DNA from: Bacteroidales bacterium | Lineage (GTDB): Bacteria; Bacteroidota; Bacteroidia; Bacteroidales; UBA10428 | Length of the DNA stretch: 35,418 nt | NCBI GenBank assembly: GCA_016935615.1 | Contig: JAFGQO010000161.1 | Span: 1 to 35,418 of the forward strand | Direction: 5' to 3' | In this document: piece after piece, positions 1-35,418 of the stretch | Layout: the number at the start of each line of letters is the position of its first letter | Position numbering within the stretch: the stretch's first letter is position 1 | Notes under the pieces: model-generated | Database searches by the model: none | The model's input: the letters and a program-made list of their open reading frames with translations, nothing else | Told to the model about the DNA's origin: nothing | Position numbers and translations under genes: made by a program

Positions 1-1
1 A

Positions 2-361
2 AAATACATTGACAGTATTGTTTTTAATTTATTTACACCGTGTTTTGAAAGTGCCAATAAGTTGTATGAATATTATGGCCCGACAAAATACAATGCCCGA
101 AAAATAATACCTCTGAGAAATGAATTGATAAAACACCTGAAAGCATTACAAAATTTATCGTCCGCAGAAACATTTATTAAACACATTAGCTTACATTTCC
201 TTGGAAAAGACTTTATTGAAGCTCTTGGTTCCGAATTTCCCGGCTGGGAAAAAGACTGGCAATCGTTTCTCACAAAACTGATTGCTATAAATAAAGAGAT
301 GATTGATCTTACCGAAAAATGTGCTGATGAGGAAAAGATCCTTTGGGTTGTGGGATATTAA
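2..361 (+). CDS. Hypothetical protein, 5' end outside window
   Basis: The frame is open to the left edge: codons from position 2 run without a stop into a TTG at 62 and on to the TAA at 359-361. The TTG is therefore probably internal, and the gene is 5'-truncated. The visible 119 residues are charged and mostly helical in character, rich in Lys, Glu and Leu, with no membrane segment or motif I recognise. The C-terminus ends in Val-Val-Gly-Tyr. A convergent lipoprotein gene follows after about 47 bases. I cannot assign a function. Confidence 0.6.
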   Translation, partial: KYIDSIVFNLFTPCFESANKLYEYYGPTKYNARKIIPLRNELIKHLKALQNLSSAETFIKHISLHFLGKDFIEALGSEFPGWEKDWQSFLTKLIAINKEMIDLTEKCADEEKILWVVGY

Positions 362-408
362 TTCACATTCAAGCTGCTGTTAATTCCATATTCACTTTCC
401 CTGAAATC

Positions 409-1620
409 CTATTTTTTAAACGCAATGATTTTACCTTGATTGGTGCCAATATAAAGGGTGCCGTCAGATCCTATAGTTGGTTGTCCGGATCCTATGCTCA
501 AAGAGTATTTCCATTTTAGTTCACCCTCACTGGTCAGGGCATACAGGAAACCATCATAGCTTCCGATATAGACATGTCCGCGGGCATCCAGCGTTGGTGT
601 TGAAGCCAGACCATCGCCTGTTTTGTATTTCCATTTTTCCGAACCATCGGGATTCAAAGCATATACAAATCCATCATTACCTCCGAATACCACCGTATGA
701 TCACTTCCTACGGCTGGCCGGAGCCATGCTCCTTCAGCAACCGGAAATTGCCAGAGATCATTACCATCAGCAGTTAGAGCAATTATTCCGTTCTCCGAGC
801 CAACATAAACAGTCCCGTCAATATCCAGGGCCATATCATAACTTATATCAGTATCTATCTGCCTCTGCCATTTCAATGTCCCGTTGGGATTTATTGCATA
901 CACAATATTATTGTAATCGATCGTAATGATAGTTCCTTCAACTGTAAGAGCCGGTGAAGAGGCAGTTCTGCGTTCCGTAGTATATTTCCATCGCGTTCCT
1001 CCTTCCGGTGAAATAGCATACAAATACCCTCCTCCGTCAGCCAAATAGATTGTTCCGTCAGGTGCAATGGTAGCGGCACCGCTTACACCTCCGTCATACT
1101 GATCTTCCGTTTCATAATCCAATGTTTCATTCCCTGCAGGGTCCAGGGCAACCACTCCTCCGTTCGTGCGACCGTATAACGGATCATAATAATACCCGGT
1201 AGCATACACAGTTCCGTCTTCGCCTAATGTTGGCATGGTCCACAAATAATACCCTATATAGACATTCCATAACAAATTGCCCGATGAATTCAGCTTGATC
1301 ATAGACATCCAGACCATGGAATAGAGATTGCCCTCGTTGTCGATCACCGGAGATATTGCGTCTTCCGCATGATATCCCGGACTTGCATCGTAAATCCAGG
1401 CCACCGTACTATCATCAGGTCCGTTGTACGGACTTTGCGAACTTCTTCTCGAATCGTGTCCGTCACAGGGCCAGGAGGAATTCGGCATACCCATAAGACC
1501 TGTTGAATCAATGATCTCCCCGGGTGTATAGTTGTCACTATCTTTTTCACAACCTGTAAAGGATAGGAACAGGAATACATATAACACCATACTTAACATA
1601 AAATGCTTTAGTAATGACAT
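409..1620 (-). CDS. PQQ-like beta-propeller repeat lipoprotein
   Basis: This 403-residue protein starts with a lipoprotein signal: a hydrophobic stretch at about residues 8-22 and a lipobox ending FTGC. It is probably anchored to a membrane and exposed to the periplasm or surface. The rest consists of repeats of about 40 residues built around 'G.VYVGS.DG.LYALN.DG..KWK', the pattern of PQQ-like (PQQ_2/BamB-type) propeller blades. Such domains usually act as protein-interaction scaffolds, and nothing here shows enzyme activity or PQQ binding. It is transcribed away from the sigma factor gene at 1773, with about 150 bases between the starts. The ATG at 1620 is the natural start because the signal peptide begins there. 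Confidence 0.85.
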   Translation of the reverse strand: MSLLKHFMLSMVLYVFLFLSFTGCEKDSDNYTPGEIIDSTGLMGMPNSSWPCDGHDSRRSSQSPYNGPDDSTVAWIYDASPGYHAEDAISPVIDNEGNLYSMVWMSMIKLNSSGNLLWNVYIGYYLWTMPTLGEDGTVYATGYYYDPLYGRTNGGVVALDPAGNETLDYETEDQYDGGVSGAATIAPDGTIYLADGGGYLYAISPEGGTRWKYTTERRTASSPALTVEGTIITIDYNNIVYAINPNGTLKWQRQIDTDISYDMALDIDGTVYVGSENGIIALTADGNDLWQFPVAEGAWLRPAVGSDHTVVFGGNDGFVYALNPDGSEKWKYKTGDGLASTPTLDARGHVYIGSYDGFLYALTSEGELKWKYSLSIGSGQPTIGSDGTLYIGTNQGKIIAFKK

Positions 1621-1772
1621 AGTAATTATACTTTTAGTGATCCAGTCTGCATTCTTCTCCAGTTTTGTTTACCTGAAATGATAAAAATATAAGAAGTGTT
1701 ACAAAAAGCATTTATTTTTATAATAAATTGACAGAAAATTGTAATCTTTTACCCTTTCAAGTCATATCCGTA

Positions 1773-2606
1773 ATGGAAAGTACTGACAATTTCAAGACAT
1801 TCATTGCAGCTCTTGCAAAAGGAGAATCCGATACAAGAGCCATTGAATTTATCGGGATCATTGTCAGAAACTGGTGCCGCAAAAACAAACTGGAAATACA
1901 ATGGATAGCTTTTGAAAATATGGTTTGGAATGATACAGAATTCTATAGAAACATTCATTCTGCTGCAATGAAAATCATCAGACGAGAAAATACCAAGACC
2001 TATAATAATTATAAAGCACTGATAGTCAGTACTGCAGAAAAAATGTTGAAGAAAGGATTTGAAAATTTTAATACCCTGCTGATAGAAAAGAACAACCTTG
2101 CCTGGAAACGCGTGGAAAAGCAACTGAAAGTATATGCCTTCAAATGGCATAGCAGCAGGACTTATGGGAAAGATTCAGACTGCCATGATCTTCACTGGTC
2201 TGCAATACATATCCTGTTTGAAAAACTATCTTTTAAAAAGCTTCACTTTAAAAATTCCTTCGAACTGAAATCCTATTATTTCAGGATACTTGAGAATAAA
2301 ATGAAAGAACATTTCCGGGAAAAAAAGAAAGAAAACCGTATAAGCCGGGAAATACCGGAATTATTCTATGATACTGATGATTCAAAAGAAGATGATCTGA
2401 TATGCTTTGTGAAAAAAGAGATCAATAAACTGGCTGAAAATGAAAAATATATTATACAAGAGTATTTTATCTATGAAAAAAAATTGACTGAAATTGCAGA
2501 AGAATTAAATATTTCTGCAGAAAATTGCCGGGTTATCAAACACAGGGCTTTAAAAAAACTTATGGAAAGTATTCCTGAACGCGAAAAATTGTACACTTTA
2601 AGTTAA
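1773..2606 (+). CDS. Sigma-70 family RNA polymerase sigma factor (ECF-like, extended N-terminus)
   Basis: Residues of about 208-268 form a sigma region 4 helix-turn-helix: 'LAENEKYIIQEYFIYEKKL' leads into 'EIAEELNISAENCRVIKHRA' and 'KKLMESI'. A region-2-like stretch lies at about residues 105-185. At 277 residues it is longer than a typical ECF sigma (about 170-200) because of an N-terminal extension of about 100 residues with no recognised motif. I chose the ATG at 1773 (MESTDNF) over an in-frame TTG at 1728. The next gene, 9 bases downstream, encodes a zinc-finger membrane protein of anti-sigma type, so the two are probably co-transcribed and act as a pair. The target regulon is not visible; the convergent CHAT gene is one candidate partner. 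Confidence 0.75.
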   Translation: MESTDNFKTFIAALAKGESDTRAIEFIGIIVRNWCRKNKLEIQWIAFENMVWNDTEFYRNIHSAAMKIIRRENTKTYNNYKALIVSTAEKMLKKGFENFNTLLIEKNNLAWKRVEKQLKVYAFKWHSSRTYGKDSDCHDLHWSAIHILFEKLSFKKLHFKNSFELKSYYFRILENKMKEHFREKKKENRISREIPELFYDTDDSKEDDLICFVKKEINKLAENEKYIIQEYFIYEKKLTEIAEELNISAENCRVIKHRALKKLMESIPEREKLYTLS

Positions 2607-2615
2607 ACACATTGT

Positions 2616-3410
2616 ATGAAGTTGAATCATAATATAATAGAGAATAATAACATGATAGAGAATTATGTCCTTGGAAAACTGAATAAGGAAGAAGAATCAG
2701 ATTTTGAAGAACATATTCTTGGTTGTGTGAAATGCAGACGCAAATGCGAACTTCTGGAAACAATAATCGCAGGCTCGGAACAAAGATTAATTGAAGAAGA
2801 CGATACTTTGCAGACAAACAAAACCAAAAAAATAACGCTCCCGGTATCGTATAAAATACTATGGCGCGCTGCTGCTGCAATAGTGATTCTGGCAGGTGCA
2901 GTTTACTTTATAACAAATACCGGTAAGTTCCATCCTGCAAACCCTAAAAATCAACAGGTAGCTGATAATTATAGGACAGATACAACAAATAAAGGTACAA
3001 ACGATAGTTCTGCTGTAAGTATCGATAAAATTAAAAACAAGGAATCTCAACAGGAAGAACCAGGAATTGAAAAGTATGAACAGAAAAAATATACATTACT
3101 CGCAGAGGCTTTTGATCCCTCTCCTGTTTTCGAAAGTGCAATCCAAAATCAACTTCGCAGCAACGATATTGCAGTAACTTCACCTGCAGATTCGGCAATG
3201 TATAAAAAAAATCAGGAGATTGTTTTCTTATGGCATACCAATTCAACTATGGATATTATACTCATCCTGAGAAAAAATACCGGAAATACTATTTTTAAGG
3301 AAAAGGTTCAATCCCCTTGTTCCAAAACAATCGATATTCCCGGGTTGTATTACTGGCAACTTGCAGTTCATGATGAGGTTATCCATACCGGAAAGTTTTT
3401 GGTAAAATGA
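2616..3410 (+). CDS. Zinc-finger (zf-HC2-like) transmembrane anti-sigma factor
   Basis: The protein has 264 residues. The N-terminus carries the H-x3-C-x2-C signature of zinc anti-sigma factors (His33, Cys37, Cys40 in 'EEHILGCVKC'). A linker and one transmembrane helix follow at about residues 81-99 (ILWRAAAAIVILAGAVYFI). A polar linker and a C-terminal domain of about 100 residues, probably periplasmic and beta-rich, complete it. The layout is a cytoplasmic sigma-binding domain, one membrane pass and an outer sensor. It lies 9 bases after the sigma gene, so it is the likely cognate regulator. The C-terminal domain matches no family I recognise; 'IVFLWHTNSTMDIILILR' and 'YYWQLAV' suggest an Ig-like beta-sandwich. 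Confidence 0.75.
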   Translation: MKLNHNIIENNNMIENYVLGKLNKEEESDFEEHILGCVKCRRKCELLETIIAGSEQRLIEEDDTLQTNKTKKITLPVSYKILWRAAAAIVILAGAVYFITNTGKFHPANPKNQQVADNYRTDTTNKGTNDSSAVSIDKIKNKESQQEEPGIEKYEQKKYTLLAEAFDPSPVFESAIQNQLRSNDIAVTSPADSAMYKKNQEIVFLWHTNSTMDIILILRKNTGNTIFKEKVQSPCSKTIDIPGLYYWQLAVHDEVIHTGKFLVK

Positions 3411-3439
3411 TGGGTGTGTAAATACACCGCAAATCTTCT

Positions 3440-6400
3440 TTAGTCGGTATCAATTAAAGTAAAACCTCCCCAAAACAGAGGGTATGCATGGTTTTTACTC
3501 TTTATCATTTCCAGTTTGGCCTCCTGTAAAGCCTCCGAGTAAGATTTGCCCTGCAGAAGATTAGAATAAAACAGCACCATGAGTTCCCGTGTGCTTTTGT
3601 CACCAACCTTCCATAAGGAAAATAGTATGTTTGGGACTCCGGAACAAAGAAAACCCCGCGTTATTGAAATTATTCCTTCTCCTTTCACCATTTTCCCTGT
3701 TCCCGTTTCACAAGCGCTAAGTACTACAAGATCGGCATTTAAATCAAGCCCATATATTTCAGAAGCATACAAAACTCCATCTGTGCCTGACATTGCTTTA
3801 TCTGCCTGCTCTGTCCGGTTGGTTTCACTGTTCTTTCCGGATTGTGAAAATATTAATCCCGAAAGATCCGGGTGATTTTCATTGATCATACCGTGTGTGG
3901 CAATGTGTATGTATTTGTATTTACCGGATTCCTTTTTGAATATCTCCTCATTGGCCATGGAGTATAAATAAGCACTTGCAGGAAGGTCCATATTCCGAAA
4001 AAGAGATATGATCTCCCGGACTTCATCTTTCGAAAAATTCAGTTCGTTGAATGTAAGTCCGTCAATTGAAACAGAACGTAAAGCTATTTCATCATTCGTA
4101 AGAGCATCGGCAATAGGTGTACCCTGAATGATCAATGAATTGTTCGAGCTGTCGGAATCGAAAACAGGAGCAAAACCAACAAAACCATCGTATGAGGATT
4201 TATGAACCGGTCGCTTGCCGGAGTCATTCAATAACGTAGAGGCTGTATATCGATAACTTACAGGAAATCGTTTTATCAGGTAATTCAAATCGGAAAAAAC
4301 AAGGTCCTTTTCACTATCAATCTCAGTGAACAAGGTTTCATAAGGCAAATAGTATAGTGCTTTATCCGGTATAATGATTGCATGTTTTATATTGCTGATC
4401 CGTTCTTCAATGGGTGCTACTAATAATCCATATAGAAAAGAATTCGTTTGTCTGTATGTATCGAAATCGTATGTCTTTACCGATCTCAAATAATCATGAA
4501 TGGATTTTTCAAAGGCAGTACCAATAGTTTGCCTGAAAAGATAATGATACTTGTTCTCAAACAATGATATATATAAGGAAGTATCAGATATATTGTATGA
4601 TATTACTACCTCATTTGAATCTCTTAATTCACAAACCGTTTTCAATGAGGGCAATTTATTTACAGGAATCAGTTGGTTGAATTTCGGATAATTCAACGCA
4701 TAGAGAGACTGGAGATCGTCATACTCTTTTTCAACGCTGAACAACCTGGTGTACAATTCTCTTGTTGCGATAAGGTCTTTTGTCGTATCATTTTTTTCTT
4801 CCAGTTCTATCAATTCTGATTTGTACGCGCGAATTGTTGAGATCAATTCTTTTTCTTTCATCCTGAGAGAATCAGGTATACCCACATTTTTTGCCAGGTC
4901 GTTTTTCATTAGTACATCACGCAAAATTCCCTGCTTACTTCGCTCCATCAGATTATGTATTGTCTCTAAAACAGTTGAATCCCTGCTCGCTTTGAAGTAT
5001 ATATAGGCCGTATTGATCGCATCAGAGAATAAATTCGCGTGTTTTTCCGATAAATATTCTTTTGATTCTTCGGCTGTATAGCTTCGCCTCATCTGTTCAG
5101 TGAAATTAACAGCAAGTTTGTATACAATTACAGATTTTTCCAAATCATCAATCTTTGAATTGTCTCTATAATACCGGTGAAAAAAGATCATGGCTTTTAA
5201 CTGAAGGGACAGCAGATACATTTTATAGTCCAATACGATCGTATCCAATACTCCATCGTCATTTTCTATTATCCTTCTGTTTGCCTGCAATGCGTAATCA
5301 ACATAAAACAATGCTGAATCAAGTTCATTGAGTTCATTGTAACTTTCGGCTTTATTATTTGCATATACGGCAATATCCGGATGAATATAATTCGCGAAGC
5401 AATGACGGAGGGAATGTATTGCTTCATCAAATTTCAGGATTGCTCTTCTGTAATCTTCCATTCTGAAATAGATATCTCCCATATTATTCAAAACCTGTGC
5501 GATATCCGGATGGTAATCACCGTATATGCTTTTTTTAATCGCGTAAGACCTGTTGTGATAGTCAAGAGCCTTATCGAATTCGTTAAAATGTCGGTATACG
5601 TTGGCAAGGTTCATATACGACATAGCAATGTCAGGATGATTCGAAGGAAGCGATTTTTCTCTTATTGACAGAGCTCTGTGATGATTTTCAAGAGCCTTCT
5701 CATAGTCGCCTATCGCTTCATAAATGGCTCCAAAATTATTATAACACATCGCAGTGAGTGGGTGTTCTTCACCCAAAACAGTTTTTCGTATCGTAAAGAC
5801 AGATCTTTCGTAATTCAGAGCTTTCTGATAATCTCCTCTCTCATAATAGATCACACACAGGTTGGTATAACTTGCTGCTGTATTCAAATCATATTCACCC
5901 AGAACCTTCAGACGTATAGCCAGAGCTTTCTCATGCATGACTGAAGCCGAATCCAATTTACCAAGATCTATGTATACATTTCCTAAATTATTATACCCTG
6001 CTGCCATTAAATGGTGATCCTCACCGTATAATTCCATGACAATCCTCAATGCCTTCTTATAGTATGAAATTGATTTTCTGAAATCCCCTGCTTCGTAATA
6101 TACTATTCCAAAATTTCCATAGGCAGAAGATGTTCTGATATGATTGTACCCATAATACTCTTCACACAACTGAACAGCTTTCATCATATAACGAGTCGCT
6201 TCTGTAAAATCGGAATAATTGCATAGTATCCGTGCTTTTAAAGAATAGCAATCGATTAATATTTTGGATGAATCATCTTCCAGTTGAGGCACTTTTTCAA
6301 TAGCAAGTTCAATCAGGGTATTGGCACTATCAGTCAAATTTTTAAAAGAACAGATAAAAGCCGTCTCTACGAGAGCCTCAAGGTATTCTTTATTCAAACC

Positions 6401-6601
6401 CTGCTCTGAAAACAATATGCCGGATTTCATGAAGTAAAATCCTGCACTATCAAATTCCTGCGCTCTTCTTAGCGAATCTGCCTTATTAAATAATCTGAAA
6501 GCTACACTGTCAGTTTGAGATTGACCTCTGAGAATTTCGTGAATAGAAAAAGATAACAGAAGTATCACAGCAATGCAAAAGAATGGCCGTCTACTTTTCA
6601 T
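3440..6601 (-). CDS. Exported TPR-repeat protein with C-terminal CHAT (caspase-like) protease domain
   Basis: I set the start at the ATG at 6601 (MKSRRPFF), because a signal peptide begins there; an in-frame upstream start at 6643 adds 14 residues. The result is 1053 residues. After the signal sequence comes a long array of 42-residue tetratricopeptide repeats (kinesin light chain type, 'A.SYNNLG.IY...GDY.KAL.Y...AL.I'). A coiled linker and a C-terminal CHAT domain follow. The caspase-like dyad is intact: His903 in 'HIATHG' and Cys964 in 'LSACETG', and the domain continues with 'GVPNILFSLWKVGDKST'. CHAT domains are cysteine peptidases that cut protein partners, as in type III-E CRISPR Csx29 and separase-like proteins. 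A signal peptide would place this one outside the cytoplasm. The gene converges on the anti-sigma gene with 29 bases between them. Confidence 0.88.
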   Translation of the reverse strand: MKSRRPFFCIAVILLLSFSIHEILRGQSQTDSVAFRLFNKADSLRRAQEFDSAGFYFMKSGILFSEQGLNKEYLEALVETAFICSFKNLTDSANTLIELAIEKVPQLEDDSSKILIDCYSLKARILCNYSDFTEATRYMMKAVQLCEEYYGYNHIRTSSAYGNFGIVYYEAGDFRKSISYYKKALRIVMELYGEDHHLMAAGYNNLGNVYIDLGKLDSASVMHEKALAIRLKVLGEYDLNTAASYTNLCVIYYERGDYQKALNYERSVFTIRKTVLGEEHPLTAMCYNNFGAIYEAIGDYEKALENHHRALSIREKSLPSNHPDIAMSYMNLANVYRHFNEFDKALDYHNRSYAIKKSIYGDYHPDIAQVLNNMGDIYFRMEDYRRAILKFDEAIHSLRHCFANYIHPDIAVYANNKAESYNELNELDSALFYVDYALQANRRIIENDDGVLDTIVLDYKMYLLSLQLKAMIFFHRYYRDNSKIDDLEKSVIVYKLAVNFTEQMRRSYTAEESKEYLSEKHANLFSDAINTAYIYFKASRDSTVLETIHNLMERSKQGILRDVLMKNDLAKNVGIPDSLRMKEKELISTIRAYKSELIELEEKNDTTKDLIATRELYTRLFSVEKEYDDLQSLYALNYPKFNQLIPVNKLPSLKTVCELRDSNEVVISYNISDTSLYISLFENKYHYLFRQTIGTAFEKSIHDYLRSVKTYDFDTYRQTNSFLYGLLVAPIEERISNIKHAIIIPDKALYYLPYETLFTEIDSEKDLVFSDLNYLIKRFPVSYRYTASTLLNDSGKRPVHKSSYDGFVGFAPVFDSDSSNNSLIIQGTPIADALTNDEIALRSVSIDGLTFNELNFSKDEVREIISLFRNMDLPASAYLYSMANEEIFKKESGKYKYIHIATHGMINENHPDLSGLIFSQSGKNSETNRTEQADKAMSGTDGVLYASEIYGLDLNADLVVLSACETGTGKMVKGEGIISITRGFLCSGVPNILFSLWKVGDKSTRELMVLFYSNLLQGKSYSEALQEAKLEMIKSKNHAYPLFWGGFTLIDTD

Positions 6602-6825
6602 AATTGATGCAATTTGGTTTGGATCGCAAAGGTTAATAAACAATAAATATCGTGCAAATAAAAAACTGTCGGGGACATATCCAAAATTTATCCTTAAAAT
6701 ATTACTGTAATCATTGTTCGGTATTCATTGTGCGGTGTCGAGTTTTGTGGTTTGGAATTTATTATTATATTGATTTTTGTGATTCGGAGTTTCGGGATTG
6801 GTAATCCTTCTACAGGATCGTTAAA

Positions 6826-7491
6826 TTATAATCTCCATTTCCCTTTCAGAGTGGGATATTTCAGCGATTTTTCAAGCATATGCAGAAATGCCTTCCGGGG
6901 TATATCTTCAGCTCCCAGACTGTGCATATGCTTTGTAGATTGTTGTACATCGATGAAATCAAAATTATTGGTTTTTGCATATTCACACAGATAAAAAAGT
7001 GCCACTTTGGAGGCATTGGTCAGTTTGTAAAACATAGATTCACCGAAAAATGCTTTCCCCAATGACAATCCATACAATCCACCAACAAGTTTCTCACCAA
7101 AATAAGTTTCGAAACTATGTGCAAATCCTTCCTGATGCAATCCAACATAAGCGTCTGACATTTCCTTAGTAATCCAGGTGCCTTTCTGGTTTGTTCTTCT
7201 TATTGTTGCACATTCTCTGATCACCAAATCAAAATGGGTATCAACCTTCACGGTAAACATTTTTTTATTCAAGATCTGTTTTAACGATTTTGAACACTTG
7301 AATTTATCTGGATACAATACCATTCGCGGATTAGGAGACCACCAAAGAATCGGATTGCCTTCATTGAACCATGGAAACAATCCCTGACTATAGGCAGCCA
7401 AAAGAAATTCGGTTGAAAGATTACCGCCAATAGCAACAAGTCCGTCATCATCTGCCTCGTTAGGATCAGGAAATTGTACCTCAAATGCCAT
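6826..7491 (-). CDS. aat: Leucyl/phenylalanyl-tRNA--protein transferase
   Basis: Aat moves Leu or Phe from aminoacyl-tRNA onto proteins with an N-terminal Arg or Lys, marking them for ClpS/ClpAP under the N-end rule; it acts in the cytoplasm. The 221-residue length is normal. Family motifs are in order: 'FPDPNEADDDGLVAIGGNLS' near the N-terminus, 'GLFPWF', 'WWSPNPRMVL', 'TWIT', 'GGLYGLSLGKAFFGESMF' and 'FIDVQ' near the C-terminus. The last is often FIDCQ in proteobacterial enzymes. It is divergent from the PAS-LuxR gene at 7640. About 180 bases without a gene separate its stop from the start region of the CHAT gene. Confidence 0.93.
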   Translation of the reverse strand: MAFEVQFPDPNEADDDGLVAIGGNLSTEFLLAAYSQGLFPWFNEGNPILWWSPNPRMVLYPDKFKCSKSLKQILNKKMFTVKVDTHFDLVIRECATIRRTNQKGTWITKEMSDAYVGLHQEGFAHSFETYFGEKLVGGLYGLSLGKAFFGESMFYKLTNASKVALFYLCEYAKTNNFDFIDVQQSTKHMHSLGAEDIPRKAFLHMLEKSLKYPTLKGKWRL

Positions 7492-7639
7492 ATATTCGTG
7501 TAAATCTTATATTTATCGCCAATTTTAATGCCTTAATGGACTAATAGTATTATTTTGGAAAAATATCCAAAACCTAATCCATTCATAACGTATACACTCA
7601 TATCGAGTGCAAAAATAACAAATAATAAACAGCTGTCAG

Positions 7640-8323
7640 ATGGATAAGTATTTAAAAACCATAGAGAAAACCGAATCTGAAGAAGATAGCAAAATAGTCA
7701 ATGTACAGACCAGAAATATATTAAATAAGATCAATGCTTTTATTTTCATTTTCGACGTTGGAAATCTAAAACCTCTCTGGATAAATAAATATTTTTATAC
7801 AAAGATGGGATATACCAATAAAGATCTACGGACACTTACAAAAGAAGATTTTCTTGCCCTTTTTCATCCAAAATCAATGCCTGTGTTTTTGAACAGGATT
7901 AAGTATTTACTTAAAAATACGAAGGATGATGTCAAAACCGTATACCAGTTGAAAACCAAAAACAATGATTGGATCTATATGCTGACATCAAGCCGTATTT
8001 TTAAAAGAAATGAAGACGGGAGCATCAAATATCTTATAGGTTATGCTTCTGAAGTTAATCCCACCGAATTAAAGCATCATCTCAAAGAAATGACACGTTT
8101 GAAACAAAAATGTGATACCCTGTCGTTGATAAATAATCTTAGCCGGAGAGAATTTGATATTATTCGATTGATATCACATGGTTTTACCGATAAAGAAATA
8201 TCTTCAAGATTAAACATAAGTATACATACAACAAAAACCCACCGAAAAAGGATTATACAAAAGCTTGTAGTTAGAAACACTGCAGAACTTGTTAAATTTG
8301 CCGTTGAAAATGAGATCTGTTAA
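7640..8323 (+). CDS. PAS-domain LuxR-type transcriptional regulator
   Basis: This soluble protein has 227 residues and no signal or membrane segment. Residues of about 30-140 look like a PAS fold ('FIFDVGNLKPLWINKYFYTKMGYTNKDL', then 'IYMLTSSRIFKRNEDGSIKYLIGYASEV'). Residues of about 165-222 form a LuxR/GerE helix-turn-helix ('LSRREFDIIRLISHGFTDKEISSRLNISIHTTKTHRKRI', with the second half 'LVVRNTAELVKFA'). It most likely binds DNA in response to a small signal, cofactor or partner sensed by the PAS domain; the ligand cannot be read from sequence. It stands alone, with a large gene-free stretch carrying palindromes downstream. Confidence 0.88.
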   Translation: MDKYLKTIEKTESEEDSKIVNVQTRNILNKINAFIFIFDVGNLKPLWINKYFYTKMGYTNKDLRTLTKEDFLALFHPKSMPVFLNRIKYLLKNTKDDVKTVYQLKTKNNDWIYMLTSSRIFKRNEDGSIKYLIGYASEVNPTELKHHLKEMTRLKQKCDTLSLINNLSRREFDIIRLISHGFTDKEISSRLNISIHTTKTHRKRIIQKLVVRNTAELVKFAVENEIC

Positions 8324-8464
8324 TAAGGCTGGAAAATCATAAGTAAAAAATTGTCCTATAATTTATGGACTACGAATTGCCCGGATGCATTGCCTCCTGT
8401 TACTTTTTTTTAAAAGTCCTGACAAAACCATTCTTCATAAAAACAGTACAAAAACCTTAATAAA

Positions 8465-8484
8465 AATACCTCTTAAGAGGTATT
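8465..8484. repeat. Perfect 20-bp palindrome
   Basis: AATACCTCTTAAGAGGTATT is its own reverse complement over all 20 bases. It lies about 140 bases after the PAS-LuxR stop. With no loop it suits a dimeric DNA-binding protein better than an RNA hairpin. No T-run follows, so it is not a standard terminator. Confidence 0.6.
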
Positions 8485-8630
8485 GTGAATGATAATCTGA
8501 GTATGTATTTTTATGCAAAATTAGCCGTCAAAACCTAAAACTAAACGTTAAAAAAACCGGTGTTCTGCGTTAATTAAAGTTCTGTTATTTAACGAAATGC
8601 ATTGGTACAATTTGGTTGAGTTTTTTATTA

Positions 8631-8666
8631 AAGCCGCAGCAAATATGTAATTGCTCCGGCTTTTTT
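8631..8666 (+). terminator. Rho-independent terminator
   Basis: A 12-bp stem with one C-C mismatch (aagccgcagcaa paired with ttgctccggctt), an 8-base loop and a T-run directly after it on the plus strand. It would end a plus-strand transcript, either a long 3' UTR of the PAS-LuxR gene or an unannotated small RNA. Confidence 0.75.
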
Positions 8667-8745
8667 AATTTTTCTGTGATTCATAATTCGCGATTAGTGA
8701 ATCGTGATCAAGAATTAGTCGCAAGTCTCAAGTTTTGCACTCGCA

Positions 8746-8768
8746 ATCACATGATTGAATCATGTGAT
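8746..8768. repeat. Inverted repeat, 10-bp arms with 3-bp spacer
   Basis: ATCACATGAT, spacer TGA, then ATCATGTGAT: the arms are perfect complements. It lies about 175 bases before the DUF3795 gene start. It could be an operator or a short hairpin; no T-run is next to it. Confidence 0.55.
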
Positions 8769-8944
8769 AGAGTATACCCCATCTTCCTGCTCTTTTAACT
8801 TATTTGATGAATACGAAATAACCACTGACATAGGGTTGTCACTTTGGTAAAATATATTCGAACCATAATTCTGAAAAAAATCTGCAGAGAGAAAATGAAA
8901 AACCAAACAGAAATGATACTATTAATCCTTAAAAGCTTATAAAA

Positions 8945-9283
8945 ATGGGAAAATTGATTGCGTATTGTGGTTTAAATTGTGCTGCTTGCGATGCAAGAAT
9001 AGCAACAATATCAAATGATAATGAATTGCGTACAAAGACAGCTGAAAAATGGATGGTTCAGTATAATGCACAAAGCATCACACCCGAAATGATCAATTGC
9101 ACCGGATGCAGAGAAGCCGGCATTAAAATCGGGCATTGTGAACAATGTGAAATAAGGAATTGTGTGCTGTCGAAAAACTTACAGACTTGTGCCGATTGCG
9201 ACATAATGGAGAGTTGTGCATTGCTGAAAAAAGTACACCAGTTTGCTCCTGAAGCACTGGAAAATCTGAAATCATTGAATTGA
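8945..9283 (+). CDS. DUF3795-family Cys-rich protein
   Basis: This small protein of 112 residues has a Cys pattern typical of DUF3795: 'AYCGLNCAACDA' near the N-terminus, 'INCTGCREAG', 'GHCEQCEIRNC', then 'TCADCDIMESC'. The pairs suggest one or two metal sites (zinc or iron-sulfur), but no member function is known to me. It has no signal peptide or membrane segment, so it is probably cytoplasmic. It stands alone between two gene-free stretches. Confidence 0.85.
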   Translation: MGKLIAYCGLNCAACDARIATISNDNELRTKTAEKWMVQYNAQSITPEMINCTGCREAGIKIGHCEQCEIRNCVLSKNLQTCADCDIMESCALLKKVHQFAPEALENLKSLN

Positions 9284-9291
9284 ATGTACTT

Positions 9292-9355
9292 CTTATTGGG
9301 AAAACATTTTCTTTTCATCATTTGGTTCGTGAAAATGAGAATGCCTGTCAATAAG
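9292..9355. repeat. Nested inverted repeat after DUF3795 gene
   Basis: CTTATTG (9292-9298) pairs with CAATAAG (9349-9355), and inside it CATTTTC (9305-9311) pairs with GAAAATG (9331-9337). Together they could fold as a long interrupted hairpin just after the stop at 9283. No T-run follows, so its role as a terminator is doubtful. The rest of the 250-base gap up to 9533 shows nothing else clear. Confidence 0.35.
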
Positions 9356-9533
9356 AGGTTATAGAAAACATTGGTTACTCAGTGGCATAGCAGCTACTAA
9401 GGTTATTTACTTTTTTGTATCTTGGTGAACAAAAACAGGGCCATATAACATCAACAACAGCTAATATCAGGAACATTGTACACCATATAGTAATACTATA
9501 AAACAATTGATCTAATAACCAATTTTATCTACT

Positions 9534-10142
9534 ATGAGAAAACTATTGACTATCCTGTTTATCCTCTTTATGATGATTTCAGGTCAATCCTTTGCACAGG
9601 GTCAGAAAGAGCAGACCAGCGCTCAGATTAAACCAGCCTTGCTGGTTATTGACATTCAGAATGCATACCTCCGTATGGTACCGGAAAGGGAAAAAGAGGT
9701 AGCTATGTACTATATCAATGGCTTAATTGAACTTTTCCGCAGTCATGGGTATCCGATAATAAGGATTTACCATCTCAATAAGGAAGATGGCCCGCAACCG
9801 GATACCGAACAGTTTGAATTTCCGGCTTCCGTATTGGTCAAACCCGAAGATCCCAAAATAATTAAAACCTATGGAGATGGTTTTAATAAAAGTGATTTGG
9901 ATAAAGTGATCAGGGAACAAGGAAGCAATACGCTATTTCTTTGTGGATTAAGTGCCGTAAGGTGTGTGTTGGCAACCTGGGTTGGTGCACAAAACTACGA
10001 TTACAGGGCCTTTCTGGTAAAAGATGCAATGATGAGTCATGATTCGGAATATACAAACAATGTGGAGGATATGTTCGATGCAGTGAGCTATGATGTAGTG
10101 AAACTAATCCTTGAAAATTCTGAAAAACAGGAAGTTGAATGA
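9534..10142 (+). CDS. Exported isochorismatase-family cysteine hydrolase
   Basis: The protein has 202 residues and starts with a clear signal peptide (MRKLLTILFILFMMISGQSF, cut after AQ/G). The mature part has the isochorismatase-like fold: 'ALLVIDIQNAYLRM' carries the catalytic Asp, a Lys precedes 'YGDGFNKSDLDKVI', and 'LFLCGLSAVRCVLATW' carries the nucleophile Cys. The family includes nicotinamidases, ureidoacrylate hydrolases and isochorismatases; the substrate cannot be told from sequence. Most relatives are cytoplasmic, so the signal peptide is notable. No pathway genes sit next to it. Confidence 0.85.
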   Translation: MRKLLTILFILFMMISGQSFAQGQKEQTSAQIKPALLVIDIQNAYLRMVPEREKEVAMYYINGLIELFRSHGYPIIRIYHLNKEDGPQPDTEQFEFPASVLVKPEDPKIIKTYGDGFNKSDLDKVIREQGSNTLFLCGLSAVRCVLATWVGAQNYDYRAFLVKDAMMSHDSEYTNNVEDMFDAVSYDVVKLILENSEKQEVE

Positions 10143-10309
10143 AGCTCCCCGCAGTGCTCCGTCGCACGCTGTCGCTGAAGCTTTAGCGTAGGCGCCAGAA
10201 GTTATGGTGCAAACGACAAACAGAAGGGGTATCTTCATTTGGTTTTTATCAAAACCGCCTCAAGAGGCTGGGTATTTACCATCGCTCCCGCTTTCAGCGG
10301 CATAAATTC

Positions 10310-10334
10310 AATTGTGCCCAGAACAGGACTCGAA
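10310..10334 (-). repeat. Direct repeat of tRNA-Leu(CAG) 3' end, att-like
   Basis: These 25 bases are identical to 10481-10505, which covers the last 20 bases of the tRNA-Leu(CAG) gene and 5 bases beyond. The copies are in direct orientation, 171 bases apart, and similarity stops after the repeat. Duplicated tRNA 3' ends are the classic trace of tyrosine-recombinase integration, but no integrase is in the window. A broken second tRNA copy is the alternative. Confidence 0.7.
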
Positions 10335-10337
10335 TGC

Positions 10338-10374
10338 CGAAATTCCAAAAATCTCTGATTTTTATTGAATTTCG
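10338..10374. repeat. Stem-loop, first of a pair
   Basis: CGAAATTC pairs with GAATTTCG and AAAAATC pairs with GATTTTT, with a C against ATT bulge and a TCT loop. This is about 15 base pairs in 37 bases, starting 4 bases after the tRNA-end repeat. Confidence 0.65.
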
Positions 10375-10382
10375 AGCACCCT

Positions 10383-10437
10383 CGAAAAATCACAGAAATC
10401 ATTTCTTCTCAAAGAAGAAAGAATTTCTTATTTTTCG
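10383..10437. repeat. Long stem-loop, second of a pair
   Basis: Three stacked perfect segments: CGAAAAAT with ATTTTTCG, AGAAAT with ATTTCT, and TTTCTTC with GAAGAAA, with short internal mismatches and a 5-base loop. That is 21 base pairs in 55 bases. It lies downstream of the minus-strand tRNA genes, so it could also affect the end of their transcript, although no good U-run follows on that strand. Confidence 0.65.
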
Positions 10438-10485
10438 GGGCCTGCACTGTTTCTGCACTTTTTTCATTTCCTTGCTTTAAAATTG

Positions 10486-10569
10486 TGCCCAGAACAGGAC
10501 TCGAACCTGCACGTACTTGCATACACTAGTCCCTGAAACTAGCGCGTCTACCAATTCCGCCATCTGGGC
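10486..10569 (-). tRNA. tRNA-Leu (anticodon CAG)
   Basis: This 84-base class II tRNA has acceptor stem GCCCAGA paired with TCTGGGC, discriminator A, D-arm region 'GGCGGAATTGGTAGACGCG', anticodon stem CTAGT/ACTAG with loop TTCAGGG (anticodon CAG, reading CUG), a variable arm and T-loop GTTCGAGTC. CCA is not encoded. Its 3' end is duplicated at 10310-10334 and 15 bases of its 5' part recur inverted at 10637-10651. Confidence 0.95.
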
Positions 10570-10636
10570 TCTATAGTAAATAACTATTTATAGTTTTTTT
10601 CAATCTTTTTCTTTTTATGCTCTCTCTCTTCTTTCT

Positions 10637-10651
10637 CAGATGGCGGAATTG
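10637..10651 (+). other. Fragment of tRNA-Leu 5' region, inverted
   Basis: CAGATGGCGGAATTG matches residues 4-18 of the tRNA-Leu(CAG) gene but lies on the opposite strand (pairing partner 10552-10566). The match ends abruptly on both sides. It looks like a leftover of a rearrangement, or it could form a stem with the tRNA gene across about 70 bases. Confidence 0.45.
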
Positions 10652-10786
10652 TCAACCCTGCATCCCGGCCCCTCCCTAAAATGCTCCGCCGCAGCATTTC
10701 TTTACGGTCGGACCAGTTCAGAGTGAGTGCGAGTATTGAGTTTTTAGAACATAACTCTTGTTCAATACCATACTCTTGCTCCTTTG

Positions 10787-10871
10787 TGCCCAGGACAGGA
10801 TTTGAACCTGCACACCCTAAACGGGCGCCAGCCCCTCAAGCTGGTGTGTCTACCAGTTTCACCACCTGGGC
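10787..10871 (-). tRNA. tRNA-Leu (anticodon GAG)
   Basis: This 85-base class II tRNA has acceptor stem GCCCAGG paired with CCTGGGC, discriminator A, D-arm 'GGTGAAACTGGTAGACACA', anticodon stem CCAGC/GCTGG with loop TTGAGGG (anticodon GAG, reading CUC/CUU), a variable arm and T-loop GTTCAAATC. CCA is not encoded. It is upstream of the CAG gene on the same strand, 217 bases away, and they may share a promoter. Confidence 0.95.
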
Positions 10872-10912
10872 TAGTTCAGTGTGAGTTCTGAGTTTTTAGG
10901 CCATCAGAATAC

Positions 10913-10933
10913 AACCCTAAACTCTAAATTCTA
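10913..10933. repeat. Heptamer repeat, 3 units
   Basis: AACCCTA-AACTCTA-AATTCTA, the same 7-base word as the longer array at 12273-12314. The sequence around it carries related 'gagtttt' words. Confidence 0.5.
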
Positions 10934-10983
10934 TAGAGTGTGCAAATATATAATTATCTGAAGAGATCAACAATACAAAAAAT

Positions 10984-11014
10984 AAAAAGCCGGATGATTT
11001 CAATAACATCCGGC
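10984..11014 (-). terminator. Rho-independent terminator of PKD lipoprotein gene
   Basis: GCCGGATG (10989-10996) pairs perfectly with CATCCGGC (11007-11014) across a 10-base loop. On the minus strand five Us plus a further U-rich stretch follow. It lies 35 bases after the stop of the PKD-domain gene. Confidence 0.85.
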
Positions 11015-11048
11015 CCGGAATATTGACGTATACGTTTGATACCCCAGA

Positions 11049-11996
11049 TTATTTGGATACGTCTGATATTAATAACGAACGGCGTTTGCTGTTTATTTTA
11101 TTAAACTCATCTTTATTTTTTCTTCCCAGCTTATGAGCTTCAGGCGGATAATAATCAGCCCAGGCTAAAAAAGAGTTGAACTGAAAAGGTACAAGTTGCT
11201 GTGTGGTAATATAAGATGGATCCCAATCACGAATTGCATAATTATCATATAATTCATTGTAGACATCAACATAATAACGTTGAGGCTGCAAACCAAGAAA
11301 TGTAATAACACCATCGTTGTCGGTATATCCCTCTGCGACAAGATTTGTTTCGTAATCCCAGTCACTTAATGACGGATATAATCTGACTCGTGCATCGGGT
11401 ACAATGTATACAATAATTTCCTGTTCATTCCACTCAGCAACCGTAATTTCAAGCACAGTATAGAAAACTTCAATAGTTTGAGTTGCAGTACTATACGAGC
11501 CATCACTGTACGTAGCTGTAAGAGTAACAGTATAATAACCCTCTGAAACATACACATGAGTCGGACTGTATATATTGCTTGATGTGCCATCACCAAAGTT
11601 CCAATGATAAGAAACAGCCCCCGTTGAGAGATTTGTAAATGTAACTTGTTCATTTGGCTGAACAAATTTTTTATCGACGATAAAGTCAGCTCCGGAATAA
11701 AACACTTCGATAGTCATTGTAGCCATATCCCGGTGTCCGTCACTTGAATTAGCGGTAAGCGTGACTTCAAAAATACCTTCGAATGTATATACATGTGTCG
11801 GATTTGGGATATTGGTAATAGTGCCATCTCCAAAATCCCATTGGAAGGATGAAGCCCTTTCTGAAAGATTAGTGAATGAGATCATTTCATAGGGTTGTAC
11901 ATACCTTCTGTCCACGATAAAGTCAGCATAAGGATGAACTTCACAACTAACCCAGAAAACACTTAAAATGCCTAATAAAATAATTATCCTCTTCAT
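11049..11996 (-). CDS. Lipoprotein with two PKD domains
   Basis: The protein has 315 residues. A lipoprotein signal (MKRIIILLGILSVFWVSC) gives Cys18 as the lipidated residue. Two PKD domains of about 79 residues follow in tandem, each starting 'ADFIVD' and holding 'F.WDFGDGT/YHWNFGDGT', '.P.HVY...G.Y.VTLTA' and 'ATQTIEVFY'. They are similar enough to be a recent internal duplication. The C-terminal part of about 120 residues has a carboxypeptidase-regulatory-like look ('ARVRLYPSLSDWD', 'GVITFLGLQPQRYYVDVYN'). PKD domains mostly mediate protein or carbohydrate contacts at the cell surface. No enzyme domain is present. Confidence 0.88.
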   Translation of the reverse strand: MKRIIILLGILSVFWVSCEVHPYADFIVDRRYVQPYEMISFTNLSERASSFQWDFGDGTITNIPNPTHVYTFEGIFEVTLTANSSDGHRDMATMTIEVFYSGADFIVDKKFVQPNEQVTFTNLSTGAVSYHWNFGDGTSSNIYSPTHVYVSEGYYTVTLTATYSDGSYSTATQTIEVFYTVLEITVAEWNEQEIIVYIVPDARVRLYPSLSDWDYETNLVAEGYTDNDGVITFLGLQPQRYYVDVYNELYDNYAIRDWDPSYITTQQLVPFQFNSFLAWADYYPPEAHKLGRKNKDEFNKINSKRRSLLISDVSK

Positions 11997-12272
11997 GGCT
12001 TTAACTTTTTGTATATTATATAAAATTCAAATGTTGTGCCAAAAAAAATATTCATGCAGAATAAATTTAATAATTATTCTTTATTTATATGATAATCATA
12101 AGGTTGACTCGTTGTATTTCTGATGAATTGGCGATCCGTGAATCGTGATTTGTGATCGGTTTGTCAACTACTCAACTAATCAACAAACTCTAAACTTATC
12201 ATCTTCTTACTTTCTCACTTTCTCACACTCTCATCTTCAGTTCCCCGACTTCTGTCTTCCGTCTTTCGTTAA

Positions 12273-12314
12273 AACTCAAAACTCTAAACTCTAAACTCTG
12301 AACTCTAAACTTTC
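12273..12314. repeat. Tandem heptamer repeat, 6 units
   Basis: Six 7-base units in exact phase: AACTCAA, AACTCTA twice, AACTCTG, AACTCTA, AACTTTC. One further unit is at 12186-12192. The gene-free stretch 11997-12324 otherwise holds 'gtgaatcgtgatttgtgat' words (about 12136) and pyrimidine-rich 'tttctcac' words. No gene is seen in it. The array lies next to the stop of the DPP-IV-like gene. Confidence 0.7.
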
Positions 12315-12324
12315 AAACCTTGAT

Positions 12325-14505
12325 TTACAATGTATTAAGTATATAATCAGTCATACGCTTATAGAGATGATAGGTTGTGTTTCCACCGTAAATAAAGTGA
12401 TTTTTATTGGGATAGAATTGTATATCGAATTGTTTGTTGGCTTTCACCAACTCGTTGATCAACATGGCTGAATTCTGGAAGTGAACATTATCGTCTGCCA
12501 TTCCGTGGACAAGCAATAATTTTCCCTTCAGTCTGTCAACAAAATTCAGGGGAGAATTTTGATCATAACCTTCGGAATTGTCTTCCGGCTTTCGCAAAAA
12601 CCGTTCGGTATAGATTGTGTCATAATAGCGCCAACTCGTTACGGGAGCTACTGCAATGCCCATTTTAAACTTATCATTTCCCTTCATCAGACACAATAAA
12701 CTCATATAACCTCCATAACTCCAACCAAATATTCCGATCCTGTCTGTATCCACATAGGATAATTCTGATAAATATTCTGCCAGATAAATCTGATCTTCTG
12801 TTTCAAGCTTTCCCAACTGCAGGTAAGTAGACTTTTTAAACTCCTCACCCCTCCCATCAGTTCCTCTGTTGTCAACACATACAATAATGTATCCTTTTTG
12901 TGCAAGAAGCTGAAACCATGGCAACCGATAGTTCCATTCATCAAGCACTACTTGTGATTCAGGACCACCGTAAACATATATTAATACAGGATATTTCTTT
13001 CCTCTGTTAAAATTTGATGGCAGTATTTTATATCCGTTCAGCAATACACCATGTTCAGGTCTGAAAGAAAAAAACTCTTTTTCAATAAAATCAAATTGCC
13101 TGATGATTCTTTTTAACCCTGCATTATCCTCAAGAGTTCTGATCACCTTTCCTTCTCCATTATATATTGTATATTCATAAGGAGTATTCGCATCCGAATG
13201 AACAAGCAAATAATAACTGAAATCAGAATTGAATTGAATCAAATTCACTCCTTTTTTTGGGGATATTTTTGTTTTCGCACCTCCATCAAGATCCACAGAA
13301 TAAATATGTCTTTCAAGGGGCGATACTTCTGTAGAAGAGTAGTAAACTGTTCTGCTCTTTTCATCAATTCCATAAAATCGATCAAGTTCCCATTTCCCTT
13401 TGGTTACCTGGTTAATTAATGTTCCGTCTGTTTTGTATTGATAGAGGTGCATAAATCCATCTTTCTCACTCATTATCAGAGCTCTATTGCCTGAGTCGAA
13501 GAATGTGACAAAATCGTCCGTACACTCCGAGATATATTTTGCATTGCTTTCCCTATAGAAAATTTTCGATACTCCGGCAGAAATATCCAGGAGATGAATT
13601 TTGATTTCATTCTGAAGTCGGTTTAACTCAACAACGCATAACTCCTTTGAGTTTGGCAACCATTTTATTCTGGGTATGTAATTTTCTTCGCTCTCTCCTA
13701 AATTCATTTTTTTTTCAGAACCACTAACTATATCATAAACATAAATGTCTGCCCGTGCATTTTTTTCTCCCGCCTTCGGATACTTATAGGTAAACCATTC
13801 AGGATATAAATTTTCGTATAATGTCAGATTGAACTCCTTTACGTTGCTTTCATCGAATTTATAAAAAGCTATCTTCCTACTGTCAGGTGACCAGTAATGA
13901 CCTGTTGTAAGAGTAAATTCTTCTTCATATACCCAATCTGGCATACCATTGATAATTGAGTTCAAAAGGCCATCAGAAGTAACTTTTGTAATACTATTTG
14001 TTTCAATATTTTTTATATACAGGTCATTCCTGTATACAAATGATACATTTTGTCCATCGGGAGAAATGGTTGCCAGTTGTTGTTCTCCTCCGGAATAAAC
14101 AGGCACAAGATTTTTATCATCCCGTTGAAAAATATAATAATTCGATGAAAAAGAATGCCTGAATATTTCTTTTCGTTCCGAAGTCAGAAGAATAACAGAT
14201 TCATCATCATTGAAACTGAAATCAGTAATAACTGGTATTTCTGATCCATAGAACATATCAGGAGAAAAAATTGTATCCCGCATTTTTCCTGTCAGGTAAT
14301 CGCAAATCACAATATACCCTGAGTTTTCCAGAATTGCATAATAGTCTCCGTCATTCATTGGTTGCATACTTTCAATATCAGAAGGAACAAACACTCTATC
14401 CAGAAAAATCTGTTCCAGTGTTATCTTATCAGAACCGGATGCCGGATCGAAAACAAGATGCAAAAAAAGAAAAGAACAAAACAAACCGCAAACATGTTGT
14501 TTCAT
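12325..14505 (-). CDS. Dipeptidyl peptidase IV-like serine peptidase (S9B)
   Basis: The start is taken at the ATG at 14505 (MKQHVCGLF), where a signal peptide begins; a TTG nine codons upstream is less likely. The product has 726 residues, the usual DPP-IV size. Residues of about 90-450 form the beta-propeller DPPIV_N domain, including the conserved 'NGMPDWVYEEEF' loop that binds the substrate N-terminus. The C-terminal alpha/beta hydrolase has Ser596 in 'GWSYGGY', Asp671/672 in 'HGMADDNVHF' and His703 in 'NKNHFI', so the triad is intact. It should cut Xaa-Pro or Xaa-Ala dipeptides from peptides in the periplasm. It is divergent from thrS. Confidence 0.92.
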   Translation of the reverse strand: MKQHVCGLFCSFLFLHLVFDPASGSDKITLEQIFLDRVFVPSDIESMQPMNDGDYYAILENSGYIVICDYLTGKMRDTIFSPDMFYGSEIPVITDFSFNDDESVILLTSERKEIFRHSFSSNYYIFQRDDKNLVPVYSGGEQQLATISPDGQNVSFVYRNDLYIKNIETNSITKVTSDGLLNSIINGMPDWVYEEEFTLTTGHYWSPDSRKIAFYKFDESNVKEFNLTLYENLYPEWFTYKYPKAGEKNARADIYVYDIVSGSEKKMNLGESEENYIPRIKWLPNSKELCVVELNRLQNEIKIHLLDISAGVSKIFYRESNAKYISECTDDFVTFFDSGNRALIMSEKDGFMHLYQYKTDGTLINQVTKGKWELDRFYGIDEKSRTVYYSSTEVSPLERHIYSVDLDGGAKTKISPKKGVNLIQFNSDFSYYLLVHSDANTPYEYTIYNGEGKVIRTLEDNAGLKRIIRQFDFIEKEFFSFRPEHGVLLNGYKILPSNFNRGKKYPVLIYVYGGPESQVVLDEWNYRLPWFQLLAQKGYIIVCVDNRGTDGRGEEFKKSTYLQLGKLETEDQIYLAEYLSELSYVDTDRIGIFGWSYGGYMSLLCLMKGNDKFKMGIAVAPVTSWRYYDTIYTERFLRKPEDNSEGYDQNSPLNFVDRLKGKLLLVHGMADDNVHFQNSAMLINELVKANKQFDIQFYPNKNHFIYGGNTTYHLYKRMTDYILNTL

Positions 14506-14574
14506 ATACAATAAATTTTTACTTGAAAGCAATTAAGCTATGCATCAAAGGATCATATTCTGTAGTAGAATTTA

Positions 14575-14582
14575 TATCTTTG
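14575..14582 (+). promoter_or_regulatory. Candidate -7 promoter element for thrS operon
   Basis: TATCTTTG fits the Bacteroidota -7 consensus TAnnTTTG exactly and lies 31 bases before the thrS ATG. A clear -33 TTTG is not seen at the usual distance. Confidence 0.5.
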
Positions 14583-14613
14583 CTAGCCATTTTAGTTATT
14601 TAAAATAAAACTA

Positions 14614-16557
14614 ATGATAAAAATTACATTTCCCGATAAATCTGTTAAAGAATATCAGAAGGGTGTAACAGGTATGGAAATTGCTGAAAACATTAGTAAT
14701 AGTCTTGCACGAGAGATTTGTTCAGTGAGTGTAAATAATGAGATCTGGGATATTACAAGGCCAATACAATCAGACGCAAGCATCAAGCTTCATAAATTTG
14801 ATGATCCGGAAGGGAAACATGCATTCTGGCATTCTTCTGCTCATTTAATGGCTGAAGCGATTGAAACCCTTTATCCGGGTACAAAATTCGGGATTGGTCC
14901 TGCCATTGAAAATGGTTTTTATTACGATATTGATCCGGGTGATGGAATTACAATTAGCGATTCCGATTTGCCAAAGATCGAAAACAAGATGAAAGAACTC
15001 TCTCAACAAAAAAATAACTATATAAGAGAAGAGATCAGTAAAAAGGAAGTTGAAGATCTATTCAGAAAAAAAGGCGATGAATACAAACTTGAGCTGATCA
15101 ATGAATTGGAAGACGGTACAATTTCCGTATACAGGCATGGGAATTTTACTGACTTATGCCGTGGTCCTCACCTTCCGAATACAAGCTATATCAAAGCAAT
15201 TAAACTACTAAGTGTTGCAGGTGCATATTGGCGGGGAGACGAAAAAAGGAAACAACTCACACGGATCTATGGCATTACTTTCCCAAAGCAAAAAATGCTC
15301 GACGATTACCTGGAATTACTTGAGGAATCAAAAGCAAGAGATCACAGGAAAATAGGCAAAGAGCTGGAGTTATTTACATTTTCTCAAACTGTCGGACTCG
15401 GATTGCCACTCTGGTTGCCAAAGGGTACTGCATTACGGGAACGACTTCAGGAATTCTTAAAAAAAGTGCAGCGTAAATATGGATACGAACAGGTAATGAC
15501 GCCTCATATTGGTCAAAAAGAACTATATACTACTTCGGGCCATTATGAAAAATACGGGAAAAATTCGTTCCAACCCATTCATACCCCCCAAAAAGGTGAA
15601 GAATACTTACTGAAACCCATGAACTGCCCTCATCATTGTGAAATTTATAAAAGCAAACCCCATTCCTACAGAGATCTTCCTGTAAGAATGGCTGAATTTG
15701 GGACCGTATACAGATACGAACAAAGTGGTGAATTGCATGGCTTGACAAGAGTCAGGGGATTTACCCAGGATGATGCACATATTTTCTGTCGTCCCGATCA
15801 GTTGAAGGATGAATTCAAGAAAGTTATTGATATTATACTCTATATTTTCAGAGTCCTGGATTTTGCTGATTTTACTACGCAAATATCACTCAGAGACAAA
15901 AAGGATAAAGAGAAATATATCGGAACTGACGAGAACTGGGAAAAAGCAGAAAAAGCTATCCTTGAAGCCAGCAAAGAAAAGGGTTTAAAAACCATCATAG
16001 AATATGGTGAAGCCGCTTTTTACGGACCAAAACTGGATTTTATGGTAAAAGATGCTTTGGGGAGAAACTGGCAACTGGGCACTATACAGGTAGATTATAA
16101 TCTTCCTGACAGATTTGAGCTTGAGTATATTGGAAGTGATGATAAGAAACACAGGCCTGTAATGATTCACAGGGCTCCTTTTGGATCCATGGAACGTTTT
16201 GTGGCCGTGCTTATTGAACATACGGCAGGAAAATTTCCACTATGGCTGACACCTGATCAGGCAATTGTGCTTCCTATAAGTGAAAAATTCCATGATTATG
16301 CTGAAAAAGTTTTAAATTTTCTAAATAATTCCGATATTCGCACCCTGATTGACACAAGGAATGAAAAAATAGGTAAAAAGATCAGGGAGAGTGAGTTAAA
16401 GAGAATTCCTTATCTTCTGATCATCGGCGAAAAAGAGGCATCGGAAGGCACTGTTGCAGTAAGAAAACAAGGTGAAGGAGATCAGGGTGCAATGAAACTC
16501 GATAAATTCGCCGATTTTATTAAAAAAGAAGTTAAAAAGCAAACAGCTGAGATATAA
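14614..16557 (+). CDS. thrS: Threonyl-tRNA synthetase
   Basis: Charges tRNA-Thr with threonine in the cytoplasm and edits Ser-tRNA-Thr. The 647 residues have the full bacterial layout: TGS domain (about 1-60, '[20 protein letters not shown]'), editing/SAD domain with '[10 protein letters not shown]' and '[16 protein letters not shown]', class II catalytic core with '[10 protein letters not shown]' (zinc ligands Cys and His), '[23 protein letters not shown]' (motif 2) and 'APFGSMERF' (motif 3), and the C-terminal anticodon-binding domain. It heads a plus-strand block followed by infC, rpmI and rplT, a gene order found in many bacteria. Confidence 0.97.
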
Positions 16558-16576
16558 TTTAAGTTTAACTAATATC

Positions 16577-16582
16577 GGGAGG
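16577..16582 (+). promoter_or_regulatory. Shine-Dalgarno site setting the ATA start of infC
   Basis: GGGAGG lies 8 bases before the ATA at 16591. Strong Shine-Dalgarno sites are rare in this window, so this one is good evidence for the non-standard start. Confidence 0.7.
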
Positions 16583-16590
16583 ATAAAACT

Positions 16591-17160
16591 ATAGCAGGAC
16601 CAAGTTACAAAAGAGGTGGTTTCAGACCCAGAGAACAAGCACCTCAGTTTGCAATTAATGAGAGAATTAGAGCCAAATCGGTAAGGGTTGTCGGAGATAA
16701 TCTTAAAAATCCCGGCGTATATTCAATTGAAGAAGCACTAAGGATTGCTGACGAAATGGAATTGGATCTGGTAGAAATATCTCCAAATGCTGACCCTCCT
16801 GTTTGTAAAATAATAGATTACCAGAAGTTTCTTTATCAACAGAAAAAGAAACAGAAGGAACTAAAAGCCAAAACAACCAAAGTAGTAGTAAAAGAAATAC
16901 GTTTTGGCCCGCATACGGATGAGCACGATTACAATTTCAAACTCAGACATGCGCAAAGGTTCCTCGAGGACGGAGCAAAGGTTAAAGCTTACGTCTTTTT
17001 TAAAGGACGTACAATTATTTACAAAGAAGATGGAGAGATATTGTTGCTAAGACTTGCACAAGATCTGGAGGATTTTGGCAAACTGGAACAAATGCCAAAG
17101 CTTGAAGGGAAAAGAATGATCATAATTCTATCTCCAAAAACAACAAAGAAGAAAAAATAG
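16591..17160 (+). CDS. infC: Translation initiation factor IF-3 (ATA start)
   Basis: IF-3 binds the 30S subunit, blocks early 50S joining and checks the start codon. The first ATG in frame (16756) would drop most of the N-terminal domain, including '[16 protein letters not shown]'. The homologous frame stays open back to a stop at 16570, and no ATG, GTG or TTG lies there. The only sensible start is ATA at 16591, 8 bases after GGGAGG, giving 189 residues, (M)[10 protein letters not shown]..., a normal IF-3 length. The C-terminal domain has '[40 protein letters not shown]'. In E. coli the near-cognate AUU start makes infC self-repressed by IF-3; ATA here probably does the same. It lies 33 bases after thrS. 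Confidence 0.93.
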
Positions 17161-17186
17161 ATACTAACATAGAAAAAAGAGTTAAA

Positions 17187-17384
17187 ATGCCTAAGATGAA
17201 GACGAATGCCGGTGCCAAAAAACGTTTTTCACTTACCGGTTCAGGAAAGATCAAAAGGAAGCATGCATACAAAAGTCATATTCTGACTAAAAAGTCAAAA
17301 AAGAGAAAAAGAAATTTGGGCTATTTTGGTACTGTGAGTAAGACCGACGAGAAAAATGCCAAGCTTCTTCTTGCAATGAAATAA
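17187..17384 (+). CDS. rpmI: 50S ribosomal protein L35
   Basis: This basic protein of 65 residues starts with the family signature '[20 protein letters not shown]', continues with '[24 protein letters not shown]', and has normal length. It is part of the large ribosomal subunit and lies 26 bases after infC in the usual infC-rpmI-rplT order. Confidence 0.97.
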
Positions 17385-17471
17385 ATTAATCAAATGTATG
17401 TTTAATCAGAGTGTATTAGCTGTAAGATCACGCTAAAGAGTGACGCTAACCATTCATTAATAATTTGTAAA

Positions 17472-17816
17472 ATGCCACGTTCAGTAAACACGGTTGCCTC
17501 AAGGCAAAGAAGAAAAAAAATACTGAAAGAAACAAAAGGTTATTTTGGTAGACGGAAGAATACATGGACTGTAGCTAAAAATGCTTATGAAAAAGGCTTA
17601 ACATATGCATACAGAGACAGACGTACGAAAAAAAGAAATTTCAGATCACTTTGGATCCAGAGAATTAACGCCGGAGTAAGACCGTATGGTTTGTCCTATT
17701 CTGAGTTCATTAACAAAGTCAATAAAAAAGGAATCTTACTTAACAGGAAAGTATTGGCCGACCTGGCTATGAATCACCCCGATGCTTTTGAAGCAATTGT
17801 TAAGGCTGTGAAATAA
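17472..17816 (+). CDS. rplT: 50S ribosomal protein L20
   Basis: The protein has 114 residues, starting '[30 protein letters not shown]' with the L20 core '[33 protein letters not shown]'. It is essential early in 50S assembly and in many bacteria represses its own operon by binding mRNA. The 87-base gap after rpmI is longer than usual for this pair and could hold a control structure, though I see only weak hairpins. A strong terminator follows. Confidence 0.97.
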
Positions 17817-17836
17817 AATAATTCTTAAATAATCTT

Positions 17837-17868
17837 AAGGGAAGCAATTATTAAGCTTCCCTTTTTTA
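17837..17868 (+). terminator. Rho-independent terminator of thrS-infC-rpmI-rplT block
   Basis: AAGGGAAGC pairs perfectly with GCTTCCCTT across a 9-base loop, followed by a run of Ts. It begins 21 bases after the rplT stop and separates the ribosomal block from dapB. Confidence 0.92.
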
Positions 17869-17894
17869 TTTTTGATGAATAAACACATTTAAAA

Positions 17895-18614
17895 ATGAAA
17901 ATTGCTCTTATTGGTTATGGCAAAATGGGAAGAGAAATTGAAAAAACATTGCTGGAACGATACCATGAAGTAACATTGAAGATTGACATCGACAACCTCC
18001 ATGATTTTTCTTTACAAAACCTGGGTAATGCAGATGTAGCAATTGATTTTTCTACTCCAGACAGCGCCTTTAACAATATCATCAAATGTTTTGAAGCAGG
18101 TATACCAATTGTATGCGGTACAACAGGCTGGCTTAACAAATATGACGAAGTAATAAAAATATGCAGAGAACAGAACGGAACGTTTTTCTATGCTCCAAAT
18201 TATAGTATTGGAGTTAATTTATTCTTTAAGCTGAACAATTACCTTGCCGGACTGATGAATAAGTATAATGAATACAATGTAGAAATTGAAGAAATTCATC
18301 ATGTTCATAAGCTTGATGCTCCCAGTGGAACCGCTATTTCTCTGGCTGAAGGAATTATTAACAAGTTGGATAGAAAAGAGAACTGGAAACTTAATGAATC
18401 TAAAGAAAAGAATACGCTTTGCATCCAGGCGAAAAGGGAAAATGAAGTACCTGGAATCCACAAGATAAAATACCATTCAGATGTAGATTATATTGAGATT
18501 GCACATACTGCAAAAAGCAGAAAAGGTTTAGCTTATGGAGCTGTTTTAGCAGCTGAATTCATCTCAGATAAGAAAGGTGTTTTTTCAATGGAAGATATAA
18601 TGAAAACAGATTAA
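17895..18614 (+). CDS. dapB: 4-hydroxy-tetrahydrodipicolinate reductase
   Basis: Reduces 4-hydroxy-tetrahydrodipicolinate with NAD(P)H in the diaminopimelate/lysine pathway in the cytoplasm. The 239 residues match the short form common in Bacteroidota. The nucleotide-binding loop 'GYGKMG' is at residues 7-12, 'CGTTGW' follows, and the catalytic and substrate-binding segment '[12 protein letters not shown]' starts at His135 with Lys139. The C-terminal '[24 protein letters not shown]' also fits. The first signal peptidase gene starts 9 bases after its stop, so the three genes likely form one operon. Confidence 0.95.
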
Positions 18615-18622
18615 CACAATCA

Positions 18623-19984
18623 ATGAATTTTCGCCAAAATAGCATAAAACTCTCACGTCTTCTGAAAAATCCCTTCTCGAGATTCTTTATAAGCTCAGGG
18701 ATTTATGTATTATTTGTAATGTGGGTTGGAAATTACTGGCTGTGTTTCGGCCTTATAATCTTCGCTGATATATACCTTACTAAGTTTGTCAATTGGCGAT
18801 TTTGGCGTAAAAGAAAACCCCAGGGAGAAAAATATAAGCTTTCAACTGAGTTTATTGATTCCCTGATAATTGCTGTATTGCTGGCCATCTTTATTCGTAC
18901 TTTTTTTATTGAAGCTTATACTATTCCAACATCTTCGATGGAAAAAACACTGGGTGTGGGGGATTATTTATTCGTAAGCAAATTGCGCTATGGCCCTCGT
19001 TTACCAATGACACCGATTACAATACCCTTCACACATAATACACTTCCCTTTACCAAGAACAGGAAATCGTTTGCCACATGGATTACATTTCCCTACAAAA
19101 GACTACAGGGAATAAGTAAAATAAAAAACTATCAGGTTGTTGTTTTTAATTATCCCGAAGGAGACACAATTATTAAAGATCAACCCGATAAGAATTATTA
19201 TCAGATGGTAAGGCAATTTGGCAGAGATTATGTCAGAAAAAATTATGAAGTAATCTACCGTCCGATTGATAAAAGAGATAATTATACAAAAAGAGTAATT
19301 GGGATACCCGGCGATACCGTTCAAATATTGCATGGCCGGGCTATCGTGAATAAAAAATCTGAGCCCCAATTTAAAAGCAGTCAGTTTAATTATTCGCTGA
19401 AATCATATGGCAATTATGAAGATACCGCAATATTTAAAAAGCTTGGGGTTTCTCTTTATGATATAAATTATAACGCTTACAATTCCATTTACAGTCTTCC
19501 GCTAACTCGCAAAATGTATCGCGAATTGCTGGATTCCGCCTATTTTAAAGCCATTATCCGATACGAAAACACAGACCCCTCCTCTGTTAACAATCAGATT
19601 TTCCCATTTGAAGAAAGCTATTACTGGACTGAGGATAATTTTGGTCCGGTAGTAGTACCTCAAAAAAATATCACGATTGAATTGAACAGTAAAAATTTAC
19701 CTTTGTACCGTAAAATTATTTCATCTTTCGAAAACAATACGCTTCGGGTAATCAATGATTCAATATATATAAACAATATTCTATCAGATAAATATACCTT
19801 TAAAAAGGATTATTATTTTATGCTTGGTGATAACCGGCACAATTCAAATGATTCAAGGTACTGGGGTTTCGTTCCCGAAGATCATATTATCGGCAAAGCT
19901 ACTATGGTATGGTTTTCTATTGAAAAAAATAAAAAATGGTTTGACAATATCAGATGGAATAAAATGTTTAAATTCATCCGGTAA
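18623..19984 (+). CDS. lepB: Signal peptidase I (first of tandem pair)
   Basis: Cleaves signal peptides from exported proteins at the outer face of the cytoplasmic membrane. The protein has 453 residues, longer than E. coli LepB (about 324), because of an insertion between catalytic blocks. Two hydrophobic stretches come first (about 20-55 and 75-95). The Ser/Lys dyad is intact: Ser105 in '[20 protein letters not shown]' and Lys223 in '[13 protein letters not shown]'. The box '[25 protein letters not shown]' is near the C-terminus. It follows dapB by 8 bases and precedes a paralogue by 35 bases. Confidence 0.95.
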
Positions 19985-20019
19985 GATATTCATATTGATT
20001 TCAAATAAACAACAATAAA

Positions 20020-21423
20020 ATGAAGAATATTATTAAGAAATACGGGAAACGAAATACTATAAGATTTTCAATTACTTTAATTGTATACATTTTGTGGGTT
20101 ATCTGGCTTGACAATTATTGGTTTCTCTTTGGAATACCTGTAATTGTCGATCTGTACCTTACCAAAAGAGTAAACTGGACACCATGGAAAAAAAGAGAAG
20201 GCAAAAATCACTGGGCAGTAGAATGGCTTGATGCTTTAATTTTTGCGGTAGTGGCTGTTACAATCATCAATATTTTTTTGTTTCAAAACTATAAGATACC
20301 TACAGGATCAATGGAAAAATCACTTTTAATTGGTGATCATTTGTATGTCAGTAAAGTAGCTTATGGGCCGCGACTTCCAAATACTCCACTGGCAATCCCT
20401 TTTATGCAACACACTATTCCCGGAACAGACAGTAAATCTTATCTGGACTGGATTCAGTTGCCTTACAAACGTCTTAAAGGTTTTGGTAAAATAAAGCATG
20501 ATGATGCCGTCGTATTTAATTTTCCTGCAGGCGATACAGTTTGCAGAAACAAATCCTTACAAAGTGTCAGCTATTATTATTTAATCAGGGCAGAAGCTGA
20601 AAATTTAAGATATCTTGATAAATATGCCAACCAACCTTTAAAAACTGATGAAGATTATTATCGTCTTGGAAGAGAAAAACTCTGGTCAGAACAGGATATA
20701 CTGGTTCGACCGGTAGATCGGAGGGACAATTATATTAAACGATGTGTAGGGATCCCCGGAGATACCTTACAGATTATTCATGGTCAGTTATATGTTAACG
20801 GGAAATCACAAAAAGAAATACCGGGACTTCAGTATGACTATGCGGTAGTAACAAACGGCCGAAGATTAAATGTAAAAAAACTTCAGCAAATAGGCATAAG
20901 CGCAGAAGATATTCAATACGGTTCAGGATTTATACAAATCCCTTTAACACAAGAGATGGTGAACTTATTGCAGAAAAATAAATTTGTTCAAAAAATCGAA
21001 CCTTTGTATCGCGAACCGGATTTCTATGATAACAAAATGTTTCCCCATGATTCAAGATATCAATGGAACCTGGATTATTATGGTCCTGTATATATTCCAA
21101 AAAAAGGTGAGACTATAGCAATTACTCTTGATAATCTTCCCCTTTATGAACGAATTATTGATTATTATGAGCAAAATGATCTGAAGGTAAAAGACAGCAC
21201 CATATACATCAATGAACTGCCCTCCACAACCTATACTTTTAAAATGGATTATTACTGGATGATGGGTGATAACAGACACAGAAGCCTTGATTCAAGATAC
21301 TGGGGATATGTACCCGAAGATCATATTGTTGGAAAACCCAGACTCATATGGCTGTCCCTGAACAGGGATAAAAATTTTCCGGTCAACATCAGAATTCGCA
21401 GAATGTTTAAAATTATCAGGTAA
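20020..21423 (+). CDS. lepB: Signal peptidase I (second of tandem pair)
   Basis: A 467-residue paralogue of the preceding gene, with the same layout of N-terminal membrane segments, catalytic domain and long insertion. Ser97 is in 'IPTGSMEKSLLIGDHLYVSK', Lys240 in 'YIKRCVGIPGDTL', and the terminal box is 'MGDNRHRSLDSRYWGYVPEDHIVGKP'. Both dyad residues are present, so both copies should be active. They differ most in the central insertion, which may give different substrate choice. The gene ends 24 bases from the convergent polyferredoxin gene. Confidence 0.95.
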   Translation: MKNIIKKYGKRNTIRFSITLIVYILWVIWLDNYWFLFGIPVIVDLYLTKRVNWTPWKKREGKNHWAVEWLDALIFAVVAVTIINIFLFQNYKIPTGSMEKSLLIGDHLYVSKVAYGPRLPNTPLAIPFMQHTIPGTDSKSYLDWIQLPYKRLKGFGKIKHDDAVVFNFPAGDTVCRNKSLQSVSYYYLIRAEAENLRYLDKYANQPLKTDEDYYRLGREKLWSEQDILVRPVDRRDNYIKRCVGIPGDTLQIIHGQLYVNGKSQKEIPGLQYDYAVVTNGRRLNVKKLQQIGISAEDIQYGSGFIQIPLTQEMVNLLQKNKFVQKIEPLYREPDFYDNKMFPHDSRYQWNLDYYGPVYIPKKGETIAITLDNLPLYERIIDYYEQNDLKVKDSTIYINELPSTTYTFKMDYYWMMGDNRHRSLDSRYWGYVPEDHIVGKPRLIWLSLNRDKNFPVNIRIRRMFKIIR

Positions 21424-21447
21424 TTTGTTTTCGTTGAAAGAATAGAT

Positions 21448-23013
21448 TTAAAAAGGGAATTCCTCGGTCGATTCCATTTTTACCTTTTCAGTTTCCGGTT
21501 TTAATGCAGTCTGGTGTTGTTCATGCGGATAGACAAATATTGCTGCATGAGGATCAGTAACAGGACAAGCATGTTCACAGGCACCGCAACCAACACAAAT
21601 ATCCGTATTCACCTCAGGTATAGTAAGGTCATCTTTATAAGGGACCATATATACTGCCTGGGTCGGACAATGTTCCGAGCAAGAACCGCATGCCGTACCT
21701 TCCGATTCAACAATACATAAGTGTTTTCTGAACTGTACCGTACCAATCTGTGTTGTTTTTTTGGTTTCCTTTGTAAGAGGGATAATAGCTCCTGTAGGAC
21801 AAACTTCTCCGCACTTGGTACAATCGTAATTGCAAAATCCTGCCTGATTGTCAAGGCGGGGTATCATCATGCCGGTAAAACCATATTCTAAAAATGCGGG
21901 CTGCAATACACGCGATGGACATACTGAAATACATAACTGGCATGCTATACAATTGCTTTTTAAATGCTTTATACTTCTTGAGCCAGGGGGACTTATTGGC
22001 CCACGTGTACAAAATCTTGGCCTGTCTTGTGAGACCTCCTTATGGTGTTCTTCACCTTTAGCCAATAATGGATTTATACCCATGAATAAAATACCTGCCT
22101 TAATAAAATCCCGTTTGCGTTGATCTGTTTTATTGATAGTTTCATTTTTCATTCCCCTGGACTTTTTGTATCCAATAGAGGATTCTTCGCAAACCTGAAT
22201 GCAATTAAAACAAGAAATGCATCGGGTTTCATCTACATGCATTTCTTTAATATTGATGCAATTGGCTTTACAGGAAGTCTGACATTTTCCGCATTGTGTA
22301 CAGGATGAACTGTCTATTTTTATCTTGAGCAGGGAAGCTTTTGAAATTAGTCCCAGAAATGCACCAACCGGGCAAATTGTATTGCAATACAACCTGTCAC
22401 GAAAGAACACCATGACCATAATGGTGAATAGTATGGATAAAGCAGCAAAAAAAGGCAGGGGATGAAATATGTTAAATGCAAGGGGCTGAATAGAATAAAC
22501 ATTGAAATGAATGAGCAATTTAGAAATCATATTGTTTAAGAATATAAACACTGGCTGGTATAAGTTTGACGCTATCCGTCCAAAATTTGCATAGGGATCA
22601 AGCCAGCTAATTGCAAATATCCCTGTAATAAATAAAGACAATACAGTCACACTTAATAGTATATACCTAAAGAAATTCAAAGGTTTCCTGAACTTTCTCC
22701 GCTTTTTTCTTATTGGCAACTTTCTTTTAATAAATCCCAGAACATCCATCAATATGCCCATAGGACAAAATGTTGAACAATATACCCGCCCGGAAAAAAC
22801 CGTTAACAAAATAATCAGGAAAAACCCGGAGGCAATAATTCCCGGTTGATGCGGGAATTTTAATACAGAAGGTAAAAACTGAAAGAATGTAAAGAATAGC
22901 GTTATTCCTGATGGAAGTTTTGCTTTAACATCCGAAAAAATAAAACAAAAACCTGCAAGGAACAAGATGGAAATGATAATCCTTGCAGGACGTAACCATT
23001 TTTGTTCTCTCAT
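21448..23013 (-). CDS. Membrane polyferredoxin, NapH/NapG-like fusion
   Basis: The protein has 521 residues. The first half has about five membrane helices with two CxxxCP motifs ('YCSTFCPMG', 'YCNTICPVGA') as in NapH/CcoG-type proteins, then two ferredoxin-like Cys sets ('CTQCGKCQTSC', 'CISCFNCIQVC'). At about residues 297-320 an internal 'KRDFIKAGILFMG' resembles the Tat signal of NapG. After it come four more Cys sets ('CIACQLCISVC', 'CNYDCTKCGEVC', a set ending 'ACGSCSEHC', 'CVGCGACEHAC'). It looks like NapH and NapG joined in one chain, carrying electrons from the membrane to an external partner. Its ATG overlaps the stop of the DUF362 gene (ATGA), so the two are translationally coupled. 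Confidence 0.88.
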   Translation of the reverse strand: MREQKWLRPARIIISILFLAGFCFIFSDVKAKLPSGITLFFTFFQFLPSVLKFPHQPGIIASGFFLIILLTVFSGRVYCSTFCPMGILMDVLGFIKRKLPIRKKRRKFRKPLNFFRYILLSVTVLSLFITGIFAISWLDPYANFGRIASNLYQPVFIFLNNMISKLLIHFNVYSIQPLAFNIFHPLPFFAALSILFTIMVMVFFRDRLYCNTICPVGAFLGLISKASLLKIKIDSSSCTQCGKCQTSCKANCINIKEMHVDETRCISCFNCIQVCEESSIGYKKSRGMKNETINKTDQRKRDFIKAGILFMGINPLLAKGEEHHKEVSQDRPRFCTRGPISPPGSRSIKHLKSNCIACQLCISVCPSRVLQPAFLEYGFTGMMIPRLDNQAGFCNYDCTKCGEVCPTGAIIPLTKETKKTTQIGTVQFRKHLCIVESEGTACGSCSEHCPTQAVYMVPYKDDLTIPEVNTDICVGCGACEHACPVTDPHAAIFVYPHEQHQTALKPETEKVKMESTEEFPF

Positions 23014-23933
23014 CCGATGGTAATTCGCTTTATATTCAATGAATCAAGATCCGTAGTACCTACTCCCAATTTCTCTGCAAGACCAATATGTTTCACCCTG
23101 TCAGTTTCTATTCCGAAAACTTTTGTTGCAGCAGTATCGGCAGCTACCATATCAGTCGACAGTATCTGGTATTTCATGATGGCCACATCATTGACCGACA
23201 CTCCTCTCGGCCCATTTCTTTTCAGCACTCTGTATCCGTCAACTACATTAAGATCAGGTTTTTTAAAGGTAGCAAAATCTGCTATACATTGATGCAAATT
23301 GTTTGCATGGTAATACCGTCTGTTCCATACAACTCCCATCAGGTTTTTCATAGTAAGGGACATTTGTGCACCACCGTGATTTTTTAATACAGGAACATTG
23401 ATGAATACGTCCGATTCAAGAATCAGTTCATGCACTTTATTTTCCTTAAGAGAAATCCCTTTCGGTATATCAACATGCCGGTAATGGGCCTCTATTGCTC
23501 CCGTAACTATTTGTCCTCCACTATCCTTTACGGCTTTTTCTATCCCGGAGTTTTTGTAACATCGTGTCCATTCATCACATGTTTTATCAAATACCATGAC
23601 TCTTTTAGCTCCCGCATCGAGACAATGCCTGATAATCTGTCCGACAAGCCCGGGATTTGTGTTGGCTGCCCGTTCAGGAGAAGCGTCCCATCCTATATTG
23701 GGTTTTACTACAACTGTCTGGTTTGGTTTTACAAAAGTTTTCATTCCTCCAAGGGCAGCAATACCTGCATCAAACATTTCTTCAGGAGTGCCACTTTTCA
23801 CAGCAACAAGATCAAAGGGCAACAAATGGTTTGTGCCGGAAGCCAGCACAGTATTCCATTTTCCCATTGAGAATAATGCACCTGACGCTATGGAGGCAGC
23901 AAGGGACCTGCGAATAAATTCTCTTCTCTTCAT
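23010..23933 (-). CDS. Tat-exported DUF362 family protein
   Basis: The protein has 307 residues. The N-terminus 'MKRREFIRRSLAASIASGAL' is a twin-arginine signal, so it is exported folded, probably with a cofactor. The body has DUF362 features: 'VVVKPNIGWDASPERAANTNPGLV', 'GAKRVMVFDKTCDEWTRCY', 'VFINVPVLKNHGGAQMSLTMKNLMG' and 'VVDGYRVLKRNGPRG'. The family is often linked to iron-sulfur proteins, but the reaction is not known. It is upstream of, and overlaps by 4 bases, the polyferredoxin gene, which suggests an electron-transfer partnership. It is divergent from larC. Confidence 0.88.
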   Translation of the reverse strand: MKRREFIRRSLAASIASGALFSMGKWNTVLASGTNHLLPFDLVAVKSGTPEEMFDAGIAALGGMKTFVKPNQTVVVKPNIGWDASPERAANTNPGLVGQIIRHCLDAGAKRVMVFDKTCDEWTRCYKNSGIEKAVKDSGGQIVTGAIEAHYRHVDIPKGISLKENKVHELILESDVFINVPVLKNHGGAQMSLTMKNLMGVVWNRRYYHANNLHQCIADFATFKKPDLNVVDGYRVLKRNGPRGVSVNDVAIMKYQILSTDMVAADTAATKVFGIETDRVKHIGLAEKLGVGTTDLDSLNIKRITIG

Positions 23934-24029
23934 TGCATTTTTTTTGTTTTAGAAATTTAATGAAAAGACAAATCTTATCATGAACTTTTTTAATTTTCCC
24001 TTATAATTTAAATTCAGTCTAAGGATGAA

Positions 24030-24045
24030 TATATTTGTAGCTTTG
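24030..24045 (+). promoter_or_regulatory. Two adjacent TAnnTTTG elements before larC
   Basis: TATATTTG (24030-24037) and TAGCTTTG (24038-24045) both fit the Bacteroidota -7 consensus and lie 48-64 bases before the larC start. No clear -33 TTTG is seen. They could drive larC, and the 160-base gap also holds the promoter for the divergent DUF362 operon. Confidence 0.4.
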
Positions 24046-24093
24046 CATTTTGATATTCAATAATCACTTTAGTCATCTGAAAAATAGTGTAAC

Positions 24094-25299
24094 ATGATGA
24101 AAGTATTGTACTATGATTGTTTTACGGGCATAAGTGGAGATATGAATCTGGGAGCCTTAATAGATTTAGGAGTGCCTTCGGGATATCTCATTAAAGAATT
24201 AGGAAAGCTGAATCTTAAAGACTACAGGATCAGTGTGAATAAGACCATAAAAATGGGTATCAGCGGTACAAAAGCAGATGTCGAGCTTATCCATGAACAA
24301 AATCACAATCATCAAAAGCATTCACATCCTCATCGAAACCTCTCGGATATAAAAAGAATAATTCAAAGCAGTACTTTGAATAACTTTGTAAAAGAAAAAA
24401 GTATTCATATCTTTCAACTGCTTGGAGAAGCAGAAGCAAAGATCCATTCGAAAGGTATCAATGAAATACATTTTCATGAGGTTGGAGCGGTTGATTCCAT
24501 TGTTGACATAGTAGGTGCAGCAATTTGTATAGATTACCTAAAACCTGACAGGATCTTATCTTCTACTGTAGAATTGGGAGGCGGATTTGTTACATGCGCA
24601 CACGGTACATATCCTGTTCCTGCACCTGCTACTGCTGAGATCTTAAAAGACATACCCGTAAAAAAAGGAGCTGTTGATAAAGAAACTACTACACCAACGG
24701 GAGCGGCTATACTGAAAGCTCTTGTTGATCAGTTTACCGATCAGACAAATTTTACGATTCGCGAAATTGCATATGGAATAGGCTTTTACGATTTACAGGT
24801 ACCCAATGTTTTGCGTGTTTACTCGGGTGAACTATCCGATTCGAATCATCTTGAAAAAGTCGGTGCACTGATGTTTGAATGCAATATTGATGATATGAAC
24901 CCTGAGTATTATGATTATCTTATAGACAATTTATTGGAAATTGGCGCACAGGATGTTTTCCTGGTTCCGATCATTATGAAAAAATCCAGACCTGCCGTAC
25001 AACTTAAAGTATTATGTCATTACGATCAACAAGAACAAATTGAACAATTGTTGCTTAAAGAAACAACTTCACTCGGATTGCGTTATTACCCTGTAACAAA
25101 ATCAATGCTCGAAAGAAAACTTACAACAATTCAAACATCATTTGGAGAGATACGGATTAAAGAAGGTATTTATTCAGGAAAGTCAATCAAATTTAAAGCA
25201 GAATATGAAGATTGTATAAAAGCCGCAAGAAAATACAATGTCAGGTTGCAGGACGTGTATTCGGAAGTTGAGCAGTGTATGAAAAAACTGAAAAAATAA
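24094..25299 (+). CDS. larC: Nickel insertion protein LarC (nickel-pincer cofactor synthesis)
   Basis: LarC inserts nickel into the pyridinium dithiocarboxylate scaffold, the last step in making the nickel-pincer nucleotide cofactor of lactate racemase and related LarA-type enzymes; it uses CTP. The 401 residues are full length. Family marks are 'YYDCFTGISGDMNLGALIDLG' at the N-terminus, a His-rich stretch at about residues 68-83 ('HEQNHNHQKHSHPHRN') likely to bind metal, 'EIHFHEVGAVDSIVDIVG', 'TPTGAAIL' and 'ECNIDDMNPEYYDYL'. It is encoded as one frame, without the programmed frameshift of Lactobacillus larC1/larC2. larB follows after 92 bases. Confidence 0.94.
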   Translation: MMKVLYYDCFTGISGDMNLGALIDLGVPSGYLIKELGKLNLKDYRISVNKTIKMGISGTKADVELIHEQNHNHQKHSHPHRNLSDIKRIIQSSTLNNFVKEKSIHIFQLLGEAEAKIHSKGINEIHFHEVGAVDSIVDIVGAAICIDYLKPDRILSSTVELGGGFVTCAHGTYPVPAPATAEILKDIPVKKGAVDKETTTPTGAAILKALVDQFTDQTNFTIREIAYGIGFYDLQVPNVLRVYSGELSDSNHLEKVGALMFECNIDDMNPEYYDYLIDNLLEIGAQDVFLVPIIMKKSRPAVQLKVLCHYDQQEQIEQLLLKETTSLGLRYYPVTKSMLERKLTTIQTSFGEIRIKEGIYSGKSIKFKAEYEDCIKAARKYNVRLQDVYSEVEQCMKKLKK

Positions 25300-25391
25300 A
25301 AACTCAATACAATGTGAGGCAACAGATACCATTACGATTGATTGAACAATTAAGCAACAGAAAAATCAGACCTTTGACTTAAACTATCCAC

Positions 25392-26138
25392 ATGAACGAA
25401 CAAAAATTACGAGAGATCCTAACAAACATTAAAGAAGGGAAACTGCAGCCCGATGAGGCATTGTCTTACTTCAGGGATTTTGATTACAAGGATCTGGATT
25501 ATGCAAAAATCGATACGCACCGGCAATTGCGTACAGGTTATCCGGAGATTGTATTCGGACAGAACAAGACTTCAAAACAAATTGAAGGTATTATTGATTA
25601 TATGCTTACACATGACAATAACATCCTTGTAACTCGTACAACAAAAGAGGTATTTGATAAAGTTCAGAAAATTGCCGGAAAGGCGGTTTTCCATGAAGCA
25701 GCAAATTGCATTACCATAAGAAAAACTACCGGCAAAATACCTGATACACACATTGCGCTTGTTTCTGCCGGAACATCCGATATGTCAGTTGCAGAAGAAG
25801 CTGCGGTCACTGCTGAAATATTTGACAATGAAGTCCGGAGATATTATGATGTGGGAGTTGCCGGCATTCACCGTTTCTATGACAAGGTAAGCGAAATCAG
25901 AAAAGCACGTGTAGTAATCGTTGTTGCCGGTATGGAGGGAGCTTTGCCCAGCATTGTGGGGGGAATAGTTGATAAACCGGTAATTGCTGTCCCAACCTCC
26001 GTCGGGTACGGAGCTAATTTTAACGGAATTTCAGCTTTGTTGGGGATGCTTACCAGTTGCGCCAGCGGAGTAAGTGTAGTGAATATTGATAATGGATTTG
26101 GGGCAGGTTACCTTGCCAGCATGATTAACAAATTATAG
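25392..26138 (+). CDS. larB: Carboxylase/hydrolase LarB (nickel-pincer cofactor synthesis)
   Basis: LarB carboxylates and hydrolyses nicotinic acid adenine dinucleotide to the dicarboxylated mononucleotide, the first step of nickel-pincer cofactor synthesis. The protein has 248 residues. The C-terminal half is an AIR-carboxylase (PurE)-like domain: 'IALVSAGTSDMSVAEEA', 'YYDVGVAGIHR', 'VVAGMEGALPSIVGG' and 'VGYGANFNGISALLGMLTSC'. The N-terminal part is 'YRLQTG'-like in the family, here 'DTHRQLRTGYPEIVFGQNK'. larC is upstream on the same strand, while larE and the LarA-type enzyme are not in the window. Confidence 0.94.
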   Translation: MNEQKLREILTNIKEGKLQPDEALSYFRDFDYKDLDYAKIDTHRQLRTGYPEIVFGQNKTSKQIEGIIDYMLTHDNNILVTRTTKEVFDKVQKIAGKAVFHEAANCITIRKTTGKIPDTHIALVSAGTSDMSVAEEAAVTAEIFDNEVRRYYDVGVAGIHRFYDKVSEIRKARVVIVVAGMEGALPSIVGGIVDKPVIAVPTSVGYGANFNGISALLGMLTSCASGVSVVNIDNGFGAGYLASMINKL

Positions 26139-26149
26139 ATAAAGGGTTC

Positions 26150-26806
26150 ATGCAGATTTGTAAAAAAGTTCTACTGTCCACGACATATCTTCCCAACATT
26201 CAATATTTTTCAAAACTCCTTACTTGCCAGGAAATATATATTGAAGTTCACGACAACTTCCAGAAACAAAGCTACAGGAACCGCGCAACAATTTATGGCT
26301 CAAACGGACCTCTTGATCTGGTGATCCCCGTAAAAAAACCCAACGGCAACAAAACAAAAACCCGGGATATACCTATTGATTACGATACACCATGGAATAA
26401 GATCCATTGGAAAGCCCTTGTTTCTTCCTATAAACACAGCCCGTTTTTCGAAATATTTGAAGAGGAGATAAAGCCTCTGTATAATAAAAAATATAAGTTT
26501 TTACTGGATTGGAATTTTTATTTTCTTGACAATTTATTTGCTATTATCGGTCATAATATTCATTATCAAAAGACAGAGAATTTTCAATCCGAAACTGATG
26601 GTTCCATATGCGATTACAGGGAAATTATTCATCCCAAAAAAAGAATGCAGAAGCCTGATCCTTTTTTCTCTCCGGTAACATATTTTCAGGTATTTGCACA
26701 AAAGCACGGATTCAAAGAGAACCTTAGCTTCATTGATCTATTATTTAATGAAGGCCCGCAGGCTGTTCATATTTGTAAAAAATCACTAAAAAATGGCATT
26801 ACCTGA
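26150..26806 (+). CDS. WbqC family protein
   Basis: The protein has 218 residues. It has WbqC features near the N-terminus ('LLSTTYLPNIQYFSKL'), 'QKQSYRNRATIYGSNGPLDLVIPV' and 'PWNKIHWKALVSSYKHSPFFEIFEEEI'. Members occur in O-antigen clusters and next to signal peptidase genes in Bacteroidota; the enzyme role is not settled. It starts 11 bases after larB, so it is probably co-transcribed with it. The ATG at 26150 fits the domain start. Confidence 0.88.
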   Translation: MQICKKVLLSTTYLPNIQYFSKLLTCQEIYIEVHDNFQKQSYRNRATIYGSNGPLDLVIPVKKPNGNKTKTRDIPIDYDTPWNKIHWKALVSSYKHSPFFEIFEEEIKPLYNKKYKFLLDWNFYFLDNLFAIIGHNIHYQKTENFQSETDGSICDYREIIHPKKRMQKPDPFFSPVTYFQVFAQKHGFKENLSFIDLLFNEGPQAVHICKKSLKNGIT

Positions 26807-26837
26807 CGGTTATGATGAAACTGAGATGAATGATCAA

Positions 26838-28340
26838 TCAGAATTTATAACCCAAGGTAAGCATGAACCTTGATATCTTCGAATCCAAATTGGTTGTATA
26901 CGGTCTTCTTCCTTCCAGATTGTATAAAATATACCTTTCGTCGAACATCTTGTAATTCCATGCAAAATCAAGAATAAAATTTTTCTCTCTGAAACCAATA
27001 CCGGCAGAATACATGTAATGGTGCGCATCAAAATTTATTTCATCTTTCTGATACGGACTTCCATAATAATCAAATCCACCTCTGAAATACAATATGTCCA
27101 GTCTGAATTCAGCTCCGGCTTTTAAGTTGATGGTTTTTCGATAGATTTCCTTTATTCCCTGGTTCTCTTCATAAAAATCGTATCCATCACCGCCTTTTCT
27201 TAATCGCATGGATGTATAATCGATGTACTCGCAATCAGCACTGATAATCATGAAGTTGCCAAGTGTCACTGCAGCACTTCCTATTAATTTATAGGGTGTT
27301 ACTATCTGATAATCCTGGGAAGCATCGTACATTACATATTCGTTTCCGTATTCATCTATTTGCAGGGGATATACAATACCATTCACGAAAGAAGAAGTCA
27401 TATTGGCTTCATAAACTTCATTGATACTATATACAACCGGTGTATGAAATGCTACTCCCAGGCGAAGCAATGAAACAGGTTTGGCAATGATCCCGAATTT
27501 ACCGCTTATCCCTGTACCACTAACTCTGAGCTTTTCATAATAATTGAAAGAATAGTTCGTTCCGGAAGCTGAAGATAATTCTGTGAAATTAGATCGTTCT
27601 TCAAAACGAAAAGGGACAATAGCAACAGTAGCCCCGAAATAGAGAAAATGCCCGTAATTAAAACCCGCCGCAAATACCCATTCGTTCATTCTGCCTGAAC
27701 GCTCAAGGGTATTTCTTTGTATATTGCCAATAGTACCGTCTGTATTTCTTATATTTTCATTCAGGTAATACGATCCTGTAATTGTGTCAAAATCCATGAC
27801 CCAACTATCATAAAACAAACCTTCGTCAAACGGACGCAGGTCTATTGGATCAACCGGCCCGTTACCATCTCCATAATTTGCGCTGGAAACAAACAGATCG
27901 CCAAGTGACGATTCGGTATTTTCTCCTTCAATGATAATATTGCTGTGATAATTATTCAATCGGTTAAATCCAAATGCAATAGACCACCCGATAAAACCTT
28001 TCTCGTTCTTATTGAATGAGGCAACATAGCCAAAGTTGTTCAGATTAAAATTGTATTTATAATCTTCTGTTTCCGTACCAAGGTACCTTGAAGTACTTTT
28101 ATTATAATACAATTCAGGTGTCAAAGTAATCTCAGCGCTACGGTACACCCCAAGACCTGCCGGATTTTGTGAAACGGAATAAAAATCTCCTCCCAATGCA
28201 CCAAATGCTCCACCCATAGCTGTTGATCTGGCAGTACCTCCGGCATAAGTTTGTGAATACCTTAATGCATCATACCAATCCTGAGCATTTCCCGGCAAAC
28301 AAACAATGGCCAGTATGATTAAAGGAATAAGCCTTTTCAT
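26838..28340 (-). CDS. Outer-membrane beta-barrel protein (OmpP1/FadL-like)
   Basis: The protein has 500 residues with a signal peptide (MKRLIPLIILAIVCLPGNAQ). The mature N-terminus 'ALRYSQTYAGGTARSTAMGGAFGALGGDFYSVSQNPAGLGVYRSAEITLTP' is the hallmark of the Bacteroidota FadL/OmpP1 transport group. The rest shows alternating beta-strand patterns, and the C-terminus ends in 'FMLTLGYKF', with a terminal aromatic residue as usual for barrels. It probably moves hydrophobic compounds across the outer membrane; the substrate is unknown. The Tyr-rich gene lies 29 bases upstream on the same strand, so both may be on one transcript. Confidence 0.88.
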   Translation of the reverse strand: MKRLIPLIILAIVCLPGNAQDWYDALRYSQTYAGGTARSTAMGGAFGALGGDFYSVSQNPAGLGVYRSAEITLTPELYYNKSTSRYLGTETEDYKYNFNLNNFGYVASFNKNEKGFIGWSIAFGFNRLNNYHSNIIIEGENTESSLGDLFVSSANYGDGNGPVDPIDLRPFDEGLFYDSWVMDFDTITGSYYLNENIRNTDGTIGNIQRNTLERSGRMNEWVFAAGFNYGHFLYFGATVAIVPFRFEERSNFTELSSASGTNYSFNYYEKLRVSGTGISGKFGIIAKPVSLLRLGVAFHTPVVYSINEVYEANMTSSFVNGIVYPLQIDEYGNEYVMYDASQDYQIVTPYKLIGSAAVTLGNFMIISADCEYIDYTSMRLRKGGDGYDFYEENQGIKEIYRKTINLKAGAEFRLDILYFRGGFDYYGSPYQKDEINFDAHHYMYSAGIGFREKNFILDFAWNYKMFDERYILYNLEGRRPYTTNLDSKISRFMLTLGYKF

Positions 28341-28369
28341 AGTCTTAGAATTTAATAAACAATGATAAA

Positions 28370-29704
28370 TTAACGTCGGTTTGATGATCTTGATGAATTG
28401 CTGCTTCCGGAACTGGAACCAGATGAACTGCTCCTGGAAGTCGAACTGCTTCCGGAACTGGAACCAGATGACCTGTAAGAGCTACTGCTCCGTGTTCCTG
28501 ATGAACTTCTGTTATACGATGAACTACTGCCGGATGACCGACTTGGTGTAGTATAAGTTCTTGAATTGGTACTGCTGCTACCAGAACTCCTCGGTGTATT
28601 ATAGGTTCTGGTATTTGAACTTCTGCTCGGAGTACTACCTGTCCTTTCGTATGAATCTGGTCTGGTATAGGTAGACTGTCTGTTTGTGGAAGATCTGTTG
28701 TAAGATCCACTGGTACCTGAAGACGTACTTGTTCTGACAGGTTGTGTATAAGAACGAACTGACTGATCACGAGTAGATGAAGAAGATCTCGTTTCAGTTT
28801 CAGAACGTGTTCTGCTGTATTCCTGGGTCCTTCTGTTTTCCGGACTTGAACTTACATTTCTTCTTGCAGCATCATAGGGTTCCCTTGCACTTACATTTGA
28901 ACCTGTAGTTCCTGTATTCGATCTCCGTGTATCATAGGATCTGGCCGTACCGGAAGTTGAAGTTGGAGTTTGAGTTCCGGAATAGCTTCTCCTGGAAGAA
29001 GAATAGGTACTGTTGGAACTCCTGTTGCTTCTGTAGCCATGGCCGTAATATCTTGAAGAATAATAATTTATATTCCTGTCATAATAATAGTATGGATAAT
29101 TATAATGATAATAGGAAGAATAGTACGGATAATAATAATCATAATAATACGGATAAGGTCGATAGTAATAGTAGTATGGATAATACCAGCTATAATAATT
29201 ATAGTAGCTTGGATAACCGTAATAAAAGCCCCAGCTTGAATAGGGATAACCCATTGAAAAGCTAAAACCCCATCTTGGTCCCGGGTCTACATATACAACA
29301 TCGTAATACCCGCAATTGTAACAACATGAGTTAGAACGTCTGATCCTGGATTCATAATCACCGTTGTATTCATCATAATATTCCTTATCAGAATTGTCTG
29401 AAGCTTTTTTCTCTTCAGTGGCATATTCCGATCCAACATAATCCAGATCCTTGTCATATTCATATCCTTCCTGTGCATCCCTTTTATCTACAATACTATC
29501 TGATTTGTTGTTAGCTTCTTTCTCCAAAGTTTCGATGTATTTCTCATAATCACTTTTTTCATGATCCTTAGTCACTTGTTCATCAGATTTATCTTTCTTT
29601 GGAGAATAATAGAGGTCATCATATTCCTGTGCATCTGCTCTGTTAAAATGGAAAGAAATAACAACCAGACCTGCAAAAATCAATATGTAGTTAAAGTTTT
29701 TCAT
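28370..29704 (-). CDS. Exported Tyr-rich/Ser-rich low-complexity protein
   Basis: I chose the ATG at 29704 because AGGAGGG lies 6 bases before it; an in-frame TTG two codons earlier is unlikely. The product has 444 residues. A signal peptide (about 1-26) precedes an acidic, Lys/Glu-rich region (about 27-130). A short Cys cluster 'SCCYNCGYYD' follows, then a region of about 85 residues in which nearly half are Tyr ('YYPYYYYYRPYPYYYDYY'). A tail of about 200 residues is dominated by Ser, Thr, Arg, Gly and Asn. No enzyme domain is seen. It could be an adhesive or structural surface protein, since Tyr-rich low-complexity chains aggregate readily. I do not recognise a named family. Confidence 0.8.
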   Translation of the reverse strand: MKNFNYILIFAGLVVISFHFNRADAQEYDDLYYSPKKDKSDEQVTKDHEKSDYEKYIETLEKEANNKSDSIVDKRDAQEGYEYDKDLDYVGSEYATEEKKASDNSDKEYYDEYNGDYESRIRRSNSCCYNCGYYDVVYVDPGPRWGFSFSMGYPYSSWGFYYGYPSYYNYYSWYYPYYYYYRPYPYYYDYYYPYYSSYYHYNYPYYYYDRNINYYSSRYYGHGYRSNRSSNSTYSSSRRSYSGTQTPTSTSGTARSYDTRRSNTGTTGSNVSAREPYDAARRNVSSSPENRRTQEYSRTRSETETRSSSSTRDQSVRSYTQPVRTSTSSGTSGSYNRSSTNRQSTYTRPDSYERTGSTPSRSSNTRTYNTPRSSGSSSTNSRTYTTPSRSSGSSSSYNRSSSGTRSSSSYRSSGSSSGSSSTSRSSSSGSSSGSSNSSRSSNRR

Positions 29705-29710
29705 GACCAA

Positions 29711-29717
29711 CCCTCCT
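29711..29717 (-). promoter_or_regulatory. Shine-Dalgarno site of Tyr-rich protein gene
   Basis: AGGAGGG on the minus strand, 6 bases before the ATG at 29704. It decides the start against the in-frame TTG at 29710. Confidence 0.7.
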
Positions 29718-29813
29718 ATTTCTTATTTTGGTGAATATATAAATAATATTTTTTTACTTTGCACGAATTGTTTTTAAAAGATAAGTTTCAAATACTATAC
29801 CAAAATATAAAAC

Positions 29814-31289
29814 ATGGCAAAAGAATTGACAAATAAGGATGAAAATTATTCACAATGGTATAATGATTTGGTTGTGAAAGCAGATCTTGCAGAAAATTCA
29901 GCTGTAAGAGGTTGTATGGTAATAAAGCCATACGGATATTCAATTTGGGAAAAAATACAGGCTCTGTTGGACAAAGCATTCAAAGAAACAGGCCATGTAA
30001 ATGCCTATTTCCCGCTTTTTATACCCAAATCTTTCTTTAGCAAGGAAGCAAATCATGTCGAGGGTTTTGCCAAAGAATGTGCTGTAGTAACTCATTACAG
30101 ACTGAAAAATGCAGATAATGGTAAAGGTGTTGTGGTTGATGAAGATGCAAAGCTTGAGGAAGAACTTATTATTCGGCCAACATCAGAGACTATTATCTGG
30201 AATAGTTATAAAAACTGGATCCAATCCTATCGTGATCTGCCATTGCTGATAAATCAATGGGCAAATATAGTACGTTGGGAAATGCGAACCAGACTGTTTC
30301 TGCGAACAGCTGAATTTCTTTGGCAGGAAGGTCACACTGCGCATGCAACAAAACAAGAAGCCCAGGAAGAGGCTCTTCGCATACTGGATTTATATGTTGA
30401 TTTTATAGAAAAATGCATGGCCATCCCTGTTATTAAGGGAGATAAGACAGAAACAGAAAGGTTTGCAGGTGCAGAAAATACATATACTTTTGAAGCATTA
30501 ATGCAGGATGGAAAAGCTCTTCAAACGGGTACTTCTCATTTTCTGGGGCAAAACTTTGCCAAAGCCTTTGATGTGAAATTTACCTCCAAAGAAGGCAAGG
30601 AAGAATTTGTGTGGGCAACATCATGGGGTGTAACCACACGGTTGATCGGCGCTTTAATAATGGCGCATTCTGACAATAATGGATTGATAATACCGCCAAA
30701 AATTGCTCCGATACATGTTGTTATTGTTCCCATATACAAAAACAATGATCAATTCAACAAAATTTCAAAACTTGCCTCAGAAATAAAGACAAAACTTGAA
30801 TCAAAAGGCATGTCGGTAAAATATGATGATAGAGATACACACAAACCAGGCTGGAAATTCGCAGAATATGAATTAAAGGGTGTCCCCGTCCGACTGGCTA
30901 TCGGACCAAGAGATATTGAAAATAACACTGTTGAAGTTGCACGGCGGGATAACCTTGAGAAAAATACCGTTCCTGTTAATGGAATTGAAGATTATATTAC
31001 AGATCTGCTTGAAAAAATTCAGCAGAATATGTATGATAAAGCATTGGCTTTCAGAACCAAAAACACATTTAAGGTAGACGACTGGAATGAATTTAAAAGG
31101 ATCATGTCAACCACAGGTGGATTTGTTCTGGCACACTGGGATGGTACCAATGAAACCGAATTAAAAATTAAAGAAGAAACCAAGGCTACAATACGATGCA
31201 TTCCCTTTGACTCTTCATCTGAAAAAGGAAAATGTATTTATTCAGGAAAACCCTCAAAACAAAGAGTGCTTTTCGCTATTGCTTATTAA
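29814..31289 (+). CDS. proS: Prolyl-tRNA synthetase, archaeal/eukaryal type
   Basis: Charges tRNA-Pro with proline. The 491 residues without the large editing insertion mark the archaeal-type (ProS type 3) enzyme found in Bacteroidota, not the E. coli type. Motifs: '[17 protein letters not shown]' (motif 1 region), 'RPTSETIIW', '[26 protein letters not shown]' (motif 2) and '[29 protein letters not shown]' (motif 3). An anticodon-binding domain with 'IGPRDIENN' follows. The chain ends in Tyr, as usual for this type. It is divergent from the Tyr-rich protein gene. Confidence 0.97.
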
Positions 31290-31328
31290 ATGACATTGTA
31301 TTTAACGATTTAGCTTACTATGAAACGT

Positions 31329-31383
31329 CCATGATAAAATAAGCATAATTTTAACACACACGAGCATGATTATTTTATCATGG
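31329..31383. repeat. Perfect 14-bp inverted repeat after proS
   Basis: CCATGATAAAATAA (31329-31342) and TTATTTTATCATGG (31370-31383) are perfect complements. After one mismatch three more pairs (CAT/ATG) form, leaving a loop of about 19 bases. It lies 40 bases after proS and 39 before the M49 lipoprotein ATG. No T-run follows. It could act as a terminator of unusual type, an mRNA-stability hairpin or a binding site. Confidence 0.65.
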
Positions 31384-31421
31384 TAAGTTCCATCTGACAA
31401 TTGAAAATAAAATATAAACAG

Positions 31422-33041
31422 ATGAAAAAAATTTATATTCTTTTAACAGCAGGGATCATTTTTTTTGGATGCAAGCCATCATCCCACAACGAAAATAACC
31501 CAATGATGAAAAAAGTTAATCAATACGCTGAGGTAACACTTACGGCAGATATTTCACTCCTTCATGAAGATCAGAAAGAGATGTTGAAATTGTTTATTCA
31601 GGTTGCTGACATTATGGACGAAATATTCTGGGTAGAAGCTTATGGCGATAAAAATGCGCTTCTGGATACTATATCTGATGAAAATTTAAAGAAGTTTACA
31701 AAGATCAATTACGGTCCCTGGGAAAGACTAAATGGTGATAAACCTTTTGTCGAATCAATCGGAAACAAACCTGAAGGAGCTAATTTTTATCCGACAGATA
31801 TGACAATAGAAGAGTTCGAAGCTTTCGCAGACCCGGAAAAAACAAGTCAGTATACACTCCTGAGAAGAGATGAAAGTGGTAATCTTATCTGCATCCCCTA
31901 TCATGTGGCATTCGCTGAACAAATCCAAAAAGTATCAGAATTATTGAAACAGGCGGCCCTCCTGGCTAAAGATGATGACTTCAGGACCTATCTTGAACTC
32001 AGAGCCAGGGCTTTTCAAAACGATGATTATCAAGCCAGTGATATGGCATGGATGGATATGAAAAACAACCTCATAGATTTCGTTGTTGGTCCAATCGAAA
32101 ATTATGAGGATCAGCTTTTTGGATACAAAGCTGCTCATGAAGCATTTATTTTATTGAAGGACAAAGCATGGAGCGAACGACTGGATAAATATGCAGCATT
32201 ATTGCCGGCACTGCAGCAGAAATTGCCTGTTGAACCAAAATACAAAACAGAATCTCCGGGATCAAATTCAGACCTCGCTGCCTATGATGCTTTATATTAT
32301 TCAGGAGATTGTAATTCAGGGGGAAAAACAATTGCCATTAATCTTCCCAATGACGAGGAAGTTCAATTGAAAAAAGGGAGCAGACGTTTGCAATTAAAAA
32401 ACTCTATGCAAGCCAAATTTGAGAAAATCCTTTTGCCAATTGCCCGGGAACTTATTGTTGAAGAACAACAGAGATATATCACTTTTGATGCATTCTTTGA
32501 AAATGTCATGTTCCACGAAGTAGCTCATGGTTTGGGAATAAAAAACACAATAAACAATACAGGTACTGTAAGAGAATCTCTTAAAGATCAATATACCACA
32601 CTGGAAGAAGGCAAGGCTGATATTCTGGCACTTTTCCTGGTTGCCGAATTAAAAAAAATGGGAGAATTGGATGTTGATCTGATGGAAAACTATACTACAT
32701 TTCTTGCCGGTATTTTTCGTTCGATCCGATTTGGCTCATCAAGTGCTCACGGAAAAGCCAATCTCGTCAGATTTAACTATTTTAAAGAAAAAGGCGCTTT
32801 TAAAAGAAATGAGCAAGGAAAATACGCTGTGGATTTTGAAAAAATGCAGCTGGCTATTCAGGATTTATCAAGAGAAATAATTGTTATACAGGGAGATGGA
32901 AATTACACGGGTGCTGAAGAAATGGTGAAGAAGTATGGAATTATTACATCGGAACTTGAACAAGATCTTAATCTGATAGAGTCAAAAAGTATCCCTGTGG
33001 ATATAGTTTTTCTCCAGGGTCCCGAATTTTTAGCTTTGTGA
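31422..33041 (+). CDS. M49-type (dipeptidyl-peptidase III-like) zinc metallopeptidase lipoprotein
   Basis: The start is the ATG at 31422 (MKKIYILL), where the lipoprotein signal begins; the in-frame TTG at 31401 is unlikely. The product has 539 residues. The lipobox ends 'FFGC', so it is membrane-anchored, probably in the periplasm. The zinc site is 'FHEVAHGLG' (His365, Glu366, His369) plus 'LEEGKAD' (Glu395/396). This is the HExxH...EExxAD form seen in the DPP-III-like branch that includes plant NUDT3-type domains, not the HExxGH of classical DPP III. The flanking 'YDALYYSGDCNSGGKTIAINLPND' also fits that branch. It probably cuts dipeptides or short peptides. Confidence 0.85.
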   Translation: MKKIYILLTAGIIFFGCKPSSHNENNPMMKKVNQYAEVTLTADISLLHEDQKEMLKLFIQVADIMDEIFWVEAYGDKNALLDTISDENLKKFTKINYGPWERLNGDKPFVESIGNKPEGANFYPTDMTIEEFEAFADPEKTSQYTLLRRDESGNLICIPYHVAFAEQIQKVSELLKQAALLAKDDDFRTYLELRARAFQNDDYQASDMAWMDMKNNLIDFVVGPIENYEDQLFGYKAAHEAFILLKDKAWSERLDKYAALLPALQQKLPVEPKYKTESPGSNSDLAAYDALYYSGDCNSGGKTIAINLPNDEEVQLKKGSRRLQLKNSMQAKFEKILLPIARELIVEEQQRYITFDAFFENVMFHEVAHGLGIKNTINNTGTVRESLKDQYTTLEEGKADILALFLVAELKKMGELDVDLMENYTTFLAGIFRSIRFGSSSAHGKANLVRFNYFKEKGAFKRNEQGKYAVDFEKMQLAIQDLSREIIVIQGDGNYTGAEEMVKKYGIITSELEQDLNLIESKSIPVDIVFLQGPEFLAL

Positions 33042-33128
33042 CCGGGATATCAAATGTGAATTTACTCAAACACTGAGGAATAATAAGGAACTTACAAATA
33101 GAATGTCAGCAAGCATTTGTTCGAATGA

Positions 33129-33180
33129 AACCCTCATGCACTATCGTTCAAAAAAGGGCATGAACAAAATTATGAGGGTT
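33129..33180. repeat. Hairpin after M49 lipoprotein gene
   Basis: AACCCTCAT (33129-33137) pairs with ATGAGGGTT (33172-33180), and inside it GTTCA (33146-33150) pairs with TGAAC (33161-33165). It begins 88 bases after the M49 stop, in a 230-base gap before the convergent gene. It has no T-run on either side, so a terminator role is uncertain. Confidence 0.5.
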
Positions 33181-33273
33181 CCACGGTGTAATATGCAGTA
33201 TGCTAAATATTATGATATTAATTGATTAATAAACAAATGTTTAACTAAATTTTATTCTAGTGAAATTATCAGA

Positions 33274-33753
33274 TCAGAAACCCAGCTTGCCTCTGTTTTC
33301 TTCGACAGTTTCTGTTTTTCTGAATTGAATTACAACACCAACACATCTGCGATCATTGGTATCTTTCGTTCCATCATCAGGAACCGTTACTTCAACAATT
33401 AAATTCCGTGTAATTTCATTTGAAAAAACAATGGATTCATTGTATTCATCATCTGCATTATCATAGATAACATTTCTATTTGCATTATCTTCCAGGATTC
33501 GAAAATGAATATCTCCAAATTTGCGGTGTGCACATACGGCAATGTAATAGTCCTCACCACTGTACGCAACAATTTTAAGTTCACTTGTCTGTCCTCGCTT
33601 AAAAAGTGCGCTCTTAGATTGCCTGCTGTAATAAAAAGAGTAATCAGCATACATACAATGATACTGATGATAGTCAGTACAATCTTGTGAAAATGAAACA
33701 AAAGGCGATAACAATAGGGTCGTATACAAGATTAGATATAGTGTGTTTTTCAT
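33274..33753 (-). CDS. Hypothetical exported protein
   Basis: The protein has 159 residues. A signal peptide (MKNTLYLILYTTLLLSPFVS, cut after FSQ) precedes a Tyr- and Cys-containing start ('CTDYHQYHCMYADYSFYYSRQS') and a probable beta-sandwich ('SELKIVAYSGEDYYIAVCAHRKFGDIHFRI', 'NLIVEVTVPDD'). I do not recognise the family. It starts 8 bases after the stop of the lipoprotein gene upstream, so it belongs to the same minus-strand operon, and it probably works with that protein in the periplasm. Confidence 0.75.
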   Translation of the reverse strand: MKNTLYLILYTTLLLSPFVSFSQDCTDYHQYHCMYADYSFYYSRQSKSALFKRGQTSELKIVAYSGEDYYIAVCAHRKFGDIHFRILEDNANRNVIYDNADDEYNESIVFSNEITRNLIVEVTVPDDGTKDTNDRRCVGVVIQFRKTETVEENRGKLGF

Positions 33754-33761
33754 GCTTTATT

Positions 33762-34655
33762 TTAGTTTTCCAGATTTTCAGTTATTGATTTTCGTGTTTT
33801 AAAAGTTATTTCTTTGAGTTTATTGAACTGTTCTTCGGTTATTATGATTTTTTCACCACCCTTAATGATTAATTTACCATCTTCTGTTTTTTCTACAATT
33901 GTTTCCTGCGTTACAGTGAGAAACTCATTAAATACGGTCCGGATCGGATACAATAGTTTTAATGCGTCGGAAACATTCTGATCATCAGAATAGGCAAGTG
34001 AATAGTGAATTAAATTCTCAAGAACAAGCTTTTGATCAGATATTCTCTGTATTATTATATTGTCCTCATTGAATCCATCAGCCATATGGAAGGCTAAATA
34101 CATACTTTCCACAAATCCGCCAATTGATATGATTGCAAAGGTTTTTTCTTTCTGATTTTCAACAAGATAATCAGTTAAATATGTCATAGCTTCATCGGTA
34201 AGTACCTTAAGTGAATCAACATTCTTGATGTTGTCTTCAAATCTCTTAAGCATATGAGGATCATAAGCTGAAGCAATTCTGAGTTTATCGCTTAAACCGT
34301 AGACAACAGTAAAATATATTAAAGCTTCTTTTTGCCTTTGAAAAAGTGTTATGTATGCAAGATCAGCTATATATATACCCAGATTGAGAGCTTGAGATTT
34401 TGAATCTATATAACCTTTGGCATTTTCAGTAGGAAGCAATATTACATCATCAAACTGAAGTTCTTTCTTGTCAATAAAATTCAACATCTCATCAGGCGAT
34501 GGGAATCGGTAGTATACATCCTTCATTTCTTCCATCTGATCAAACCCGTAAAGTTCATCTTCAATGTTCTTTACTTTTTTTTCAGAACTGTTGTTCCTGC
34601 ATCCAAATACAAATAACAAAAGAAATACGCCTAATATTATGTTCTTTATCATCAT
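33762..34655 (-). CDS. Hypothetical lipoprotein
   Basis: The protein has 297 residues. The lipoprotein signal is MMIKNIILGVFLLLFVFGC, with Cys19 lipidated. The body is mostly helical and acidic ('YRFPSPDEMLNFIDKKELQFDD', 'ALNLGIYIADLAYITLFQRQKEALIYF', 'AIISIGGFVESMYLAFHMADG') with no catalytic motif I can name. It is the middle gene of the minus-strand operon: the edge-cut membrane protein ends 53 bases upstream and the exported protein starts 8 bases downstream. The three may form one envelope complex. Confidence 0.78.
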   Translation of the reverse strand: MMIKNIILGVFLLLFVFGCRNNSSEKKVKNIEDELYGFDQMEEMKDVYYRFPSPDEMLNFIDKKELQFDDVILLPTENAKGYIDSKSQALNLGIYIADLAYITLFQRQKEALIYFTVVYGLSDKLRIASAYDPHMLKRFEDNIKNVDSLKVLTDEAMTYLTDYLVENQKEKTFAIISIGGFVESMYLAFHMADGFNEDNIIIQRISDQKLVLENLIHYSLAYSDDQNVSDALKLLYPIRTVFNEFLTVTQETIVEKTEDGKLIIKGGEKIIITEEQFNKLKEITFKTRKSITENLEN

Positions 34656-34708
34656 AGGATATGAATTATTATTAATGAATAAAATTAATAAAAAGCTTAC
34701 TTTAAAAT

Positions 34709-35418
34709 CTAATTATCCATGCTATTCTTTATTATTGGTTTAATAATAAAACTTAAATATTCCTTTAGATTTCTTAACAGTGTATCCAGATTATATATAC
34801 TGAGGAATTTCATGATTTTTTTTAGGGCTTCAACCAGTAATAACCAATAGAAAAGCAAAGCCATCAAGAGAATTATTAACAAATTGAACCAGTAAGTATC
34901 TATGTACAGATTGAATAGTCTTTTTTCAGGAGCGAAAAGGTGTGCCCTGCCTAACTTCATATCAGGCAGAATAAAAATCGGCTCGTCCTTTCTTATAAGT
35001 TGATTATTATTTTCTGCTATTTTTAAAGTTTCCCTCTTGTTTAATACGAGCTCTTCAACCTTGGTATTGTGGTAATTCTGTTTATAGGCTATTAATGATT
35101 CATTCCCCCCCAGTCTGTTTCGCAGTTCAAGCAATAAAGCATCTTTATCTTCTATGGAATTATCCAATTGTTTAGAATAGATTCTTCGCACGTATTCAAT
35201 GAATTTTCTTGTTTTATTACCACAAGCTATGTTAAAATCATTTGAATTCAATTGATATACAAAGGCAATATCAATTTCATCCAACTGCTCTCCAATCTTC
35301 ACGATTTCATTTCTCAATAACTCAATATCCTTACCAGTCTTATAGAAATTCATATTGTGTTTGATGTTTCTCTCAATCGTATTCAATTTTAGTGTAAGTT
35401 CAGGAAGCAAATAGTTTA
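34709..35418 (-). CDS. Membrane protein, C-terminal part; 5' end outside window
   Basis: The frame is open from the right edge (the TTG at 35410 is preceded by sense codons), so this is the last 236 or so residues of a longer protein. It has a charged, partly coiled region (to about residue 150), then 'LGRAHLFAPEKRLFNLYIDTYWFN' and one strong membrane helix 'LLIILLMALLFYWLLLVEAL', ending in a cytoplasmic tail. That ending recalls the C-terminus of the large Bacteroidota ABC-transporter proteins that fuse ATPase and permease parts, but the ATPase would lie outside the window. Treat that assignment as a guess. Confidence 0.55.
   Translation of the reverse strand, partial: NYLLPELTLKLNTIERNIKHNMNFYKTGKDIELLRNEIVKIGEQLDEIDIAFVYQLNSNDFNIACGNKTRKFIEYVRRIYSKQLDNSIEDKDALLLELRNRLGGNESLIAYKQNYHNTKVEELVLNKRETLKIAENNNQLIRKDEPIFILPDMKLGRAHLFAPEKRLFNLYIDTYWFNLLIILLMALLFYWLLLVEALKKIMKFLSIYNLDTLLRNLKEYLSFIIKPIIKNSMDN

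Follow-up and report, generated by a model that had tools for sequence, protein, structure and literature searches.

A periplasmic separase-like CHAT protein as the probable site-1 protease of a membrane anti-sigma factor in a Bacteroidales sigma locus

What frees an ECF-type sigma factor whose membrane anti-sigma factor is encoded tail to tail with a TPR-CHAT gene? The question is raised by a 35,418-nucleotide stretch of DNA from a Bacteroidales bacterium (assembly GCA_016935615.1, contig JAFGQO010000161.1), referred to here as the window. We know of no trigger for most Bacteroidota ECF sigma factors, and to our knowledge the function of bacterial CHAT proteases outside CRISPR is largely open. 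The answer that we favor, and consider probable, is that a periplasmic separase-like CHAT protein serves as the site-1 protease of the anti-sigma factor, with a site-2 protease finishing the job. The features of the locus, in window coordinates, are as follows.

1698 to 1744, forward strand: candidate regulatory or promoter element 5' of the sigma gene, GTTACA[A/G]AAAA ... TTATAAT ... TTGTAA
1773 to 2606, forward strand: ECF-type sigma gene (277 amino acids; list of open reading frames)
2616 to 3410, forward strand: type A anti-sigma gene (264 amino acids)
2628 to 2804, forward strand: cytoplasmic zinc-finger anti-sigma domain, residues 5-63 (HxxxCxxC; NF052375; three helices in the model)
2850 to 2918, forward strand: anti-sigma transmembrane (TM) helix, residues 79-101 (hydropathy and model m2e4506df923f)
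3156 to 3161, forward strand: Arg181-Ser182, candidate CHAT cleavage site between the linker helix and the Ig-like domain (read directly)
3168 to 3404, forward strand: periplasmic Ig/FN3-like domain, residues 185-263, with a GLYYWxL...GK signature (model; Foldseek)
3440 to 6601, reverse strand: TPR-CHAT gene (1053 amino acids; Pfam and AlphaFold model)
3452 to 4435, reverse strand: CHAT domain, residues 723-1050 (PF12770, 2.1e-60)
3710 to 3712, reverse strand: catalytic Cys964 codon (LSACETG, read directly)
3893 to 3895, reverse strand: catalytic His903 codon (IATHGM, read directly)
5282 to 6499, reverse strand: TPR superhelix, approximately residues 35-440 (TPR_12/TPR_10; model helices)
6521 to 6601, reverse strand: predicted signal peptide, approximately residues 1-27 (hydropathy)

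The initial annotation placed the three genes within 29 bases of each other, and the open reading frames and coordinates bear this out, with a gap of 9 bases between the sigma and anti-sigma genes and of 29 bases between the anti-sigma and TPR-CHAT genes. The TPR-CHAT gene is convergent with the sigma/anti-sigma operon, the two forming separate transcription units. Upstream, the element at 1698 to 1744 occurred once in the window (0.145 copies expected per strand); an equivalent layout lies 5' of the sigma gene in loci L073, L074, and L078, and none was found 5' of the sigma gene in L075 and L077. The beta-propeller lipoprotein gene at 409 to 1620, once proposed as a sensor or target, is a real gene that drops out as a part of the system, as no homologue was present in other trio loci; its single match (L253) lay at a CHAT gene lacking a sigma gene. 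A PADLOC search of the locus gave no defence-system match beyond a generic TPR match to the TPR-CHAT protein.

The sigma factor scored 48.3 bits against TIGR02937 (cut-off, 42.9), which identifies it as an ECF sigma factor, and region 4 is present (Sigma70_r4, E 4.5e-10). Region 2 gave no Pfam match, but in a profile-profile comparison residues 126-190 matched ECF region 2 (probability, 94%; E 1.3e-7). With detectable region 2 starting near residue 125, the N-terminal extension described earlier is real, spans approximately 95-100 residues, and is kept in six orthologues; an origin as a duplicated region 2 was rejected (profile comparison probability, 0.1-2.5%). Among 40 relatives, orthologues of this sigma factor were found in trio loci only.

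The anti-sigma gene lies directly 3' of the sigma gene, and its product has one TM helix and an extracytoplasmic C-terminus, as in the orthologous loci. We refer to its build (zinc finger, one TM helix, disordered linker, and Ig/FN3-like C-terminal domain) as type A. The zinc finger, H33-x3-C37-x2-C40, was invariant across six orthologues and matched NF052375 antisigma with an E value of 1.1e-6, with a zf-HC2 score of 19.9 bits (E 8e-4) that falls below the Pfam cut-off of 22.2; these features agree with the earlier description of a zinc-finger, one-pass anti-sigma factor. In model m2e4506df923f, the Ig/FN3-like domain was predicted with a pLDDT of approximately 90, and its Foldseek matches were FN3/Ig domains. 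The type A protein is predicted to bind and inhibit the sigma factor as a ZAS membrane anti-sigma factor.

The TPR-CHAT protein scored 205 bits against PF12770 (cut-off, 24) and contains five TPR_12 stretches, seen as helices in the AlphaFold model, in agreement with the TPR array first described; a role of this array in sensing an envelope signal, proposed at the same time, is conjectural. The catalytic dyad is likewise intact, with His903 and Cys964 in place and the corresponding columns conserved in 91/95 sigma-linked CHAT proteins, and the protein is predicted to be a CHAT-type protease with proteolytic activity. Since a phmmer search of the PDB with the CHAT domain gave no sequence-level match, fold comparison was needed. 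The best fold matches of the model (pLDDT, 82.9; pTM, 0.80) were Csx29 (8eey_B; VIA Z, 33.8; 614 residues aligned) and separase (5u1s, Z of 29.0; 5fc2, 306 residues at 3.2 A), and DdvA (8rot/8rw5) aligned over 621 residues with a Z of 22.6. The modelled protein has a caspase/separase-like fold preceded by TPRs.

Export of the CHAT protein, proposed in the initial annotation from its signal peptide, agrees with hydropathy and with the wider set, in which 83/95 sigma-linked CHAT proteins carry an N-terminal hydrophobic segment and 56/95 a C-terminal TM helix, after which comes a short tail rich in K/R (3.9 such residues, versus 1.3 before the helix). An N-terminal hydrophobic segment together with such a C-terminal helix and tail would put the protease domain in the periplasm, and the CHAT domain is thus predicted to lie on the same side of the membrane as the C-terminus of the anti-sigma factor.

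The neighbourhood itself recurs. Absence of conserved linkage in other genomes had been named beforehand as the outcome that would count against the proposal, and a search across Bacteroidota found the linkage present: the orthologous convergent trio occurs in five relatives, and a sigma gene lies within 5 kb of 44/79 CHAT genes across the phylum. In the organism's own genome (3.8 Mb, 24 ECF sigma genes), an ECF sigma gene lies within approximately 2 kb of all four CHAT genes. Sigma density around CHAT genes of the phylum was 8.5 per 100 kb nearby and approximately 0-1 beyond 4.5 kb, and none of 14 cyanobacterial CHAT genes was sigma linked. Culturable bacteria that carry the module include Fulvivirga marina (L251) and Agaribacillus aureus (L240). 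The association of sigma and CHAT genes is far above chance. In a blind search with the type A anti-sigma factor, all four new loci in which the match covered the type A C-terminal domain had a convergent TPR-CHAT gene 2-145 bp away, and the two loci that matched through the zinc finger alone had no neighbouring CHAT gene. Among the papers accessible to a literature search, none dealt with Bacteroidota sigma/anti-sigma/CHAT modules.

Could CHAT genes and sigma operons merely share variable islands of envelope or defence genes, with a loose functional tie? CHAT genes are patchily distributed (61/118 genomes), and convergent, divergent, and same-strand arrangements with the sigma gene all occur, as such loose co-travel would have it. 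Against it, the same three parts have been reassembled repeatedly in different orders, immediately adjacent to one another. Co-occurrence also holds at the genome level even without linkage: CHAT genes were present in 21/22 genomes with a full-length TPR-type anti-sigma factor (called at E<=1e-15), compared with 61/119 overall (Fisher, 2e-6, phylogeny not corrected). Together with the arginine site common to the partners, described below, this makes loose co-travel very improbable. In tree distances, CHAT proteins follow the anti-sigma factor more than the sigma factor (partial r, 0.32 and 0.16, respectively). Approximately 40-45% of CHAT genes in the phylum have no nearby sigma gene, and such CHAT proteins therefore have other roles too or act at a distance.

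An arginine followed by a small residue anywhere in the periplasmic linker of the anti-sigma factor was a weak discriminator (97% versus 70%), and position and conservation were therefore examined; such dipeptides are common in general, and the weight of the evidence lies in these two properties. Every one of the 16 non-redundant type A partners has the linker arginine. In the window protein, Arg181-Ser182 lies in the model in a loop between a helix (170-177) and a strand (185-189), approximately 80 residues from the membrane, a distance less like that of a textbook site-1 cut. Among TPR-type anti-sigma factors, Arg-small dipeptides were found in 63/66 linkers, compared with 41.6 +- 3.5 in shuffles, at a median of 24 residues after the TM helix. 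Because linker length varies, the arginine of this type falls in no single alignment column, and its position was scored by distance from the TM helix. In the interval from +15 to +36, Arg-small was present in 68/76 TPR-type proteins versus 6/23 controls (L047, L048, L313, and L324 left out of the control set). A few exceptions carry Lys-small. The Arg-small dipeptide common to unrelated anti-sigma architectures is new here and is a candidate cleavage site.

There is a hint that the linker arginine site is lost where CHAT genes are missing: two genomes lacking CHAT genes have R-P and K-T, as against R-small in four unlinked partners from genomes with CHAT genes.

Separase cleaves after arginine, and a conserved, exposed Arg-small in the linker suits a clan CD protease. 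By analogy with separase, Asp1001 of the window protein may be a candidate for an acidic S1 pocket. Csx29 cuts Csx30 between residues 427 and 429, and deletion of Met427 blocks the cut (PMC10028731); arginine specificity of CHAT proteases is therefore not established.

The arginine bears on a second reading, in which the CHAT gene is no trigger but an output, transcribed by means of the sigma factor, and the protease is a stress or defence effector with other envelope proteins as its targets. This would fit a separate, convergent gene, the frequent control of neighbouring genes by sigma factors, the known effector role of CHAT proteases, and the CHAT genes that stand apart from any sigma gene. 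It leaves unexplained both the conserved Arg-small in unrelated anti-sigma linkers and why the CHAT protein tracks the anti-sigma factor more closely than it tracks the sigma factor. A sigma-dependent promoter common to the CHAT and sigma genes gave no signal in a motif comparison: no shared two-block motif was found upstream of the two (same-locus score, 9.94; cross-locus, 9.88), a weak test. We regard the output reading as unlikely.

Less likely still, in our judgment, is that the CHAT protein binds the anti-sigma factor as an RseB-like sensor or shield, another site-1 protease making the cut and CHAT proteolysis being irrelevant or self-directed only. The long TPR superhelix is suited to binding, and in the fused DdvA (PDB 8rot/8rw5) the anti-sigma factor itself contains the TPR-CHAT part; a pure scaffold, however, would be expected to lose its dyad sometimes, and the dyad is kept in nearly all sigma-linked CHAT proteins.

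The gene set, its conservation, the topology, the intact dyad, and the conserved linker arginine are the computed basis of our preferred reading, that the CHAT protein is the site-1 protease. In this scheme, the zinc finger of the anti-sigma factor would keep the sigma factor bound in the cytoplasm, and its periplasmic half would consist of a flexible linker with Arg181-Ser182 plus the Ig-like domain. The TPR-CHAT protein would be exported to the side of the inner membrane where this half projects, and a signal would activate its cysteine protease. Cleavage after the conserved arginine would remove the folded periplasmic domain, leaving a membrane stub as a substrate for a site-2 protease (M50/RseP type, encoded elsewhere), whose cut would free the sigma factor; the CHAT protein would thus fill the place of DegS in the RseA pathway. 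Cleavage and its position, the second cut by a site-2 protease, the activating signal, and the regulon are all inferred. The separate transcription units, the many CHAT genes with no sigma gene nearby, and the distance of the type A arginine from the membrane weigh against the scheme. The genome encodes one M50 protein (PF02163, E 1.9e-49), and since M50 genes are near universal, its presence is permissive only. The initial annotation had cast the route as different from site-1/site-2 cascades, a view that finds no support: the candidate cut of TPR-type proteins, approximately 24 residues from the membrane, fits a site-1 cut, and an M50 gene is present.

Nor is a link between a CHAT protease and an anti-sigma factor unprecedented: Csx29-Csx30-CASP-sigma (PMC10028731), DdvA (PDB 8rot), and ECF54 contexts (PMC8999054) are precedents. 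In type III-E CRISPR (Craspase), the TPR-CHAT protein Csx29, driven by the Cas7-11-crRNA-target RNA complex, cleaves the soluble sigma inhibitor Csx30, a cut that regulates the sigma factor, and CASP-sigma is encoded alongside (PMC10028731). The likeness, in TPR-CHAT fold and in the pairing of a sigma inhibitor with an ECF-type sigma factor, is one of working mode and not of membership. Csx29 is non-exported and bound to Cas7-11, whereas the window protein has a predicted signal peptide, as do most sigma-linked CHAT proteins; its inhibitor partner is built differently and sits in the membrane, and cleavage would take place in the periplasm.

In Myxococcus xanthus DdvA-DdvS, DdvA is a transmembrane anti-sigma factor whose structure matches the window CHAT protein. 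DdvA is reportedly an extracytoplasmic TPR-CHAT protein that controls an ECF sigma factor and has an incomplete active site. Unlike DdvA, which is one transmembrane polypeptide, the window system comprises two proteins encoded on opposite strands, with a full CHAT dyad and an anti-sigma factor bearing its own Ig-like domain and linker arginine. The source for DdvA-DdvS is Bernal-Bernal et al. 2024, cited in PMC12288465. In the ECF54 context, which includes CHAT-domain, subtilase, and carboxypeptidase genes, proteolytic control is also proposed, with the sigma factor itself as target and no anti-sigma factor (PMC8999054); in the window, an anti-sigma factor adjoins the sigma factor and is probably the substrate of a protease that is predicted to be exported.

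The Escherichia coli RseA/DegS/RseP pathway shares the membrane anti-sigma factor, the (here proposed) periplasmic first cut, and presumably a subsequent M50 cut. Its first protease, DegS, is a trypsin-like HtrA enzyme, whereas the linked protease here is a CHAT cysteine protease of clan CD and hence a functional analogue at most. Eukaryotic separase shares a TPR/HEAT-like superhelix plus a CHAT-type caspase fold, but cuts cohesin in cell division, with no sigma factor involved. In type III CRISPR CalpL-CalpT-CalpS, a protease, an anti-sigma factor, and an ECF sigma factor are also encoded together and cleavage of the anti-sigma factor is the switch, but the system lacks a CHAT protein, CalpL being a protease of the Lon family that carries a SAVED sensor and responds to cyclic oligoadenylate (PMC11417357).

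Whether the scheme extends beyond this locus is, in our estimate, evenly balanced: periplasmic TPR-CHAT proteins may form a general, hitherto undescribed Bacteroidota class of separate, separase-like site-1 proteases that cut structurally unrelated membrane anti-sigma factors after one conserved Arg (or Lys) that is followed by a small residue, each wiring a different sensor domain (Ig-like or TPR) to an ECF sigma factor. The proposed module makes a single-residue prediction, at Arg181 of the anti-sigma factor and its equivalents. If the module works in this way, it would join the split form seen here to the fused DdvA and to CRISPR Csx29, and would suggest that the pairing of CHAT proteins with anti-sigma factors predates, or reaches beyond, its use in CRISPR. 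It would also give bacterial CHAT proteases an accessible physiological, non-CRISPR role, and would make an extracytoplasmic caspase/separase-like enzyme a common switch-on route for the ECF sigma factors of Bacteroidota.

Open reading frames and profile matches confirmed the sigma/anti-sigma/TPR-CHAT set that the initial annotation had placed at 1773-6601, where three genes lie together downstream of a non-coding element and a divergent gene.

409-1620, divergent from the sigma gene: PQQ/BamB-like beta-propeller lipoprotein
1698-1744, 5' of the sigma gene: conserved non-coding element, GTTACA[A/G]AAAA ... TTATAAT ... TTGTAA
1773-2606, plus strand: ECF-type sigma factor
2616-3410, plus strand: membrane anti-sigma factor
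3440-6601, minus strand: TPR-CHAT protein, 1053 residues

The sigma and anti-sigma genes are separated by 9 bases, and the TPR-CHAT gene is convergent with them, with 29 bases between the stop codons. The sigma factor and the CHAT domain exceeded the cut-offs of Pfam and NCBIfam profiles. The anti-sigma zinc finger scored below Pfam's cut-off; its H33, C37, and C40 are invariant among orthologues. Both residues of the CHAT dyad, His903 and Cys964, are present. The non-coding element also precedes the orthologous sigma genes at three other loci (L073, L074, and L078). It may act as an autoregulated promoter, or its half-sites GTTACA/TTGTAA may form a repressor site. No promoter motif common to the sigma and CHAT genes was found, nor was any counterpart of the lipoprotein found in orthologous loci.

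Within the 3.8-Mb window genome, a sigma gene lies within about 2 kb of all four CHAT genes, and these four sigmas rank among the five lowest scores of the 24 ECF sigma genes over the cut-off. The check proposed in the initial annotation, for the same linkage in other genomes, bore out the association. Across 40 relatives, the window sigma and anti-sigma matched strongly only at loci of the trio type, and the convergent trio was repeated in five (G016, G006, G029, G001, and G020, the last counted although spread across two contigs); G015 carries the sigma and anti-sigma genes with no adjoining CHAT. Within 1.5 kb of the relatives' CHAT genes, sigma density was 24 per 100 kb; the mean over the genome was about 0.6. 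Of 79 CHATs sampled across the phylum regardless of sigma, 44 had a sigma gene within 5 kb, and the density in successive 1.5-kb bins was 8.5, 7.4, 3.6, 0, 0.6, and 1.4 per 100 kb; the 14 cyanobacterial CHATs had no sigma gene nearby. All results are computational, from phylogenetically correlated samples with many metagenome-assembled genomes and with simple ORF calling and transmembrane (TM) prediction. Sigma-linked CHATs in the phylum-wide sample form at least nine families, and sigma-CHAT orientation differs among loci (convergent, divergent, or same strand); the module is therefore not one inherited block. About half of the phylum's CHATs have no sigma link, and these probably include other functions.

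Among related CHAT proteins taken from 80 named genome contigs, sigma-linked members occurred in Bacteroidales, Saprospiraceae, Chitinophagales, Cryomorphaceae, Balneolaceae, Fulvivirga, and Agaribacillus, and on two Acidobacteriota contigs. The Acidobacteriota loci (L220, Pyrinomonadaceae; L246, Terriglobia), which combine CHAT and sigma with a one-TM protein bearing a long coiled-coil-like linker, represent another, distinct version of the module. An Ignavibacteriales-type contig (L192) carries a window-type anti-sigma plus a sigma gene. Tandem CHAT genes were seen at single loci (L174, G050:C73:84500-104000; L126, G127:C6; and L240); in some cases the tandem genes share one sigma/anti-sigma pair, and L174 has three consecutive CHAT genes with no sigma detected. 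At L169, L170, and L171 (families f30), weak CHAT matches with low Pfam scores face a larger sigma gene convergently, and a protein of 287-289 aa stands in place of the usual one-TM anti-sigma.

As a blind test, a window-type anti-sigma profile was run against 296 genomes of the phylum, and the surroundings of its matches were fetched afterwards. The profile matched the C-terminal domain at four new loci, all four with a convergent TPR-CHAT gene at 2-145 bp. A sigma-type gene lies upstream in each, detected by profile in three; at the other, L331, an unrecognised 199-aa ORF occupies the sigma position. Two matches to the zinc finger only had a sigma gene and no CHAT.

The anti-sigma partners of linked CHATs differ in architecture. 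Type A, that of the window, consists of a zinc finger, a TM helix, a long linker, and an Ig/FN3-like domain with GLYYWxL...GK; type B, the majority form, has a non-zinc N-terminal segment, a TM helix, a short linker, and a TPR domain; other families show two more forms. CHAT was present in 21/22 genomes with a full-length type B partner (match at E<=1e-15), compared with 61/119 overall (Fisher 2e-6, without phylogeny correction). TPR-type anti-sigmas with an Arg-small pair (Arg followed by a small residue) also lie distant from their genome's CHAT genes at four loci (L340, G076:C47:71 kb; L341; L342; and L343), which suggests action in trans.

By hydropathy, 83/95 sigma-linked CHATs have an N-terminal hydrophobic export-type segment, and 56/95 have a C-terminal TM helix followed by a short Lys/Arg-rich tail (3.9 such residues, versus 1.3 before the helix). 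By the positive-inside rule this tail is cytoplasmic; the intervening CHAT domain is therefore predicted, from hydropathy alone, to lie in the periplasm, tethered to the inner membrane. The window protein has the N-terminal segment and no C-terminal anchor. No C-terminal TM helix was found in the 14 cyanobacterial CHATs.

Side-by-side reading revealed, in every partner type, an Arg before Ser, Gly, Ala, Asn, Thr, or Asp in the periplasmic linker, replaced by Lys-small in a few partners. In type A this Arg (R181 in the window, followed by S182) is invariant in 16/16 non-redundant sequences amid a varying linker; the window anti-sigma model places it in a loop preceding the Ig-like domain, after a disordered stretch (residues 107-160) and a short helix (170-177). 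In type B, 63/66 linkers contain Arg-small, versus 41.6 +- 3.5 across 2000 shuffles, which reached at most 54; the pair lies a median of 24 residues past the TM helix (interquartile range, 21-26). From +15 to +36, Arg-small occurred in 68/76 partners versus 6/23 CHAT-less anti-sigmas (Fisher 1e-8). On small numbers, Arg-small was kept in 4/4 unlinked type B partners of CHAT-bearing genomes and lost in the two type B homologues examined from CHAT-less genomes (L338, G111:C11, and L339, G115:C3), which read Arg-Pro and Lys-Thr. Cleavage after Arg or Lys is typical of many clan CD proteases, among them separase, gingipain R, clostripain, and metacaspases. The neighbouring protease, common to all partner types, is the best explanation for the occurrence of Arg-small in periplasmic architectures that are unrelated, and Arg-small is a candidate cleavage site.

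Modelled with AlphaFold (pLDDT, 82.9; pTM, 0.80), the CHAT protein is nearest in fold to Csx29 (8eey_B; Z 33.8), followed by separases, and also resembles DdvA (8rot_A; Z 22.6 across 621 residues). Csx29 cleaves the sigma inhibitor Csx30 (PMC10028731). DdvA is a transmembrane anti-sigma of Myxococcus in which TPR-CHAT is fused to the anti-sigma, whereas the window encodes split proteins. Three systems thus link TPR-CHAT proteins with anti-sigma control: Csx29, fused DdvA, and the split module. In ECF54, CHAT has been noted near ECF genes without an anti-sigma (PMC8999054), unlike in the window module. Protease/anti-sigma/sigma modules are already known; no description of an exported, split Bacteroidota CHAT module or of the linker Arg was found in a literature search whose coverage left out the large ECF classification papers and most subscription journals.

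CHAT distances between loci track the anti-sigma better than the sigma factor (partial r, 0.32 versus 0.16), as contact between CHAT and the anti-sigma would predict. With the parts, linkage, predicted topology, intact dyad, and conserved Arg shown computationally, we propose that CHAT would cut the anti-sigma at the linker Arg and that the remaining stub would pass to an M50 site-2 protease, of which the window genome has one, setting the sigma factor free. The initial annotation had envisaged a route unlike site-1/site-2 cascades. The type B candidate site argues against this departure, since its spacing from the membrane is like that of the site-1 position in RseA. The module therefore more likely substitutes for the site-1 protease, with the two-step scheme kept.
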